Below are positions 1 to 64,000 of a stretch of 64,000 bases of DNA, one piece after another. Each line of letters opens with the position of its first letter. Position 1 is the stretch's first letter. The DNA comes from Mucilaginibacter paludis DSM 18603 (GTDB lineage: Bacteria; Bacteroidota; Bacteroidia; Sphingobacteriales; Sphingobacteriaceae). The stretch spans positions 3,118,432 through 3,182,431 of the forward strand of contig NZ_CM001403.1 in the NCBI RefSeq assembly GCF_000166195.2. Direction: 5' to 3'. A program made the translations under genes and the position numbers. The notes under the pieces are model-generated. The model did no database searches and had not been told where the DNA came from. It saw nothing but the letters and a program-made list of their open reading frames with translations.

Positions 1-212
1 ATAATATACCATTCATCTTTTTCAGCAAAGCAAACAAATTCCCCATGCCGTAGTATTTTATTACATTAAAACGAATTGTTAATCCGCACTTTGGCCTATC
101 TTCATGGTTATAAATTAATAGAGCAGTTAACATTAAAATTGATCAGTAAAACACTTTGCATAGCACAGCAGGATTAATTTTCGACCATTTTTTAATATTT
201 TGTTTATCACAC

Positions 213-1430
213 ATGAAAAAATCACTGGCCATCATCGCCTTCTTGATCATCAGCGTTCAAATAACCTTCGCCCAGGGCAAACTGCTTAACGGCATCTGGC
301 ATGCATCCATTAAAACAGCATCCGGAAAATTAATCCCTTTTAATTTTGAGATCAAAGGAGTTGATAAAAAGCAAATGGCTATTTTAAATGGCGATGAGCA
401 TTTCCAAGTGCCCGACGTAAAAATCCAGTCGGATTCGGTATTGGTGCATCTGCCGCTGTTTGATTCGGAGTTGAGGCTGGCTTTTGACGGCGCCAACCTA
501 AAAGGCTATTGGATAAGGCATCTGCCCCAAAAAGATTTAAAGCTCGAATTTGCCGCGCAACCCGGCGAAAGCTACCGCATGATTAAAAACCCGGCAAAGC
601 CATTGTTTAATATTGAGGGGCGCTGGTCGGCCATATTTGCCAGCGGCGATACTACCGTAGCCGAATTGAAGCAGCAGGGCGCCCGTTTAACCGGCACCTT
701 TTTAACCACCACCGGCGATTACCGCTACCTGGAAGGCATTGTTGCTGCCGATAGCCTATACCTATCGTGCTTTGACGGCGGACACGCTTTTTTATTTACT
801 GCCAAAATAAACGATAACCATACTTTAAGCGGTGGAAAGTTTTATGCAGGTTATAGCGGGATAGACCAGTGGTTTGCCAACAAAAACGATAATGCCAAAT
901 TGCCCGATGCCTACTCGTTAACGGCGTTGAAGCCCGGCTACAAAAAGATTGCCTTTACCTTTACCGACCTGAATGGCAAAAAGGTGAGCCTAAGCGATGC
1001 GCGCTTTAAAAACAAAGTGGTGATATTGCAAATTATGGGATCGTGGTGCCCCAATTGTATGGACGAAACCGCCTATATGGTTAACTTTTATAAAAAGTAC
1101 CAGCCCAAAGGGGTTGAAGTAATTGGCCTGGCCTACGAGCGTACTACCGATTTTGAGCGATCAAAGAAAAGCCTGTCATCATTAAAAGCCCGTTTTAATG
1201 TTCCTTACCCCATCCTGGTAACAGGCTATACCAATGATAAAGGCGAACCGGCTAAAAGCCTGCCCATGCTGGCTAACTTTTTAGCTTTCCCTACCACTAT
1301 CATTATTGATAAAAAGGGCGACGTACGTAAAATACACACCGGTTTTAGCGGCCCCGGTACCGGTAATTACTACGCCGAGTTTATTAACGAGTTTGAAAAA
1401 CTGAACGACGATTTACTGGCCGAAAAATAA
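213..1430 (+). CDS. TlpA-like thioredoxin-fold protein, secreted
   Basis: Probable extracytoplasmic thiol:disulfide oxidoreductase of 405 aa. The ATG at 213 is preferred over an upstream TTG at 156 because it gives a clean signal peptide (MKKSLAIIAFL...TFAQG). The first ~240 residues are a beta-rich region of the kind preceding the redoxin domain in Bacteroidota TlpA homologues. The AhpC/TSA-Redoxin domain follows, with active site WCPNC at residues 277-281 (Trp codon at 1042) and a cis-Pro segment (AFPTTIII) near the end. It is monocistronic, facing the convergent holin-like gene across a repeat tract. Substrate is unknown; cytochrome or envelope thiol reduction is the usual family role. Confidence 0.85.
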   Translation: MKKSLAIIAFLIISVQITFAQGKLLNGIWHASIKTASGKLIPFNFEIKGVDKKQMAILNGDEHFQVPDVKIQSDSVLVHLPLFDSELRLAFDGANLKGYWIRHLPQKDLKLEFAAQPGESYRMIKNPAKPLFNIEGRWSAIFASGDTTVAELKQQGARLTGTFLTTTGDYRYLEGIVAADSLYLSCFDGGHAFLFTAKINDNHTLSGGKFYAGYSGIDQWFANKNDNAKLPDAYSLTALKPGYKKIAFTFTDLNGKKVSLSDARFKNKVVILQIMGSWCPNCMDETAYMVNFYKKYQPKGVEVIGLAYERTTDFERSKKSLSSLKARFNVPYPILVTGYTNDKGEPAKSLPMLANFLAFPTTIIIDKKGDVRKIHTGFSGPGTGNYYAEFINEFEKLNDDLLAEK

Positions 1431-1440
1431 GGTGTTTGAG

Positions 1441-1580
1441 GTGGGAGCCCTGAGCCGGGAGTCTCGAGCCCGGAGTCATGAGTCATTTTTTGAGTCTTGA
1501 CTCGTGGCTGACGACTCAAGACTCAGAACTAACTCATTATTTTTTGACTCTTGACTCAAGACTCAGTGCTCCCGACTCCA
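1441..1580. repeat. Intergenic repeat tract of GACTCAAGACTCAGAACT-type units
   Basis: About 140 bp between convergent genes, made of short units in both orientations, for example gactcaagactcagaact at 1512 and again at 1552, with reverse-complement forms gagccgggagtc and gagtcttgactc. The opposed units can fold into hairpins. The same units recur at 6283-6316 and 27006-27208. Confidence 0.75.
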
Positions 1581-1591
1581 AACCAATCCAA

Positions 1592-1930
1592 CTAATTTTT
1601 CTCCACCGTATGGAAAAGCATTTTCAATACCGCTAACACAATGGCGAATAGTGCTGCACTAAAAAAGCCCCTTACGTAAAAGCCATCTAACAGGTGGCTC
1701 ACCAGTAATACCATACATACGCTGATAATAAACGATATTAGCCCGAGTGTTAAAAAGTTAAGCGGAAAGGTTAATACGCGTAATACCAAACCAATAGTGG
1801 CATTTACTAAGGCCAGTAAAATGCCGGCAACTACTGCAGTAAAATAGCCGTTAACATGTACGCCGGGTAAAATATGGGCAGCAATTACAATGGCCAGCCC
1901 GGTTAATAATATTTCGAGTATAAATTTCAT
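1592..1930 (-). CDS. Phage holin family / four-helix membrane protein
   Basis: Small integral membrane protein of 112 aa with four predicted transmembrane segments (residues about 5-22, 30-50, 56-78, 88-107). The repeating hydrophobic blocks with Gly/Pro hinges (LPGVHVNGY, LDGFYVRGF) match the Phage_holin_4_2 (YvlD-like) superfamily, which despite its name is usually a chromosomal envelope protein in bacteria. Start ATG is at 1930. No phage genes are nearby, so a holin function is not implied. Confidence 0.75.
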   Translation of the reverse strand: MKFILEILLTGLAIVIAAHILPGVHVNGYFTAVVAGILLALVNATIGLVLRVLTFPLNFLTLGLISFIISVCMVLLVSHLLDGFYVRGFFSAALFAIVLAVLKMLFHTVEKN

Positions 1931-1974
1931 GGTTGTATATTTGAGACTACAATTTTAGTAAAAGCTTTTATTAT

Positions 1975-2406
1975 ATGCGGTGGCTTTACCTTTGTTTTTT
2001 TCTGTTAGGTTGCGCCGCCTGTAATAGCCCATCGGCAACGCCGCCTAATCCATTTACCATCCACCTGAGTAAAGATTCTCAAAGTGTTTACATCCGCGGC
2101 TTAGATTACGCTGCATTGCAGCAACTTAAAAAGGATACGCTTACGCGCGATGCCTGGCAAAGTCTGTTCCCGGTTTACAGTATGCCTGCCGATACTACTA
2201 TGAAAGATTTTCAACAGGAGCAACCCGGTACCTATACCGTGGGCGATAGTGCCGTCAACTTTAAACCCGATACGGCATTTAAAAAAATGCAGCTATACTT
2301 TGTTCGGTTTTATGGTAATAATTCTGCAATCAGCACCTTAAAGCTTCTGCAAAAAAAAGCGAATTTAAAGGGACCTCAGTATATCGAAGCGGTATTCAAA
2401 TTTTAG
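1975..2406 (+). CDS. Hypothetical lipoprotein
   Basis: Protein of 143 aa with a type II signal peptide: MRWLYLCFFLLGCAAC, where the lipobox LGCAAC gives a lipidated Cys at residue 16. The mature part is hydrophilic with no domain I recognise. It is divergent from the holin-like gene (44 bp between starts), so the two may share a promoter region. It ends 50 bp before the convergent rsmA gene. Confidence 0.65.
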   Translation: MRWLYLCFFLLGCAACNSPSATPPNPFTIHLSKDSQSVYIRGLDYAALQQLKKDTLTRDAWQSLFPVYSMPADTTMKDFQQEQPGTYTVGDSAVNFKPDTAFKKMQLYFVRFYGNNSAISTLKLLQKKANLKGPQYIEAVFKF

Positions 2407-2456
2407 ATGGTGCTCAACAAAAAAAAAGCTTTTAAAAGAAAACTTTGAAACGGTCT

Positions 2457-3236
2457 TTATCTTTCGGCGCTCACCTTGTTGGTTAGCGTAACAAAATCAG
2501 CCACACTTAATCGCTCGGCGCGGAGATCAAGCAAAGGGTCGTCGGTTATTTTTTCTTTGGGTATTACCGATGATATGGCGTTTCTTAATGTTTTGCGGCG
2601 CTGGTTAAACCCGGCTTTCACCAGTTGCCAAAAAAGTTTCTCGTCGCAGTTAAGCTCTGGTGTATCATTCCGCGTTAAACGGATCACAGCCGAAAGTACC
2701 TTAGGCGGCGGGTTAAAAACACCGGCCTTTACGGTAAATAAATATTCAACTTTATAATAGGCCTGCAAAAATACGCTGAGGATGCCATACTCCTTACTGC
2801 CGGGCTTAGCCGAGCAGCGTTCGGCTACCTCTTTCTGAAACATGCCCACAACCTCTAAAACCTGCTGGCGGTTATCCAGCACCTTAAATAAAATTTGTGA
2901 AGATATGTTATAAGGGAAATTGCCGATGATGGCAAAAGGGCTGGTAAAGGTTTTGCCGAAATCCATCTCCAAAAAATCGGCATTGATTAACCGGCTGCCC
3001 AGTTGCGGGTATTTTTTCTGAAGAAATTGGTAGCTCTCCGTATCGATATCGATCAGGTAGGTTTGGTAATCGGTTTTTTGGAGCAAAAAGTCCGACAGGA
3101 TGCCCATTCCAGGCCCAACTTCCAGCACCTGTGTGTAGTTACCATGCAGTTTAAGGCTGTTCACAATCTTTTCGGCAATGTTTTTGTCTGTTAAAAAGTG
3201 CTGACCAAGATGTTTTTTCGCCCTTACGATGCTCAT
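2457..3236 (-). CDS. rsmA: 16S rRNA (adenine1518/1519-N6)-dimethyltransferase
   Basis: Dimethylates two adjacent adenines in the helix-45 loop of 16S rRNA using S-adenosylmethionine, late in small-subunit assembly. The 259-aa length is normal for KsgA/RsmA. Visible motifs are the N-terminal GQHFL (residues 11-15), the SAM-binding EVGPGMG (39-45) and the catalytic motif IV NFPY (106-109), a variant of NLPY. The C-terminal helical domain carries FNQRRKTLRNA. Start ATG at 3236. The gene is divergent from pdxA with a 218-bp gap, whereas in many bacteria pdxA and rsmA are co-directional. Confidence 0.95.
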   Translation of the reverse strand: MSIVRAKKHLGQHFLTDKNIAEKIVNSLKLHGNYTQVLEVGPGMGILSDFLLQKTDYQTYLIDIDTESYQFLQKKYPQLGSRLINADFLEMDFGKTFTSPFAIIGNFPYNISSQILFKVLDNRQQVLEVVGMFQKEVAERCSAKPGSKEYGILSVFLQAYYKVEYLFTVKAGVFNPPPKVLSAVIRLTRNDTPELNCDEKLFWQLVKAGFNQRRKTLRNAISSVIPKEKITDDPLLDLRAERLSVADFVTLTNKVSAER

Positions 3237-3363
3237 TATTAATTTTTAAACTTAACGCAAATAACGTCATATTTGTGCTTTGTTCAGATAATGGGCATAA
3301 AAATGTTTTATTTGTATTTTGGAGAGGTTACGGCTATGCCAAATACAGCGTACAAATCATTGA

Positions 3364-3435
3364 TGAAATCACAACGCAATCGGTGAAATCATAATTAAAT
3401 ATAATCGGTGAAATCACAATACAATAGTGAAATCA
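3364..3435 (+). repeat. Four spaced TGAAATCA repeats upstream of pdxA
   Basis: The octamer TGAAATCA occurs at 3364, 3384, 3409 and 3428, with partly conserved flanks (aatcggTGAAATCAcaat). Spacing is 20, 25 and 19 bp, near two helical turns. The array ends 20 bp before the pdxA start. It could be an operator array or a decaying tandem repeat. Confidence 0.6.
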
Positions 3436-3454
3436 TCTATATATCATAAACAAC

Positions 3455-4510
<1,056 letters not shown>

Positions 4511-4903
4511 ATTTTTACCGGGCCTGAAATAATGCCATTACGTTAAATAGATTTTTTCACGGAGAGGTACAAAGTGTTTTATCCTCATGGTTAGCATTTT
4601 GTGCCTTTGCGTGAGCACATTGCCATTTTTATAGCAAGCCATTCCTAAGTTGATGGCGTTGTAGCCGCAGTTAGGCTTTTGCTTCCCACTATATTATTGA
4701 TTTTCGGCCACTTATTTGCGCCTTTGCATGCTTGTGAGGAGTGGATCATCTGTCTTCGCCTACCTGTCAAATTAAAAAAAAACAGCCTACCCTTAAAAAA
4801 ATCTTCACTATTAAGTTGTTTTCTTCGGCACTATACTGACTTTTTCGTCGTTCTTGCATATTAGTTAAAACAATTGCCTCAAATAGTATATTAAAGTTAA
4901 CTA
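4511..4903. other. Gene-free gap with an imperfect inverted repeat
   Basis: No convincing coding sequence in 393 bp. Around 4560-4615 there is an imperfect inverted repeat: CACGGAGAGGTACAAAG pairs with a later TTTGTGCCTTTGCGTG, and cctttgcatg recurs near 4720. It resembles the short dispersed cacaaaggcac-type repeats common in this phylum. Confidence 0.4.
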
Positions 4904-6097
4904 ATGAGTTCAAAATTTATAAATCGCGTTCACTCCATTGATATTTTCAGAGCCGTTACCATGTTTCTCATGATTTTTGTGAACGACATTGACGGCGTTC
5001 CCGGGGTGCCAGAATGGATTAAACATGCAGGCGAACGAACGGATGGCCTGGGTTTAGCCGATATTGTTTTCCCTGCTTTCTTGTTTATCGTAGGCCTTTC
5101 CATACCTCATGCCATCCAAAGCCGCATCAGCCGCGGCGATAGCAAAACCAAAATAGCTGCATATATCGTTATGCGTGCTTTAGCGCTCATCTTCATCGGC
5201 TTTATCCACGCCAATATGGAAACCTACAGCGACACTGCCGTAATAGCCCAGCCCTGGTGGGAGATCCAGATCACGCTTAGTTTCTTTTTAATATGGATAG
5301 ATTATCCTAAACATACCCCGCGCCTGCTGAGCTATAGTTTACGCGGCGCAGGTTTTATATTGTTGATTGTGATGTGCGCACTGTATAAAGGTGGTACCGC
5401 CGAAGCGCCCACCTGGCTGCACTTTACATGGTGGGGTATATTAGGGCTTATAGGCTGGGCCTACCTGATGTGCGCGCTTATTTACCTTTACTCGGATGGC
5501 GAACTGTATGTATTGGTTGCCGCATGGATCTTTTTCCTGCTCTTTAACCTCGACTTTCATTTCGGCTGGCTTAACTTTTTAAACGGCACACAAAATTATA
5601 TCGGCTTGGCCGGTAATGGGGCCATGCAGGCGTTTACGGCTTCGGGGCTGGTTATTTCTGTGCTGTATAACCGCTTTACCCATAACCGGCAGCCCAAGCT
5701 TATCTGGGTGGCGCTGTTCCTGCTGTCTATCATCCTGTTCAATATGGGCTTTATAGTCCGGTTTTTCAGCGGAGGTATTTCAAAGGCTAACGATACCCCA
5801 TCCTGGGTGATGATCTGTACCGCTATCAATATCATAGCCTATGGGGCATTTATGTTCCTGATGGATATGAAAGGCAAAACTGGCTGGTTCGATGCCATTA
5901 AACCCGCCGGAACCAGCACTTTAACCTGCTACTTGCTACCCTTTTTATTTTACCCCTTGTACCAAATGACCGATATAGGTTACCCCGATTTTTTAACCCA
6001 CGGTACCGGCGGACTCATCAAATGCCTCATATTTGCCTTCCTGATGGTTTGGCTGGCTGGGGTACTTGAGAAAAAACATGTACGACTAAGATTGTAA
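4904..6097 (+). CDS. DUF5009 / HGSNAT-like membrane acyltransferase family protein
   Basis: Polytopic membrane protein of 397 aa with about ten hydrophobic segments. The N-terminal block SIDIFRAVTMFLMIFVND followed by DIVFPAFLFIVGLSIP matches the DUF5009/DUF1624 families related to heparan-alpha-glucosaminide N-acetyltransferase (YeiB-like). These are thought to move acetyl groups from acetyl-CoA across the membrane onto sugars, but the substrate here is unknown. It stands alone, unlike its distant paralogue at 60542-61963, which sits in a glycan operon. Confidence 0.7.
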   Translation: MSSKFINRVHSIDIFRAVTMFLMIFVNDIDGVPGVPEWIKHAGERTDGLGLADIVFPAFLFIVGLSIPHAIQSRISRGDSKTKIAAYIVMRALALIFIGFIHANMETYSDTAVIAQPWWEIQITLSFFLIWIDYPKHTPRLLSYSLRGAGFILLIVMCALYKGGTAEAPTWLHFTWWGILGLIGWAYLMCALIYLYSDGELYVLVAAWIFFLLFNLDFHFGWLNFLNGTQNYIGLAGNGAMQAFTASGLVISVLYNRFTHNRQPKLIWVALFLLSIILFNMGFIVRFFSGGISKANDTPSWVMICTAINIIAYGAFMFLMDMKGKTGWFDAIKPAGTSTLTCYLLPFLFYPLYQMTDIGYPDFLTHGTGGLIKCLIFAFLMVWLAGVLEKKHVRLRL

Positions 6098-6407
6098 AAT
6101 ATATGGGTAGTGAAATTGAATTTAAATTGGGGCTACGATGGTGGCTGCCTGAAATTGTTTCTGCCGAAGTAATGGAAGGCGGCAATTCGGCCAGCCGGAT
6201 GAATGTGCTACTGTCGTGTCAACGATAAATGTCGGATATCGTTGAGCTAAAGTTATTAATGATCAATTAGGAATGCCGAATTTTGACTCAAGACTCCGGA
6301 CTAAGTACTCGTGACTTAACACTACCAGTGGGATCATGGCTCGTTTCTGCACTGTCGCCAAAAAAAGATTCACTATTTCCCTTTAAACCGCTATTTTGGC
6401 TTTACAA
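6098..6407. other. Intergenic region with repeat fragment and possible 41-codon ORF
   Basis: Gap of 310 bp. An open frame of 41 codons on the plus strand (6103-6228) begins 6 bp after the preceding stop; nothing identifies it, and it may be chance. At 6283-6316 there is a copy of the GACTCAAGACTC repeat family also found at 1441-1580 and 27006-27208. Confidence 0.4.
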
Positions 6408-8981
6408 ATGAAGTTATCTAAAATAAGTGCGTTACTTGTGCTTTTCCCGCTGTTAAATTATGCGCAACAAAGCAAGCCTGATACCATCATCCCGGTACAA
6501 AACGGGGTTTCGTCGGCTCTTGCTGTTTACCGGGCCCAGGTTTTGAGCGAGGTTAGCTATGCATTAAAATTTACTATTCCGGCGGATAAGAGCGAACTGA
6601 TCCCCGCCTCGGAAGATCTGCAGTTTAAGCTAAGCGATGTATCCGGTGGCTTACAAATAGATTTTAAGCAAAAAGCCGACCGTATACAACAGGTTACCGT
6701 AAACGGAAAACAGATACCGGTTAGCCATAGTAATGAGCATTTAATTATCGCGGCACAATACCTTAGCAAAGGGACCAATCAAATCCATGTGGCTTTTATG
6801 GCGGGTAGTTCGTCATTAAACCGTAACAACGATTTTTTATACACACTTTTGGTGCCAGATCGTACCCGTACGGTTTTTCCGTGCTTTGATCAACCAGACC
6901 TGAAAGCCACTTTCAAATTAACTTTAAACGTTCCGGGTGGCTGGCAAGCGGTAGCCAACGGCCCCTTAAAGGATTCGGTAACGGAAGCGAACGGCAGCAA
7001 AACGTACCGTTTTTCGCCTTCAGATAAAATCAGTACTTACTTGTTCTCGTTTGTGGGCGGTAAGTTTTTCCACACGCAACAACAGGTAAAGGGCCGCGAC
7101 ATCAACTTTTACTACCGCGAAACCGATACTGCGAAACTAAAAAGCAGCATTAACCCGGTTTTTAATATCCAGGCTGACGCTATTCAGTTTATGGAGAGCT
7201 ATACCCAGATCAAGTATCCGTTTCAAAAGTTTGATTGTATCGGTATTCCCGATTTTCAATACGGTGGTATGGAGCACGTAGGTGCCATTCAGTATAAAGC
7301 ATCTACCTTGTTTTTAGACGAAAGTGCGCCACAGGATCAGTTGATTGCCCGGTCTAACTTACTTTCGCACGAGACGGCGCACATGTGGTTTGGCGATCTG
7401 GTAACCATGCGCTGGTTTAACGATGTATGGATGAAAGAGGTGTTTGCCAACTTTATGGCAGATAAGATTGGCAACATCACCCTGAAAAACAATAATTACG
7501 ACCTTAAATTTTTAACCGACCATTATCCCGCCGCCTATGGTGTTGACCGCACAACCGGTGCTAACCCGATCCGTCAACAACTGGATAACTTACAGGATGC
7601 GGGCTCCATGTACGGTAATATTATTTACCACAAAGCGCCTATTATGATGCGCCAATTGGAACGCCTGATGGGCCCCGAAGCTTTTAAGGATGGCCTGCGC
7701 GAATATCTTAAAAAGTATGCTTACGGTAACGCATCCTGGCCCGACTTGATTGCTATACTTGATGCCCGTACACCGGTAGATCTGCAAGCATGGAACAAGG
7801 TTTGGGTAAACCAACCTGGCAGGCCGCTGTTTAGCTATCAGCTTAAAACCAGCGGGCAAAAAATAGCCAGCCTGGTAATTAATCAGAAAGGCGAGGATGG
7901 CAGCAACCGCGTGTGGCCCCAGTATTTTGAAATAACCCTGGTTTATGCCGACCATATGGAAGTGCTGCCGGTTAACATGAACCAGGCAAGTGTGAACCTC
8001 AAAATAGCACAGGGAAAACCGGCTCCTGCAGCTGTTTTATTTAACTCCAGCGGCGAAGGTTACGGCGTATTTCCGGTAGATAAAAAATCGATTGATGGTT
8101 TGCCGTTGCTTAAAAGTTCGCTCAGCCGTGCCTCGGCCTATATCAACCTCTACGAAAATATGCTTAACGGATTGGCCATATCCCCGGCTGGTTTATTAAA
8201 ATTTGACGAGGATGCGCTACTAAAGGAAACTGAAGAATTGAACATCAATATTTTACTCGATCAGCTCAGCTCGGCCTTTTGGCGCTTTACACCACGAGCC
8301 CAATGGAACGGCCAGGCGCCCGGTATTGAAAGCGCTTTATGGCAGGCGATGCAACAGGCCAATACCGCCAATGTAAAAAAGCAGCTCTTTAAAACCTACA
8401 GCAGTATAGCGCTGACCCCAACCGCGCAAGACAGGCTTTTTGAAATATGGAAAAAAAAGCAGGAACCCGCCGATATCAAGTTAACCGAAGATGATTATAT
8501 TGGTTTAGCAACCACGCTGGCTATCCGTAATTATGCCGGTTACCAGGAGATATTAAATGAACAGCTTGCCCGGATACAAAATCCCGACAGGAAATTGCGC
8601 TTGCAGTTTTTAATGCCGGCCTTATCCAATAACGTAGCCGAGCGCGATTCCTTTTTCGAGACGTTAAAAGAAGCTAAAAACCGAAGTAAAGAAGCCTGGG
8701 TAACAACAGCACTTTCGTACCTGCACCATCCTTTACGTACCGAAGCCTCCGAGAAATATTTGCCGCAAAGCCTTAATTTGTTAGCAGAGATACAACTCAC
8801 CGGTGATATATTTTTTCCGCAAAGCTGGTTGCAGTCTACGTTTAACTGGTACCAATCCCCGTCGGCAGCGGCAACTATCCGGCAGTTTTTAGCTAACAAC
8901 CCTAATTATAATCCGAAGCTAAAAGCTAAAATTCTGCAATCTGCCGATAATGTTTTCAGGGCGGAGAGGTTGGTGAAGTAG
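6408..8981 (+). CDS. M1 family zinc aminopeptidase, secreted
   Basis: Zinc metallo-aminopeptidase of 857 aa removing N-terminal residues from peptides, probably periplasmic. The ATG at 6408 is chosen over a TTG at 6396 because it starts a signal peptide ending NYAQQ. Zinc site: HETAH at 321-325 with the third ligand Glu344 in KEVFANF, 18 residues later. The exopeptidase motif is GGMEH (286-290) rather than the canonical GxMEN, so the last Asn is replaced by His. A long C-terminal helical part follows, as in large M1 enzymes. It is convergent with the helicase gene, with 15 bp between stops. Confidence 0.93.
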   Translation: MKLSKISALLVLFPLLNYAQQSKPDTIIPVQNGVSSALAVYRAQVLSEVSYALKFTIPADKSELIPASEDLQFKLSDVSGGLQIDFKQKADRIQQVTVNGKQIPVSHSNEHLIIAAQYLSKGTNQIHVAFMAGSSSLNRNNDFLYTLLVPDRTRTVFPCFDQPDLKATFKLTLNVPGGWQAVANGPLKDSVTEANGSKTYRFSPSDKISTYLFSFVGGKFFHTQQQVKGRDINFYYRETDTAKLKSSINPVFNIQADAIQFMESYTQIKYPFQKFDCIGIPDFQYGGMEHVGAIQYKASTLFLDESAPQDQLIARSNLLSHETAHMWFGDLVTMRWFNDVWMKEVFANFMADKIGNITLKNNNYDLKFLTDHYPAAYGVDRTTGANPIRQQLDNLQDAGSMYGNIIYHKAPIMMRQLERLMGPEAFKDGLREYLKKYAYGNASWPDLIAILDARTPVDLQAWNKVWVNQPGRPLFSYQLKTSGQKIASLVINQKGEDGSNRVWPQYFEITLVYADHMEVLPVNMNQASVNLKIAQGKPAPAAVLFNSSGEGYGVFPVDKKSIDGLPLLKSSLSRASAYINLYENMLNGLAISPAGLLKFDEDALLKETEELNINILLDQLSSAFWRFTPRAQWNGQAPGIESALWQAMQQANTANVKKQLFKTYSSIALTPTAQDRLFEIWKKKQEPADIKLTEDDYIGLATTLAIRNYAGYQEILNEQLARIQNPDRKLRLQFLMPALSNNVAERDSFFETLKEAKNRSKEAWVTTALSYLHHPLRTEASEKYLPQSLNLLAEIQLTGDIFFPQSWLQSTFNWYQSPSAAATIRQFLANNPNYNPKLKAKILQSADNVFRAERLVK

Positions 8982-8996
8982 AAGCGGGGATGTAGG

Positions 8997-11720
8997 TTAC
9001 TTCCACTTACTAATCCGCTCTGCATTGTTATCTAACTGCGAGGCCAATGATTTAATCCGCGACTTTAATAATAGTTGCCGTCCTTCAATCGTCCGTGTAA
9101 AAATTAGTTCACATGGCCCAACATGATTTGCCCATTCCTGCTCAAAATAAAGAGCAAGGGTTTTGTTGCGACCGATAATTTCGGGCACCGAATGAAAATC
9201 GCGTTGTTTGATAAAATACATCAATAGGTTTTTCCTGATGATCACATACCTTGGATTGTCAATGGGTTCGATTATCTCTTGCAGCATGCCGATAAACGCT
9301 GATCTTTCAAAGGCCGTCCCTCCGTCCAGATGGCAATAAACCGAGCCGTAATCATCAACAGATGCCTCTACATTTAGTTCCTGGGGATTGGTTCTGATCA
9401 CTTTCGCATTGATCATCGTGTATAGCAACGCGTTTCCAATTTGTTGTATATCTTTTGAAATGTCCCGGTATTTAATGTACAGCCTGAATGCTTTAAATGC
9501 CAAACGGCCAAAAATCAGAATGCCAATAACAACAAATATTGTAAGATAAATATACAAGTCGTCAAGCGTTTTCATATACCTGGCATTCTTGGAAAGAGAT
9601 TGTAGCATTTCAAAAACATATTCTAAAAAACCGAAGCCCAGCGCAGTTAATAAATTCGCAATAGTCTTGTTAAGATAAAGGCTTTTGGCCGCCCTATACT
9701 CCCGATTTTCTCCAAATGGTATTTTAATCTCTTCCGTTAAATTCACACCATTCTCCAAAGCTTTTCTCCAGTAATCTTTCAGCGCTTGTCTATTGCCGGC
9801 ATATTGGATGGTTTCGGCATTCTTACTGGCAATGTTTTCTTTCCGTTGCAGGCCACCGGAAATATTTAGTCTGCCAATGCCATTTTCAATCACAAAGTCG
9901 TCTTTTACTGAGATACCGACAAAGCTTTTGAATCTTCTTTTGAGCATATCAAAATCTTCTCCACCAGTAGCAGATGTTGGGTCGATACAGCACAGATGCC
10001 AAATATTGCCCGTTTTATTTAAATTGCCATTTTGAGTTCTGATGGCCCTTCCGCGCATCTGATTGGAGAGCACAAATGAGCCAACAAAGCTTGCTAAAAT
10101 CAAAGAGTTAATGGCAGGAGCGTCCCAGCCTTCGCCTAATAATGATTTTGTGCCTATCAATACCTGTATTTCACCTTGTTGAAACACTTCAGTAATCATA
10201 TTAACGATGTCATTTTTCAGTTGCTCACACTCTTCTATCAGGATATAATCACCATCAAACGGAACCGGCGTATGTTTAATATTGCTTAAGCCACAATGCT
10301 CTGCCCTTTCGTGAAACAGATTGAATGCAGTTTGTGGAATAATGACTACAGAACCTGTTAAAACGCCAATTTTGATAGCGTCACTATTTTCGCGGCGTAA
10401 TTTTTCAAAAATGGTGATGACACCAATTTTATTCAGTTCGAACGTGTTTTCAAGTTTGTCGGCGTAAAACTCATTTCGGATAAAATCCGTTAAGATTACA
10501 AGGCGGAGCGTTTGCCCAAGTTGTTGATGTTCAAAATCAACTATTTGTTTAATGCTGTTTAACTTACTAATGCTTGATGTTAATGCACTGGTAATTCGCT
10601 TATTTTGTGAAAAACTAATCTGGCGTTTGTCGATGGCACCAAATCTTCGCAACTTATTCTCAATATTTTTTTGATGCTCTTCAAAGGCTCTAAAATGGGT
10701 TTTCTCCTTCAGTAAATAAAATGCCAACAAAATCTCGGCCCAACTATAATCAAAATCCGGTATCTCAATTGTTGCGTCGCCTATAATTTCAATTTGCGTT
10801 TCCGGAATTATTCTTCCCATTGTATTTAAAAAAATCAAACAGGCAGAATAAGATGAAAGGTTGTTGTAAATCCACTCTAAATTTTCTCCGGGATTAATCC
10901 AAGCCGGATGGCTTTCGATCGCTCTGCTTAAGGTTTCGTCGTTCTTTATTTCTTCGAAAAGCAGTTCAATTCCTTCTCTAAACTGCGCTATCTGCTGAAA
11001 TTCATTCTCTGTCGGATGCGATAAATAAACATAGTCCTGATGTGGGCACAAGTCGCCTTCAATAATCAATTCAGGTACAGAAATTTCAACGTCAATCGGT
11101 CCGTTCAATTCAAGATACCTTTGCCACTCATTTGGCGTAACATCATAAGGAGGAGTTGCCGTTAAGCCGATAATAACCGGTTTAATGCTATTCTTAATTT
11201 TAATAAGTGTTTGCCACCATTCATTTTTTAAATGATGTGCTTCATCAACCACAATAGTTTTGATTTGTTTTTCTTTCAGCCCTGCTATAATGTTTTCCAG
11301 GTTGTAATTGGATGAATCGCCAATTTCGTTTTCCGTAATTTCTTCTTCAATATCCGTTTCACTTTCTTCAACTTTCAGATCGTTACAGGCAGCATGCAGC
11401 CCCTGATAAGTTACTATTGTTAAGAACTCGGGATGGCGTATATCGCGCGAAACCCAATCAGGAACCATCCCGGTTTGTAGAAACAGGTCACAAAGTTTTT
11501 GGATCCATTGGTTTCTGATGGCGATTGTGGGCGCCAAAATCAGGGTAGGCTGATTAATCCTGATGGCAACTTCTATGCCCAACACGGTTTTACCGGAACC
11601 GGGTGGAGCAATAACATGGAGATGATTATTTTTTAAGTGTTGATCAAGCCCGTCCAGAACGCGCTGCTGATATTTTCGCCAACTATATTTAAATTTTATG
11701 TTCTCCGGAAATACTTTCAA
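8997..11720 (-). CDS. DEAH-box superfamily 2 helicase with C-terminal membrane helices
   Basis: Large SF2 helicase-like ATPase of 907 aa. N-terminal motor: Walker A APPGSGKT (38-45), DEAH box in VVDEAHHLK (about 160), motif III GLTATPP, then motif V LLGEGWDAPA and motif VI QMRGRAIRT. The architecture resembles XPB/type III restriction-like DEAD/DEAH proteins. Unusually, the C-terminal third has two hydrophobic stretches (about 684-704 and 719-742), followed by a ~165-residue domain I do not recognise. The start is TTG at 11720; no early ATG exists and an in-frame stop lies five codons upstream. Codon use looks more A+T-rich than neighbouring genes and a broken IS630 element adjoins its 5' end, so horizontal origin is likely. 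Function, possibly defence-related, is inferred only. Confidence 0.75.
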   Translation of the reverse strand: MKVFPENIKFKYSWRKYQQRVLDGLDQHLKNNHLHVIAPPGSGKTVLGIEVAIRINQPTLILAPTIAIRNQWIQKLCDLFLQTGMVPDWVSRDIRHPEFLTIVTYQGLHAACNDLKVEESETDIEEEITENEIGDSSNYNLENIIAGLKEKQIKTIVVDEAHHLKNEWWQTLIKIKNSIKPVIIGLTATPPYDVTPNEWQRYLELNGPIDVEISVPELIIEGDLCPHQDYVYLSHPTENEFQQIAQFREGIELLFEEIKNDETLSRAIESHPAWINPGENLEWIYNNLSSYSACLIFLNTMGRIIPETQIEIIGDATIEIPDFDYSWAEILLAFYLLKEKTHFRAFEEHQKNIENKLRRFGAIDKRQISFSQNKRITSALTSSISKLNSIKQIVDFEHQQLGQTLRLVILTDFIRNEFYADKLENTFELNKIGVITIFEKLRRENSDAIKIGVLTGSVVIIPQTAFNLFHERAEHCGLSNIKHTPVPFDGDYILIEECEQLKNDIVNMITEVFQQGEIQVLIGTKSLLGEGWDAPAINSLILASFVGSFVLSNQMRGRAIRTQNGNLNKTGNIWHLCCIDPTSATGGEDFDMLKRRFKSFVGISVKDDFVIENGIGRLNISGGLQRKENIASKNAETIQYAGNRQALKDYWRKALENGVNLTEEIKIPFGENREYRAAKSLYLNKTIANLLTALGFGFLEYVFEMLQSLSKNARYMKTLDDLYIYLTIFVVIGILIFGRLAFKAFRLYIKYRDISKDIQQIGNALLYTMINAKVIRTNPQELNVEASVDDYGSVYCHLDGGTAFERSAFIGMLQEIIEPIDNPRYVIIRKNLLMYFIKQRDFHSVPEIIGRNKTLALYFEQEWANHVGPCELIFTRTIEGRQLLLKSRIKSLASQLDNNAERISKWK

Positions 11721-11835
11721 AATCAGATAATTGCTTTAGCATCACAATTTATACATTTTGAAACGGATTATGCAAATAGGGTCACGTCAATTTGATATCG
11801 TCGTATAATATTATCCTTTATCATCCAAAACGGAT

Positions 11836-12610
11836 ATGATAAAGTATAAGGCAACCTTAACAGAAGCAGAACGGGGATAGCTAACTGCAATAATCAGTAA
11901 GGGTTCTCACACAGCCCAACAATATCGCAATGCTTATATTTTATTGAATTGCGATGAAAGTGGACTTGGGGAAAAGATCATCAACGAAGAAGTTAGCCGT
12001 GTGTTAAAAGTAAGCATGCGGATGATAGATCGGGTTAAGCAACGTTTTGTCGAAGACGGTTTTGAAGCTTGCCTGGACCGCAAACCGATAATCAAAACAA
12101 AAGCTAAAAAAATAGACGGTGAAGCCGAGGCACATTTAATAGCATAAGTTGTGGGAAAGCCTCAGAAAGTTTTTCAAAATGGTCGCTACGGCTATTGGCT
12201 GATAAAATGGTAGAGTCGAAATATGTTGAAGATATTTCCTATGAAACGATAAGAAAGGTGGTAAAAAAACGAGTTAAATAGCCGACGAATGGTACGGGGA
12301 AGCCACAAAAATAACCTGGGCACACATAAACCAGCTGCGTTGTATGAGGGTCTTTGAGCCGAAAGAAGCCAAACGCATAAGAGACAATCTTGAATTTGTT
12401 TATACCCCCAAAAATGGCAGGTGGTTGAATATGCCTGAAATAGAGTTAAATGTTTTGATGGGGAGAATTGACAATATCCAAAAGATGCAAAAAGAACTAT
12501 TGGCCTGGCAAATACACAGGAATAATAAAGAAGCTATCATTAACTGGAAATTTACAAATGACGATGCAAGAATTAAACTCAAATGCCTTTATCCAACAAT
12601 TTCATCTTGA
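11836..12610 (+). pseudogene. Decayed IS630-family transposase
   Basis: Remnant of an IS630/Tc1-type transposase. The N-terminal helix-turn-helix region is recognisable (SKGSHTAQQYRNAY, then VLKVSMRMIDRVKQRF). It has an in-frame TAG about 14 codons in (near 11878), a frameshift near 12146 after which the reading continues as KWSLRLLADKMVE, and a stop near 12280. The catalytic DDE core is deleted. The C-terminus resumes with VYTPKNGRWLNMPEIEL and ends at 12610. No clear terminal inverted repeats were found. It cannot encode an active transposase. Confidence 0.85.
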
Positions 12611-12625
12611 CATGACACTATGGAT

Positions 12626-12705
12626 CTCAAAAAATCAGTGCAATCAAAAAACATTCAAAATCAGTGGTCGAATTCCCGTTTTAGCTGCCCCCCGGGGAAA
12701 GAGAC
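12626..12705. repeat. Degenerate duplicate of the asnS 3' end and its downstream flank, copy 1
   Basis: This stretch matches 12840-12923 with small gaps. Shared blocks include ctcaaaaaatcagtg, aatcaaaaaa, aaaatcagtggtc, ttttag and tgccc. In the second copy these bases comprise the last codons of asnS plus its downstream sequence; here the coding part is corrupted. It lies between the IS630 remnant and asnS, about 214 bp away in direct orientation. Confidence 0.65.
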
Positions 12706-12839
12706 CAAAGCTTCTGAAAAATAAAACGAAAATTGTTTATAATCAATGGCTACAAATACTTAAATCTTTAAATATCATCCAATTATGTAACAACAACCTA
12801 CCCTGCCCCACATCAAAAAAAATGAGCGCATAAAATGCG

Positions 12840-12923
12840 CTCAAAAAATCAGTGTAATCAAAAAAATCATCTAAAAATCAGTGGTCAAAATTCCGCTGTT
12901 TTAGGTGCCCTCGGGAAAGGGAT
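12840..12923. repeat. asnS 3' end repeat, copy 2
   Basis: Direct-orientation partner of 12626-12705. It includes the true asnS stop codon region (12885-12887 on the reverse strand) and the aatcagtgtaatcaaaaaaat sequence just downstream of the gene. Confidence 0.65.
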
Positions 12924-14324
12924 CACATCCCTGATATTGCCCATACCGGTCACAAACAACACCAAACGCTCAAAGCCCAAACCAAAACCGGCATGCTGGC
13001 AGGCGCCAAAGCGGCGGGTATCCAAATACCACCAAAGCTCATCCTTAGGGATGCCCATTTCGTCCATCCGTTGTTCCAGCTTGTCAAGGCGCTCTTCCCT
13101 TTGCGATCCGCCTACAATCTCGCCAATACCGGGGAAAAGGATATCCATGGCGCGTACCGTTTTACCGTCGTCGTTCTGGCGCATGTAAAAAGCTTTGATC
13201 TCTTTAGGGTAGTCGGTTAATATCACCGGCTTTTTAAAATGTTTTTCAACCAGGTAGCGCTCGTGCTCGCTTTGCAGGTCGGTTCCCCAGCCCTCCACCA
13301 GGTATTGGAATTTCTTCTTTTTGTTGTGAGGTGAGTTCCTCAATATCTCAATCGCCTCGGTATAAGTTAAGCGCTCAAAATCATTATCCAGACAAAACTG
13401 AAGCTTCTCAACCAGGTTCATCTCCGAACGTTCCTGCTGCGGTTTCGATTTTTCTTCTTCCAGCAAACGCTGACTTAAAAATTCAATATCCTCGCGGTTA
13501 TGCTCTAAAGCATAGCTGATTACGTATTTTAACAGCGCCTCGGCAGTATCCATATTCTCGGCCAGATCGCAAAAAGCCATCTCGGGCTCAATCATCCAAA
13601 ACTCGGCCAGGTGGCGGGTAGTATTGGAGTTTTCGGCGCGGAAGGTAGGGCCGAAGGTATAAATATCGCTCAGCGCCATCGCGCCAAGCTCGCCCTCTAA
13701 CTGGCCTGATACGGTTAAGTTGGTAGCCTTGCCAAAAAAATCCTGCTTAAAGTCAATCTCCCCGCTTTCCGTAAGTGGTGGCTTGGCAGGGTCTAAAGTA
13801 GTTACCCGGAAGGTTTCGCCGGCCCCTTCAGCATCCGAAGCGGTAATCACAGGCGTATGTAGGTAAACAAAACCGCGTTCCTGGAAAAAACGATGTACCG
13901 CGAATGATAAGGCATTACGCAGGCGGAATACCGAACCAAAGGTATTGGTACGGAAACGCAGGTGTGCTATCTCGCGCAGGTACTCCAAACTTGGTCGGTT
14001 TTTTAATTGCAGCGGATATTTCTCGGGGTCGCAGTCGCCCAATACTTCGATCACCGATGCGGGTATTTCCACCTTTTGGCCCTGGCCTAAAGATTCGCTG
14101 AGTATCCCGCTTACACTAATGGCCGCACCAACGGTAATCCGTTTTAGTAAGGCAGGGTCGGTATTTTCAAAATCAACTACAATTTGGATGTTATTATTGG
14201 TAGAACCATCATTTAAAGCTATAAAACGGTTTTGACGGAATGCGCGTACCCACCCCATAACAGTTACCTCCATACCGGTTTGTTCGCCGGTTAACAGTGC
14301 CTTAATTTTAGTTCTTTTACTCAT
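12885..14324 (-). CDS. asnS: Asparaginyl-tRNA synthetase
   Basis: Class IIb aminoacyl-tRNA synthetase charging tRNA-Asn in the cytoplasm, 479 aa. An N-terminal OB-fold anticodon-binding domain (about 15-100, [10 protein letters not shown]) precedes the catalytic domain. Motif 2 includes [16 protein letters not shown] and motif 3 is [12 protein letters not shown] near the C-terminus, followed by RDVIPFPR. AsnRS rather than AspRS is supported by the overall length and the [13 protein letters not shown] block. Start ATG at 14324, with a TAATTTTG promoter element upstream on the same strand. Confidence 0.95.
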
Positions 14325-14347
14325 TGTAATCTATATTTATTAAGTAG

Positions 14348-14355
14348 CAAAATTA
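14348..14355 (-). promoter_or_regulatory. -7 element TAATTTTG of asnS
   Basis: Reads TAATTTTG on the minus strand, matching the Bacteroidota -7 consensus TAnnTTTG, 23 bp before the asnS start. No clear -33 TTG was seen at proper spacing. Confidence 0.5.
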
Positions 14356-14454
14356 CAATTATTTAGGTATCGGCCATGTTTGCTTTGCATTTTAATAGTT
14401 GATGTTTTGCAGTCGGCTTATCATTCATATGTTTGCGGGGCCAATTTCATTGAT

Positions 14455-15309
14455 ATGAATCCCAAAACAAGCCTGGCCATAGGTATTATCTGTATCGCGT
14501 TTTCGCCGATATTTATCAAGCTAATGCCTTTGGCCGCAATACCCGCTGCTTTTTACAGGCTGCTGTTTGCCTGGCTGTTTTTGGCACCATACTGTTTGCT
14601 GGCAAAAAACCTGCGCATTGGTAAAAAAGATCTGTTGATAGCCACCGTGGCGGGCCTGGTATTCGCGCTGGATATTGCTTCGTGGAATATGGCCATCCAG
14701 CAATCAACCGCAACTATTGCCACCCTGATAGCCAACCTTACGCCGCTATGGGTGGGTTTGTTAACCTTGGTGCTTTATAAAAAACAACCTGGAGCCAGTT
14801 TTTGGCTGGGTGCTTTGATAGCGCTATGCGGCATGGTTGTACTTTTAGGGCTCGGCAACCTTTTGAGCCTTCGGCTCAATCCGGGAATACTGTTCGCTGC
14901 AATGTCGAGTGTGTTTTATGCTATTTACATCCTCACCACCCGGGGTATATTGCAAAGGGTGGATACGCTGGTGTTTATGTTTTACAATATGCTGGCTGCC
15001 GCTTTGTTTTTAGGCCTGCTTAGCCTGGGCAGCCATGCCGCCTTAACAGGCTTTTCGGCACGTACCTGGTTGTTGCTCATTGGCCTGGGCCTGCTTTGCC
15101 AGCTGCTCGGCTGGATCACCATCAACTACGCCATCAGGCATATCGATTCTACCCAGGTATCTATTGCGTTGCTCAGCCAAACCGTGGCTACGGGTTTGTT
15201 AGCCTGGTGGATATTAGGCGAAGCTGTAAACATCCGCGAGATATTGGGCGGTATGCTTGTATTGGCAGGTATTGGATTTACATTTTTAAAAAGATGCCCG
15301 CGTGGATGA
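14455..15309 (+). CDS. EamA-domain DMT-superfamily transporter
   Basis: Inner-membrane permease of 284 aa with ten predicted transmembrane helices arranged as two EamA repeats (about 1-135 and 145-280). Repeat signatures include FYRLLFAWLFLAPY and ATIATLIANLTPLWVGLL in the first half and STQVSIALLSQTVATGLLAW in the second. The ATG at 14455 removes a non-homologous 25-residue extension that begins at 14380. Members export or import small metabolites; the substrate cannot be told from sequence. Confidence 0.85.
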   Translation: MNPKTSLAIGIICIAFSPIFIKLMPLAAIPAAFYRLLFAWLFLAPYCLLAKNLRIGKKDLLIATVAGLVFALDIASWNMAIQQSTATIATLIANLTPLWVGLLTLVLYKKQPGASFWLGALIALCGMVVLLGLGNLLSLRLNPGILFAAMSSVFYAIYILTTRGILQRVDTLVFMFYNMLAAALFLGLLSLGSHAALTGFSARTWLLLIGLGLLCQLLGWITINYAIRHIDSTQVSIALLSQTVATGLLAWWILGEAVNIREILGGMLVLAGIGFTFLKRCPRG

Positions 15310-15413
15310 TGCTGAAGAATAATCAATAATGCTTAACTACCCCGCCCGGATTATTCTATATCAAAATTTACTGCGATTAGTCCGGAGCAAAAAGTCCGGA
15401 TCCCTGAGTAAAA

Positions 15414-15449
15414 AATGGGTCTAATGTTTTCTGGATTAGCATTTTTTTT
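15414..15449 (+). terminator. Hairpin with T-tract downstream of the EamA gene
   Basis: Stem arms AATG..CTAAT and ATTAG.CATT are followed by a run of eight T (15442-15449). It lies about 100 bp after the EamA stop and before dnaG. A TCCGGA duplication precedes it. Confidence 0.5.
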
Positions 15450-15536
15450 CCTTACACCACCTCCCATTATTTAATCAGCACTTAAATATTTTAATGCGTT
15501 TAATGGGTATCGTACCTGCATCTTGCTTCAGTTATC

Positions 15537-15544
15537 TATCTTTG
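15537..15544 (+). promoter_or_regulatory. -7 element TATCTTTG of dnaG
   Basis: Exact match to TAnnTTTG, ending 8 bp before ATG 15553. It overlaps a possible upstream TTG start at 15523, arguing that translation begins at 15553. No clear -33 element. Confidence 0.55.
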
Positions 15545-15552
15545 TATTTGCT

Positions 15553-17499
15553 ATGATCACCAAACCTACCATCGACCGCATAATGGAGGCCACCGATATT
15601 GTTGAGGTGATAGGCGAGTTTGTGGTTTTAAAAAAGCGGGGAGCTAATTACATCGGCCTCTCGCCATTCGCTAACGAGCGTACACCATCGTTCACCGTAT
15701 CTCCGGCTAAAGGCATCTTCAAGGATTTTTCATCGGGTATTGGCGGCTCGGCCGTTACCTTTTTGATGGAGCACGAAAAGATCAGCTATCCCGAAGCCTT
15801 AAAATGGCTGGCCAAAAAATACGGTATCGAGGTTGAGGAGCTGAACGACAAACCTGAAAACCGGGAAGAGGAAAATCATCGCGAAAGCTTATTGATAGTT
15901 ACCGGCTACGCGGCTAAGTTTTTTCAGCAGAGTTTATGGGAAACCGATGCCGGCAAAAGCATTGCCCTGAGTTATTTTAAAGAGCGTGGCTTCCGCGACG
16001 AAATTATCAAAAAATTTGAGTTGGGCTATTCGCCCGATCAATGGGAGGCCTTTACCAGCCAGGCTTTAAAGGATGGCTACCAGCAACAGTTTTTAGAGGA
16101 AACCGGCTTATCGGTTAAGCGGGATAACGGCACCCTGTATGATCGTTATCGCGGCCGGGTGATGTTCCCGATTCATAATTTCACTGGCAGGATCATCGCC
16201 TTTGGCGGGCGTACGCTCAAAAGCGATAAAAATGTACCCAAGTATGTTAACTCGCCCGAGTCGGAAATCTATCATAAATCCAACGTTTTATACGGGTTAA
16301 ACTTTGCCAAAAAGGCCATCCGCGAAGAGGATAATTGTTACCTGGTAGAAGGTTATGCCGATGTGATCTCGGTACACCAGTCGGGTATCGAAAACGTAGT
16401 GGCATCATCAGGCACTTCCCTTACCGTTGAGCAGATCAGGCTGATTGGCCGCCTAACTAAAAATATCACCATTTTATACGATGGCGATCCCGCCGGTATC
16501 AAGGCATCGCTTCGCGGGTTGGATATGATACTCGAGGAGGGCCTCAATGTAAAAGTAGTATCCTTCCCCGACGGGCACGACCCGGATTCGTACGTGCGTT
16601 TGCTGGGCAGCACCGGGTTTAAAAACTATGTTAACCAGAATAAGAAAGACTTTATTCTGTACAAAACCAATATCCTGCTTAAAGAAGCCGGTAATGATCC
16701 GATCAGGAAAGCAGAGGTGATCAGGGAAATTGTGGAGAGCATCGCCAAAATTCCGGATTCTATTAAGGCTGCCGTATTTATCCGCGAGTGCAGCACTTTA
16801 CTGCAGATAGAAGAGCGATCGCTAAACACCGAGCTCAACAAAATACGGCAGGCTAAGCACAAAAAAGACTACCAGCAGCAACATCATCAGCAACAGGCCA
16901 AACCAGACTGGGCAGATTTACCGCCCGACGATTTGTTTGTTGACGAAAAAATTGAACGCGTATCCAGCGAGACCGGCGAAACCCAGGAAAAAGAAATTGT
17001 GCGCTTGCTGATTATGTATGGCAACCGCATTATTAATTGGGATGGAATAGCCAATACCTATATAGGCCCCTTTATTATTGCCGAACTAAGCGACGTAGAG
17101 TTTGAAACGCCGCTGTATAAGCACTTTGTTGCCATTTACCACCAGGAGCTCGAGAAAGGTAATTTACCCGAAGAGGTGTTTTACATTAACCATGCTGATA
17201 AGCAGATCACGGATATTGCCATCAATATTTTAATGTCGCAATATGTGTTGAGCCCCAACTGGTACGATATGCATAAAATTGCCACAGTAGACGAGGAGAA
17301 GGATATGAAGGCCACCATCCTGGGCGCTATATTTCACCTCAAAAAGCAAAAGGTGGGTAAAATTCTGGCGGATATCCGCAATCAGCTTAAAACTACCCAG
17401 AGTGCCGACGACGAGGATATATTGCTGAGCCAGTTTGTACACATGAAAAAGGTGGAAAAAAGTATTACCGATTATTTAGGCATTGTAATTACCAAATAA
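15553..17499 (+). CDS. dnaG: DNA primase with degenerate zinc-binding domain
   Basis: Synthesises RNA primers at the replication fork; 648 aa. The N-terminal CHC2-type domain keeps its scaffold (NYIGLSPFANERTPSF ... GIFKDFSSG), but all four zinc ligands are replaced: Ser37, Ala40, Asp58 and Ser61 where Cys, His, Cys and Cys are expected. The TOPRIM catalytic core is intact, with EGYADV and DGDPAG. A C-terminal helicase-interaction region follows a Gln/His-rich linker (YQQQHHQQQ). The stop overlaps the next gene by one base (TAATG), indicating translational coupling. Loss of zinc ligands is, to my recollection, shared by related Bacteroidota lineages. Confidence 0.95.
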   Translation: MITKPTIDRIMEATDIVEVIGEFVVLKKRGANYIGLSPFANERTPSFTVSPAKGIFKDFSSGIGGSAVTFLMEHEKISYPEALKWLAKKYGIEVEELNDKPENREEENHRESLLIVTGYAAKFFQQSLWETDAGKSIALSYFKERGFRDEIIKKFELGYSPDQWEAFTSQALKDGYQQQFLEETGLSVKRDNGTLYDRYRGRVMFPIHNFTGRIIAFGGRTLKSDKNVPKYVNSPESEIYHKSNVLYGLNFAKKAIREEDNCYLVEGYADVISVHQSGIENVVASSGTSLTVEQIRLIGRLTKNITILYDGDPAGIKASLRGLDMILEEGLNVKVVSFPDGHDPDSYVRLLGSTGFKNYVNQNKKDFILYKTNILLKEAGNDPIRKAEVIREIVESIAKIPDSIKAAVFIRECSTLLQIEERSLNTELNKIRQAKHKKDYQQQHHQQQAKPDWADLPPDDLFVDEKIERVSSETGETQEKEIVRLLIMYGNRIINWDGIANTYIGPFIIAELSDVEFETPLYKHFVAIYHQELEKGNLPEEVFYINHADKQITDIAINILMSQYVLSPNWYDMHKIATVDEEKDMKATILGAIFHLKKQKVGKILADIRNQLKTTQSADDEDILLSQFVHMKKVEKSITDYLGIVITK

Positions 17500-17870
17500 T
17501 GGCTACGCATAACGATCTGGGCCGCCAGGGCGAAGCTTTGGCTAAAACCTACCTGGAAAAAGCGGGTTACGAAATTATCGACGAAAACTGGACCTACGGC
17601 AAAGCGGAGATCGATTTGATAGCCTACCGCAACCAAACGATCATTTTTGTAGAGGTAAAAACCCGAAGTGGCAATGGTTTTGGCGAGCCGGAAGATTTTG
17701 TGGATAATCGTAAACAAAAATTATTAGCTGAAGCGGCAGATGAATATATTTACCTGATGAATCATCAGGGCGAAGCAAGGTTTGACATTATTGCCATTTT
17801 GTTTAACCGTCAAAACAATCATACACTAAAACATATTGAAGATGCCTTTTGGCCATCGTCATCTATTTAA
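17499..17870 (+). CDS. YraN family (UPF0102) putative endonuclease
   Basis: Protein of 123 aa with a PD-(D/E)XK nuclease-like fold. The core is visible: GRQGEALAKTYLEKAGY near the N-terminus, then GKAEIDLIAY and IIFVEVKTR, giving the acidic residues and the ExK lysine. The family is widespread; a role in DNA repair or recombination is suspected but not established. Its ATG overlaps the dnaG stop by one base and the next gene follows after 9 bp, so it sits in a dnaG operon. Confidence 0.9.
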   Translation: MATHNDLGRQGEALAKTYLEKAGYEIIDENWTYGKAEIDLIAYRNQTIIFVEVKTRSGNGFGEPEDFVDNRKQKLLAEAADEYIYLMNHQGEARFDIIAILFNRQNNHTLKHIEDAFWPSSSI

Positions 17871-17879
17871 CAATACCCA

Positions 17880-18941
17880 ATGAAATATAGAATTATAGCC
17901 GTTGCTTTAATAACTACAACTGTAGCAGGCTGCTTTACAAAAAAACAATCGGCTGTCCTTAGCGTCAGCCCCGAGGCAGGTACAAGTTATAAACTGGGCG
18001 ACCAGATTCCCGTAAGCGTTTCGGTACCGACAGATACCAAAGCCGATTCGGTACAATACCTGGTTGATTCTGTCAGGGTGTTATCCCGCAAGGATACGCT
18101 CAGCATTAAAATAAAAACCGACTCGATGAAGCTCGGCTCCAAGCTAATTACGGCCCGCGTATTTTCGGGTGGAAAACCGGCCGAAGTATCAACTAATGTA
18201 ATGTTGCTGGCTCCTAAAGCACCAGCGGTTTATACTTTTAAAATAGAAAAAGTATTTCCGCACGATACCAGCTCGTATACCGAGGGCCTGCAATACGTGG
18301 ACGGCTTTTTGTACGAGAGCGCCGGCAATTACGGCAACTCAAGCCTGCGCAAGGTTGACCTGAATACAGGCACGGTGGTTCAGAAGGCAAAAATGGATCC
18401 GATGTATTTTGGCGAAGGTATAGCGGTAGTAGGCGATAAAATTATCCAGCTTACTTATAAAGAAAAAAAGGGCTTTGTATATGATAAAAATACCTTCAAG
18501 ATATTAAGCACCTTTAATTTTAACTGGGCTCCCGAAGGCTGGGGAATGACGTATGATGGCAAAAATCTATTGCATAACGATAGCACCAACCGCATCTGGT
18601 TATTAAATAAAGATACCTACATGCCCCAAGGCTACCTGGATGTTTACGACGATAAGGGCCCGGTAAACCAGATTAACGAGATGGAGTATATTGATGGCAA
18701 GATATACGCCAATATTTACACCACCGATACCATTATTGTAATTGACCCTAAAAACGGAGCCGTTGTAGAAAGTGTAGACCTTAAAAACCTGTACCCGATG
18801 GATAGCCGCCCTTACAGCGTTAAAAGTGATCCGGCTAATAACGTACTGAACGGGATAGCCTGGGACGAAAAAGGCAAGCGTCTGTTTGTCACCGGGAAAA
18901 AATGGGATAAGTTATTCCAGGTGAAGTTTGTAAAGCAATAG
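17880..18941 (+). CDS. Glutaminyl-peptide cyclotransferase-like lipoprotein
   Basis: Protein of 353 aa with a lipoprotein signal (TTVAGC, Cys at about residue 19), so likely periplasmic or on the outer membrane. Residues ~35-110 are a Bacteroidota-type beta domain. The rest is a five-bladed beta-propeller of the Glu_cyclase_2 family (FPHDTSSYTEGLQY; YESAGNYGNSSLRKVDL; LNGIAWDEKGKRLFVTGK). Such enzymes convert N-terminal Gln to pyroglutamate. It begins 9 bp after yraN, presumably co-transcribed. Confidence 0.88.
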   Translation: MKYRIIAVALITTTVAGCFTKKQSAVLSVSPEAGTSYKLGDQIPVSVSVPTDTKADSVQYLVDSVRVLSRKDTLSIKIKTDSMKLGSKLITARVFSGGKPAEVSTNVMLLAPKAPAVYTFKIEKVFPHDTSSYTEGLQYVDGFLYESAGNYGNSSLRKVDLNTGTVVQKAKMDPMYFGEGIAVVGDKIIQLTYKEKKGFVYDKNTFKILSTFNFNWAPEGWGMTYDGKNLLHNDSTNRIWLLNKDTYMPQGYLDVYDDKGPVNQINEMEYIDGKIYANIYTTDTIIVIDPKNGAVVESVDLKNLYPMDSRPYSVKSDPANNVLNGIAWDEKGKRLFVTGKKWDKLFQVKFVKQ

Positions 18942-19134
18942 TGCTTTTGTACAAAGCGTAAATAATCTTTGTATTTTATAAGTAACGAAGCCGGCCAATA
19001 GGAGAAAAACAGGGATAAAGTTTGGGGCTTCGTGTTCTACTCCGGTGGACAGGCAAAAGTGCGCAAAGGCCTGACTGCACGCCGGGCCGGGTGTTGGCCT
19101 GTGGGTGGAAGGATCGGGCAGTCTTGACTTTTTG

Positions 19135-19162
19135 GTTACTTTTGTGTCAAGACAAAAGTAAC
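19135..19162. repeat. Perfect 10-bp hairpin GTTACTTTTG / CAAAAGTAAC
   Basis: Arms at 19135-19144 and 19153-19162 around an 8-base loop. The sequence is of a type commonly dispersed in this phylum. It may also serve as a terminator for the cyclotransferase operon. Confidence 0.65.
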
Positions 19163-19451
19163 AGCCCTTCACGCGGCGATTGAGCGTGCCGATGCTCTAA
19201 ATTGAGAATGCTGATTATTGGAGTAAAAACAGACACGCTGATAATTAATAACTTAAGAAGATATCGTTATAAGAAACGAAGCAATCTCTATAAACGGGCG
19301 GCCTTGCAAAGTGGCTCTGCTGATGTAGAGATTGCTTCGTTCCTCGCAATGACGATGGGGTGAGAATGGCGTTGGAGATAAGACGAGCCCTTTACGCCGC
19401 GACTGAGCGGGCCGATGCTGTAAATTGAGAATACTGATTATTATAGCAAAA
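19163..19451. repeat. Direct repeat pair flanking a 16-bp inverted repeat
   Basis: Copies at 19163-19228 and 19386-19451, offset 223 bp, share agccctt-acgc-gcga-tgagcg-gccgatgct-taaattgagaat-ctgattatt. Between them, AACGAAGCAATCTCTA (19275-19290) and TAGAGATTGCTTCGTT (19326-19341) form a perfect 16-bp inverted repeat with a 35-bp loop. The layout resembles a REP-type or small non-autonomous element. Confidence 0.65.
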
Positions 19452-19574
19452 AAATACTCTGAAAATCAGCAACTTAAACTGAATTATAGTAAGTTTCCTT
19501 CTCTATGCCGCTCTGTAGAAAAACAAACCATATAGGGCTTCCGGAACATGATAGCCCCATATAAAGTTCTATCC

Positions 19575-20402
19575 CTAATACTTCTGATATACGTTATACA
19601 GGATATTCAAATCCAGCTGCGTTAGCTTGGGTTTAATATCCGTTTGTACAAAATGCCTTTTAAAAGCAACAACAGCAGCATTTAAATCAGAGGTGTCATA
19701 GCCAATCAGCCGTAGCGCAATAGCGTAATCAAAGTTTTCGGGAGACAGTTCAAGCACATCATCGCTCCAATAGCCAAATCCTTTTTCAGCCAGTTTTTTC
19801 CATGGGAAAAACGGACCAGGATCAGGCTTGCGCTTCGGCGCAAAATCCTGGTGACCGATAAAGTTAGCCGCGGGTATGGCATAAGCCTTTTTCAATCGGT
19901 CTAATAAGGCCAATAAACTTTTAATCTGGGCATCGGTATAGGGTTCGTTGCCGTTATTATCAATTTCTATACCGATAGAAATGCTGTTCATATCAATTAC
20001 GCTTCCCCATTTGCCAAGGCCGGCGTGTTGTGCACGCAGATAATCGTTCACCATGTGTACCACTTGTCCATCTTTAGCTACCACATAATGCGCGCTAACC
20101 TGGGTACGCTTTACGGTAAAAGTATGTATGGTTTGCCCAATGGAGCCCTCGGCGGTATAATGGATAATTACATAATTGGGTTTGCGCATCCCCAGGTTAA
20201 CGGTGCCTACCCATTCGGAAGGTACAGCCATACCCGATGAATCTGTCAGCATGGCTGGTTGCTGCAATTGCAGAACCCTGGCAAAAGAGTCTACCTGATG
20301 CTGATACACTTTATTGGTAGCGGCATAAGGGCCTTTGGGTGAGCACGAGGCAATTATTAGTGCTAAAATTAAAATACAAAAGTAAGCGTAGGTATTTTTC
20401 AA
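19575..20402 (-). CDS. N-acetylmuramoyl-L-alanine amidase, lipoprotein
   Basis: Amidase_2 (PGRP-like, AmiD type) enzyme cleaving the lactyl-amide bond between MurNAc and the stem peptide; 275 aa. A lipoprotein signal (LIIASC, Cys about residue 20) suggests outer-membrane anchoring. Motifs: VIIHYTA with a zinc His, VSAHYVV, and IGHQDFAPKRKPDPGPFFPW with the second His and the family Lys/Asp. A C-terminal helical segment resembles a peptidoglycan-binding repeat. The only usable start is TTG at 20402, since an in-frame TGA lies two codons upstream and no ATG is near. Confidence 0.9.
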   Translation of the reverse strand: MKNTYAYFCILILALIIASCSPKGPYAATNKVYQHQVDSFARVLQLQQPAMLTDSSGMAVPSEWVGTVNLGMRKPNYVIIHYTAEGSIGQTIHTFTVKRTQVSAHYVVAKDGQVVHMVNDYLRAQHAGLGKWGSVIDMNSISIGIEIDNNGNEPYTDAQIKSLLALLDRLKKAYAIPAANFIGHQDFAPKRKPDPGPFFPWKKLAEKGFGYWSDDVLELSPENFDYAIALRLIGYDTSDLNAAVVAFKRHFVQTDIKPKLTQLDLNILYNVYQKY

Positions 20403-20650
20403 AGCTCAAAATTTAAATTTGCCGGTTGTATTGTAACAGTACACGACACTATAAGTGGAATAATCAAATATGGCTATTTACAAGAGTTTTTCAAAATTAT
20501 ACAGTTACGTAAAAGTGAATCATTGTAACAATTATAGGCAACCAGGCTGCTAAAATCGTACCAGGTATAATTCGGTTGTTATCTTTTTCGATACCAGATG
20601 CGGCCGGCCTAAATTTTAATATTCTTCAAACAATCACATTCATATAATTT

Positions 20651-20658
20651 TATCTTTG
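20651..20658 (+). promoter_or_regulatory. -7 element TATCTTTG of purD
   Basis: Exact TAnnTTTG match ending 4 bp before the purD ATG at 20663, so the mRNA leader would be very short. No clear -33 element. Confidence 0.55.
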
Positions 20659-20662
20659 CCTC

Positions 20663-21937
20663 ATGAATATCCTCATCATAGGTTCGGGTGGCAGAGAAAG
20701 CGCTTTTGCCTGGAAAATTTCGCAAAGCCCGCAATGCAGCCGGTTATTTATTGCTCCCGGTAATGCCGGTACAGGCCAGTATGGTACAAACGTAAACCTG
20801 AAGGTTACCGATTTTGAAGGGATCCGCAGTTTTGTTTTGTCCAATGGCATTAACCTGGTTTTGGTTGGGCCTGAAGAGCCATTGGTAAAGGGGATTCATG
20901 ATTTTTTCCTGTCGGACGAAATGCTGCGATCTATCCCAGTAATAGGCCCGCAAAGGCATGGTGCACAGTTGGAGGGCAGTAAGGATTTTTCAAAGCAGTT
21001 TATGTTCAGGCATCACATTCCTACGGCTGCTTCGCACACTTTTACACAAGAAACTTTGCAGCAGGGGTTGGATTATCTGACTACCGCGGGTTTACCCATT
21101 GTATTGAAAGCCGACGGCTTAGCGGCAGGTAAAGGCGTGTTGATTTGTACTACCTTACAGGAAGCTCAACAAGAACTGGTAGAGATGCTTACAGAAGCTA
21201 AATTTGGCGAGGCAAGTTCAAAAGTAGTTATAGAACAATTTTTGCAGGGTATTGAGCTTTCGGTTTTTGTAATGACCGATGGTAAGAGCTATAAAATATT
21301 ACCCGAAGCCAAAGACTATAAACGCATTGGCGAGGGCGACACCGGTTTAAATACCGGTGGTATGGGCTCGGTATCGCCGGTTCCGTTTGCTGACGCTGAT
21401 TTTATGCGCAAGGTTGAAGAACGTATTGTTATACCTACTGTTGAAGGGTTGAAGCAGGAAGGCATCCCTTATAAAGGATTTATTTTTATCGGATTGATGA
21501 ATTGCGACGGAGACCCTTATACCATTGAATACAATTGCCGCATGGGCGACCCGGAAACCGAAAGCGTGATGATGCGCATCGAGTCGGACTTTGTTGACCT
21601 GCTGTTGGGCGTTGCCAACGAAGATCTGGAAACTAAAACACTCACCATATCAGGCAAAACGGCAGCTACCATTGTATGCGTGGCTGGTGGCTACCCCGGC
21701 GAATACCTCAAAAACAAAGAGATTACGGGTATTGATAACGTACGCGATTCGATCGTTTTCCATGCCGGAACAGAACTGGTTAACGATGTAGTTAAAGCCA
21801 CAGGTGGCCGCGTTTTGGCGGTTAGTACTTTGCAGGATAATTTATTTGAAGCCTTGCAACACGCCACAGCCGATGCCGCCAGAATTTATTATGACGGCGT
21901 TTACTTTAGGAAAGATATTGGCTTTGATTTGATATAA
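20663..21937 (+). CDS. purD: Phosphoribosylamine-glycine ligase (GAR synthetase)
   Basis: Second step of de novo purine synthesis: ATP-dependent joining of glycine to 5-phosphoribosylamine, cytoplasmic. The 424-aa length is standard. Visible features are GSGGRESAFAW at the N-terminus, VGPEEPL, the ATP-grasp block (LPIVLKADGLAAGKGV), EGDTGLNTGGMG, YNCRMGDPETE metal-binding segment, and the C-terminal AAT..VAGGYPG domain. It appears monocistronic, with a terminator-like stem at 22031-22076 before a convergent gene. Confidence 0.96.
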   Translation: MNILIIGSGGRESAFAWKISQSPQCSRLFIAPGNAGTGQYGTNVNLKVTDFEGIRSFVLSNGINLVLVGPEEPLVKGIHDFFLSDEMLRSIPVIGPQRHGAQLEGSKDFSKQFMFRHHIPTAASHTFTQETLQQGLDYLTTAGLPIVLKADGLAAGKGVLICTTLQEAQQELVEMLTEAKFGEASSKVVIEQFLQGIELSVFVMTDGKSYKILPEAKDYKRIGEGDTGLNTGGMGSVSPVPFADADFMRKVEERIVIPTVEGLKQEGIPYKGFIFIGLMNCDGDPYTIEYNCRMGDPETESVMMRIESDFVDLLLGVANEDLETKTLTISGKTAATIVCVAGGYPGEYLKNKEITGIDNVRDSIVFHAGTELVNDVVKATGGRVLAVSTLQDNLFEALQHATADAARIYYDGVYFRKDIGFDLI

Positions 21938-22030
21938 GGCGCTTAAGCTTTAGCGTTTATGATTGAACCCGGTTGGGTTTTAATCCAACTGAAGCCGTAA
22001 AATGCCAATCCGATTCAGATATTTTACATT

Positions 22031-22076
22031 AAAACAAAGGCCCGCATCAAAATCAAATGATGTGGCCATTGTTTTT
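22031..22076. terminator. Bidirectional stem-loop between purD and a thioredoxin gene
   Basis: Imperfect stem AAAACAAAGGCCCGCATCA with TGATGTGGCCATTGTTTT, A-rich on the left and T-rich on the right, so it can end transcription from both converging genes. Confidence 0.6.
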
Positions 22077-22107
22077 ACCGGGAATTAAAACCAGCCGGAA
22101 TTAAAAA

Positions 22108-23256
22108 TTACATTTTAAATATCTCTGCCAGTTTGCTATCCAGGTCGGCACCCTTCAGGTTTTTGGCTATAATTTTCCCGTTAGGGTCAATCAAATAGTT
22201 TTGAGGGATAAAACTTACCTTGTATAAAGCGGCCGCATCGTTTGCCCAAAACTTCAGGTCGGATACCTGTGTCCAGGCCAGTCCGTCATCTTTAATCGCT
22301 TTTAGCCATAAAGCCTTCTCTTCGGCTTTATCCAATGATACACCAAGGATTGTGAAGTTTTTGCTTTTATAATGATCATACACCCTAACAACGTGCGGGT
22401 TTTCCTGGCGGCAGGGGCCACACCACGATGCCCAAAAATCAATTAAAACGTATTTGCCTTTTAATGACGACAGCGTTACAGGTGATCCGTTAACATCATT
22501 CTGCGTAAAATCTGGCGCTGGCGATCCTATTGCGGTTACCTTTAACTCATTAATAGCACTGCTAAAACCTTTGCCAAGCTCGGTTTGTTTAACCTCGGGC
22601 GACAAGGCATTGTAATACTGTTCTATCGCCAGAAAGTCCATGCCCGATTTAATTAACACCCGCATACCGATGAGGCTGATAAAGCTCTGAGAGTTACCCA
22701 GTATAAATTTCTCTACAGCGGCGGTTTGCTCATTTTGTAAGCGCCTGTACCGGGCCTGCATGGTATCCTGGAAAGCCGGGCTAATTTGCTGGGCATCCGG
22801 TGTCGACTTAATTTCGCTATTGAGGGCTTGTGCACGCTGGTTGAAGGGCTCTAACATAGCCATAAACCTTTTGTTATCTTCATTCAGCGTTGATCCGATT
22901 ACTTTGGCTTTTGATACCGAATCGGCATCGGTTAAAACAATATTCCCCTTTTCAATATAAAAATTCAAAGCATCAATTCCACCTCTGCTTTGCTGTAATT
23001 TAGCCAGGCCCATAGCTGTAGGGTCCATCACAATATAGGCGGATGCCGGGTCGGCAATGTTACCATGGAATTTAAATTCGCCATTGGTAATTGTTGTTGA
23101 GTCGGTAATGTTTTTGCCACCACGTTCATAAAGCAAATAGGCCCGTGCCGGAGGGTTATAACTCCCAACCTTACCTTTAATGGTATAATTATCGGGTGTT
23201 TGGGCTAATAGGATAGTCGGCATTACTGCCAATAACATTAAAAATACTTTTTTCAT
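22108..23256 (-). CDS. DUF4369 thioredoxin-like (TlpA family) protein, secreted
   Basis: Envelope redoxin of 382 aa. Signal peptide MKKVFLMLLAVMPTILLAQ, then a DUF4369 beta domain (about 23-110, YTIKGKVG...AYLLYERGG), a helical linker, and an AhpC/TSA domain with active site WASWCGPCRQEN. The downstream block FIPQNYLIDPNGKI carries the cis-Pro. This arrangement is typical of Bacteroidota TlpA/ResA-like proteins and differs from the protein at 213-1430 in its N-terminal domain. It lies 18 bp after the arginase-like gene on the same strand, probably in one transcript. Confidence 0.88.
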   Translation of the reverse strand: MKKVFLMLLAVMPTILLAQTPDNYTIKGKVGSYNPPARAYLLYERGGKNITDSTTITNGEFKFHGNIADPASAYIVMDPTAMGLAKLQQSRGGIDALNFYIEKGNIVLTDADSVSKAKVIGSTLNEDNKRFMAMLEPFNQRAQALNSEIKSTPDAQQISPAFQDTMQARYRRLQNEQTAAVEKFILGNSQSFISLIGMRVLIKSGMDFLAIEQYYNALSPEVKQTELGKGFSSAINELKVTAIGSPAPDFTQNDVNGSPVTLSSLKGKYVLIDFWASWCGPCRQENPHVVRVYDHYKSKNFTILGVSLDKAEEKALWLKAIKDDGLAWTQVSDLKFWANDAAALYKVSFIPQNYLIDPNGKIIAKNLKGADLDSKLAEIFKM

Positions 23257-23274
23257 TACTATAAATTAATCAAC

Positions 23275-24459
23275 TTAAACCAGTTTTTGATATGTTCGCC
23301 ACCATAGGTCGGGCATTTCGCCCGATACGGCTATATTATAATCTTCGTAACGGCAGGGTACCAGATGCGACCGCTCGTTTTTTGAGCCTCCCGACGGATA
23401 GGGCACCTGCATCCACCAACGGTCGGATTTTTTGCTTTTCACAAACACAAGTTCGTGATCATCATGCTTTAAACTCGTTTTGTATATCAAATATTGTGAG
23501 CGGGGCTGTAAAGGGAAATCTTTTTTTCTGTTGTAAAATCCGTCAATAAAATACCATATCATTTGGGCAAGCAACATGGCGGTTTGCCCATTGTTATCAT
23601 AAGCCGGGTTAAACTCATAAAAACCTATGGATGTGAGTTTGTCGTTAAAGCCGGCATACCGGCAAATCTGGCAAGCTTCCTCGCCGTATAGTCCATTTGG
23701 GGTAGCATTGGCGTTGCCAACCGCATCTGATGAACGGATGGCTCCTATATCAAAGCTTACCATGGTAGCATTACGGATAATAGGCTCGGTAGCCTGTATA
23801 TTGCCGCTTAACTCGCCCAGGCGGTGTACATCAAAATAAAGCTTATCCATTACCCGCAAACTATCTTGGCTGGCAAAATAAGTTTGGTATCCCAAATTAC
23901 TAAAGTTAAACAAGTAATTTGGCTCGTGTAAAAATATCCTGTTTAAGTAAGATGCTGATGTGGTTTCGATGGTTTCGTAATAGGCATCGTCGTCCAGGTC
24001 AAATTGCGCGTCAACCACTACCACATCTACCTTTTGTTCCAGGTTTTCGTAGGCCAGGTATTGGGCGTAGGTGAGGTCTTGGCCACCGCCAATAATAACG
24101 GGCAAAATATCCATCTTCACAAGTTCGCTCACCACTGTTTTTAACGCGAAATAGGTATCAGTAATACTTGCCCCCTGGCGGATGTTGCCTAAATCAACAA
24201 TATTGGTGGTATAGGCACCTTCGTTTAGCTCGTATAATCTTTCGCGGATATAGTCGGGGCCAAGGGCGCACCCCGAATTATTAACGGCGTTGCGATCTTC
24301 CATTACACCGATAATGGCAATACCCGGTTTAATCTCTTCCAGATCTGGAAACGATTCGGTATAAACATTGATTTTCACGCCAAGGTGACTGCTATAATAG
24401 CCCTTCTTGGGGGCTATTTTTTCTAAATCGATGGGGCTCAAAAAATCAACTAACGACAT
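23275..24459 (-). CDS. Arginase/formimidoylglutamase-fold protein lacking metal ligands
   Basis: Ureohydrolase-superfamily protein of 394 aa. The fold's landmarks are clear, but ligand positions are changed: GGGQ with Gln127 where GGGH is expected; DAQFD with Gln152 in place of His; and SFDIGAI with Asp237 kept but Gly239 replacing the second Asp of the DxD motif. A binuclear manganese centre therefore looks unlikely, and hydrolysis of arginine or formimidoylglutamate should not be assumed. A ~50-residue N-terminal and a C-terminal extension (RSQYLIYKTSLKHDDHELVFVKS) are present. It is the first gene of a pair with the DUF4369 thioredoxin. Function unknown, possibly a regulatory or binding protein. 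Confidence 0.75.
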   Translation of the reverse strand: MSLVDFLSPIDLEKIAPKKGYYSSHLGVKINVYTESFPDLEEIKPGIAIIGVMEDRNAVNNSGCALGPDYIRERLYELNEGAYTTNIVDLGNIRQGASITDTYFALKTVVSELVKMDILPVIIGGGQDLTYAQYLAYENLEQKVDVVVVDAQFDLDDDAYYETIETTSASYLNRIFLHEPNYLFNFSNLGYQTYFASQDSLRVMDKLYFDVHRLGELSGNIQATEPIIRNATMVSFDIGAIRSSDAVGNANATPNGLYGEEACQICRYAGFNDKLTSIGFYEFNPAYDNNGQTAMLLAQMIWYFIDGFYNRKKDFPLQPRSQYLIYKTSLKHDDHELVFVKSKKSDRWWMQVPYPSGGSKNERSHLVPCRYEDYNIAVSGEMPDLWWRTYQKLV

Positions 24460-24532
24460 AGGCCTATAATAAAACGCTCAAATATCAACTTATTTTGCAT
24501 TAAATTGCACCGTTTTAAAAAAAATCGAAGGC

Positions 24533-25510
24533 ATGATACTGGTTACAGGTGCAACAGGTTTCCTGGGTTCAGAACTGGCGAAGCAATTAGCCGCTCAAGG
24601 CAATAATTTAGTTTGTATTAAACGCGGCACATCAGTTGTGCCGGATATACTTAAGCCCTTTACAACACAAATAAAATGGGTTGAGGCCGATATATTGGAT
24701 GTTTTTGCTTTGGATGATGCCTTAACCGGCATTACACAGGTTTACCATTGCGCCGCTTGGGTATCATTTAACCCGGCGCACAAAAAAATGATGATCAAAA
24801 CCAATGTGGAGGGCACGGCCAACCTGGTTAATTTGTGCAACCAATATGGCATCCGGATGGTACACGTAAGCTCTATAGCCGCTATTGGCGAGGCCAAGCC
24901 GGGCGAGTTGATCAGCGAAAAAAATCACCTCGAAGAAACTCCGCACGAAAACGCCTACGCGATATCGAAATACGAAAGCGAAATGGAGGTTTGGCGGGGT
25001 ATTGCCGAAGGCTTAAACGCGGTAATTGTAAACCCTTCGCTTATTATTGGCGCCAGCGCTGGAGTAAACGGAAGCGGCAAAATTTTCCAGACAGTTTATA
25101 AGAGATTAAAATATTATACCCCGGGCAGTTGCGGTTTTGTAGATGTTGAAGATGTTGCCAAAAGCATGATCCTGCTGATGGATAGCGGCATTACCGAACA
25201 GCGATATATTGTTAATGCCGAGAATTGGCTTTATAAAGACCTGTTTACAGAAACCGCCCGCAATTTTAAAGTGCCGCCACCCACAAGCGAAGCTAAATCA
25301 TGGATGCTTAACTTAGCCTGGCGATTTTCGGCCGTTTGGGGTTTACTGAGTGGAAAGCCTAAAGGAGTGGATAAAATATCGGCGCAAGCGGCTTCAAAAA
25401 AACTCAATTATGATAATGCTAAGCTCATCAAGGCCACAGGCATTACCTTCAAACCGCTAAGCCTATCCATTAAACAGATCTGCCTGGCGCTGTCGGTGCA
25501 TTCTTCATAG
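24533..25510 (+). CDS. NAD(P)-dependent epimerase/dehydratase (extended SDR)
   Basis: Oxidoreductase of 325 aa with an N-terminal Rossmann motif VTGATGFLGSEL (GxxGxxG, about residues 4-15), the downstream YHCAAWVSF segment and the active site YAISK (Tyr-x-x-x-Lys). It resembles the dihydroflavonol-4-reductase/3-beta-HSD branch often annotated in Bacteroidota as sugar or sterol dehydrogenase; the substrate is not determinable. It is divergent from the arginase-like gene with 73 bp between starts. Confidence 0.82.
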   Translation: MILVTGATGFLGSELAKQLAAQGNNLVCIKRGTSVVPDILKPFTTQIKWVEADILDVFALDDALTGITQVYHCAAWVSFNPAHKKMMIKTNVEGTANLVNLCNQYGIRMVHVSSIAAIGEAKPGELISEKNHLEETPHENAYAISKYESEMEVWRGIAEGLNAVIVNPSLIIGASAGVNGSGKIFQTVYKRLKYYTPGSCGFVDVEDVAKSMILLMDSGITEQRYIVNAENWLYKDLFTETARNFKVPPPTSEAKSWMLNLAWRFSAVWGLLSGKPKGVDKISAQAASKKLNYDNAKLIKATGITFKPLSLSIKQICLALSVHSS

Positions 25511-25700
25511 TGGCTGTTTAAACTTGTCTGTGGTAGCGCTTCGTTGAATGATGTTGGTGTTCTAGCATTCGCGCTGGATACTTTAGGCAAAGGTAGGTTA
25601 ACTACATCATTGGATACAGGCATATTAACCATAAAATCTGTAGTTATTATGGGATTGCTCTGGCAAAAATTTGCACATTTGCATTATTAACGCGCATTCA

Positions 25701-26993
25701 ATGAGCCAATATTATATCATAGATTTCGATAGCACTTTTACACAGGTTGAAGCTTTAGACGAGTTAGCCCGTATTTCATTAAAAGACCGTTTAGATAAGG
25801 AAAAGATATTTAAACAGATTGAAAATTTAACCAACGCTGCTATGGAGGGCCGCTTGTCGTTCTCCGAAAGCCTTGAGGCGCGCGTAAGGCTGTTGCAGGC
25901 CGATCAGATCCATCTTAAGCAGCTTGTTAAGCATTTAAAAAAGAAGGTGTCGGCATCGTTTTCTCGCAATAAGGATTTTTTTAGAGAGAATGCCGATAAA
26001 GTTCTGATTGTTTCAGGCGGCTTTAAAGAGTTTATCACGCCCGTTGTTACCGAATACCACATTAAAAAAGAAAACATCTACGCCAACACTTTTGAGTTTG
26101 ACGAAGAAGGTAACATCATTGGCTACGATACCGAAAATCCACTTTCGCAGGAAGGCGGCAAGGTTGCCCTGTTAAGGCAGCTGAATCTGCCCGGCGAGAT
26201 TTTTGGCATTGGCGACGGCCACTCTGATTTTCAATTGAAGGAATCGGGGATGATTAAAAAGTTTTTCGCCTTTACTGAAAATATTGAACGCAAGGCCGTG
26301 GCCGAAAAAGCCGACCATATTACCCCCAGCTTTGATGAGTTTTTGTACATCAACAAGATGCCGAGGGCTATATCCTATCCCAAAAACAGGATCAAGTGCC
26401 TGGTTGTAGGTAATATTGACGAAGAAGCGCTGGCTATGATGCGCAAAGAGGGTTACAACATCAGGCAGCGTGAAAGCATCGAAGAAAAATACCTGGAAGA
26501 AGCCGGCGTATTATTTTGCGACGAAGCACACCAACCCACACCCATGCAACTGGAGCAGGCGGGCAGATTAAAAGTAATAGGTTGTTTTGGGAAGATAAGC
26601 AACCGCAAAATAGCCGATACGGCTGGTGAAAACGGAATTATTATTTTTGACGATCCGAAACATAACCCCCGCAATGCCGAATTTATCCCTAAACGGGTAA
26701 TAGACTTTATGAACGAGGGTAAAACGCACATGAGCTGCAACTTTCCCGAATTGCAGCCGCCCCGTGTTAACAATGCGCACAGGCTTATCCACATCCATAA
26801 AAACGTGCCCGGCATCCTGGCTCAAATTAACGAGGTGTTTGCCAAGCACAATATCAACATTGTGGGTGAGTTTTTGGTTACCAACGCTCAAATTGGTTAT
26901 GTAATTACCGATGTTAACAAAGGTTATGATCAGCAAATATTAACCGAACTTAAAAAGATCGAACATACCATTAAGTTCAGGCTGTTATATTAA
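25701..26993 (+). CDS. Phosphoserine phosphatase fused to SerA fragment and ACT domain
   Basis: Chimeric serine-pathway protein of 430 aa. Residues 1-~220 are a HAD-IB phosphatase like SerB: DFDST (8-12), SGG loop and GDGHSD (171-176). From about 229 the sequence follows SerA: RIKCLVVGNI, LKVIGCFGKISNRKIADTA and GIIIFDDPKHNPRN, then jumps directly to FMNEGKTHMSCNFPE, omitting the NAD-binding domain. The C-terminus (about 357-430) is an ACT domain (HRLIHIHKNVPGILAQINEVF ... IKFRLLY) like the serine-sensing ACT of SerA. The ATG at 25701 is chosen over a TTG at 25671. Likely role: phosphoserine to serine with feedback control; this is inference. Confidence 0.85.
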   Translation: MSQYYIIDFDSTFTQVEALDELARISLKDRLDKEKIFKQIENLTNAAMEGRLSFSESLEARVRLLQADQIHLKQLVKHLKKKVSASFSRNKDFFRENADKVLIVSGGFKEFITPVVTEYHIKKENIYANTFEFDEEGNIIGYDTENPLSQEGGKVALLRQLNLPGEIFGIGDGHSDFQLKESGMIKKFFAFTENIERKAVAEKADHITPSFDEFLYINKMPRAISYPKNRIKCLVVGNIDEEALAMMRKEGYNIRQRESIEEKYLEEAGVLFCDEAHQPTPMQLEQAGRLKVIGCFGKISNRKIADTAGENGIIIFDDPKHNPRNAEFIPKRVIDFMNEGKTHMSCNFPELQPPRVNNAHRLIHIHKNVPGILAQINEVFAKHNINIVGEFLVTNAQIGYVITDVNKGYDQQILTELKKIEHTIKFRLLY

Positions 26994-27005
26994 GGTTGGG
27001 TAGTT

Positions 27006-27208
27006 TGGAGTTCTAAGTCTTGAGCCGGGAGTTCTGAGTCAGGAGTCCTAAATAGAAAAATACAGCGTCCGCATTCCGGTGCCGGACTTTGCTAATGACT
27101 CACAACTTTAAGGGCTCGTGGCTCAAGACTCAGAACTCCCGGCTCAAGGCTCAAGACTCAGAACTCCCGGCTCAAGGCTCAGAACTCATGACTCCCGGCT
27201 CAAGGCTT
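27006..27208. repeat. Intergenic GACTCAAGACTCAGAACTCCCGG repeat tract
   Basis: The left part (27006-27050) reads gagttctaagtcttgagccgg and similar. The right part (27114-27208) holds at least three units of the opposite strand form, ctcaagactcagaactcccgg. An unrelated 63-bp spacer separates them. The final unit contributes the stop codon of the adjacent uspA gene (TGA at 27200-27202, reverse strand). Same family as 1441-1580 and 6283-6316. Confidence 0.75.
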
Positions 27209-27688
27209 AGCTTCCTCTTCTTTCATCGGTATTACCAATACAGCTACCGGCGAGTGCCGCACGATAGATTCGGCAACGCTACCCATTAAAAAACGGTCTA
27301 AACCTGTTCGGCTATGGGTGCCAATTACAATCAGGTCGGCTCTGAAGCGGGCGGCGCAATCGATAATCGTATCCGAGGTTGAGCCGATCTCGTTAAACTG
27401 GGTAACTGTTAAACCACTGCCTAATTTGTCTATGGTGTCATTTATCAATTTTCGCGAGTATTCCTGCTGGGCGTTAATAACTTCTGCTTCCTCTACTCCG
27501 CCACTCAATGATGGGATGATCGATCCCATCATGCTGCTGTCGTTCAGCGGGGTAGTAACCACGGGTTCAACAATATGAACCAGCGCTACTTCGGCATTAA
27601 ACTGGCGGGCGAGTTCAAAACCATACTGCGCCGCGTTTTCGGCATATTTACTATCATCGATACCAATTAAAACTCTTTGAAATTTCAT
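27200..27688 (-). CDS. Universal stress protein, single domain
   Basis: UspA-family protein of 162 aa, Rossmann-like alpha/beta fold. The N-terminal VLIGIDDSKYAENAAQYGFELA and the C-terminal nucleotide-binding motif IGTHSRTGLDRFLMGSVAESIV (G-x2-G-x9-GS pattern) indicate an ATP-binding type. The last codons and stop (KP then TGA) lie in the intergenic repeat, so the C-terminus may have been altered by repeat insertion. Stress or starvation induction is usual for the family. Confidence 0.92.
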   Translation of the reverse strand: MKFQRVLIGIDDSKYAENAAQYGFELARQFNAEVALVHIVEPVVTTPLNDSSMMGSIIPSLSGGVEEAEVINAQQEYSRKLINDTIDKLGSGLTVTQFNEIGSTSDTIIDCAARFRADLIVIGTHSRTGLDRFLMGSVAESIVRHSPVAVLVIPMKEEEAKP

Positions 27689-27765
27689 GCTGCAATTGCT
27701 TTAAACTTATTATTATAACAGATTAAACGCGTTATGTTTGATGGTGAAGTTATAAATATAGTTTG

Positions 27766-29103
27766 TTATCCTGCATCGGTATTGCTCATTATTTTTTCTT
27801 CGGGCTGCACCATTGTTAAACTCTGAGACTTGGAAACGCCTGTGCGTTGCGAACTGTAAATGCCAGCTTTACCACTAAAAATATAGGCAGTAAAACAGGC
27901 AACAGCAAAAAAGAGCGAATATTCTGCCCCAAATAACTCAATGCCCATAAGCGTACAGGCTAAAGGTGTGTTGGTGGCTCCGGCAAATACGGCTATAAAT
28001 CCTAAAGCCGCAAATAAACTTACCGGCGCGTTTAATATACCGGCCAGTGTATTGCCCAATGTGGCGCCAATGTAAAACAAGGGTGTAACCTCGCCACCTT
28101 TAAAACCGGTGCCTAATGTAATGGCGGTGTAGATCAATTTCCAGAACCAGCTGAAAAAATAGGCGCCGTTGTGGGTAAAGGCCGATACGATGGTTACCGC
28201 GCCAGGATATTCAGGCTCAACACCCAAACTCAAATAGTCGGGCTTGCCGATAATCCATGTTAAAGCGATTATAACGATACCACCGCATACAGGAATCATC
28301 CAGCCTTGCTTAAACCATTGGGTACAGATTTTTTTTACGCTATGGGTGGCCTGGGCAAAAGCCATACTGGCCAGGCCAAAAGCAGCCGAGGCCACAATAA
28401 TTTTCACCAAAAGCAACAGCATCATCAAAGTATTACCGGCATTACCATGTAAGCCCGCAGATACATCATCAATATGGTAAGCTGTGTGCTTGATACCCCA
28501 GGCTGATACGGTAACATCGCCCACCAAGCCTGCAATTAAACAAGGCAGCAGGGCATCGTACTTAATTTGCCCAATGGTTAATACTTCCATGGCGAAGATG
28601 GTGCCGGTTAGCGGCGTGCCAAATACCGCCCCAAAACCGGCTGCAATACCGGCAGTTAACAGGGTACGCATTTGTGTGGAGTCCAGTTTAAACCAGGTGC
28701 CAAACAAATGGGCCATGCTGCCGCCCATTTGTACTGCCGTGCCTTCGCGCCCGGCAGAGCCACCAAATAAATGCGTTATAACCGTAGTAACCAAAATAAG
28801 CGGCCCCATCCTTTTGGGTACCCCCGCCCCCGGCTCATGAATCTCGTCTATAATCAGATTATTACCTTTTTCTGCCGAACTGCCATACAAGCGATAGGCA
28901 AAATGAATGGCAACACCGGCAACCGGCAACAGGTACAATAACCATGGATGCCCAAACCGATAATGGATAGCTGCGCTTAGCAGCCACAAAAACAAAGCTA
29001 CGGCGCTGCCTATAGCAGCAGCAACGGGTACAATAATCACCGTCCACCGGAGCAGGTACTTTAAAATAGAAAAATGATCTGAAAAAATTTTTGGTTTAGC
29101 CAT
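27766..29103 (-). CDS. CLC-family chloride channel/transporter
   Basis: Polytopic membrane protein of 445 aa in the voltage-gated chloride channel family. The filter-forming motifs are recognisable: GSAGREGTAVQMG (GREGP-type, with the gating Glu), GAVFGTPLTGTIFAMEV, and GFKGGEVTPLFYIGATLGN (GxFxP-type). Bacterial CLCs are chloride/proton antiporters or fluoride exporters; the KGGEVTP form is not enough to choose. It lies 77 bp from the uspA start on the same strand. Confidence 0.88.
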   Translation of the reverse strand: MAKPKIFSDHFSILKYLLRWTVIIVPVAAAIGSAVALFLWLLSAAIHYRFGHPWLLYLLPVAGVAIHFAYRLYGSSAEKGNNLIIDEIHEPGAGVPKRMGPLILVTTVITHLFGGSAGREGTAVQMGGSMAHLFGTWFKLDSTQMRTLLTAGIAAGFGAVFGTPLTGTIFAMEVLTIGQIKYDALLPCLIAGLVGDVTVSAWGIKHTAYHIDDVSAGLHGNAGNTLMMLLLLVKIIVASAAFGLASMAFAQATHSVKKICTQWFKQGWMIPVCGGIVIIALTWIIGKPDYLSLGVEPEYPGAVTIVSAFTHNGAYFFSWFWKLIYTAITLGTGFKGGEVTPLFYIGATLGNTLAGILNAPVSLFAALGFIAVFAGATNTPLACTLMGIELFGAEYSLFFAVACFTAYIFSGKAGIYSSQRTGVSKSQSLTMVQPEEKIMSNTDAG

Positions 29104-29213
29104 AACGCATCCCTGTAAATAAATAAATTTATTTGGCAGGCGTCATCAGCTTTGCAGCGGTTCAATTAGGTGGAACACCATCACCTTTGTTTAAGCAAAT
29201 ATCAATAAAATAT

Positions 29214-29711
29214 TTAAAACATTTTCATCTTATCCATTACCGGTTTAAGGTAATCCTGAATATTGGCCTGATGTACTTTTACATTTTTGGTGAATACAAA
29301 TGATTTAATCTTTAGCGTGCCATCCAGGTTAAGGTTTTTGTTACCGCCGTTCATTAAACTCATAATCGACATCAGTGCCCCGGCATTGGCCAGTTTAATA
29401 GATGCACCCACTTTATAATCACCTTTTGTTTTAGCGGCAATAGTAACAGGATAGGCCTGTAAAATGTGCGCTATTACTTTATTGTCTAAAGATAAATCCA
29501 TAGCGGCTTCGTCAACTTTAAGCTCGTAACCATTAGGGTTTTCTACAGGAATAGTAGCTTCAACATCAACCCCAGTTAAGCTCACGTTTTTAACCGATAC
29601 ATCGGTAATCATCCCGTATTTTAAATCCTTGGGTTTACCGCAACTGCACAAAACAAATAGCGACGATAATAACAGAGCGCCTTTTATAAAATTAATGCGT
29701 GAATTTATCAT
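29214..29711 (-). CDS. LEA type 2 family lipoprotein
   Basis: Small lipoprotein of 165 aa. Signal peptide with lipobox LCSCG (Cys about residue 23-24), then a single LEA_2/WHy-like beta domain: VSLTGVDVEATIPVENPNGYELKVDEA. These proteins are envelope-associated and of unclear function, often linked to desiccation or stress. It lies 110 bp upstream of the CLC gene on the same strand and is divergent from TDO. Confidence 0.82.
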   Translation of the reverse strand: MINSRINFIKGALLLSSLFVLCSCGKPKDLKYGMITDVSVKNVSLTGVDVEATIPVENPNGYELKVDEAAMDLSLDNKVIAHILQAYPVTIAAKTKGDYKVGASIKLANAGALMSIMSLMNGGNKNLNLDGTLKIKSFVFTKNVKVHQANIQDYLKPVMDKMKMF

Positions 29712-29782
29712 AGTAAATAGTAAACGTTCAATTGTGTGTTATGATTGCAAAGAAACTAATTTATACCTATACTTTTCTTTTT

Positions 29783-29790
29783 TACCTTTG
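29783..29790 (+). promoter_or_regulatory. -7 element TACCTTTG of the TDO gene
   Basis: Exact TAnnTTTG match, 5 bp before ATG 29796. No clear -33 element at usual spacing. Confidence 0.55.
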
Positions 29791-29795
29791 GGCAT

Positions 29796-30749
29796 ATGCA
29801 TATTACCCCCGAAATTGAAGATAAAATACAACGCCTGCAGGAAAAGTATGAAGCCATGGGCCAGGATATGGCTTCGTACCTGGACGGTTTGCTCTATGCC
29901 GATTTTTTAACCTATTGGGATTATATCCACCTGGATACTCTATTATCGCTGCAAAGCCCCAAAACACCAATACCCGATGAGGAGATCTTCATCATGTACC
30001 ACCAGATTACCGAGCTTTATTTTAAGCTGGCTATACATGAGTGCAAGCAGATTGTTGACCATCTGGAATTAACGCCCCAATTTTTTGTTGCCCGGCTTAA
30101 ACGGATCAACAGCTATTTTGAGGCCCTTACACATTCGTTCGGCATCATGGTTGATGGGATGGAGAAGGAACAGTTTTTAAAGTTTCGCATGTCCTTACTG
30201 CCTGCAAGTGGTTTCCAATCGGGCCAGTACCGCATGATTGAAATTTACGCGACCGATTTTATCAACCTTGTTGCGAAGGATAAGCGTGACGAATTGCAAA
30301 ACGCCACCATCGAAGAGCAGTTTGAATATATCTACTGGAAATTTGGTGCTACCGAACTGTCTACCGGAAAAAAGACATTGACCCTGCGCCAGTTTGAAAA
30401 AAAGTATGCTGTCACCTTTATAGCCCTGGGCCAATCATGCGTTGGGCATAATTTCAATAGTATTTTGCACCGCTTTAAGCGCGAAGGCATCGACACCGGC
30501 AGCCTTGAAAAGGAACTGCGCCGCTTTGATGTGCTGGTGAACGTTAACTGGCCCTTGGCTCACTATAAATCTGCCGTACGTTACCTTAATCGCGAGCCCG
30601 AAGAAATCAAAGCTACCGGCGGAACCAACTGGCAAAAGTACCTGCCTCCGCGTTTTCAGAAACGGATATTTTATCCAGCTATTTGGACGGCATCGGAAAT
30701 TGAGGAGTGGGGCAAAAGCTGGGTTGAAAGCGTGTTGGATGAAATTTAA
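29796..30749 (+). CDS. Tryptophan 2,3-dioxygenase
   Basis: Heme enzyme oxidising L-tryptophan to N-formylkynurenine, first step of the kynurenine pathway. 317 aa, mostly helical. Family signatures include YWDYIHLDTLLSLQ near the N-terminus, EIFIMYHQITELYFKL, and SGFQSGQYRMIE with the substrate-binding Arg. The axial heme His is probably in the HNFNSILHRFKREG region. No other kynurenine genes are in the window. A 178-aa membrane protein gene follows after 5 bp. Confidence 0.92.
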   Translation: MHITPEIEDKIQRLQEKYEAMGQDMASYLDGLLYADFLTYWDYIHLDTLLSLQSPKTPIPDEEIFIMYHQITELYFKLAIHECKQIVDHLELTPQFFVARLKRINSYFEALTHSFGIMVDGMEKEQFLKFRMSLLPASGFQSGQYRMIEIYATDFINLVAKDKRDELQNATIEEQFEYIYWKFGATELSTGKKTLTLRQFEKKYAVTFIALGQSCVGHNFNSILHRFKREGIDTGSLEKELRRFDVLVNVNWPLAHYKSAVRYLNREPEEIKATGGTNWQKYLPPRFQKRIFYPAIWTASEIEEWGKSWVESVLDEI

Positions 30750-30754
30750 GTGAT

Positions 30755-31291
30755 ATGAGCAATTTAAAAAGCTATCAGTTCTTTTTTGAGAAAGTTGGTT
30801 TTTTTAAGAAAGTTGGTTCTGTTAAGCTCAAAAAACGTTACTGGATTTTATTGGCTGGCATTATCTTTTATTTTTTAGCGGCTTTAATCAGAGTACCAAC
30901 ATCGTCTGTAACTGCAGGGTTCTTCGCGGGTGAATGCATCGGCAGGTGTAACGCAACTGATGTGATAACTGATCATGCCATCCGTGTCGATGAAATTTCG
31001 AATGTGGACACCATTCCAAGTATCCACAAAACGATACGGGGCGATTTTAGCGAACTTAAATTTAATGTCCCCCTGTTGCTGCTTTTTCATTTTACAGGCA
31101 GCTTTGGTCAGCCTGATTCTCACGACCAAGGGGGCTATATATTGGGCTTTAAATTGCTGGGAATACCGTTTTCGTATGATATCGACAAAGGTAGCGAACC
31201 CTGGTATTTTACGGATATGACTGATTTGGTACGGGATAGGTTACGTAAAATTAATAATGAGATTTTATATCATTATCAAGTAAAGCCTTGA
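30755..31291 (+). CDS. Hypothetical single-pass membrane protein
   Basis: Protein of 178 aa that I do not recognise. A basic N-terminal segment (FFKKVGSVKLKKRYW) precedes one hydrophobic helix at about 29-46 (ILLAGIIFYFLAALI); the rest is soluble, with two Cys close together (CIGRC, about residues 61-65). The first 27 residues contain a short internal repeat (FEKVGFF/FKKVGSV). It starts 5 bp after the TDO stop, so the two are probably co-transcribed, but no functional link can be stated. Confidence 0.6.
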   Translation: MSNLKSYQFFFEKVGFFKKVGSVKLKKRYWILLAGIIFYFLAALIRVPTSSVTAGFFAGECIGRCNATDVITDHAIRVDEISNVDTIPSIHKTIRGDFSELKFNVPLLLLFHFTGSFGQPDSHDQGGYILGFKLLGIPFSYDIDKGSEPWYFTDMTDLVRDRLRKINNEILYHYQVKP

Positions 31292-31460
31292 AATAATTAA
31301 ACTATACCTTTGAGGTATTCATTAAAAACACGCGTCAACCAGCTTTAACGCAGTATAATACACTCGTTTAATAGCGTTGCAGTGAAAGAGTTAAGCGTAA
31401 TTATCAATTCAAAGCAAAATTCCGTAAATTGCGCTTTTCTATTCCAAATAAGAAAAGGCC

Positions 31461-32525
31461 ATGACAGAAACACTTGACATCAGCATCACTAAAACCTTGA
31501 ATTCCCGTTTGGAGCAAACGGATTTTAGCAACCTACCCTTCGGACGTACTTTTGCCAACCACATGTTTGTGGCCGATTATGCCGATGGTGAATGGAAGAA
31601 TTTTCAAATCGTCCCTTACGGGGATATTGTGATGAGTCCTGCTATTTCTGCCATTCATTATGGCCAGTCGTTTTTCGAAGGATTAAAAGCATACAAGCAC
31701 GGCGATGGCAAAGTGTCTGTTTTTCGCCCTTACATGAATGCTGCGCGGTTCAACAAATCTGCCGAGCGTTTATGTATGCCAGACTTGCCCGAAGATATTT
31801 TTGTACAAAGCATAGCCGCCCTGGTTGATGTCGATAAAGACTGGATTCCGGCACAGGCCAATCACTCCCTGTACATCCGTCCGTTTATGTTTGCTACCGA
31901 CCCTTACCTGGGTGTACAGCCATCAAAAACATACAAGTTTATGGTGATTACCGGGCCAACCGGCCCCTATTTTTCTAAGCCACTGCGCGTAAAAATCGAA
32001 ACCGAGTATTCGCGCTCTACCGAAGGTGGTTTTGGTTATGCCAAGGCCGCAGGTAATTATGGCGGGGCGATGTTGCCGTCGCGCAAGGCGGTTGAACAAG
32101 GATACGATCAATTAATTTGGACCGATAGCAAAGAGCACCTGTATATGGAAGAATTGGGTGCCGCCAACGTGATGTTTATATTAGACGGCAAATTAGTTAC
32201 CCCATCAACCCGCGATACGATTTTAAAAGGGATTACCCGCGATACGGTTTTAAACCTGGCCCGTGAGTGGGGTTACGAAATTGAAGAGCGCCGCGTAAGT
32301 GTTGCCGAGATTTTAGAAGGTGCCAGAAACGGCAAATTAACCGATGCCTTTGGCGCCGGAACCGCGGCCACTATTGCCCCAATAGGAGAAATTGAGCACG
32401 AAGGGCAGCTTTACACCTTGATTGACCCATCGCAAAGGGTATTCTCAAATAAGGTATTAAAAACACTGGACGAGATTCGTTATGGTGTAACTCCCGATCC
32501 TTACGGATGGAATTATATGGTGTAA
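31461..32525 (+). CDS. ilvE: Branched-chain amino acid aminotransferase
   Basis: PLP-dependent fold-type IV transaminase of 354 aa interconverting Leu, Ile, Val and their 2-oxo acids. Length and motifs fit the long (BCAT-I, eukaryote-like) group: YGQSFFEGLKAYKH, FRPYMNAARFNKSAERLCMP, and YAKAAGNYGGAMLPSRKA. The PLP-binding segment is EELGAANVMFI, followed by TPSTRDTILKGITR. It ends before a strong terminator at 32544-32583 and is monocistronic. Confidence 0.95.
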   Translation: MTETLDISITKTLNSRLEQTDFSNLPFGRTFANHMFVADYADGEWKNFQIVPYGDIVMSPAISAIHYGQSFFEGLKAYKHGDGKVSVFRPYMNAARFNKSAERLCMPDLPEDIFVQSIAALVDVDKDWIPAQANHSLYIRPFMFATDPYLGVQPSKTYKFMVITGPTGPYFSKPLRVKIETEYSRSTEGGFGYAKAAGNYGGAMLPSRKAVEQGYDQLIWTDSKEHLYMEELGAANVMFILDGKLVTPSTRDTILKGITRDTVLNLAREWGYEIEERRVSVAEILEGARNGKLTDAFGAGTAATIAPIGEIEHEGQLYTLIDPSQRVFSNKVLKTLDEIRYGVTPDPYGWNYMV

Positions 32526-32543
32526 GCTAAGCTTATCATTTAT

Positions 32544-32583
32544 AAAAACAGGGATGGGGTAAACTTCATGCCTGTTTTTTTTT
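32544..32583 (+). terminator. Rho-independent terminator of ilvE
   Basis: Stem AAAAACAGG (32544-32552) with CCTGTTTTT (32571-32579) followed by further T residues, 19 bp after the ilvE stop. Confidence 0.8.
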
Positions 32584-32633
32584 GGTAGTTTTTGGGGTTG
32601 ACTTTCATCGTTTTAGGCTGATATTGCTTTATT

Positions 32634-32730
32634 TATACCCTATCGGGTGTAAATAAAGCGCTGGCATTTAATTAATCCCGATAGGGTATAAAAATTAAAA
32701 AATTACTATATTTATACCTTAAAGGGTATA
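32634..32730. promoter_or_regulatory. Three palindromic operators TATACCc-N4-GGGTATA upstream of hipB
   Basis: Site 1: TATACCC-TATC-GGGTGTA (32634-32651). Site 2: TAATCCC-GATA-GGGTATA (32673-32690). Site 3: TATACCT-TAAA-GGGTATA (32713-32730), ending 5 bp before the hipB start. Sites 1 and 2 are near inverted copies of each other (CCCTATCGGG and CCCGATAGGG). Centre spacings are 39 and 40 bp, close to four helical turns, suiting cooperative binding by a HipB-type dimer and autorepression. Binding itself is inferred. Confidence 0.7.
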
Positions 32731-32735
32731 AAATA

Positions 32736-32939
32736 ATGTTAGCTCAATTTTTAAAATCTAAAAGAAAAGCATTTAAGCTGACGCAACAGGAACTGGCAGA
32801 TAAGGCCGGAGTTGGCTTGCGGGTAGTACGGGAGATGGAACAGGGGAAAGCTACCCTGAGGATGGATAAGGTTAACCAGGTGCTGGCCCTTTTTGGTTCG
32901 GAATTGGGCGTAGTAATCAAACATAACGAATATGAGTAA
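32736..32939 (+). CDS. HipB-like XRE-family antitoxin/repressor
   Basis: DNA-binding protein of 67 aa consisting almost entirely of one Cro/C1 helix-turn-helix domain (LTQQELADKAGVGLRVVREMEQGKATLRMDKVNQVLALFGSELG). It resembles the y4mF/HipB group. It is the first gene of a three-gene hipB-hipS-hipT-type operon and overlaps the next gene by 8 bp. Three palindromes upstream suggest it represses its own operon together with its partners. Confidence 0.85.
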   Translation: MLAQFLKSKRKAFKLTQQELADKAGVGLRVVREMEQGKATLRMDKVNQVLALFGSELGVVIKHNEYE

Positions 32940-33255
32940 ACGGGGAATGGTATATTATCAGGATAAACTCGCAGGCATGATAGCGGAAACAGATGAAGGG
33001 TATGAATTTAGCTATGATGCTGATTATTTGAATGTAGAAACAGCTAAGCCGATAAGTTTAACGATGCCCTTATTAAAAGAAAAGTATACCAGCAAAGTAC
33101 TGTTTGCTTTTTTTGACGGATTGATTCCGGAGGGATGGTTGCTGAATTTAGCTACTGAACACTGGAAAGTAAAAAGGAATGATCGTTTTGAATTATTATT
33201 ACTAACATGCAGGGATACTATTGGCGCGGTAACCATCATCCCCGAAAACGAGTAA
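32932..33255 (+). CDS. HipS-like protein (HipA N-terminal subdomain as a separate gene)
   Basis: Protein of 107 aa corresponding to the HipA_N/Couple_hipA domain: AGMIAETDEGYEFSYDADYL, PISLTMPL and FFDGLIPEGWLL. In classical HipA this is the N-terminal part of one ~440-aa kinase; here it is an independent gene, as in HipBST systems where HipS acts as the antitoxin. It overlaps hipB by 8 bp and ends 3 bp before the kinase gene, so all three are translationally coupled. Confidence 0.82.
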   Translation: MSKRGMVYYQDKLAGMIAETDEGYEFSYDADYLNVETAKPISLTMPLLKEKYTSKVLFAFFDGLIPEGWLLNLATEHWKVKRNDRFELLLLTCRDTIGAVTIIPENE

Positions 33256-33258
33256 TTT

Positions 33259-34185
33259 ATGGCTAATTGTTGGTTTTGTTATCAGGAGGCAGGTGAAGCA
33301 AATTATCACCAAAAGTGTTCGAAGAAGTTCTTTGGAACAACTGTCCCCCCCATATTGCAGTTGGATAAACAGTTGTTAAAGGAATTGGCAGAGCAAACCA
33401 TAAACACGCGAATAGCCGTAACGGGTGTACAGCCTAAGCTTTCGGTTACGTTACAAAAAAGCGGAGGCCAGGCCAGGCTTACCCTTGTTGGGCTATGGGG
33501 AGAATATATTCTGAAGCCTCAGCAAGAACAATACCCTTTGATGCCCGAAACAGAAGATTTAACCATGCACCTGGCCTCATTGTTTAAAATAGAGGTATGT
33601 GAGCATACTCTGCTGAGAGCCACTGATGGAAGCCTGGTTTATCTGGCCAAAAGGTTTGACCGTGTTAAAGGAAAAAAAATCCATGTAGAGGATTTTTGCC
33701 AGCTATCGGAACTATTAACCGAGAATAAATACAAAGGATCCTATGAAAGAGCCGGAAAACTGATCCTGAAATACTGCGTTAACAAAGGGCTGGATGCGCT
33801 TAGCTATTTTGAATTGGTTTTATTCTCCTATCTTACTGGAAATAACGACATGCACCTTAAAAACTTTTCGCTGATGCATCAGGAAACAGGTATTCGTTTA
33901 AGCCCGGCTTATGATCTGCTAAACGTTAACTTATTGAATCCGGCAGACGATGAAGAACTGGCATTAACCCTAAACGGTCGAAAGAGGAAGATCAGCCGTA
34001 AAGATTTCGAGATTTTAGGAAACAGCCTCCAAATTCCGGAGAAAGCGTGGCGCAATAGCATGAGGAAGTTTGCATCCATGAATAATGAGGTTAACAGTAT
34101 GATAGACGCCTCGTTTTTGGGAATGGAAGAGAAGGAACGATACAAGAATATTTGGTTAGATAAGCAAGCGATGCTGCAATTGTAA
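33259..34185 (+). CDS. HipT-like Ser/Thr kinase toxin
   Basis: HipA-fold kinase of 308 aa without the usual N-terminal subdomain. It starts with a possible zinc knuckle, Cys4-x2-Cys7 and His17-x2-Cys20. The Gly-rich loop reads TGVQPKLS (55-62). YILKP and VYLAKRFDR provide ATP-binding and activation residues. Catalytic GNNDMHLKN has Asp197, and the metal-binding SPAYDLL has Asp219. In known systems HipA phosphorylates GltX and HipT phosphorylates TrpS; the target here is unknown. It begins 3 bp after the HipS-like gene. Confidence 0.85.
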   Translation: MANCWFCYQEAGEANYHQKCSKKFFGTTVPPILQLDKQLLKELAEQTINTRIAVTGVQPKLSVTLQKSGGQARLTLVGLWGEYILKPQQEQYPLMPETEDLTMHLASLFKIEVCEHTLLRATDGSLVYLAKRFDRVKGKKIHVEDFCQLSELLTENKYKGSYERAGKLILKYCVNKGLDALSYFELVLFSYLTGNNDMHLKNFSLMHQETGIRLSPAYDLLNVNLLNPADDEELALTLNGRKRKISRKDFEILGNSLQIPEKAWRNSMRKFASMNNEVNSMIDASFLGMEEKERYKNIWLDKQAMLQL

Positions 34186-34321
34186 ATCAAAAATCGTTTT
34201 TATCATAATAAATAGGCGAAGCTTTGTGGATAGGTGTAGATCAGGTTCCGGCTTTACTTCGACGAGGCAAAGGCCTCTTTGATCTCTCATCGGCAAAGAT
34301 TTTCGGCCACCATCATTTATA

Positions 34322-34357
34322 ACAAAAAAAGCCGGGCTCATTAACTGAACCCGGCTT
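34322..34357 (-). terminator. Rho-independent terminator of the pdhA-pdhC transcript
   Basis: On the minus strand AAGCCGGGTTCAG...GAGCCCGGCTT is followed by TTTTTTT. The stem uses CCCGGCTT (34350-34357) and AAGCCGGG (34329-34336). It lies 21 bp after the pdhC stop. Confidence 0.8.
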
Positions 34358-34377
34358 ATATGTTATTTTGCTTAACC

Positions 34378-36018
34378 TTAGAATAACAACCTTACAGGCT
34401 CTTCTAACAAAGCTTTTAATGTTTGTAAAAACGCGGCACCTGTTGCGCCATCAACCGTACGGTGGTCGCAGCTCAAGGTAACCTTCATAACGTTGCCTGG
34501 TACTACAGCTCCGTTTTTAACAACCGGTACTGCTTGTATTCCGCTTACGGCAAGTATACATGAGTTAGGCGTGTTAATAATAGCTGTAAATTCGTCAACG
34601 CCAAACATACCTAAGTTAGATATGGTGAAAGTTGAGCCTTCCATTTCGTTAGGCTGTAATTTTTTAGCTTTTGCTTTGCCGGCAAAATCCTTTACCTCGG
34701 CAGAAATATGGCTCAATGATTTACCATCGGCAAATTTAATTACCGGAACCAGTAAACCTTCGTCAACAGCAACAGCTACACCAATGTTAACATGCTCGTT
34801 ATAACGGATCTTATCGCCTAACCAGGATGAGTTAATGTTGGGATGTTGTTTTAATGCAATAGCAGTAGCTTTCAATACCAGGTCGTTAAACGATACCTTG
34901 CTTGGCGCATAGGCATTGATCTTGTTGCGGGCCTCAATTGCCTGATCCATATCGATTGACATGGTTACATAGAAATGCGGTGCGGTAAACAAGCTTTCGG
35001 ATAAGCGCCTGCCAATAGCTTTGCGCATTTGCGTAACCGGTTTTTCCGTATATTTTTCAGTACCAACAAACTCAGGTATTTTAACAGCGGGTTTTTCAGC
35101 AGCGGCAGGAGCTGTTGCAGCAGGTGCTGAAGCCGGAGCGTTTGCCGCGGCGGGCTTGGCAGACGGTGTGTAAGCTTCTACATCTTTCTTCACAATGCGG
35201 CCACCTTCGGCGCTGCCTTTAATTTCGGTTAAGCTAATGCCTTTATCCTTGGCTATTTTACGTGCCAATGGAGAGGCTTTAACGCGGCTATCATCGGTAC
35301 TTTCGGCAGCGGCTTCCGCCGGTGCAGTAGTAGCGCTTTCTGCGGCAGGAGCCTCGCCAGATGCTTCAGGAGCAGGAGCGCCATTTCCGCCAGCCAGCAA
35401 AGGTGTAATATCAGTACCCTCTTTACCCACTATGGCAATAATCTCGTTTACTTTGGCGGCTTCGCCTTCTTTTACACCTATATATAATAGTGTGCCGGCC
35501 TCATAGCCAACCACGTCCATTGTTGCCTTATCGGTTTCAACGTCAGCTAACGAGTCGTCGCTCTTTACTTTATCTCCAACCTTAAAGTTCCATTTCTGGA
35601 TCACTCCTTCGGTCATGGTATCGCTCATCAAAGGCATACGGATAACCGTAGCCGGTATTTTTGATAAATCAACAGCAGGAGCTGCCGGTTTTGCTTCCAC
35701 CGCTGGGGCCGCTGGTTTTTCTTCTGCTTTTGGCGCGCTGGTGCCACCCTCTGCGGCTAAAGCGGCTTTATAATCTTCGCCCTCTTTGCCCATTACTGCA
35801 ATTACGGTGTCAACCGGCACGGCTTTGCCCTCTTCAACACCGATGTACAATAAAGTACCATCCTGAAAAGATTCAAAATCCATGGTGGCTTTATCTGTTT
35901 CTATCTCAGCCAAAACATCACCCGATTTAATCTTGTCGCCAACCTTTTTATGCCATTTAGCCAATACCCCTTCGGTCATGGTATCGCTCATTTTTGGCAT
36001 TTTAACTACTTCAGCCAT
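34378..36018 (-). CDS. pdhC: Pyruvate dehydrogenase E2, dihydrolipoamide acetyltransferase
   Basis: E2 core of the pyruvate dehydrogenase complex, transferring acetyl groups to CoA; 546 aa. Domains in order: two lipoyl domains (about 1-80 and 125-205, each with ETDKATMD carrying the lipoyl Lys), joined by Ala/Pro-rich linkers; a peripheral-subunit-binding domain (about 250-285, ASPLARKIAKDKGI); a further Ala/Pro linker; and the 2-oxoacid acyltransferase domain with HRTVDGA at the C-terminus. It lies 47 bp downstream of pdhA on the same strand. Confidence 0.95.
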   Translation of the reverse strand: MAEVVKMPKMSDTMTEGVLAKWHKKVGDKIKSGDVLAEIETDKATMDFESFQDGTLLYIGVEEGKAVPVDTVIAVMGKEGEDYKAALAAEGGTSAPKAEEKPAAPAVEAKPAAPAVDLSKIPATVIRMPLMSDTMTEGVIQKWNFKVGDKVKSDDSLADVETDKATMDVVGYEAGTLLYIGVKEGEAAKVNEIIAIVGKEGTDITPLLAGGNGAPAPEASGEAPAAESATTAPAEAAAESTDDSRVKASPLARKIAKDKGISLTEIKGSAEGGRIVKKDVEAYTPSAKPAAANAPASAPAATAPAAAEKPAVKIPEFVGTEKYTEKPVTQMRKAIGRRLSESLFTAPHFYVTMSIDMDQAIEARNKINAYAPSKVSFNDLVLKATAIALKQHPNINSSWLGDKIRYNEHVNIGVAVAVDEGLLVPVIKFADGKSLSHISAEVKDFAGKAKAKKLQPNEMEGSTFTISNLGMFGVDEFTAIINTPNSCILAVSGIQAVPVVKNGAVVPGNVMKVTLSCDHRTVDGATGAAFLQTLKALLEEPVRLLF

Positions 36019-36065
36019 ATATTTATTTGATGAATAGTTTTATATTCTTTTAGAATGAATAAGTG

Positions 36066-37061
36066 TTAATTTTTGATGTAAGGATAATCCTTTTGTACGT
36101 ATACGTCGGTATACAGCTCAGAAGCCTCAGGCCATGGCGATTCCTCAGAAAATTTAACAGATTCGTCTACGATAGCTTTGATTTTTTCATCCATTTCTTC
36201 AAACCATTTGTCATCAGCATATTTTTCTGCTACAATAGTTTGTTTAACCGTTTCGATAGGGTCTTTAGCTTTATAGCTTTCAACCTCGTCTTTGGTACGG
36301 TATTTTTGTGGATCAGACATGGAGTGTCCTTTATAACGATAGGTACGCATCTCAAGGAAGGTTGGTCCATCGCCTTTACGCGCACGCTGAATGGCTTCGT
36401 CCATCGCGTTGTGTACAGCAACCGGGTCCATCCCGTCAACTGCCGACGAAGGGATATCGTATGGTAAGCCTAACTTATAAATATCGTGTTGTATAGTGGT
36501 ACGGGCTAACGAGGTACCCATAGCATAACCATTGTTTTCGCAAACAAAAATTACAGGCAGTTTCCATAACGAAGCCATGTTAAATGTTTCGGTTAACGCT
36601 CCCTGACGTACGGCGCCATCGCCCATATAGCAGATGTTCACATTATCGCGCCCACTGTATTTGTTAGCGAAAGCAATACCTGCACCCATCGGGATCTGGC
36701 CGCCTACTATACCGTGTCCGCCATAAAAATGGTTTTCCTTGTCAAACATGTGCATCGAGCCGCCTTTGCCTTTAGAGCAACCGGTAGCTTTACCGTAAAG
36801 TTCGGCCATTACAGCATTGGGATGTGTACCCTTTGCAAGCGCATGAGCATGATCGCGATAAGCGGTTATCATGCTGTCATCATGCCTTATTACAGACATG
36901 GCACCTGCCAATACAGCTTCTTGCCCAATATACAGGTGGCAAAAGCCCCTGATTTTTTGTTGCCCGTATAATTGACCTGCTTTCTCTTCGAATTTTCGCA
37001 TTAAAAGCATTGATTCATACCAATGCAAATAAGTGTCTTTGGTGATAGCGACTGAACTCAT
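36066..37061 (-). CDS. pdhA: Pyruvate dehydrogenase E1 alpha subunit
   Basis: Thiamine-diphosphate-dependent decarboxylase subunit, 331 aa. Signatures: FCHLYIGQEAV, the phosphorylation-loop equivalent YRDHAHAL, GKGGSMHMF, and the TPP-binding motif from GDGAVRQGALTETFNMA to VCENNGYAMG. YKGHSMSDP is also typical. It precedes pdhC in one operon; the E1 beta subunit gene is not in this window. Confidence 0.95.
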   Translation of the reverse strand: MSSVAITKDTYLHWYESMLLMRKFEEKAGQLYGQQKIRGFCHLYIGQEAVLAGAMSVIRHDDSMITAYRDHAHALAKGTHPNAVMAELYGKATGCSKGKGGSMHMFDKENHFYGGHGIVGGQIPMGAGIAFANKYSGRDNVNICYMGDGAVRQGALTETFNMASLWKLPVIFVCENNGYAMGTSLARTTIQHDIYKLGLPYDIPSSAVDGMDPVAVHNAMDEAIQRARKGDGPTFLEMRTYRYKGHSMSDPQKYRTKDEVESYKAKDPIETVKQTIVAEKYADDKWFEEMDEKIKAIVDESVKFSEESPWPEASELYTDVYVQKDYPYIKN

Positions 37062-37302
37062 GTGTTAAAAAAGATCCTTTTAAAATTTTAAGATGCGCAA
37101 ATCTAATTATATCCATGTAAAAAGCGAAACCGGAGTGATTTTGTTTAACTTTTATTAGATTTTTTTTGGAAAAGAAATTTTTAAGGCTATCTTCGAAACC
37201 TGATACGACGAAAATTACCAAACGATGACGCGTTTGATAATTTTTAGATTATCAATTTAATACACAATTTGTTGCATTTTTCCCTAACAACAAAAAGATT
37301 AA

Positions 37303-37893
37303 ATGAAGAAAATATCTATTGTACTTGCATTACTTGTCAGCGTTTCATTTGCTACCGTACAAGCACAAACAAAAGCCGTACCAAACTCCTCTCAGGAGAC
37401 AGATAAAGGTACTGATGATCAGGATAAAAGCTTAGTTAAAGATTACCTTTCCCAAATTATGGGCGTAGCTTTATCTACAACCTCAAATGTTAAGCTTTTT
37501 CAATTTGTTTACGACTGGATCGGCACTCCCTACCGCTTTGGCGGAACGTCCAGAAAAGGCATCGACTGTTCAGCTTTTACGAAAGAATTGTATAGTAAAG
37601 TATTCAACCTCACCATCGAACGTAACTCAAGGGATATTTTCAGCATGGTTAACCCGGTTCAAAAAGATGAGCTTAAAGAGGGCGACCTGGTGTTCTTTAA
37701 AATTCACAGCTCAAGCATTTCCCACGTTGGTATTTATTTAGGTAACAATAAGTTTGCGCATGCCTCATCAAAAGGTGTAGCGATATCTAATTTAGATGAT
37801 GACTATTATAGCCGTTACTTTTACAAGGGTGGCCGTTTGATGGAGTCGTTTAAACAGGAACTTGAAAAAGAATCTCCGGATGACAAAAAATAA
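37303..37893 (+). CDS. NlpC/P60 (C40) cell-wall endopeptidase, secreted
   Basis: Cysteine peptidase of 196 aa with signal peptide MKKISIVLALLVSVSFATVQAQ. The catalytic domain shows DCSAFTKELY (catalytic Cys), FFKIHSSSISHVGIYLGNNKFAHAS (catalytic His), and IDCSAF preceded by YRFGGTSRKG. It probably cleaves peptidoglycan stem peptides (Spr/YafL-like). Separated from pdhA by a divergent 241-bp region. An intrinsic terminator follows 21 bp after its stop. Confidence 0.92.
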   Translation: MKKISIVLALLVSVSFATVQAQTKAVPNSSQETDKGTDDQDKSLVKDYLSQIMGVALSTTSNVKLFQFVYDWIGTPYRFGGTSRKGIDCSAFTKELYSKVFNLTIERNSRDIFSMVNPVQKDELKEGDLVFFKIHSSSISHVGIYLGNNKFAHASSKGVAISNLDDDYYSRYFYKGGRLMESFKQELEKESPDDKK

Positions 37894-37914
37894 AAATTAA
37901 AAACCTAAATGAGG

Positions 37915-37945
37915 ATCCTTCCGTAAATCGGGAGGATTTTTTTTT
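37915..37945 (+). terminator. Intrinsic terminator abutting the next start codon
   Basis: Stem ATCCTTCCG (37915-37923) with CGGGAGGAT (37929-37937), loop TAAAT, then a run of nine T (37937-37945). It ends 4 bp before the ATG of the CapA-like gene at 37950, so readthrough versus termination could influence that gene. Confidence 0.8.
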
Positions 37946-37949
37946 GCCT

Positions 37950-39056
37950 ATGAAAAGCCTTTCACTATTCTCCTTGCTTACCTGCATCCTGTTTTTCTGT
38001 GCATGCCAGGAACAACCCGCAAAAGTTGTTCATGTCAGTAAAAAGCGAATTGTACATCAACGCCATACTATAGTTACCCCTCCCGATTCTACCATTAGTA
38101 TAGCGGCCGTTGGCGATATGATGTTAGGTTCATCCTATCCCAATGTAAACAATTTACCACCCGACAGTGCCAAAAATAGTTTTAAAGCAGCCCGCCAGTA
38201 CTTACGCGAGGCGGATATTGCTTTTGGCAATTTGGAAGGGACGCTGCTGGATAGTGGTGTGCCCGAAGGCAAAAAGAAGTTTAAACCGTATTTGTTCCGT
38301 ATGCCGGTAACTTACGGCAAGGTTTTTAAGGATGCCGGGTTTGATCTGCTCAGCATTGCTAACAACCATATTGACGATTTTGGTGCTTTAGGGCGTAAAA
38401 GCACGGGTATTGTATTGGATAGCTGCGGTATACAGTACGCCGGTCTGCAGGTAAAGCCCGTAACCATATTTACGGTAAAGGGCGTTAAATTTGGTTTCTG
38501 CGCATTTGCTCCCAACAGTTATGTAGTATCCTTACACGATTATAAAAATGCCTGCCGAATTATCGGCAATTTAAAGCAACAGGTTGATATTGTTATCGTA
38601 TCGTTTCATGGCGGCGGGGAAGGTGTGGGGTTTGAGCATGTGCTTTGCCAGAAGGAAAGTTTTATGGGCGAAAACCGGGGCGATGTACATGAGTTTGCAC
38701 ACAATGCCATTGATGCCGGGGCCGACGTGGTGTTTGGTAATGGGCCGCATGTTAGCAGGGCTATGGAGTTATACAATAATCATTTAATAGCCTACAGCCT
38801 GGGTAATTTTTGTACTTATAAAAGTGTAAGTGTATCCGGCGTGTGCGGTATGGCTCCCTTGCTACAGGTAAGGCTTGATAAAAAAGGCAAATTTTTAAAC
38901 GGCAAAATCATCGCCTTTAAGCAGGACCATTGGAAAGGCCTGCAGCGCGATACACTGAACCGGGTGGTGAGCCGGATAAAGTACCTTACAGAGACCGATT
39001 TTCCGCAATCGGGTTTAACGATTAATGATGATGGGGTGATAGGGGTTGCTCAGTAG
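37950..39056 (+). CDS. CapA family lipoprotein
   Basis: Protein of 368 aa. The ATG at 37950 starts a lipoprotein signal (LLTCILFFCACQ, lipidated Cys about residue 20), preferred over TTG 37944. The rest is a metallophosphatase-like CapA/PgsA domain: AVGDMMLGSSYP, FGNLEGTLLDSG, IANNHIDDFG, VSFHGGGEG and GNGPHVSRA. CapA proteins occur in poly-gamma-glutamate production, but in Bacteroidota they are often orphan enzymes of unknown role; no capBC partners are nearby. It follows a terminator directly, so its own promoter must overlap the upstream gene's end or expression relies on readthrough. Confidence 0.85.
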   Translation: MKSLSLFSLLTCILFFCACQEQPAKVVHVSKKRIVHQRHTIVTPPDSTISIAAVGDMMLGSSYPNVNNLPPDSAKNSFKAARQYLREADIAFGNLEGTLLDSGVPEGKKKFKPYLFRMPVTYGKVFKDAGFDLLSIANNHIDDFGALGRKSTGIVLDSCGIQYAGLQVKPVTIFTVKGVKFGFCAFAPNSYVVSLHDYKNACRIIGNLKQQVDIVIVSFHGGGEGVGFEHVLCQKESFMGENRGDVHEFAHNAIDAGADVVFGNGPHVSRAMELYNNHLIAYSLGNFCTYKSVSVSGVCGMAPLLQVRLDKKGKFLNGKIIAFKQDHWKGLQRDTLNRVVSRIKYLTETDFPQSGLTINDDGVIGVAQ

Positions 39057-39681
39057 GATTGATTAGATTTTAATAAACCACTACTGCTGTTAAAATAATG
39101 TTTCTTTATGCTATTTGAATGGTTTGTCAAATAAGCCTTTTAAAATTCAAAGACTTTTTTTATATTGATATATGAAAAACAACAAAAGCAACCATATTAA
39201 CAATAAGAAAACAAGCATCAAATAAACTTGAGACATCTGTCGATGCCCAAAAACGGGAAGAAGTCGGCAAAATTTGAGGTTAAAAACTGTAAAAAAGCCT
39301 CTGAGATAAGCTCGTGAGCATTTACGAACGCTATTTCTAAAAAATCTTTAGTCGACAGCTGCTAAAGTAAAGTTTTTTAATGTATCCAATTTAATTGTTT
39401 GCTAAATAAAGCATATTCAAATTAGGAGAATTTTGAACTGGACATAACTAAAGGTATATCCAGTTTCCCAAGCCCCCTACGCGTGCCGCGCGTTCCCAAC
39501 CATGCTTATTCGTCGTCAAAAGGTTTGTATAAATGATGTTTATAACGGGAGTAGGCTATATATTACAGTTGCTGTTCGTCCTTCCAGTAGGGTAACCGCC
39601 AGTCGATTTAAATTTATCAGTTTTGGTTGTAAGGTCATTCTAAAATAATCGTTAAATTTATGTCCTAATCGAATCGTAACG

Positions 39682-39918
39682 GTGTACTCAGAGGCAAAAA
39701 AATTACATCTTATACAGGAAATGCTCAAAGTAAAAAGTGAGAAAATATGGATGCAAGTAGAAAAAATCATCGAAAACACATCCTCTGCGAACGAGGCCGC
39801 GGATGATAAGCAAATAGCCCCTACTGATTTTTCATTTCTTAAAAGCAGGGAAGTGCTATATAATCTTAACGGTTCTTTAAGTGAAACCTTAGTTGAGGAA
39901 CGAAGAAGCGCTCGATGA
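39682..39918 (+). pseudogene. Antitoxin-like small helical protein, probably a remnant
   Basis: Open frame of 78 codons with a GTG start. The N-terminal SEAKKLHLIQEMLKVKSEKIWMQVEKIIE is a helical segment of the sort seen in small antitoxin-like proteins of Bacteroidota. The C-terminal part (SLSETLVEERRSAR) ends in a stop; after a shift, another frame continues DNIDALFLS, suggesting a frameshifted C-terminus. No intact toxin gene follows. Assignment is tentative. Confidence 0.35.
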
Positions 39919-40089
39919 CTTTAAGATAATATTGATGCACTGTTCTTATCCTGTCATCAAAACTATTGCCTTAAATGAATGAGAAATATATTGCGGGGAT
40001 ACCGACATACAGTGCACATTCGGCTAAAGGCAAACAAATCTAAAAAAAGACAAGCCATCTTCTCATAAATGCTATTTGTTCGCTATTAA

Positions 40090-40122
40090 AGCTTTGACAA
40101 CTTTACCAAAGTTGTCAAAGCT
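40090..40122. repeat. Perfect 15-bp hairpin AGCTTTGACAACTTT / AAAGTTGTCAAAGCT
   Basis: Arms at 40090-40104 and 40108-40122 around a 3-base loop (ACC). There is no following T-tract, so it is more like a REP-type palindrome than a simple terminator. Confidence 0.75.
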
Positions 40123-40195
40123 AATCCGTTTTGAATTACCGATATATTTATTGTGTAACCTTGTTTTTGCACGTTAGACAGGCAACCTTCAATAA

Positions 40196-40381
40196 CTAAA
40201 CCTCATCCTTAGTAGTACGTACCAGGCTGATACCCGAAAAAAAGAAGAGCAGAGCAATGATGGCAACTACTACGATGCTGGTTGCCTGTCCGGAATGGTT
40301 AATGATCGTTATGCCCGAGTAAATAAGGCCTATAATTCCTAATATGGTTAATATGGCTCCAAAAGTACGTTTCATGTTCAT
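40196..40381 (-). CDS. Small two-helix membrane protein
   Basis: Protein of 61 aa (59 if the second Met at 40375 is used) with two hydrophobic helices (about 7-27 and 35-55) and a charged tail TTKDEV. It has the appearance of small DUF3185-like membrane proteins; no function is known. It is divergent from the band-7 protein gene, with 86 bp between starts. Confidence 0.6.
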   Translation of the reverse strand: MNMKRTFGAILTILGIIGLIYSGITIINHSGQATSIVVVAIIALLFFFSGISLVRTTKDEV

Positions 40382-40467
40382 GGTTATATTCGTTAATATT
40401 TATTACTTATCAAAAAACCAACCATTTATAAAAAGCTTCCTATATTCGTTAAACAATTAATCAAACC

Positions 40468-41409
40468 ATGATACCATCACTTATTATTGGATTTATAATT
40501 TTAGTGCTGCTTTTTTCGTCTTTTGTATCCGTACAACAGGGTACTATAGCGGTTGTAACCGTGTTTGGCAAGTATAGCCGCATTTTGTCTCCCGGTTTAA
40601 ATTTTAAACTGCCGCTTATCGAGATGATTTCCTCGCGTATCTCCATCCAGAATCGTTCCGTAGAGCTGGAGTTCCAGGCCGTTACTGTTGATCAGGCCAA
40701 TGTGTATTTTAAGGCTATGCTGCTGTATTCGGTATTAAACCAGGACGAAGAAACTATCAAAAACGTAGCTTTTAAATTTGTTGACGAACGTAACCTGATG
40801 CAGGCGCTGGTGCGCACGGTTGAAGGCTCCATACGTGCGTTTGTTGCTACAAAAAGGCAGGCAGATGTACTAATTTTAAGGCGCGACATTGTTGACCATG
40901 TAAAAGAGCAACTGGACCAGATACTGGAAAGCTGGGGTTATCATTTACAGGATCTGCAACTGAATGATATTACTTTTGATGATGTGATCATGAAATCGAT
41001 GAGCCAGGTGGTAGCATCGAACAACCTAAAGGCCGCTGCCGAGAATGAAGGCCAGGCCCTGTTGATTACCAAAACCAAAGCTGCCGAAGCCGAAGGTAAT
41101 GCCATCAAAATATCTGCGGAGGCAGAGCGGCAGGCAGCCCAATTACGCGGGCAGGGTATAGCCTTATTTAGGGAAGAGGTGGCCAAAGGGATGACGGTAG
41201 CCGCCAAAGAAATGAAAGAGGCTGATATGGATACCTCGGTAATTTTATTTACCATGTGGACCGAAGCCATTAAACACTTCTCAGAAAACTCCAAAGGCAA
41301 TGTTATTTTCCTCGACGGCTCGGCCGACTCTATGCAGCATACCATGAAAGAGATGATGAGCCTCAATATTTTGAGCCAAAATCAACCCAAAGGGAAAGAC
41401 GACAGATAA
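40468..41409 (+). CDS. SPFH/band 7 (prohibitin-like) membrane protein
   Basis: Protein of 313 aa with an N-terminal membrane anchor (SLIIGFIILVLLFSSFVSV) and an SPFH domain (about 25-200: QQGTIAVVTVFGKYSRILSPGLNFKLPL). An Ala/Glu-rich coiled-coil follows (ALLITKTKAAEAEGNAIKISAEAERQA). Such stomatin/prohibitin-like proteins oligomerise at membranes and often scaffold proteases or microdomains. Gene is monocistronic, followed by a clear terminator. Confidence 0.9.
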   Translation: MIPSLIIGFIILVLLFSSFVSVQQGTIAVVTVFGKYSRILSPGLNFKLPLIEMISSRISIQNRSVELEFQAVTVDQANVYFKAMLLYSVLNQDEETIKNVAFKFVDERNLMQALVRTVEGSIRAFVATKRQADVLILRRDIVDHVKEQLDQILESWGYHLQDLQLNDITFDDVIMKSMSQVVASNNLKAAAENEGQALLITKTKAAEAEGNAIKISAEAERQAAQLRGQGIALFREEVAKGMTVAAKEMKEADMDTSVILFTMWTEAIKHFSENSKGNVIFLDGSADSMQHTMKEMMSLNILSQNQPKGKDDR

Positions 41410-41432
41410 TCTTGGTCGATCTTTTATATAGT

Positions 41433-41468
41433 AATCCGAGGCCCTTAAGCTTCGGATTTTTTATTTTT
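41433..41468 (+). terminator. Terminator after the band-7 gene
   Basis: AATCCGA (41433-41439) pairs with TCGGATT (41452-41458), extended by GGC/GCT, followed by TTTTTTATTTTT. Confidence 0.75.
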
Positions 41469-41569
41469 GAAGAAAACCGCAATGGCATAGCTCTATTATT
41501 CATTAACAAAATTAACTTATAATAAACCAAACAGTAATTAGTATGTCTATTTGTAGTTATCCTGATTAA

Positions 41570-42145
41570 ATGAAAACAAAGTTGAGTGTGCTGGCCATTA
41601 GTGTTGGGTTTTTGTTCTTTCTTTCCGATGGATCTGTAGCGCAGCCTTATCACCGTTTGGCTGCCCGAGATTTTGCCGGAAGCCCCACAACGGAAGCCGG
41701 TTACGCTGCTTATACCAATTGCTATGTAAGTTATTCGTACCGGGCATCCAGGTACAACGGCAATTATAGTATCGATTTTAGTGTACAGCTGTATCTCAAC
41801 ACCAATAAATCGTGGATCAGGTTTAACGAGGTAAATAACCGCGAAATGTTACTGGGTGTGCTTAGGCACGAGCAAGGGCACTATAATATGGCTTATTTAA
41901 TGAAGAATGAATTGTATTCGGTTTTTACACATCACCGGTATTCGGCCAATTACCAGGCCGAGGTTGTATTATTGTTTAAACAGGTTGAAACCAAGTACCA
42001 TCAACTGAATGATGATTACGAAAGCCAAACCCAGCACATGGCCAATGTCAAAAACCAGGAAAAGTGGAATTTGTGGTTCGAGAAACAATTGGATAACGCC
42101 CAAGTTGCAGATAATCGGCACAATGGCGACAGGTTGCCATATTAA
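41570..42145 (+). CDS. DUF922 family secreted putative zinc protease
   Basis: Protein of 191 aa with signal peptide ending DGSVAQP. The central segment SYSYRASRYNGNYSIDFSVQLYLNTNKSWI leads to RHEQGHYNMAYL, an HExxH-type zinc motif (HEQGH) typical of DUF922 proteins. No experimental role is known to me. It is monocistronic, 101 bp before the convergent cyclo-ligase gene. Confidence 0.75.
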   Translation: MKTKLSVLAISVGFLFFLSDGSVAQPYHRLAARDFAGSPTTEAGYAAYTNCYVSYSYRASRYNGNYSIDFSVQLYLNTNKSWIRFNEVNNREMLLGVLRHEQGHYNMAYLMKNELYSVFTHHRYSANYQAEVVLLFKQVETKYHQLNDDYESQTQHMANVKNQEKWNLWFEKQLDNAQVADNRHNGDRLPY

Positions 42146-42246
42146 GGTGATTGAGATGACGAAAGGTAGCCTGGTTATAAGGCATTAACAATAGGCCTGG
42201 GAAAGTCAAAATTTGACTCATGGCGCCATACTATATACTCTTTGAC

Positions 42247-42828
42247 TTAAAGGTTACCGGTAAATGCCCATGTTTTTTTCGGCGTGATGCATTGATGTAA
42301 GGGAATATCAAAAGAGTTGATGTCGTCAATTGCATCTACAGGGTCAAAAAATGATAGCCCCGTAAAAAGGGTGCCTGGTTTGCATTCGCTCATAAAACGA
42401 TCATAAAAACCCTTGCCATAACCAACGCGGTATCCAAGTTGATCAAATGCCAATAAAGGCACCAGCAACAGGTCAATTTCAGCGGGATTAATTTCAGTTC
42501 CGGCAACAGGCTCCGGGATGCCAAAGCTATTATTGGCTATTTCAAGGGCGTTATCATCTAAAAAGTGCCTCATTCGGTTTGTCGCAAAATCTGCTTTGGG
42601 GTATGTTAGCCTGATTAAAGGATGATTTTGCTTAATCCAGTTGATCATTAACCAGGTATCCGGTTCCACTTTTTCCCGCATAGGTAAAAAAAAATGAATG
42701 CATTTGATATGGTTGAGGTTTAATTTCCGGAACTGGCTTAACAATTTTTCGTTGAGTTGCTGATAAGCCTCCGGCGGTAATTCCAGTCGTTTTTGAAGAT
42801 ATAGTTTTCGCAGTTCCTGTTTTTTCAC
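42247..42828 (-). CDS. 5-formyltetrahydrofolate cyclo-ligase
   Basis: Converts 5-formyl-THF to 5,10-methenyl-THF using ATP; 193 aa from GTG 42828. A TTG at 42849 would add seven residues, but it lies inside a TATTTTTG promoter element, so GTG is favoured. Motifs: KKQELRKLYLQKR at the N-terminus, FLPMREKVEPDTW, and the ATP-binding LLLVPLLAFDQLGYRVGYGKGFYDRF. It is divergent from the M20 peptidase pseudogene. Confidence 0.9.
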   Translation of the reverse strand: MKKQELRKLYLQKRLELPPEAYQQLNEKLLSQFRKLNLNHIKCIHFFLPMREKVEPDTWLMINWIKQNHPLIRLTYPKADFATNRMRHFLDDNALEIANNSFGIPEPVAGTEINPAEIDLLLVPLLAFDQLGYRVGYGKGFYDRFMSECKPGTLFTGLSFFDPVDAIDDINSFDIPLHQCITPKKTWAFTGNL

Positions 42829-42846
42829 ACTCGGTAGGTTCTGAAA

Positions 42847-42854
42847 CAAAAATA
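42847..42854 (-). promoter_or_regulatory. -7 element TATTTTTG of the cyclo-ligase gene
   Basis: Minus-strand TATTTTTG fits TAnnTTTG and lies 18 bp before the GTG start at 42828. Confidence 0.5.
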
Positions 42855-42937
42855 CGGTACAACACCGGATAGATTATTATCGTATCATAAATTTTTTTAT
42901 TTTTATAAACCAAGCACATCGTCCTATCAAAAAAAAG

Positions 42938-44379
42938 ATGTTCAAAAAAATTCTGTATTGCCTGTTATTAATTGTGTTTATAACGGCTGTGGTGTTATTG
43001 GTAAATACTTTCACCCTAAAATCAATACAACCCGGTTATAAGGCACTTGCCCCAATTGTAGTTAATGATAGCGCCGTTGCACATTTCAGGCAGGGCATAA
43101 GCTTTAAAACAATATCTTAACCTGGCAGACCGGCCGATAGCATTACGTTTACGCAGCTTCATCAATACCTGCAAACTACGTATCCGCTTTTTTACGGTAA
43201 GCTTCAAAAAGAAACCGTTGCCAATACACCTTGATATTTAAGTGGGAAGGTGATGATGCCACCCTAAAGCCGGTAATTATGATGGCGCATCAGGATGTGG
43301 TACCGGTTGAAGGCGCGTCTATGAAGATGTGTAAACAAGCCCCATTCGCAGGGGCGGTTCAACAGGATGCCATTTGGGGGCGCGGTGCGGCCGATGATAA
43401 ATTTTGCCTGTTCAGTATCCTTGAGGCAACAGAACGTTTGTTACAGCAAGGCTACCGGCCAAGTCGAAGCATCTACTTTGTTTTTGGCCACGATGAAGAA
43501 ACCGGTGGTAAAGGCGTTGCTGCTGCTGCCAAATTATTTCAATCGCGGGGTATTAAAGCCGAATGGGTTTTAGATGAGGGTGGCGAGATCAATACCGAAA
43601 TTCCGGGGCTTAAAGGGCAACCTGTAGCTATTATCGGCACGGCCGAAAAAGGTTACCTCTCGGTCGATTTAAGTGTGAATATCGACGGTGGCCATTCCTC
43701 AATGCCTCAACCCGAAACAGCCATTGATGTGCTTACCGAGGCTATACATAATTTAAGGGCTAACACTTTTAAGCCCGAATTTACTGCACCCGTAGAAGGC
43801 TTTTTCCGGTATCTTGGACCAGAAATGCCTTTCGGGAGTAAATTAGCTATTGCAAACCGCTGGTTATTTAAAAATCTATTATTCCGTATTTACCATAAAA
43901 GTCCAGGTGGCAACGCCCTCATTCGTACTACTATAGCGCCAACTATTATACAGGCTGGGTTAAAGGATAACGTGATACCCAACTATGCCCATGCTACGGT
44001 TAACTTTAGGATATTGCCAGGCACCAGCATTGCCTAAGTTATAAAACACACTGCCGAAGCCATACATGATAGCCGCGTAAAGATAACCAGGCTTAATGAT
44101 TTTGCCGACGAGGCTTCAGCGGCAAGCCCTACAGAAAGCATGGGTTTTCAAAAGGTGATCAAAGCGATCAGGCAGAACTATGCCAATACATTGGTTGCGC
44201 CTTTTTTAACCGTTGGGGCCACCGATTCCAGGCAGTTTAAAAATGTGTCCGGCAGTATACTGCGGTTTTCGCCGGTGGCGGATATCAAAGGCATGCACGG
44301 GGTTAATGAGCGGGTAGGCATTCAGGAATATAAAAATGGAATTGGTTTTTATTACCGATTGTTGCAGGATGTGAAGTGA
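42938..44379 (+). pseudogene. Decayed M20 family metallopeptidase
   Basis: A carboxypeptidase-S-like M20 peptidase of about 480 codons, broken in three places: an in-frame TAA at 43118-43120 (SFKTIS stop PGRPADS), a frameshift near 43230 (just before LIFKWEGDD), and an in-frame TAA at 44035-44037 (GTSIA stop VIKHTAEA). Between lesions the family motifs survive: MMAHQDVVPVEG with a metal His and Asp, WGRGAADDKF, and GHDEETGG with the catalytic Glu. A membrane-anchoring N-terminus is present. The good preservation implies recent inactivation, unless the lesions are sequencing errors. Confidence 0.8.
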
Positions 44380-44500
44380 GGGGGCGTTACCTAACTGCCT
44401 GTAAACATTTTCGTTATATCTTTAAATTAGCCTCTTACAACAGCATTTTGCCCTATTTTTCCATTTTTCAAAAAAACCTTTCCACTTGTATTATTTTTCC

Positions 44501-44508
44501 TAAATTTG
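44501..44508 (+). promoter_or_regulatory. -7 element TAAATTTG of the DUF177-rpmF-fab cluster
   Basis: Exact TAnnTTTG match, 18 bp before a TTG start at 44527. It covers the in-frame TTG at 44506, which is therefore unlikely to be a start. Confidence 0.55.
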
Positions 44509-44526
44509 CGGGCTAATTATCGCTCA

Positions 44527-45051
44527 TTGAAATCACTCAAACCATATTCGATTCCCTTTACCGGGCTTAAACTCGGAAAGCACTTGTTTGATTTTGAGGT
44601 AACAAATGCTTTCTTTGATGAATTTGAATATTCATTAGTTAAAAAAGGTAAGCTTGATTGCCAGGTTGAACTGGAAAAACAGGAAACTATGTTGATCCTG
44701 AATTTCAAGATCAGCGGAACTATCGACTTGTCGTGTGATCGTTGCCTGGCAGAATACCCTCAACAGATAGAAGTTGAGGAACGCGCCATTGCGAAGTTTA
44801 CCGATGAGGATATAGACGATGAAGAGGATATGATCACACTCAGCAAAAACGATCACGAGATCAACATTGCAGGTTTGATATATGAATATATTAACGTAGC
44901 AGTTCCGTTTGTATCGGTATGCGGCTATGAAGGTAAAACAGAATATTGTGATATAGAGATGCTTGACCGGTTAGATAAATTGGCAAGCGGTGAAGAACCA
45001 CCAAGTGAAGATGCAGACCCACGCTGGGACGCGCTTAAAAAAATTAAATAA
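44527..45051 (+). CDS. DUF177 (YceD) family protein
   Basis: Protein of 174 aa of the YceD/DUF177 family, which is regularly encoded just upstream of rpmF and is linked to 23S rRNA accumulation in other organisms. The core GTIDLSCDRCLAEYPQQI includes a conserved CxxC (Cys-Asp-Arg-Cys), and FVSVCGYEGKTEYCD adds two Cys. No ATG is near; a TTG at 44527 (LKSLKPYSI) is preferred because the alternative at 44506 overlaps the promoter. It heads the cluster rpmF-plsX-fabH-accB-accC. Confidence 0.85.
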   Translation: MKSLKPYSIPFTGLKLGKHLFDFEVTNAFFDEFEYSLVKKGKLDCQVELEKQETMLILNFKISGTIDLSCDRCLAEYPQQIEVEERAIAKFTDEDIDDEEDMITLSKNDHEINIAGLIYEYINVAVPFVSVCGYEGKTEYCDIEMLDRLDKLASGEEPPSEDADPRWDALKKIK

Positions 45052-45072
45052 AATAGTAATACCAAAAAAGTT

Positions 45073-45264
45073 ATGGCACATCCAAAACGGAAAATATCGA
45101 AATCAAGAAGAGACAAGCGTAGAACGCACTACAAAGCTGTGGCTCCTACTTTAACTACCTGTCAAACTACAGGTGCTGTGCACTTACCGCACAGAGCTTA
45201 TACTGTTGATGGCAATGTTTACTTCAACGGAAAAATTCTGATCGAGAACACTGCTGCAGTTTAA
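45073..45264 (+). CDS. rpmF: 50S ribosomal protein L32
   Basis: Ribosomal protein of 63 aa; the N-terminus [20 protein letters not shown] is diagnostic of bL32. Only one Cys is present (TTCQTTG), so this is the Cys-poor form without a complete zinc ribbon. It lies 21 bp after DUF177 and 14 bp before plsX. Confidence 0.95.
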
Positions 45265-45278
45265 GTTAATTTTCTGAA

Positions 45279-46217
45279 ATGAAGATTGGCTTAGATATAA
45301 TGGGCGGCGACTACGCACCCCAGGCAACAGTTTTAGGTGCAATTGCGGCTTATGAAGCTTTATCAGAAAAAGAACAACTTGTTCTGATCGGGGATAAAGA
45401 AATTGCTGTCAGTATTCTTCAGGAAAATAATTTTAATCCAGACCACTTCGAGTATATACATACTACCGAAGTTATTGGTATGGGCGAGCATCCTACAAAA
45501 GCGGTTGTTCAAAAACCAAACTCCAGCATTAGTGTTGGGTTTCAATTGCTAAAGGAAGGTAATATCCAAACCTTTGCATCGGCAGGTAATACAGGCGCTA
45601 TGCTTGTAGGTTCACTGTTTAGTGTAAAGGCTATTCCGGGCGTTTTGCGGCCGGCCATGACGGCTATTGCTCCTAAGCTTAAAGGCGGCCTTAACATCCT
45701 GCTGGATGTTGGTGCCAATGCCGATTGTAAGCCAGAGCATTTGCTGCAGTTTGGCATTTTAGGAAGTTTGTTTGCCGAGTCAATTTACAACATTACCACC
45801 CCCAGGGTGGCGCTGATGAATATTGGCGAGGAAGAGGAAAAGGGCAATATACTAAGCCAGGCCACCTATCCGCTCATGAAACAAACACAATCATTTAATT
45901 TTGTGGGTAACGTGGAAGGACGCGATTTATTTGGTGACCATAGCGATGTTATCGTTTGCGATGGATTTACCGGAAACGTAGTGCTTAAAATGGCCGAATC
46001 CTTTTATGTAGTAGCTCTTAAAAAGAATTTTAAGGACGACTTTTTCGACAGGCTTAATTATGAACAATACGGAGGCAGCCCTATATTGGGTGTCAATGCC
46101 CCCGTTGTGGTTGGCCACGGTATCTCAACGCCGAAGGCAATAAAAAACATGGTTCTTCTATCCAGGGACATGGCCCAGAGCGGCCTTGTTGATAAAATCA
46201 AACAGGCCTTTCAATAA
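45279..46217 (+). CDS. plsX: Phosphate acyltransferase
   Basis: Converts acyl-ACP to acyl-phosphate for phospholipid synthesis; peripheral membrane enzyme of 312 aa. Motifs: GLDIMGGDYAPQATVLGA at the N-terminus, GAMLVGSLFSVK, LDVGANADCKPEHLLQFG, MNIGEEEEKGN and VCDGFTGNVVLKMAES. It continues the rpmF-plsX-fabH order, with 11 bp to fabH. Confidence 0.96.
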   Translation: MKIGLDIMGGDYAPQATVLGAIAAYEALSEKEQLVLIGDKEIAVSILQENNFNPDHFEYIHTTEVIGMGEHPTKAVVQKPNSSISVGFQLLKEGNIQTFASAGNTGAMLVGSLFSVKAIPGVLRPAMTAIAPKLKGGLNILLDVGANADCKPEHLLQFGILGSLFAESIYNITTPRVALMNIGEEEEKGNILSQATYPLMKQTQSFNFVGNVEGRDLFGDHSDVIVCDGFTGNVVLKMAESFYVVALKKNFKDDFFDRLNYEQYGGSPILGVNAPVVVGHGISTPKAIKNMVLLSRDMAQSGLVDKIKQAFQ

Positions 46218-46228
46218 ACAACAAATAA

Positions 46229-47218
46229 ATGAGTAAAATTCATGCTGCTATAACGGCTGTTGGGGGTTACGTACCAGATTACGTTTTAACAAACCAGGAG
46301 CTGGAAACCATGGTTGATACCAACGACGAATGGATTACCACCCGGACTGGAATTAAAGAACGCAGAATATTGAAGGGTGAAGGATCCGCTACATCCGATA
46401 TGGCTGTACCTGCTGTTAAGGAACTGCTGGAAAAAAGAAAAATCGGCGCAGATGAGATCGAACTCATTATTTTCTGCACATCCACTCCTGATATGCCTTT
46501 CCCGGCAACGGCTAACATATTAGCGGATAGGATTGGCGCCAAAAATGCATGGGGATATGATTTGAATGCTGCTTGTTCGGGCTTTATCTTTGGATTGGCA
46601 ACAGCTGCCGGTTTTATCGAGAGCGGAAAATACACCAAGGTTTTGGTAGTTGGTGCCGATAAAATGTCATCTATCATTAATTACGAAGACAGGGCAACCT
46701 GTATCATATTTGGTGATGGTGCCGGAGCGGCCCTGCTTGAACCCGATACCGAAGGCAACGGCATTATTGATTCCGTCTGTAAAACAGACGGCTCCGGACG
46801 CGCCTACCTTAACCAAAAAGCAGGCGGCTCGCTGCACCCTGCTACCCACGAAACGGTAGATAATAAAGAGCATTATGCTTTTCAGGAAGGCAGAACCGTA
46901 TTTAAGTTCGCCGTAACCAACATGGCCGAGGTAGCTGCCGAAGTAATGGAACGTAACGATATTGCGGCTGATGATGTTGCCTGGCTGGTACCCCATCAGG
47001 CCAATAAACGGATTATTGATGCAACTGCCATACGCACAGGTATCCCGACAGAAAGGGTAATGATTAACATACAAAAATACGGTAATACCACCAACGGCAC
47101 TATCCCGCTTTGTTTATGGGAATGGGAAGACAAGCTTAAAAAAGGCGATACGCTTATTTTGGCAGCATTTGGCGGTGGCTTTACATGGGGTTCCATTTAT
47201 TTAAAATGGGCCTATTAA
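46229..47218 (+). CDS. fabH: 3-oxoacyl-ACP synthase III
   Basis: Initiates fatty-acid synthesis by condensing acyl-CoA with malonyl-ACP; 329 aa. The catalytic triad is visible: Cys in DLNAACSGFIFGL, His in VPHQANKRII, and Asn in GNTTNGTIPL. The start gly-rich AAITAVGGYVPDYVLTN is typical. A GC-rich potential stem-loop (about 47234-47274) lies in the 196-bp gap before accB. Confidence 0.96.
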   Translation: MSKIHAAITAVGGYVPDYVLTNQELETMVDTNDEWITTRTGIKERRILKGEGSATSDMAVPAVKELLEKRKIGADEIELIIFCTSTPDMPFPATANILADRIGAKNAWGYDLNAACSGFIFGLATAAGFIESGKYTKVLVVGADKMSSIINYEDRATCIIFGDGAGAALLEPDTEGNGIIDSVCKTDGSGRAYLNQKAGGSLHPATHETVDNKEHYAFQEGRTVFKFAVTNMAEVAAEVMERNDIAADDVAWLVPHQANKRIIDATAIRTGIPTERVMINIQKYGNTTNGTIPLCLWEWEDKLKKGDTLILAAFGGGFTWGSIYLKWAY

Positions 47219-47414
47219 TAATGCAAAATGGCTTATGCCCCGGGGATTAAGGCCCCTGAGCGCGCCCGGGTGCATTTAAACATAATTAACTGAATTTTGT
47301 TGAATGTAAAATAACTGGTTATTAAAAATTTGCATATCAGCATATTTGTATATTCGCACATCAACATTCATGCACATTAACTAACAACTTATCCAACACC
47401 AATACACCTAATCA

Positions 47415-47882
47415 ATGGATATCAAACAAATTCAGGAACTTATCCGCTTCGTTGCCAAATCGGGCGTAAACGAAGTTGCAATTGAGCAACAGGATTTTAA
47501 GATCACAATAAAAACAAACCAGGCGCCAACCATCGTACACGCCAACGTACCTGTACAGGTTCCGGTTGCCGCCCCTGCCGTGGCTGCTCCTGCCGTTGAG
47601 ATTGCTCCGGCTGCATCAGCCCCCGTAGCTGACACTTCAAAATATATCACGGTAAAATCTCCGATGATTGGTACTTTTTACCGTTCAGCCGGCCCTGATA
47701 AACCGTTGTTTGTTAACGTGGGCGACGAGATCAATCCCGGCGATGTAATTTGTATCATTGAAGCGATGAAGCTTTTCAACGAAATTGAATCAGAAGTTTC
47801 TGGCCGTGTTGTTAAAATACTGGTTGATAATGCTTCGCCGGTTGAATATGATCAACCTTTATTCCTGGTTGAGCCTGTATAG
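47415..47882 (+). CDS. accB: Acetyl-CoA carboxylase biotin carboxyl carrier protein
   Basis: Biotin carrier of acetyl-CoA carboxylase, 155 aa. An N-terminal helical domain, an Ala/Pro/Val-rich linker (about 40-75) and a biotinyl domain with EAMKLFNEIES; the biotinylated Lys is residue 119, 36 residues from the C-terminus as expected. Phe follows AMKL where Met is common. It precedes accC by 139 bp. Confidence 0.95.
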   Translation: MDIKQIQELIRFVAKSGVNEVAIEQQDFKITIKTNQAPTIVHANVPVQVPVAAPAVAAPAVEIAPAASAPVADTSKYITVKSPMIGTFYRSAGPDKPLFVNVGDEINPGDVICIIEAMKLFNEIESEVSGRVVKILVDNASPVEYDQPLFLVEPV

Positions 47883-48021
47883 TAGGAGTTAGCGATTAAG
47901 TTATTGCTTATGAAGCCATTTTTTACTAAATGGCTTTGTAAATTATTCAATAACTTATTAAACAGTAGCTCAGTAACCCAATAACTAAAACATGACCACC
48001 AACTCATCAACTAATGATAGG

Positions 48022-49365
48022 ATGTTTAAAAAAATACTGATTGCCAACCGCGGTGAAATAGCTCTGCGAATTATCCGCACCTGTAAAGAAATGGGGATTA
48101 AAACCGTAGCTGTATACTCTACTGCCGACCGCGACAGTCTGCATGTGCGCTTTGCTGATGAGGCTGTATGCATAGGCCCGCCGCCAAGCCGCGATTCTTA
48201 TTTAAACATTCCCAATATTATCTCTGCTGCCGAATTAACCAACGCCGATGCTATCCATCCGGGTTATGGTTTTCTGTCAGAAAATGCTAAATTCTCGGCT
48301 ATTTGCGCTGAGTACAATATTAAATTTATCGGCGCCACTGCCGATCAGATCAACGCCATGGGCGATAAGGCTTCGGCCAAGGCCACAATGGAAAAAGCCG
48401 GCGTACCTACTATCCCGGGTTCAAAAGGCTTACTTAGCGATGTTAAAGAAGGTATCAGCATAGCTAATAAGGTAGGCTATCCCGTGATACTTAAAGCAAC
48501 TGCCGGTGGCGGTGGCCGCGGTATGCGTGTAGTTTGGCAAGATAGTGAGTTTGAGGCCGCATGGGATTCTGCCCGTGCCGAATCGGGCGCTGCCTTTGGC
48601 AATGACGGCCTTTACCTCGAAAAATATGTTGTTGACCCCCGCCACATCGAAATCCAGGTAGTTGGCGATCAATATGGCAAGGTTTGCCACTTATCTGAGC
48701 GCGATTGCTCTATCCAGCGTCGTCACCAAAAATTGGTTGAAGAATCTCCTTCGCCGTTTATGACCGAAAAGCTTCGCAAAAAAATGGGCGAGGCTGCTAT
48801 TAAAGGCGCCAAAGCTGTAAGATATGAAGGTGCAGGTACAGTAGAATTTTTGGTTGATAAAGATCGTAATTTCTATTTCATGGAAATGAATACCCGGATC
48901 CAGGTAGAGCACCCGGTAACCGAAGAGGTAATCAATTTCGACCTGATTAAAGAGCAAATCAAGGTAGCATCTGGGGTGCCTATCTCCGGTAAAAACTACG
49001 AGCCAACCATGCACGCCATAGAATGCCGTATTAACGCCGAAGATCCGTTTAATAACTTCAGGCCATCGCCAGGTAAGATTACAAATTTCCACTCTCCGGG
49101 TGGCCATGGTGTACGCATCGATACACATGTTTATACCGGCTATGTGATACCGCCCAATTACGACTCGATGATAGCCAAGGTAATTTGCGTGGCGCAAACC
49201 CGCGAAGAGGCTTTAAGCACCATGGAGCGAGCCCTGAGCGAATTTGTGATAGAGGGAGTTAAAACAACCATCCCTTTCCATCTTAAACTTTTAAAGGATC
49301 CAAACTTCAGGGCAGGTAATTTCACTACCAAGTTCATGGAAACTTTCGAATATTCTGAAGATTAA
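48022..49365 (+). CDS. accC: Acetyl-CoA carboxylase, biotin carboxylase subunit
   Basis: ATP-grasp enzyme carboxylating biotin on AccB; 447 aa. The start at 48022 ([16 protein letters not shown]) matches the normal family N-terminus; an ATG at 47992 would add ten unlikely residues. Motifs: GGGGRGMR (ATP loop), [36 protein letters not shown] with the catalytic Glu and Arg. A terminator follows, inside which the tatC -7 element lies. Confidence 0.96.
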
Positions 49366-49395
49366 GGAAACTGTTAGTATAACTTAAACCGTAAG

Positions 49396-49443
49396 TACCA
49401 TTCTACGTTATAATATTATAATAAGAATGGTATTTTTGTTTTA
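49396..49443 (+). terminator. accC terminator overlapping a promoter element for tatC
   Basis: TACCATTCT (49396-49404) pairs with AGAATGGTA (49424-49432), then TTTTTGTTTT. The octamer TATTTTTG at 49431-49438, formed by the stem end and T-tract, also fits the -7 consensus and lies 11 bp before the tatC ATG. Confidence 0.7.
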
Positions 49444-49449
49444 CACACT

Positions 49450-50316
49450 ATGAGCGATAATAAAATTTTAAATGCCATCAGAGGCAAAGGAAAAAACCTT
49501 GAAGGCGAGATGTCGTTTTTTGATCATCTGGAAGTATTAAGGTGGCATTTAATCCGGGCGGCGGTATCTATCCTCGTTTTTGGTGGACTGGCATTTTACT
49601 TTTTCGACCAGATTTGGGATACCGTTATTATGGGCCCCAAAAAGCCCGACTTTTTTACCTACCGGATGATGTGTAAACTGGGCCAGTTAATGCACAGCGA
49701 TGGGATGTGTATTACCGAGATTCCCGGCAAAATTATCAATACCGAAATGGCTGGTCAGTTTTCGTTACAAATTAACGCGGCGCTCATTATGGGTATTACA
49801 CTGGGCTTCCCTTATCTGCTGTGGGAAATATGGTCGTTTGTAAAACCAGCCCTTTTAGAAAAGGAGCGTAAAGCTGCCGGAGGTTTTGTATTTTATGCCT
49901 CGCTATTGTTCTTTTTAGGCATATTGTTTGGATATTTTGTGGTAGCCCCGCTGTCTATACACTTTTTAACCAACTACCAAATCAGTCCCGAAATCCAAAA
50001 CACTTTTACTATTGACTCTTATTTAACATCGGTAGCTACCTTGACTTTGGTGAGCGGTGTGGTTTTTCAGCTCCCCATCATTATTTTTGTACTGGCAACT
50101 ATAGGTATTGTTACTGCTAAATTTATGCGCGAAAAGCGCCGCTACGCTATCATTATCATCCTCATTATTGCTATGCTGGTAACGCCAACTCCTGATGTTA
50201 CTACCATGATTGTGATCAGCATCCCGCTATTTGGGCTTTACGAAGTAAGTATATCGGTTGCAGGCCGTGTTGAAAAAAGAAAACTGATTAAAGAAAAAGA
50301 GTTTTTTAATGCCTAA
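49450..50316 (+). CDS. tatC: Sec-independent protein translocase subunit TatC
   Basis: Membrane receptor for twin-arginine signal peptides; 288 aa with six predicted transmembrane helices. Family landmarks: MSFFDHLEVLRWHLIRAA at the N-terminus, FPYLLWEIWSFVKPALLEKERK (conserved Pro and Glu) and a C-terminal PDVTTMIVISIPLFGLYE. An insertion (about 60-100, DFFTYRMMCKLGQLMHSDGMCITE) is typical of Bacteroidota TatC. The rpiB gene follows after 10 bp. Confidence 0.95.
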   Translation: MSDNKILNAIRGKGKNLEGEMSFFDHLEVLRWHLIRAAVSILVFGGLAFYFFDQIWDTVIMGPKKPDFFTYRMMCKLGQLMHSDGMCITEIPGKIINTEMAGQFSLQINAALIMGITLGFPYLLWEIWSFVKPALLEKERKAAGGFVFYASLLFFLGILFGYFVVAPLSIHFLTNYQISPEIQNTFTIDSYLTSVATLTLVSGVVFQLPIIIFVLATIGIVTAKFMREKRRYAIIIILIIAMLVTPTPDVTTMIVISIPLFGLYEVSISVAGRVEKRKLIKEKEFFNA

Positions 50317-50326
50317 CCACTTATAA

Positions 50327-50761
50327 ATGATGAACGATTTAAAGATAGCTATCGGTGCAGACCATGCCGGTTTTAGCTATAAAGAAGCTTTTTTAAAATC
50401 CTTAAACGTAAAAGAGCTAAAAGATTTTGGCACGTATGATGCCGCATCGGTAGACTATCCCGACTTTGCGCATCCGGTGGCAACCGCCGTTGAAAATGGT
50501 GATTTTGATTTAGGAATTTTGATCTGCGGAAGCGCCAATGGTGTGGCCATTACCGCTAATAAACACCAGGGAATCCGCGCAGCTATTTGCTGGAACGAAG
50601 AGCTGGCATCCCTGGCGCGCAAGCATAACAATGCCAACATTGTATGTATTCCAGAGCGCTTCGTATCTTTTGATATGGCTCAAAAAATTGTAGAAACTTT
50701 TTTTAATACCGAGTTTGAAGGCGGCAGACATGCTAACCGGGTTGGAAAAATATCGTGTTAA
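50327..50761 (+). CDS. rpiB: Ribose-5-phosphate isomerase B
   Basis: Sugar-phosphate isomerase of the RpiB/LacAB family, interconverting ribulose-5-P and ribose-5-P; 144 aa. Motifs: GADHAGFSYKEA, YPDFAHPVA, LICGSANGVAITANKHQGIRAA (catalytic Cys in ICGSANG), and KHNNANIVCIPERFV. Start ATG 50327; a second ATG directly follows. Probably co-transcribed with tatC. Confidence 0.95.
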   Translation: MMNDLKIAIGADHAGFSYKEAFLKSLNVKELKDFGTYDAASVDYPDFAHPVATAVENGDFDLGILICGSANGVAITANKHQGIRAAICWNEELASLARKHNNANIVCIPERFVSFDMAQKIVETFFNTEFEGGRHANRVGKISC

Positions 50762-50811
50762 ATTTCAGTGGAGATTTAAATGTAACAAGGCCCGCCGATA
50801 AAGTTAACTCA

Positions 50812-50855
50812 AGCCAGTTCACTAAAACAGATCTCCAGATGGTGGTGAACTGGCT
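50812..50855. terminator. Perfect 11-bp stem between convergent rpiB and ssb
   Basis: AGCCAGTTCAC (50812-50822) pairs with GTGAACTGGCT (50845-50855), loop 22 bp. There is no T-tract. It may terminate both convergent transcripts or act as a REP-like palindrome. Confidence 0.55.
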
Positions 50856-50893
50856 ACCAATCTGCAAAATGAAGATCAATACTGGGCAGGAAA

Positions 50894-51277
50894 TTATCTT
50901 TCAAGCGAATTGATATCTTCGTCAAAAACAAACTCTTCTTCAAAATCGCTGTTTCTTCCTAATAGGGTAAAGCTTTCGGCCACTACTTCGGTAACGTATT
51001 TTTTAATGCCGTTTTTGTCATCGAATGATCTTGTCCGGATTTTTCCCTCCAGATAAACTAACTTACCTTTTTTAAGCAATTTTGAAGCCGCATCAGCTAA
51101 GGCGCGCCACATTACAACGTTGTGCCATTCGGTTTGTTCAACCCGCTTACCATCTTTGTTAAAAAACTCGGTGGTTGCCAACGGAAAACTTGCAACGGCA
51201 ACATTGCCCGTAAGGTATCTAAAATCGGGATCCTTTCCTAAGTGCCCCACTAAAACAGCTTTATTTATTCCAGACAT
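50894..51277 (-). CDS. ssb: Single-stranded DNA-binding protein, short form
   Basis: OB-fold SSB of 127 aa: MSGINKAVLVGHLGKDPDFRYLTGNVAVASFPLATTE, EWHNVVMWRALADAASKLLKKGKLVYLEGKI are typical. The usual acidic C-terminal tip DDDIPF that binds partner proteins is absent; it ends FVFDEDINSLER, acidic but without the Pro-Phe. It may be a secondary SSB paralogue. No replication genes adjoin. Confidence 0.92.
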   Translation of the reverse strand: MSGINKAVLVGHLGKDPDFRYLTGNVAVASFPLATTEFFNKDGKRVEQTEWHNVVMWRALADAASKLLKKGKLVYLEGKIRTRSFDDKNGIKKYVTEVVAESFTLLGRNSDFEEEFVFDEDINSLER

Positions 51278-52026
51278 GTTATTATGTATAGTTAAGTAAT
51301 GTACTTATTGGTTAGAATTATGGATTGATAACGTGTTTCATACTATTTATTAGATCGGATATCCTTTAAACATTGTAATTAGTAACTCAAGGGTGCAGTT
51401 TTCAAAAATTTCAATACCGGGGCACCCTCAAATAGAGCCGTTTAACCGGCCTTTTGTGCATCGTTTCTATTCGATGTCAATGTTCATCCTCCTTACTCAG
51501 CCTCAAATTTAATACATGGGCATCAATCATGTTTTCATCATTGGCTTCCATTAGTTACCGCTCTTTCCTTGAACTGGTTTAACCCCAAACCCATATAGCC
51601 GCGTATATCTTCAATATTTTTAGTCCTGATATACAAATACATTAAATGTTTACTGCCCAAGATGCTGTGCTAATTGAGGGGAAAGTGCTGGGGCTTATAA
51701 AGGGCCCATCAACTTAATACAAATTTAAAATAAAACGATTGCCGACAATTGTGGAAACTACGTAATCAGCCGGTGGAAACTACTGATTAATTGCCACAAA
51801 TCAATTTTATACAATAAGCCACAGCTTTGCAAACACCATTTATACCTATAGTCGTTACAGATTTCAGTAGCAACTTCGTCAAAAGCAATGTTCATTAAAT
51901 TTGAGAACTTAACCAGGCTATTGTGGCAGATGGATAACTTTAAACAACCTTATTATTCAACATTCTATATCATAATAGGGAACGCCATCCCTTTGCCTAT
52001 ACTATTTAATTTACCTGGTGTATCCT
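51278..52026. other. Gene-free gap
   Basis: About 750 bp with no recognised gene. Two short overlapping open frames occur on the minus strand around 51500-51645 (34 and 24 codons, the second starting inside the end of the first), which may be a decayed gene. Nothing else is identifiable. Confidence 0.4.
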
Positions 52027-52917
52027 CTAAAAAACTACAGAACTGCCCACGTACGGAAACACCAACAACGGAATTTCGGTATGTTTAGCTAAATTTTTAG
52101 TATAACTTTCTTTAAATATCCGGTCGAGCAAATCATGTTTTCGATGCACCATTGCTATCATTTGTATTTGCCTGTGCTCAACAATCCAACTGAGGCCCTT
52201 GTCAACATCGGTGCTTTTTACATCCCTGTAATAAATGTGAGGGTAATCTACTTTGTCCGAAATGCCGCTTAAAAAGTTGCTTACCTTTTGTTGATACTCT
52301 TTGTTATGATGCTTGCCGTCCATTACGTGTACAATTAAAATTTCGGCATTAAACTCGCGTGCCAGGCTTGCCAGCGAGTGTATTACTTCAATATCTTCCT
52401 CACTTAAATCAGTTGCAAAAGCAATACTGCGTAAGCTTGTAAACTGGGCCTTGCCGGGCATTAACAATAGCGGAAAACTTGCCTTATCAATCATATCCTG
52501 ACTAACACTGCCGGCAAAAAAACTATTGATTCCGGTAGCGCCCCACAAACCCATAACTACCATAGTGATCTTTTCATCAGTCACCAAATCGCGAACGGCG
52601 TCCATTACCGATCCGGCTTTGCAACAATAGGTAAGGTTAGGTTCAAAAACCGCTACAGATGCGGGCTCATTTTTTAACGATTGCTCGAGCGATAATCTTT
52701 TTGCCAGTATCCTTAATTCCTGGTCTGTTGTTTCTTTAACAGACGAGTAATCGTCGTGTGGCCAAACCAACTGTTCCGTTATCCGTGTTTTGGCCTTTTC
52801 ATTAATCGCGCTGCATAGCTTTACATCGGCATGCATATATCTGGCTAAATTTAGTGCGTACCTGGCTGCGTTATCTGCTGCCGGCGAAAAATCGGTGGGT
52901 ACCAAAATCGTTTTCAT
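52027..52917 (-). CDS. Universal stress protein, tandem-domain
   Basis: Protein of 296 aa with two UspA domains (about 1-145 and 150-296). The first shows ILVPTDFSPAADNAARYALNLA and the nucleotide-loop VMGLWGATGINSFFAGSVSQDMI; the second has IAFATDLSEEDIEVIHSLASLA, a more degenerate loop (MVHRKHDLLDRIFKESYTKNLAKH). ATG 52917 is used, since the upstream alternative is TTG. This architecture is common in Bacteroidota and differs from the single-domain protein at 27200. Confidence 0.92.
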   Translation of the reverse strand: MKTILVPTDFSPAADNAARYALNLARYMHADVKLCSAINEKAKTRITEQLVWPHDDYSSVKETTDQELRILAKRLSLEQSLKNEPASVAVFEPNLTYCCKAGSVMDAVRDLVTDEKITMVVMGLWGATGINSFFAGSVSQDMIDKASFPLLLMPGKAQFTSLRSIAFATDLSEEDIEVIHSLASLAREFNAEILIVHVMDGKHHNKEYQQKVSNFLSGISDKVDYPHIYYRDVKSTDVDKGLSWIVEHRQIQMIAMVHRKHDLLDRIFKESYTKNLAKHTEIPLLVFPYVGSSVVF

Positions 52918-53113
52918 AACCAAGTTTTAATTGCTATACAAATCTTACAAATCAATAATTGTCAAACAATGATATTAATCACGGTTATTTATGACTATCA
53001 TTTGATGAAACTTGGTTAAGCACAGATATCCGCCCGGATAAAATAACTTTAGTAGATGAAGATTTGATTAGAGAGACTTGCGCAAATGTTAGGCAACGGT
53101 GATATAACGGTTT

Positions 53114-53200
53114 GGGCGTGTCCCTCCTCCGTCGGGCCGTGCTTTACGCTCATACGCGCAGGTCTTAACCGCGGGGCCGGTATCCGCTGCAATCACTCAC
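53114..53200. repeat. Dispersed GC-rich intergenic repeat
   Basis: Begins GGGCGTGTCCCTCCTCC and contains GTCGGGC, CATACGCGCAGGTCTTAACCGC and TATCCGCTGCAATC. From memory, closely similar blocks recur in intergenic regions across Bacteroidota. Not coding. It stands out in base composition from the A+T-rich flanks (52924-53311 otherwise holds nothing recognised). Confidence 0.45.
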
Positions 53201-53311
53201 GTAAAAAAGGTTAGGATAATTAGAATTTTGATATGATGGATCAACACGATATACCTGTTTTGACAGGTTGCGTCCTGCTAAGCAACAATTAAAACAGAAA
53301 GCCCGGCAAGA

Positions 53312-53628
53312 TAGTTCAAGAACCTACCCTTACAGCCGTTCAATTTCCTCCACAGAAAGTTTGGTGAATTTATTAATCTGCTCAACAGAAAAGCCGTCCT
53401 TTTTCATTTCAGCGGCAATAGCGAGTGATTTACGATATTCACCTTCCTCCCTACCTTCTTCACGACCTTTTACTTCGCCTTTACGGTAAAGAAAATCTTT
53501 TTCTTCCTTAAAAAACTTGGTTATAGTTTCCATCGCTTTTTCAAATTGTTGTTCAACACTGCTGCGCAACTGTACAAATATACGCAATTGTTTAAAATAC
53601 CGGCTTTCTGCAAAGTCACCTTTGGTAA
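53312..53628 (-). pseudogene. Truncated duplicate of the Rpn nuclease gene 3' end
   Basis: Base-for-base identical to 54105-54421 over 317 bp. It holds the last ~99 codons of the Rpn-family gene (down to the stop at 53330-53332) with no 5' part; upstream sequence diverges abruptly after 53628. No start codon or domain for nuclease activity remains. It and the full gene flank the antitoxin/PIN pair as a direct repeat. Confidence 0.9.
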
Positions 53629-53693
53629 TTTGTAATGTATGTTATGTAGTGGAATTCATTATTTTTGTATTGATACATTATTAAGAATCAACC

Positions 53694-53900
53694 ATGAGCA
53701 CTTTAAATTACCCTCTAACCAATGCGCAGATAGAGTTGATGAAATTATTCGGCACCAACCTTTCAGCAAATGACCTGCAAGAATTAAAACAATTACTTTC
53801 GCAATTTTTTGCCGATAAAGCAATCAAAGAAGCTGATGATTTATGGGATAAAAAAGGGCTTACTAATGATGATATGGATCAAAGGCTGAATGGAAAATAA
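53694..53900 (+). CDS. Antitoxin-like protein preceding a PIN toxin fragment
   Basis: Small protein of 68 aa (STLNYPLTNAQIELMKLFG...), predicted all-helical, rich in acidic residues, ending DDMDQRLNGK. In Bacteroidota such proteins commonly sit directly upstream of PIN-domain VapC-like toxins, and here the next frame overlaps its end by 11 bp. The assignment as antitoxin rests on that arrangement. Its toxin partner is truncated, so it is likely an orphan. Confidence 0.7.
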   Translation: MSTLNYPLTNAQIELMKLFGTNLSANDLQELKQLLSQFFADKAIKEADDLWDKKGLTNDDMDQRLNGK

Positions 53901-54051
53901 CAAAAATTTAACCGTTGTTATTGATACAAATGTTTTGCTGGTGTCCATATCAAGCCGTTCTAAATATCCCTGGTTATACCAAGAGTTGCTGAAGGCAAAA
54001 CTCCGCATAGCGCTTACCGACGAGATTTTATTAGAATATGAGGAAAGATAA
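53890..54051 (+). pseudogene. Truncated PIN-domain toxin
   Basis: 53 codons beginning MENNKNLTVVIDTNVLLVSIS, where VIDTNVLL is the first acidic motif of PIN ribonucleases (Asp), followed by LTDEILLEYEE with the conserved Glu. The frame stops at TAA 54049-54051 where a full protein would run to ~130 residues; catalytic Asp residues of the C-terminal half are missing. The Rpn-gene copy starts 54 bp later, so the deletion probably accompanied that rearrangement. Confidence 0.85.
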
Positions 54052-54104
54052 GCAAGCACTGGAGTAATCAGGTTGCGCTAAATGTCATTAGAGCACTTAC
54101 AGAT

Positions 54105-54421
54105 TAGTTCAAGAACCTACCCTTACAGCCGTTCAATTTCCTCCACAGAAAGTTTGGTGAATTTATTAATCTGCTCAACAGAAAAGCCGTCCTTTTTCAT
54201 TTCAGCGGCAATAGCGAGTGATTTACGATATTCACCTTCCTCCCTACCTTCTTCACGACCTTTTACTTCGCCTTTACGGTAAAGAAAATCTTTTTCTTCC
54301 TTAAAAAACTTGGTTATAGTTTCCATCGCTTTTTCAAATTGTTGTTCAACACTGCTGCGCAACTGTACAAATATACGCAATTGTTTAAAATACCGGCTTT
54401 CTGCAAAGTCACCTTTGGTAA
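54105..54421. repeat. 317-bp exact direct repeat (second copy, inside Rpn gene)
   Basis: Identical to 53312-53628 from TAGTTCAAGAACC through TTTGGTAA, an offset of 793 bp. Complete identity indicates a recent event. Confidence 0.9.
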
Positions 54422-54956
54422 AGGATTGGATCTGATCTACAATGGATTTAACGGCATCATAACTATCCTCTTTCCCAAAGTTAGCTAAAATACCCAGCAT
54501 TTTCACCTCTGGATTGTCTGATTTAAGAAACAAACTATAGTTAGCCTCAACGATACGTGCCAGGTTATAACTAAACTTAAAGTTTTCAGTGTTTATAAAG
54601 GTTGGCATATTGGGCGTCACATCTTTCAGAAATATAACATACTGCTTTACAGGAAGCTGATATCTTCGCATCAGCATCACATTGTACTCGGCCATACGGT
54701 AAACCATTTCCTTTTCATCCTCAACCTGAAATTCTACCTGCAATACGTAGGTTTGCCCGGTAGCATCGGTTACCTTTTTCAGGGCATCCGGCTTTCTTTC
54801 CTTAGTATGCTGTATATCATCCGGCAGTTCCTCACTTTGCACAATCGTTAACCCCAACACATCTCTGATGATCACAGGCAGCGTAACCTCCAGATTCTCC
54901 TTTATTATTTTGTCGTACTGACCGGCCTGATTGCCTTTGGTTTTTTGTTTCACCAT
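54123..54956 (-). CDS. Rpn family recombination-promoting nuclease / PDDEXK transposase-like
   Basis: Protein of 277 aa from ATG 54956; an upstream start at 55016 would add 20 non-homologous residues. N-terminal PD-(D/E)XK nuclease core: YDKIIKENLEVTLP, ERKPDALKKV with an acidic residue, and YVLQVEFQVEDEKEM (ExQ motif). The C-terminus has the charged GREEGREEGEYRKS coil and SVEQINKFTKLSVEEIE typical of Rpn/YhgA-like proteins. These act in RecA-independent recombination and occur in many copies. The 3' third is duplicated exactly at 53312-53628. Confidence 0.88.
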   Translation of the reverse strand: MVKQKTKGNQAGQYDKIIKENLEVTLPVIIRDVLGLTIVQSEELPDDIQHTKERKPDALKKVTDATGQTYVLQVEFQVEDEKEMVYRMAEYNVMLMRRYQLPVKQYVIFLKDVTPNMPTFINTENFKFSYNLARIVEANYSLFLKSDNPEVKMLGILANFGKEDSYDAVKSIVDQIQSFTKGDFAESRYFKQLRIFVQLRSSVEQQFEKAMETITKFFKEEKDFLYRKGEVKGREEGREEGEYRKSLAIAAEMKKDGFSVEQINKFTKLSVEEIERL

Positions 54957-55112
54957 CAGCCAAATATAAAAATCTGCATGGCATAATCCATGTTTACAGG
55001 TTATGCTATGCGTCAAATTAATAGTTTTGAATTTTTAGTATTACATGTTGCTTTAAAACCATAGCATAAGGCATTAAAGTCAATATTATTGCCTATTACT
55101 CAATAGCCATCC

Positions 55113-55145
55113 TATAAAAAATGGTGCAGTAAAATACCGCACCAT
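55113..55145 (-). terminator. Terminator of the 55-64 kb leftward operon
   Basis: On the minus strand ATGGTGCGGTA loops to TACTGCACCAT with one mismatch, followed by TTTTTATA. It lies 40 bp after the epimerase stop, marking the operon end. Confidence 0.7.
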
Positions 55146-55184
55146 CTCAATCCAACATCAAACAAAAACTATTAACTCTTAATT

Positions 55185-56372
55185 TTAAACAAAGGCCAGT
55201 TTATCAACTTCAAGGGTTTTCCAAACCTGGTATAAGCCCCTTGGGATATGGAAGCAGCCTTTCCATTTGCCGCCTTTTAAGGGCAGTAAAACTTCACCCC
55301 GGCGGTTTAAATAGCCAAACCATTCGCCATATTGGTTATCCCTAAAGTGTGGCCAGGTATATTCATGCAGTTTAATAAACCAGTCGGCACAGTCCTGGTT
55401 CCCGGTTAGCTGATAGGCTTTAGCCATGCAAACTAAAGCTTCAATATGCACCCACCAAAGTTTCTGGTCCCATTCAAGCTGCTGTACAGGGTGTCCCTTA
55501 ATATCTTTAAAATAGATTATCCCGGCGTGCTCATCGTCCCAGCCAAACTTTAGGGTACGCAGTGCAATGGTGATCGCCTTTTCAATCAAGGCTTTATTAT
55601 TTAACCGCACACCCAGATCCATAATGAACCACATCGCTTCTATGGCGTGGCCCGGGTTAAGTACCCGGCCTTCAAACGAATCAGAGAAACTTCCGTCGGC
55701 ATGTACATTTTCAAGTATCAACCCGCTCCCGGCATCATAAAAGGTTTCCATCACCTCATGGATCACCTCGGCTGCCAAATCATCAATCAATTGTTTATCC
55801 AACAGGTGCTCCAATTCTAAAGACAGGTTACAAAGTATCATCGGCAAGGCAAAATTCTTCAGATCGCGGGTACCGGGATAAATTTTACTGTATTTGCCTT
55901 TTGGATTATTACGGCGTTTTAAAATATTCTGAAAAGTGTTATAGGCTACTTCGCCATACTCGTCAACCGGGTCGGCTTTATATAAGGCGCCTAAGCCCAT
56001 AGCGGCAAAGCAGTCCGAAAAAATATTGTAGGGCTGCACCAGTGGCTGGCCAGCGCGGTTAAACGAGAAATAGAAGTTGCCTTCGTTATCTCTTCCGTTC
56101 TTCAGCAAAAAGTTGGCGCCATGCTTCGCAATGTTAACCCAGTCTTCATTTTGCTCTACCCGGTTGTTCAGCATAGCATAAGTCCATACCTGCCTGCCTT
56201 GCAGCCAGGCAAATTTATCTGTATCAAACACCTTACCCTCACGATCCAGGCAGGTATAATAACCGCCAAATTCCTTGTCTATAGAATGCTCCGTCCAAAA
56301 GGGGACAATATTTTCTATTAATTCTTTTTTGTAGAGCTGGCTATATCCCAGCATGGTTGTATTCGTATTCAT
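55185..56372 (-). CDS. N-acylglucosamine 2-epimerase (AGE family)
   Basis: (Alpha/alpha)6-barrel enzyme of 395 aa. Its segments follow mammalian AGE/renin-binding protein rather than cellobiose 2-epimerase: GGYYTCLDREGKVFD, WLQGRQVWTY, ILENVHADGS, NPGHAIEAMWF, QLEWDQKLWWVHIEAL, YGEWFGYLNRRGEV, and CFHIPRGLY, where the His residues include the catalytic pair. The reaction expected is GlcNAc to ManNAc. It is the last gene of the operon, 1 bp after DUF4434. A start at Met7 (MLGYSQ) is also possible. Confidence 0.85.
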   Translation of the reverse strand: MNTNTTMLGYSQLYKKELIENIVPFWTEHSIDKEFGGYYTCLDREGKVFDTDKFAWLQGRQVWTYAMLNNRVEQNEDWVNIAKHGANFLLKNGRDNEGNFYFSFNRAGQPLVQPYNIFSDCFAAMGLGALYKADPVDEYGEVAYNTFQNILKRRNNPKGKYSKIYPGTRDLKNFALPMILCNLSLELEHLLDKQLIDDLAAEVIHEVMETFYDAGSGLILENVHADGSFSDSFEGRVLNPGHAIEAMWFIMDLGVRLNNKALIEKAITIALRTLKFGWDDEHAGIIYFKDIKGHPVQQLEWDQKLWWVHIEALVCMAKAYQLTGNQDCADWFIKLHEYTWPHFRDNQYGEWFGYLNRRGEVLLPLKGGKWKGCFHIPRGLYQVWKTLEVDKLAFV

Positions 56373-56373
56373 A

Positions 56374-57306
56374 TCAAAATGTTTTCAGGTATTCCTGGTA
56401 GCGGTTGTATAAATGCCCGGCTTGCAGATAAGCTGATTGCGGGCTCATAAAATGAGAAAATTCAAAGGTGATGGCTTTATCGTATCCGGCTCTGCGTGCG
56501 GCTTCCAGCTTAAGGCGCAGCTTCTCAAACTTAATGGGGAAAAACTTAATAGGCATATCGCGGTCAAAGCTTTCGGCATTTGTCCAGCATTGCAGACCAA
56601 ACTGATCGGCCATTTTTTTATTCACTGCAAAAAAATCGTCGAGCTGGTCATAATCGATATGCCCGTCCTGAAAAGCTACCGCGTCAACTGCGCCCTGTAT
56701 CCCCTCAAAAATCTCGCTCCACTCCTTTTCATGTTCAAGCACCGAGATGGCATCCTCTTTGGTCAACTGCGGAGAGGCCGCCATAACGGCCTTTTTACCG
56801 TCTATCCATGGTGAAATCAAAGCGGGCAAACCACCGCTCACCTGCTTGCACTGGCTGCCCAGCATCCGGAATGCCTCGGTTGCGCCCTTGGTGCGGCGGC
56901 TTATCTCCATACTTAAATACCAGCCTCCAAAGCTTGCATAGTGCCCGTACTTTTGCCATACCTCATCAATTACGTAGCGGTTGGCATCCAACTCATGGCT
57001 CAGGTTGCCAGTATCCCAGTAGTGCCCGCTATCGTACAGGCCAAAATAAAACTTGATACCGTGTTTATCGGCCAGCTGCAAAAAAAGCTCCACCAGATCA
57101 ACCGGAGGCCGGTAGCAGCCAAACTGTTTTTGCAAATAAGCTGATGGATAAGTTAAAAAACGGCGATACCCGCTGCGGATCATAATAACAGTATCAATCC
57201 CAACAGCCTTCATCAGGCCAAAGTCCCTGTCCCATTCATCCGGCCCCCAGTTTTGATGCGGAATATCGTGCGATATCTCATCAATAAAAGTTCCTGTTAT
57301 CTTCAT
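56374..57306 (-). CDS. DUF4434 TIM-barrel protein
   Basis: Cytoplasmic-looking protein of 310 aa without a signal peptide, matching DUF4434: GTFIDEISHDIPHQNWG at the N-terminus, FYFGLYDSGHYWDTG, WYLSMEISRR, ALISPWIDGK, and QCWTNAESFD. It is a likely (beta/alpha)8 glycoside-hydrolase-like fold with candidate acidic residues. No specificity is known. The start overlaps the GDSL gene stop by 4 bp, and the stop is 1 bp from the epimerase start, so it is tightly coupled in the operon. Confidence 0.8.
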   Translation of the reverse strand: MKITGTFIDEISHDIPHQNWGPDEWDRDFGLMKAVGIDTVIMIRSGYRRFLTYPSAYLQKQFGCYRPPVDLVELFLQLADKHGIKFYFGLYDSGHYWDTGNLSHELDANRYVIDEVWQKYGHYASFGGWYLSMEISRRTKGATEAFRMLGSQCKQVSGGLPALISPWIDGKKAVMAASPQLTKEDAISVLEHEKEWSEIFEGIQGAVDAVAFQDGHIDYDQLDDFFAVNKKMADQFGLQCWTNAESFDRDMPIKFFPIKFEKLRLKLEAARRAGYDKAITFEFSHFMSPQSAYLQAGHLYNRYQEYLKTF

Positions 57307-57986
57307 AAATAATTCTTGCTTTTTAAATAGTCTACCCAGGTAATGTATGCACTGGCTTTCAGGTGAATGCCATCGATAGTAAGCTCCCGTTTAAGTTTAC
57401 CTTCAACATCTTCAAACAAGGGATGTAAATCGATGTAAACAAGCCCTTGTTCCAAAGCCAATGCCTTAATGCGGCGGTTCAGTTCGGGCACCAGCACATT
57501 ACGTCCTTTGGTGTAGGGTTCCTTTGTCATGTCCTCGTTAATAGGCAAAATGCTCTGGATATATAATTTTGTTTTGGGCGATGCCTGTTTAGCTTTTTGA
57601 ATAATGCGTTGATAGTTGTGGATAGTTACCTCATAAGGCAGTTTCCTGAACAGATCGTTAATACCGATCAGCAGAAAGATCTTGTCAGGATGGGCCGCTG
57701 CTATCTCGCCTACGCGGGCCAGTACGCCAAAAGTATTATCGCCCCCAATGCCCCGGTTAAGCACCGGTTTGCCGGGTACCAGCTCCTGCCATTCGCCATG
57801 TTCGGTTATGCTGTTGCCTAAAAAAACAATTTCGTGCCTGTGGTGCGGCATGGCATTAAAAAACTCCATCCGTTCCAGGTAGTGGCCATTGGTATAGTTG
57901 CTGTCAATTTTTACAACCTGGGCCATTAGCGTGGTTGCAGTCAGAAGGCAAAACCCAATCAAAAACAAGTATTTAAAGCCTCTCAT
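57303..57986 (-). CDS. GDSL/SGNH-family esterase, secreted (copy 2)
   Basis: SGNH hydrolase of 227 aa from ATG 57986 (MRGFKYLFLIGFCLL signal ending LMAQ). Block I: VFLGNSIT, with the nucleophile Ser; block II Gly in NRGIGGD; block III LIGINDL with Asn; block V IDGIHL with Asp and His. It resembles platelet-activating-factor acetylhydrolase-like or sialate O-acetylesterase-like enzymes acting on acetylated sugars. Paralogue of the adjacent upstream gene at 57989, with 2 bp between the genes. The ATG at 57986 avoids an overlap of about 39 bp. Confidence 0.87.
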   Translation of the reverse strand: MRGFKYLFLIGFCLLTATTLMAQVVKIDSNYTNGHYLERMEFFNAMPHHRHEIVFLGNSITEHGEWQELVPGKPVLNRGIGGDNTFGVLARVGEIAAAHPDKIFLLIGINDLFRKLPYEVTIHNYQRIIQKAKQASPKTKLYIQSILPINEDMTKEPYTKGRNVLVPELNRRIKALALEQGLVYIDLHPLFEDVEGKLKRELTIDGIHLKASAYITWVDYLKSKNYL

Positions 57987-57988
57987 AA

Positions 57989-58675
57989 TCACAACACCTT
58001 TAAAAATTTTAAGCGGTTCACCCATTGTATGTAGGCTGCCGCGCGCAGGTGCAACCCATCAATACTCCAGTCCTTTTTCAGCTGGCCACTGCCATCCTCA
58101 AACGTGGGGTGCAGGTCAACATAAATCACCTCGGGTGTATTACATAGCTGCTGCAACTGACCGTTGAGTGATTTGATGATGCTGTTATTGATCTTGTTAT
58201 AGATCTGCGGCAGCATTTGCTCGTTAACCGGCAAAATGCTTTGGATATATAATTTTGTTTTGGGCGATTGCTGCCTTACCTGTTTAATGATGCGGCCGTA
58301 CACCGATAGGATGGCTTCGGCCGATGTGCCGCGTTTTAAATCGTTAATACCAATCAGTAAAAAAATCTTATCCGGCCTGGACGACAGCACGTCATCCATC
58401 CGGGCCAGAACGCCGTAGCTCACATCGCCGCTGATTCCCCGGTTTAGCACCGCCCTGCCGGGTATAATTTCCTGCCACTCGCCACCTTCGGTAATGCTGT
58501 TGCCTAAAAAAACGATCTCGTGTTTCTGGTCGGGCATTTTTTTGAAAAAGTCCAGCCGCTCGGTATAATGCGAGTTTACGTAGTTGCTATCCACATTATT
58601 AAACAGCTGCGCCCTGGCAGCAGTGCCAAACAATACCGGAGCCAATAAAATAGCGGCAAATATTCTCAGCCTCAT
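57989..58675 (-). CDS. GDSL/SGNH-family esterase, secreted (copy 1)
   Basis: SGNH hydrolase of 228 aa with signal peptide MRLRIFAAILLAPVLFGTAARAQ. Block I VFLGNSITEGG, block III LIGINDLK and block V IDGLHL give the Ser-Asp-His triad plus oxyanion residues. About half its residues match the protein downstream, including SPKTKLYIQSILP, so they are tandem paralogues. Its start overlaps the symporter stop by 4 bp. Confidence 0.87.
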   Translation of the reverse strand: MRLRIFAAILLAPVLFGTAARAQLFNNVDSNYVNSHYTERLDFFKKMPDQKHEIVFLGNSITEGGEWQEIIPGRAVLNRGISGDVSYGVLARMDDVLSSRPDKIFLLIGINDLKRGTSAEAILSVYGRIIKQVRQQSPKTKLYIQSILPVNEQMLPQIYNKINNSIIKSLNGQLQQLCNTPEVIYVDLHPTFEDGSGQLKKDWSIDGLHLRAAAYIQWVNRLKFLKVL

Positions 58676-60504
58676 AGATCGGCCTCCTTTAATTTATCCC
58701 ACCAAAATTTCTTTAACCAGATGCTGGTTACAATTAGTACACCGCACCACACCACCATATAAGTATTTTGCCTGATCATGAAGTAAATAGGGATGACCAC
58801 CTGCGCCATTTGCCATACAATACCCACCAGCACATTTGATGCATCACGCTTAAAATCCTGGTTAGGTATAAAATCTGGATTCTCGGCTATTACCTCGCGC
58901 TTGATGGGCCCCCAAAATCCCCATGGGCGGGTCTTGCGGTAAAACTCCTTAATGGATTCGCGATTTGAGAGCGGCTCCAGGTAAGTACCAATAATACAGC
59001 CGATGAGCGATACCAGCAGGATAACCGGGAAAACATAAATATCTACCACATCCGGAAAAACAAAAAGCTTGGTGGTTGAGGCAATTAAGCCAAACAGCAT
59101 CCCCCAGAAATAGCCAAGCCCGCTAAAGCGCCACCATACCCACTTTAAAAGGTTGGCGGCAACATAGCCGCCATACAGGGCTGACGTGAGCCAGAGCGTT
59201 AACTTGTTTAACGATGCCGCGTTAAAGCCGCAAACAATCCCCACAAGCACCAGTATAACCGATGATATGATACTTAGCCTGATGTATTTACTGTTAGATG
59301 CATGGGGGTTGATGTACTTTTTATAAATATCATTCACAATATAGGCCGGGGCAGCATTCACAAAAGCCGAGAAGGTACCCATAAATGCTGACAAGAAACC
59401 CGCCAGTACCAGCCCCTTTAAACCGATGGGTACAAAACGGTTGATGGATAGCGGCAATACTTTTTCAAAATCGATATGGCTGCCCATCTTCCCCATCTCG
59501 GGGCCCAGGTAAACCAAACCCAGCACAGCGAACGAAGCAACCATCAGATACCTTGGAATATACATGACGAAGATGGTGCTGAAACTCATTTTAGCGGCAT
59601 CAGACGGCTTGCGAGCCGATAGCACCCGCTGCATATCATAACTCGGCACAGGCCCCGCTATAGATGCAAAGATGCCCTTAAACAACATCATCATAAACAA
59701 AGCGCCAAACATGGTAAACCCGTCCGACTTTATTTTATCGTTAATATTGGGCAGGGCGGTATGGCTCCAGTCGAGGTTCAGTTTCCAGTGGAACATCAGG
59801 TCGCCCCAGCCCTCGGGTATGGCGGCGCGGATCTGCTCGGCGGTTACCGATGTATAGGCGATGTAGCCAATGCAGAAGCAAGAGATCGTCATGATAAAAA
59901 ATTGCAGTACCTCGGTAGCTACCACGCTGTACATACCGCCTTTAACCGTGTAAATGGTGGTAAGGATGCAAACGATAAGCGCGTAAGCATGATCTGACGT
60001 TAAATGGTACGAACCGATGTTGGTGCTGAGGTCCCAGGGTAAGATGGAGGTGCAATATTTGCCGATACCTTCAAAAAAATAGGCGATGAAACCTATTACG
60101 CTGATCACAGCAAAAATAACGATGATGATGTGCGACAGCTTGGCGCCCTTGCCATCGCCAAAGCGGAAGGTGATCCACTGCGCTCCCGTCATGGCGCCCG
60201 AGCGGCGCATCCAGATGGCCAGGTACACAAAAATAAAAACCTGGTTCCATACCGGCCAGAGCCAGGGGATCCAGGCGCTTTTTAACCCGTAAATAAATAA
60301 AATACTCACCGTCCACATAGTGCCCGAGGTATCAAACATACCCGAGGCATTACTTAGGCCCAGGTAATACCACTTCATGGTGTTGCCCCCTAAAAAGTAC
60401 GACTGGAGATCTTTAGATGCTTTTTTGGAGATATAAAACCCCAGAAACAGGATGCCTACAATGTAAGTGAGGATGATACTGGTATCGATTATACTTAATG
60501 TCAT
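58672..60504 (-). CDS. Sodium:solute symporter (SSS family)
   Basis: Membrane transporter of 610 aa with about 13-14 helices. Hallmarks: FLGGNTMKWYYLGLSNASGMFD near the N-terminus, TIYTVKGGMYSVVATEVLQFF, and GFLSAFMGTFSAFVNAAPAYIVNDIY, the SSS signature region. The ~100-residue C-terminal extension makes it longer than PutP-type members. Context with an N-acylglucosamine epimerase suggests an amino-sugar or sialic-acid-like substrate (SSS family includes SiaT), but this is inferred. It overlaps the GDSL gene by 4 bp. Confidence 0.88.
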   Translation of the reverse strand: MTLSIIDTSIILTYIVGILFLGFYISKKASKDLQSYFLGGNTMKWYYLGLSNASGMFDTSGTMWTVSILFIYGLKSAWIPWLWPVWNQVFIFVYLAIWMRRSGAMTGAQWITFRFGDGKGAKLSHIIIVIFAVISVIGFIAYFFEGIGKYCTSILPWDLSTNIGSYHLTSDHAYALIVCILTTIYTVKGGMYSVVATEVLQFFIMTISCFCIGYIAYTSVTAEQIRAAIPEGWGDLMFHWKLNLDWSHTALPNINDKIKSDGFTMFGALFMMMLFKGIFASIAGPVPSYDMQRVLSARKPSDAAKMSFSTIFVMYIPRYLMVASFAVLGLVYLGPEMGKMGSHIDFEKVLPLSINRFVPIGLKGLVLAGFLSAFMGTFSAFVNAAPAYIVNDIYKKYINPHASNSKYIRLSIISSVILVLVGIVCGFNAASLNKLTLWLTSALYGGYVAANLLKWVWWRFSGLGYFWGMLFGLIASTTKLFVFPDVVDIYVFPVILLVSLIGCIIGTYLEPLSNRESIKEFYRKTRPWGFWGPIKREVIAENPDFIPNQDFKRDASNVLVGIVWQMAQVVIPIYFMIRQNTYMVVWCGVLIVTSIWLKKFWWDKLKEADL

Positions 60505-60541
60505 GCGTATAGGTTATGATCAGATTTAATTTTTCAGTGAA

Positions 60542-61963
60542 TCAGGTTTTCCAGTATAGTTTTTTCCGGGTGCAGTAAACCGTAATGAGGGATACGATGC
60601 CGGTAAATATCACGCCCCTTAAAAACGCTCCCACCACCTGATGATCCATCAGATCCAAAAGCTTTTGGCCGCCTGTTATTTTTAAAACCGGGATGAGCAG
60701 TAAATTTCCCGCCGTATAAGCTATCATGGGGTTTTTGCCGTTATCAGCCAAAAACTGGATGAAGGGTTTAAAAAATGGTGTTTGCTCCATCAACGTAAAA
60801 GATGCCAGCGTTGTAAATGCCAAACCGGTGGTTACAAAATAATAGCTGTAGGTTGAAAAATCCTTTTTAATACCGCCTTCGTAAGCTTCAAAAAAAAGGC
60901 CGAGCAAAAGCAGGTAAATACCGGCGTGGATAAATCGCTCCAAAAGATTTTTTTGAGGCCCATCCGGCTGTAGCTTAACCCCATATACCAGCAACGCCGA
61001 TACTGCAGCTGTAAAAAACAGGTTGGGCACTAACAGGCGGGTGTACAAGCCAACCAAATTGCCAATCAATAATAACCAGCAAAATAAGCAGAGCAGCCAA
61101 AGGTTTTTTACTTTAGCCGGTGTTGAGTTGCCCGTTTTAGCTTCATGTACAAAGCTTAACAACCATTCGCCGGCTAATGTGCCGGGGAGTACAATAAACA
61201 AATATTTGAGGTAGTAAAATTTATAGGCCCACAGCGCTGGCGACCAGTTATACAACACGCTGTTCCAGGTTGTGGTATCCTTACCGCTTAAAAAAACCGC
61301 CATTACAAAAGGCAGCAAGCCAATGCGCAGCCAGGGTTTATTTTGTGTAGACAGCCATATTAACGAAGCAAACAGCGCCATATTAGCCAAAACCATAATG
61401 ATAATATCGTTCTGATTAAAAGAGAAGCCGTTTTTAAACGGATAGAGTGCCAAAAAAGCCAGGGCTAATATAAAACCCGAAACTTTAACCATTAACGCCG
61501 CCTTGCCCTGCCACTCCTGCTTATAGGAATACATTAAAAATAACAGCACAAAGCAGCCTATAGAGAGCAGCTGATCTGCAAGGCCAGGTGCCGCGCTCAT
61601 TACCCACGACCGGGCATGCATGGTGAATACGGAAAAAAATGCCAGCAACACGTAACGCTGTGCTATCTGTAACAACGTTTTCCAAAGCGGCTGAACCGCC
61701 GATTTTTTGACTAAAGCCAGCGGAATTGCAGCACCCATGGCAAACAGAAAAAAGGGAAAAACCAGGTCGACCCAGGTAATGCCCGGCAAGTCGGGCTTAA
61801 ACTGGTGTGCAGGCGGCGGCACCTGTGCGTGGTACATCCAGCCGGGCAAAATACCGCCGAAAGCGATGCTGCCCGATAACACCATCAGTAAGATGGCAGT
61901 ACCGCGCAAAGCATCAAGGCTGTTAGCTCTTTGGGGTGGCGTTTGGATAGTTGTATTGATCAT
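60542..61963 (-). CDS. DUF5009 / HGSNAT-like membrane acyltransferase family protein
   Basis: Polytopic protein of 473 aa with ten or more helices. The N-terminal RANSLDALRGTAILLMVLSGSIAFGG and later WVDLVFPFFLFAMGAAIPLAL match the DUF5009/HGSNAT-like families, which transfer acetyl groups to glucosamine residues across membranes. The ATG at 61963 is used since the frame otherwise begins with TTG at 61975. It lies 13 bp after the DUF5017 gene and 37 bp before the symporter. Paralogous in type to 4904-6097. Confidence 0.78.
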   Translation of the reverse strand: MINTTIQTPPQRANSLDALRGTAILLMVLSGSIAFGGILPGWMYHAQVPPPAHQFKPDLPGITWVDLVFPFFLFAMGAAIPLALVKKSAVQPLWKTLLQIAQRYVLLAFFSVFTMHARSWVMSAAPGLADQLLSIGCFVLLFLMYSYKQEWQGKAALMVKVSGFILALAFLALYPFKNGFSFNQNDIIIMVLANMALFASLIWLSTQNKPWLRIGLLPFVMAVFLSGKDTTTWNSVLYNWSPALWAYKFYYLKYLFIVLPGTLAGEWLLSFVHEAKTGNSTPAKVKNLWLLCLFCWLLLIGNLVGLYTRLLVPNLFFTAAVSALLVYGVKLQPDGPQKNLLERFIHAGIYLLLLGLFFEAYEGGIKKDFSTYSYYFVTTGLAFTTLASFTLMEQTPFFKPFIQFLADNGKNPMIAYTAGNLLLIPVLKITGGQKLLDLMDHQVVGAFLRGVIFTGIVSLITVYCTRKKLYWKT

Positions 61964-61976
61964 GTGAGTACTCAAA

Positions 61977-62888
61977 CTACTTAACCGTGATTGTTAGCTG
62001 CTTAACCACACTGCCCGAACCATCGTTGCCGCCATTGGTAGCTACAAAAGTTACGGTGTAGGTACCGGCAGTTGTAAACACATACTTATAGCTGCTTAGC
62101 TGGTTTAAATAGGTTTTAATGACGGTTGGCACATCCGGGCTTACATTGGTAGCAAACATGGGTTTGGATAGCGCCCAATCTTCCGACACGATTAAACTAC
62201 TGGCCGGCGCAAACGCTAAAACAGGATCTGATGTTTGGATAGCCCATTTATTTGCCGGGTTAGCAAAATCAAGCGCCAGCCATGATGCCGTGCCGATGGT
62301 AGATACATTCAGCACACTTCCATCGGGCAGGGTATTGGTCAGGTTAAAATTATACACGCGCCATGTCCGTTGCGTGCTGGTGGTTCCGGGTGCTTTATCC
62401 CCCCAGTACTTAAACGCAAAATAAATAGGCTTGCCGCTGGCGGCCAGATCTGATATGTTAACCACCCCCGAGCTTGTTTGCGTGCCCACGGCCCCACCGG
62501 CCGCTGTTGATAAGGTAAAGCGGCTGGTGATGTCTGTCCAGGTAGCCTTCCTCACGCTGGTGGTATCATACAGGCCGTTAAAATCAGTTGAATACAGCAA
62601 ACTCAGGTTGTTGGCCTGCGTGCCGTACAAAACCTGTGTTTTGATTTCAAGGCCCAGTACCCCGGCAACGGTAGTACGATCTTTAAACTTGTATTCCTTA
62701 CCTTTTTCACCGGAGTAAAAACTGATGATATCCGGATCGCCCGAAAATTTAAAAGTGACTGTGTCGCCTGCTTTATATTCCGTTTTAGCCGTTTGAACAT
62801 CAAATGCAGATAGTTGGATCGCTGATTTTTTGCACGAAAAGATCAGCGGGAGCAGCATTAAGCCTATGATATATTTTACTTTATACAT
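61977..62888 (-). CDS. DUF5017 surface lipoprotein of a Sus-like locus
   Basis: Lipoprotein of 303 aa (MYKVKYIIGLMLLPLIFSC, lipidated Cys19) with a DUF5017/PKD-like beta region at the N-terminus (TEYKAGDTVTFKFSGDPDIISFYSGE) and a galactose-binding-like middle part. The C-terminal TAGTYTVTFVATN resembles an Ig-like domain. Such proteins follow susD in polysaccharide loci and are thought to bind glycans at the cell surface. It is 27 bp from susD. Confidence 0.82.
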   Translation of the reverse strand: MYKVKYIIGLMLLPLIFSCKKSAIQLSAFDVQTAKTEYKAGDTVTFKFSGDPDIISFYSGEKGKEYKFKDRTTVAGVLGLEIKTQVLYGTQANNLSLLYSTDFNGLYDTTSVRKATWTDITSRFTLSTAAGGAVGTQTSSGVVNISDLAASGKPIYFAFKYWGDKAPGTTSTQRTWRVYNFNLTNTLPDGSVLNVSTIGTASWLALDFANPANKWAIQTSDPVLAFAPASSLIVSEDWALSKPMFATNVSPDVPTVIKTYLNQLSSYKYVFTTAGTYTVTFVATNGGNDGSGSVVKQLTITVK

Positions 62889-62915
62889 CTCGATATTTTT
62901 TAATTGATCTATAAT

Positions 62916-64000
62916 TTACCAGCCTTTATTTTGTACGATACTGCTATTGAGCGATGTTTCCTTCGACGGGATGGCGAACAAAGTATCACGATTAGATACA
63001 TTGTTGCCCGATACACCTCCATACGTATAGCCAGACGGAGCGGTAGTAGTGATCTCGTTCCCGATGCTCTTCATGGTAGATACAAATATCCCCCAGCGGA
63101 TCAGGTCAAAACGGCGCAAGCCCTCATAACCCAATTCCAGCGCGCGTTCTTTGCGTACGGCTTCCCTGAAGGTATCTTTATCCATGCCCGCAGTTAGGTC
63201 GGCGGCGGTAGCTGTGGATAAGCCCAGGCCAACGCCATAAGCCCGTTCGCGTACCAGGTTAATGGCGTTATAGGCCAGGCTGGTTGCACCGTTCACTTCG
63301 TTTTCGGCTTCGGCATACATCAGCAGCACATCCGCGTAGCGCAATAAAGGAAAATTAATGGCTGATGTATTGGTAAATTTCACCGTAGACGACTCAAACT
63401 CGCGCCTCCATTTGGCATCGCAGCGGTTATAAATTTGCGCAGCGGTGTAGTAAATCAATACAGATGAGGTAGACGAGGTATAGGTATACGGGCCGATGGA
63501 CCAATCGCGACGCAGATCGTTTGTGCCAAACAGGTTGTAATAGCGCTGTGTGGCATGCTTGGCGCCATAACTATAACCCACAGTTGCGTTGCTGGTGCCT
63601 ATGCCGTTAATTACGCCGACACTGCCGCCTTCGTCCTGCGTACCATTCTTGATGCTGAACTCTACCTCCCAGATGCTTTCTTTGGTATCGTAAATGTGCT
63701 GGCACATGTTTTTAAACACCTGCTTATAATCAGGATTTAAGGCATGGGGCGCATCTGTCATTACTTTGCCTGCCCATTTTTTTGCTTCGGCAAAGCGCGA
63801 TGCATCTCGCAATGGCGCACCCGCCATTTTCAGGTTAACCCGGGCCAGGATCCCCCATACTACCGATTTGGTGATCCGGCTGTTATAGGTGTAAGCAGTT
63901 ATCGGGTTCACCAGGTCGGCGGCTTGCTCCATATCGGCTACAATTTGTTGGTAAACGACTTTGTAAGGCGTCCGCGGAACATTGTTTTCGTTAACCGACT
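62916..64000 (-). CDS. RagB/SusD family nutrient-binding outer-membrane protein (5' end beyond window)
   Basis: C-terminal ~361 codons of a SusD-like lipoprotein; the frame remains open through the window edge at 64000. Segments typical of the family: VVYQQIVADMEQAADLV (tetratricopeptide-like helices), SRITKSVVWGILARVNLKMAG, FPLLRYADVLLMYAEAENEVNG, VRKERALELGYEGLRRFDLIRWG, LFAIPSKETSLNSSIVQNKGW. SusD binds oligosaccharides over the SusC TonB-dependent transporter, expected next upstream. First seen gene of the leftward operon. Confidence 0.93.
   Translation of the reverse strand, partial: SVNENNVPRTPYKVVYQQIVADMEQAADLVNPITAYTYNSRITKSVVWGILARVNLKMAGAPLRDASRFAEAKKWAGKVMTDAPHALNPDYKQVFKNMCQHIYDTKESIWEVEFSIKNGTQDEGGSVGVINGIGTSNATVGYSYGAKHATQRYYNLFGTNDLRRDWSIGPYTYTSSTSSVLIYYTAAQIYNRCDAKWRREFESSTVKFTNTSAINFPLLRYADVLLMYAEAENEVNGATSLAYNAINLVRERAYGVGLGLSTATAADLTAGMDKDTFREAVRKERALELGYEGLRRFDLIRWGIFVSTMKSIGNEITTTAPSGYTYGGVSGNNVSNRDTLFAIPSKETSLNSSIVQNKGW

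Follow-up and report, generated by a model that had tools for sequence, protein, structure and literature searches.

Catalytic ureohydrolases carry six metal ligands, two histidines and four aspartates, which in rat arginase I are His101, Asp124, His126, Asp128, Asp232 and Asp234, with His126 and Asp234 exclusive to site B. Structures of an arginase-like protein from Trypanosoma brucei are 4rhm and 4rhq. Together with MetCb (MfmB) of metformin hydrolase, this T. brucei protein is named as an inactive arginase-fold protein in PMC11271267, according to which MetCb keeps the fold and lacks metal, and its clade has three to five of the six ligands changed. In the T9SS, PorX is an accessory with experimental support (PMC5005315, PMC10951265) that binds PorL (PMC5005315).

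The gene described here encodes a probable pseudo-arginase that resembles each of these systems in part. Its best fold match, the T. cruzi formiminoglutamase (4mxr, 2a0m), also has Asn instead of His in its first motif, but retains the His and Asp of site B, is bound to manganese according to the PDB title of 4mxr ('with Mn2+2'), and leaves the C-terminal extension of the pseudo-arginase unaligned. MetCb is likewise a pseudoenzyme of the arginase fold in which most metal ligands are substituted, but it has a catalytic ureohydrolase partner, and none is seen in the genome studied here. The T. brucei protein, being eukaryotic, has no T9SS locus. PorX, a cytosolic accessory of PorKLMN/GldKLMN, fills the role that we propose for the pseudo-arginase, although it is not known to have an arginase fold, and its role has experimental support whereas that of the pseudo-arginase is a proposal. 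The gene lies in a stretch of 64,000 nucleotides from Mucilaginibacter paludis DSM 18603 (the window), with the following features:

23275..24459, minus strand: pseudo-arginase ORF, ATG start, 394 aa
24079..24090, minus strand: GGGQ, residues 124-127, in which Gln127 stands where arginase has His101 (site A)
23998..24012, minus strand: DAQFD, residues 150-154, with D150 and D154 kept and Gln152 where arginase has His126 (site B)
23743..23751, minus strand: DIG, residues 237-239, with D237 kept and Gly239 where arginase has Asp234 (site B)
23278..23520, minus strand: C-terminal extension, residues 314-394, with W348, W349, C369 and Y374 in A1/A2 invariant columns
22108..23256, minus strand: DUF4369 + AhpC/TSA thioredoxin-like protein, 18 bp downstream of the pseudo-arginase
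24533..25510, plus strand: SDR/epimerase-like gene, divergent neighbour

The original prediction gave no strand for 23275-24459; the ORF is on the minus strand, and the plus strand across this interval is full of stops. The protein begins with MSLVDFLSPIDLEKIAPKK, and inspection by eye revealed no obvious N-terminal signal peptide, which is why we place it in the cytosol. A promoter and terminator scan gave nothing above shuffles. Its nearest named relatives are from Mucilaginibacter (76-80%). Membership of the ureohydrolase (arginase) superfamily is indicated both by Pfam, where Arginase (PF00491) is the single family matching the ORF (98.6 bits against a cut-off of 22), and by the modelled fold. 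Using VIA-align to compare the AlphaFold2 model of the 394-aa protein (41 sequences, mean pLDDT 92.3, pTM 0.92) with the PDB, we found 4mxr_A as the top match (Z 36.9, rmsd 2.2, 279 residues aligned), in an alignment that covers model residues 22-312 at 22% identity, followed by B. subtilis formimidoylglutamase and then metformin hydrolase.

Alignments with solved ureohydrolases place the ligand equivalents of the protein at residues 127, 150, 152, 154, 237 and 239. The three motifs were originally predicted to be altered at Gln127, Gln152 and Gly239; these residues are exact, fall at ligand positions and replace three of the six ligands, leaving the protein short of the two histidines and four aspartates of catalytic ureohydrolases. 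That all three motifs are altered is true, but it leaves unsaid that D150, D154 and D237 of site A are intact. Gln127 alone is not diagnostic, because Asn occupies this position in formiminoglutamases of known structure, both from B. subtilis (3m1r) and from T. cruzi (2a0m/4mxr).

The same changes run through the family. Residues were counted over 139 non-redundant members (redundancy cut at 80%; L265, L266 and L267, scoring below 200 bits, excluded), of which 112 have none of H127, H152 and D239, 27 have one and 0 have two, so that the substitutions are common across one clade. At position 127, 112 members have Q, 13 have H and 7 have N; at position 152, 32 have K, 30 R, 13 H and 11 Q; and at position 239, 73 have S, 32 G and 1 D. 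The remaining aspartates hold much better, with D at position 150 in 133 members, D or N at position 154 in 121 and 13, respectively, and D at position 237 in 132. Working-type ureohydrolases taken as a control (L002, L003, L004, L005, L007, L008, L018 and L023) have His, His and Asp in 8/8 cases. With the His126 and Asp234 equivalents gone in nearly all members, site B is lost, while a mononuclear site A built from three Asp and Gln is possible, judging from the residues that are kept.

Such a site raises the question of whether the protein could still be an active enzyme on another substrate, through a mononuclear metal that Gln127, Asp150, Asp154 and Asp237 would hold at site A or through new non-metal chemistry. 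The joint retention of D150, D/N154 and D237 in 126/139 members, the presence of E282 in 108/139, the invariance of Q192, E225 and R229 in the 139-member alignment and the tolerance of Asn for His101 in the Mn-bound T. cruzi formiminoglutamase all point in this direction. However, 62/139 members have Lys or Arg at the His126 position (residue 152), which suggests a side-chain charge in place of the metal, and the pocket side shows no excess of conservation (over 139 members, 2.18 bits for pocket-side loops, 2.34 for helices, 2.62 for strands and 2.38 for the C-terminal domain). We consider an active enzyme unlikely; the same lack of excess in the pocket-side loops disfavors a pure ligand-pocket sensor. 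The protein is probably a pseudoenzyme, and a binding or regulatory role, as first put forward, is the reading that best fits these data.

Ordinary formimidoylglutamase activity in histidine breakdown deserves separate mention, since the formiminoglutamases are the closest neighbors of the protein in both sequence and fold. HutG is the best NCBIfam model for the ORF, yet it scores 100.8 bits against an equivalog cut-off of 229.15. No urocanase (HutU) match was found in the window's own genome (G000), compared with HutU matches in 172/197 class genomes, and PF00491 matches one protein there, with no further Pfam Arginase proteins. Given the low HutG score and the absence of both urocanase and any other ureohydrolase from the genome, the label fails, and the warning that it would mislead was sound; with site B lost as well, we reject a role in histidine breakdown, which is scarcely credible for this protein. 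Two genomes of the same genus (G106, G183) do have a urocanase match. A near-universal gene of a bacterial class is likely filed as a histidine-breakdown enzyme, and with a corrected label many genomes would no longer be credited with a metabolic capacity in error. In a Mariniflexile genome paper (PMC11278836), formiminoglutamase is the sole detected enzyme of the histidine-breakdown pathway. This is the kind of claim that the pseudo-arginase family could cause, membership of that Mariniflexile gene in the family being only conjectural.

The single Pfam Arginase protein also bears on whether the pseudo-arginase could be the inactive member of a pair with a working ureohydrolase, like MetCb beside MetCa in metformin hydrolase. 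The retained fold and replaced ligands of MetCb offer a precedent, but the window's genome has no visible partner because the pseudo-arginase is its only Pfam Arginase protein. To the extent that Pfam Arginase would reveal a partner, a MetCb-like heteromer is refuted for this genome, and we regard such pairing as very improbable.

Within the window's family, 101/101 genomes have a match to the gene; in the class Bacteroidia, 186/197 do, the latter count by BLAST at E <= 0.001, where weak matches (e.g. G090, 2.2e-19) may represent genuine ureohydrolases. Among 198 genomes sampled across the phylum, profile scores above 390 bits are confined to the class; the best score outside it is 165.4 bits, from a match that stops near profile position 306, before the extension. 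A tree of 29 pseudo-arginase and 23 canonical rows separates the two with support of 100/100 and one label change, although the long branches L263, L264 and L104 are uncertainly placed inside the pseudo-arginase group. Within the genus, median omega is 0.056 (31/55 pairs with unsaturated dS; approximate, as median pS is 0.72). Because the altered site is common to 139 non-redundant members and omega is about 0.06, it is due neither to chance nor to sequencing error, and a pseudogene is likewise ruled out. The loss of half of the metal site looks ancient and belongs to one clade apart from the working-type ureohydrolases. Two much diverged members from family f61, L265 and L267 (124-137 bits), lie near single gldK- and porP-like genes on the opposite strand.

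To what does this gene belong? We compared 80 loci from 54 families, hand-picked for spread from the matches listed, with one to eight per family; families f2, f34, f38, f41 and f64, whose matches are weak or unlisted, lie outside the set, and contig ends truncate some of the loci. The recurrent order is topA, pseudo-arginase, porP, gldK, gldL, gldM, gldN. T9SS genes follow downstream on the same strand in 37/80 loci (31/54 families), topA lies upstream in 39/80 (32/54 families), both are present in 35/80 and neither in 39/80. The pseudo-arginase is therefore encoded with porP-gldKLMN across lineages, though not in the window; in this genome gldKLMN lies about 1.5 Mb away. The placement between topA and porP-gldKLMN is ancient.

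There are two partners to which this placement could point. The gene may work with topA, in DNA topology or in the expression of that transcript, and the T9SS genes may merely be an old downstream neighbor. The gaps speak for topA, since the gap to it, short or overlapping and centered near 17 bp, is tighter than that to porP/gldK, which centers near 140 bp (n=38 for both); in addition, topA without T9SS occurs in 4 loci (L236, cut by a contig end, L240, L242 and L253) and T9SS without topA in just 2 (L089, L121). On the other hand, those same 2 loci have T9SS without topA, about half of the 80 loci have neither neighbor, and the pseudo-arginase is missing from class genomes that surely need topA. 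Proximity is in any case a weak guide because the locus also contains miaB. To control for old gene order as such, we took the topA-adjacent loci with enough flank (n=34): 32 retain T9SS and 23 retain miaB (Fisher p 0.011, only a guide, because related loci are not independent). We judge a role with topA to be rather improbable.

A functional tie to the T9SS is our preferred proposal for the gene's context, which we put forward tentatively and think may well fail. In family f32 (Bacteroidaceae by inference), GldM is found in 41/61 genomes and real copies of the pseudo-arginase in none, the sole match being one 23.8-bit hit. The pseudo-arginase is thus not present wherever the T9SS is, and because f32 keeps GldM without the gene, it is dispensable for the T9SS and not a core part. 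Outside f32, G017, G058, G092, G099 and G121 have T9SS markers and no BLAST match to the pseudo-arginase. Of ten genomes whose gldKLMN regions were inspected, nine have no pseudo-arginase anywhere, and the tenth is the window's own. Co-occurrence with the T9SS is uninformative because there are too few T9SS-free genomes, GldM and SprA each being found in 191/197 class genomes. Both markers are missing from G024, G031, G056, G069 and G129, four of which also lack the pseudo-arginase; three of those four are from one family, whose other members have a T9SS without the gene. GldB as a marker of gliders and non-gliders gave no separation, as it matches in 57/61 chosen genomes, including most that lack the pseudo-arginase. 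In G038, from the window's family (locus L064) and assembled as one contig, GldM is present and neither SprA nor GldB is matched; this may be a T9SS remnant or a diverged system.

The pseudo-arginase probably does not hydrolyze guanidino compounds by a binuclear Mn centre and would instead act in the cytosol as a binding partner, its core holding at most a mononuclear metal or being salt-bridged. The C-terminal domain could serve as an interaction surface, and the protein would most likely help to regulate or assemble the T9SS/gliding motor as an accessory, for example by contacting GldL from the cytosol, much as PorX binds PorL. The extension of about 80 aa is beyond the reach of the PDB fold matches. 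Modelled alone, it gives four strands and two helices (pLDDT 83.7) and has no PDB fold match above Z 4.7; this best match, the putative adenylate cyclase 2aca, does not rise above background. The full description of the window's gene, as a class-wide pseudo-arginase of Bacteroidia that serves as a cytosolic binding partner or regulator and most likely as a T9SS/gliding accessory, has in our estimate a nearly even chance of being right. A bolder reading, in which a cytosolic pseudo-arginase bearing a new C-terminal domain acts as an unrecognized regulator of the T9SS/gliding rotary motor that predates the split of the Bacteroidia families, and the first arginase-fold controller of a secretion machine, seems doubtful to us. 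Its conserved placement beside gldKLMN makes the gene a candidate, open to experiment, for a partner of the T9SS motor in the cytosol. We did not find the family described in the open-licence PMC literature, T9SS papers included, which does not imply absence from print; what appears to be new is a family conserved across the class that has a C-terminal domain of its own and a T9SS locus.

The pairing with an envelope thioredoxin suggested by the original prediction is present in the window, 18 bp downstream, but is not the main context of the gene. Across the 80 loci, a thioredoxin directly follows the gene in 4/8 loci of the window's family and in 0/72 others, so that it is rejected as an ancestral partner; the widespread neighbors are instead the T9SS core operon and topA. 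In a separate set of 120 loci, which is biased to close relatives, the commonest neighbors were SDR (52), SerB-ACT (46), topA (40), miaB (32) and thioredoxin (32), and, among T9SS genes, gldK (30), PorP (29), gldL (27), gldM (26) and gldN (26). The SerB-ACT type is represented in the window by the gene at 25671-26993 on the plus strand, which combines a HAD phosphatase part at its N-terminus with an ACT domain at its C-terminus. The homologue at L112:4922-6214 is matched both by SerB and by the end of phosphoglycerate dehydrogenase PRK11790, making a SerB/SerA-ACT hybrid possible. Elsewhere in the window, the plus-strand gene at 17880-18941 encodes a lipoprotein-like glutamine cyclotransferase (PF05096, 275 bits).

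Follow-up and report, generated by a model that had tools for sequence, protein, structure and literature searches.

Feedback of L-serine on its own synthesis is usually described as a control exerted at the first step. In the type II SerA (D-3-phosphoglycerate dehydrogenase, PGDH) of Escherichia coli (PRK11790, PDB 1PSD/1YBA), L-serine is contacted by His344, Asn346 and Asn364, and its binding at the ACT interface makes the unit composed of the substrate lobe and the ACT domain rotate against the NAD domain (PMC6300728). The dimer contacts are made by the NAD domains and by the ACT domains, and some PGDH ACT domains have lost serine binding (PMC6300728). Mycobacterial SerB2 is an ACT-bearing phosphatase inhibited by serine, with the order ACT-ACT-PSP, PSP standing for phosphoserine phosphatase (PMC10564941). 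A third arrangement, known here from its match and title only, is that of a Dunaliella GPDH (PDB 6IUY), where an N-terminal PSP-like HAD domain is fused to a glycerol-3-phosphate dehydrogenase, with no remnant.

The protein considered here has 430 residues and is encoded in the genome of Mucilaginibacter paludis DSM 18603 (8.4 Mb, single contig), within the window, that is, the whole stretch of 64,000 nucleotides that was analysed. It shares with E. coli SerA the fold of the lobe and the serine contacts of the ACT domain, but it lacks the NAD domain, Arg60 and the Gly-Gly hinge, and a phosphatase is fused in front. Like SerB2, it joins a PSP fold to ACT (PMC10564941). However, the two N-terminal ACT domains of SerB2, which bind serine by other residues, are absent, and a lobe and a single ACT domain derived from SerA are found instead at the C-terminus. 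The two proteins are likely of independent origin. The order HAD-lobe-ACT is shared with full fusions from other families of the Bacteroidota (L055-L071), which are about 43–50% identical over residues 1–326 and 43–64% over 326–430; unlike the 430-residue protein, these retain the NAD domain (192–193 residues) and the SerA active site. Enzymes of the serine pathway regulated by ACT domains are already known, and the present arrangement is a new variant. No description of this protein was found in the open-access literature searched, and passages from published work on GapMind and on gap filling from fitness data name no serine fusion of this type. From its sequence, the protein is proposed, with a probability of roughly three in four, to be the phosphoserine phosphatase of the cell, equipped with a built-in L-serine sensor and born by excision of the NAD domain from a fusion.

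Domain organization of the 430-residue protein

The reading frame is unbroken, and alignment shows that the start methionine is shared with homologues (Table 1). Pfam and NCBIfam profiles assign residues 5–202 to HAD/SerB and residues 234–325 to the SerA substrate domain (2-Hacid_dh). Residues 326–430 match positions 306–410 of the PRK11790 profile, the C-terminal end of SerA. No match to the NAD-binding domain (PF02826) was found in the protein with Pfam. When solved SerA chains, including that from E. coli, were compared with phmmer, residues ~224–329 aligned with chain positions ~1–128 and residues ~330–430 with ~303–410; nothing in the protein matched the middle of the chains, which is the NAD domain.

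An alignment was assembled from 63 proteins of this kind (cut forms) and 17 full fusions. All 17 full fusions have 192–193 extra residues between N325 and A326 (PKHNPRN/AEFIPKR). As read from this alignment, the missing block is exactly the NAD domain, and the two halves of the SerA substrate domain are directly joined over residues 228–345. The original prediction of a HAD phosphatase joined to a SerA-like segment devoid of its NAD domain, followed by ACT, is thus borne out by the profiles, phmmer and the alignment with the full fusions. It had rightly placed the skip of the NAD domain after PKHNPRN, but had set its exact position at NEGKTH, and the junction lies 13 residues earlier.

Table 1. 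Features of the SerB–SerA remnant–ACT gene, in positions of the window
Feature	Coordinates	Strand	Basis
Whole gene, SerB-(SerA substrate domain)-ACT	25701..26993	+	430 aa plus stop; kept in genus and family
HAD-IB phosphatase domain, SerB-like, residues 1–222	25701..26366	+	TIGR01488, TIGR00338, PSP folds, invariant catalytic residues
SerA substrate-binding domain, N-terminal part, residues 228–325, predicted catalytically dead	26382..26675	+	PF00389 at 234–325; SerA fold; Arg60 equivalent lost
Deletion junction, NAD-binding domain gone	26675..26676	+	63 cut forms aligned with 17 full fusions
SerA substrate-binding domain, C-terminal helix, residues 326–345	26676..26735	+	PRK11790 match; full-fusion alignment; fold ranges crossing the junction
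ACT domain, residues 358–430, predicted L-serine sensor	26772..26990	+	PF22629; E. coli SerA serine contacts; PMC6300728

Distribution of the cut form

The cut form was matched over its full length in all 49 good Mucilaginibacter genomes and in 115 of 121 Sphingobacteriaceae genomes, representing 20 of the 22 genera sampled. Its identity ranges from 76 to 88% across the genus and is about 58–69% over most other members of the family. The retention of the architecture across genus and family excludes chance or an assembly error and, together with dN/dS values of 0.007–0.033, rules out a frameshift or a pseudogene. Four of the six family genomes without a match are all the sampled members of a single genus whose genome size is near 2 Mb (G456, G474, G486 and G494; family f1, genus g186), in which the type III SerA is kept and the fusion is missing.

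One cut fusion was found in a genome from another family (G328, L212:5839-7131). Its phosphatase part clusters with genus g3 of the Sphingobacteriaceae (support 99/92); its ACT part forms a long branch with a position within the cut clade that is not settled by the C-terminal tree. The grouping with g3 fits a transfer, not a cut form that arose anew in this lineage, and this gene looks to have been so acquired. The same genome encodes a 384-residue ACT-bearing SerA adjoining serC (L219:1375-3638). Pairing of the cut form with a type III SerA is therefore not universal, and G328 may have two serine sensors.

Probable origin by excision from a complete fusion

In a phylum-wide sample, uncut SerB-SerA-ACT fusions in a single frame of about 625–690 residues were found in 30 genomes from five other families. 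The 430-residue protein aligns with them in two pieces, roughly 1–326 and 326–430. The 17 full fusions, a few single variants aside, retain the motifs for NAD and for catalysis, GYGxIG, NLSRG and PHIGGST. A serC-like aminotransferase gene, identified from sequence reading only, lies downstream of two of the uncut genes (L213 and L216). In a distant genome (G409, L211:1851-3724, minus strand), serB and serA are separate genes with stop and start overlapping as ATGA, which plausibly represents the state before fusion.

Phylogeny of the SerB and SerA parts had been put forward as a check in the original prediction. In midpoint-rooted trees, the cut forms make up one clade nested among the fusions, both for the phosphatase (100/97) and for the C-terminal, ACT-containing part (98/99), and their sister group consists of the f47 fusions in both cases (93/80 and 95/91, respectively). 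The stand-alone SerB of G345 forms a long branch placed among the fusions; with the roots set at the midpoint, a split at a later stage may have occurred in this case. The presence of the uncut fusion in five families and the nesting of the cut clade in both trees support a loss of the domain, and the sequence of events, fusion first and excision of the NAD domain second, is well supported. The separate joining of a SerB to a fragment of SerA is unlikely, as the two trees concur on a placement within the full fusions. The idea of a transplantation from SerA to SerB by domain loss thus holds for the loss; the ACT domain does not seem to have moved from a separate SerA, since SerB and a complete SerA-ACT would have fused first.

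The SerA remnant and the ACT domain

Structures were predicted with AlphaFold for the whole protein and for residues 223–430, using sequences from the genus only, with moderate confidence (69.8 and 69.2). In agreement with the earlier expectation of SerA similarity, a fold search with the model found that the two pieces of the lobe build one PGDH substrate-domain fold, with Z-scores of 14.6–14.8 (about 14.7) over 109–117 residues for several PGDHs, and the matched chain ranges cross the absent NAD domain. The ACT part of the model gave no separate fold match. The linker and the ACT domain are modelled at low confidence, so that nothing is concluded on how the domains are arranged. The equivalent of Arg60 of E. 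coli SerA (position 274) is an arginine in 17/17 full fusions and in none of the 63 cut forms. The protein has the substrate-domain fold of a D-3-phosphoglycerate dehydrogenase, without its NAD domain and substrate arginine.

The ACT domain matches PF22629 with an E-value of 3.2e-12 (46.9 bits for a threshold of 27). H366, N368 and N386 correspond to His344, Asn346 and Asn364 of E. coli SerA and are invariant in all 80 proteins (63/63 cut, 17/17 full). Neither the cut nor the full forms have the Gly-Gly hinge that links lobe and ACT in E. coli SerA. The ACT domain is predicted to be an L-serine sensor.

Within the cut forms, identity averages 0.83 for the HAD domain, 0.81 for ACT and 0.60 for the remnant; within the full fusions, the averages are 0.54, 0.66 and 0.68. 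As sampling depth is unequal between the two sets, the domains are more safely compared by their rank inside each set. The lobe thus passes from the highest rank in the full fusions to the lowest in the cut forms. In 28 close, non-independent pairs, dN/dS was 0.008 for HAD, 0.007 for ACT and 0.033 for the remnant. By this measure, constraint on the lobe is relaxed about fourfold, yet the lobe is clearly retained under purifying selection.

The lobe and ACT could be an inherited scaffold for dimerization or stability of an unregulated phosphatase over which serine would have no control. The loss of serine binding in certain PGDHs offers a precedent (PMC6300728), and a lobe that has lost the substrate arginine and is the fastest-evolving part would be in keeping with such a role. 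This explanation is nevertheless considered unlikely: mere scaffolding gives no need to keep all three serine contacts, which none of the cut forms has lost, and constraint on the ACT domain equals that on the catalytic domain.

A separate SerA without ACT domain

The original prediction had also suggested a search for a separate SerA. One is present at 6.536 Mb in the same genome, in a serC-serA pair. It consists of 316 residues with PF00389 and PF02826 only and is, by its domain content, an ACT-less type III enzyme. SerA of this type was found in 120 of 121 family genomes. Among the f4 genomes with an uncut fusion, nine also have a type III SerA with 56–59% identity, and three more have a weaker match (36–41%). 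The 18 genomes of f8, f9, f10 and f47 that carry uncut fusions gave no close match to a separate type III SerA. The coexistence of a fusion and a separate SerA suggests that loss of the NAD domain could be tolerated.

It is distinctly improbable that the lobe and ACT act in trans, joining the type III SerA and relaying the serine signal, so that step 1 would be controlled with or instead of step 3. The lobe has indeed been kept under purifying selection with a SerA substrate-domain fold, and the type III SerA co-occurs in nearly all genomes of the family. However, E. coli SerA dimerizes through its NAD and ACT domains (PMC6300728), the former being absent from the 430-residue protein and the latter from the type III SerA. 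Moreover, conservation is lowest in the remnant, and the genomes without the fusion retain the same SerA.

The phosphatase domain

The score of the protein with TIGR01488 (HAD-IB) is 64.2 bits, above the cut-off of 45. With TIGR00338, the serB equivalog profile, it is 74.4 bits, below the curated cut-off of 144.15; 7 of 14 control genomes are likewise without any score above this cut-off. The 430-residue protein has the best TIGR00338 score of its own genome, where the other matches are partial and lie within large open reading frames of 567–922 residues; no second SerB-like phosphatase was found in this genome by the TIGR00338 profile search. The DxDxT, S, K and GDxxxD motifs are intact in 63/63 cut forms, and D8, D10, E17, R61, S105, G107, K154, D172 and D176 are invariant in the 80 aligned proteins. 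E17 and R61 are presumably the equivalents of Glu20 and Arg56, which bind the substrate in the archaeal PSP structure. The phosphatase part of the model matches human and bacterial PSP folds with Z-scores of 16–17. Taken from its sequence, the protein is likely a phosphoserine phosphatase catalysing the last step of serine synthesis.

Another phosphate ester as substrate, with another amino acid sensed by ACT, is hardly credible despite the low TIGR00338 score and weak matches to further HAD-IB families, given the invariance of E17 and R61, a serC-serA pair in a genome where no other SerB-like phosphatase was found, the past fusion to SerA, and the stand-alone homologue overlapping serA in G409.

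Proposed history and mechanism

The comparisons support the following origin for this presumed phosphoserine phosphatase with its own serine sensor. Stand-alone serB and serA genes would have given a SerB-SerA-ACT fusion, from which the NAD-binding domain would have been excised in frame at both hinge points in the lineage of the Sphingobacteriaceae. The substrate-binding lobe would then close into one domain with ACT still attached, and PGDH activity would be left to the separate type III SerA encoded beside serC. It is presumed that phosphoserine is the substrate, that serine binds and that it inhibits the phosphatase. Two subunits would pair through their ACT domains and, by analogy with the rotation in E. 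coli SerA, serine binding would shift the lobe/ACT unit against the phosphatase, lowering activity. Control would fall on the final, irreversible step; apart from this ACT domain, no domain predicted to sense serine was found in the pathway.

The feedback brake was probably shifted from the first to the last step of the pathway. There is a good chance that allosteric control was moved within the pathway by fusion and NAD excision, with a sensor-free SerA taking over step 1, and that this family of soil bacteria controls serine synthesis at the last step. If so, serine feedback acts on the last rather than on the first step. The separate genes that overlap in G409, the complete fusion of five families, the fusion alongside a redundant SerA in f4 and the cut form of the Sphingobacteriaceae make up a stepwise record, open to testing, of how an allosteric switch can be passed between enzymes. 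Taken as pairs, the full and cut enzymes offer a natural experiment for studying the coupling of a mobile ACT unit with a catalytic domain new to it. There is also a warning for annotation, as a strong SerA match can come from a protein unable to be a dehydrogenase.

Repeats beside the two serine loci

Directly 3' of the fusion gene, positions 26999–27210 of the window hold an array of direct and inverted repeats of the GGCTCAAGACTCAGAACTCCC type, up to 47 nt long. The 21-nt core of this repeat has 6 copies genome-wide at ≤1 mismatch, and its reversed control has 0. The gap between serC and serA (L007:796-1161, ~6.536 Mb) is taken up by AGTTATTA in some 27 copies and, after these, by CAATAAC repeats, and length variation in this gap could influence the expression of serA.
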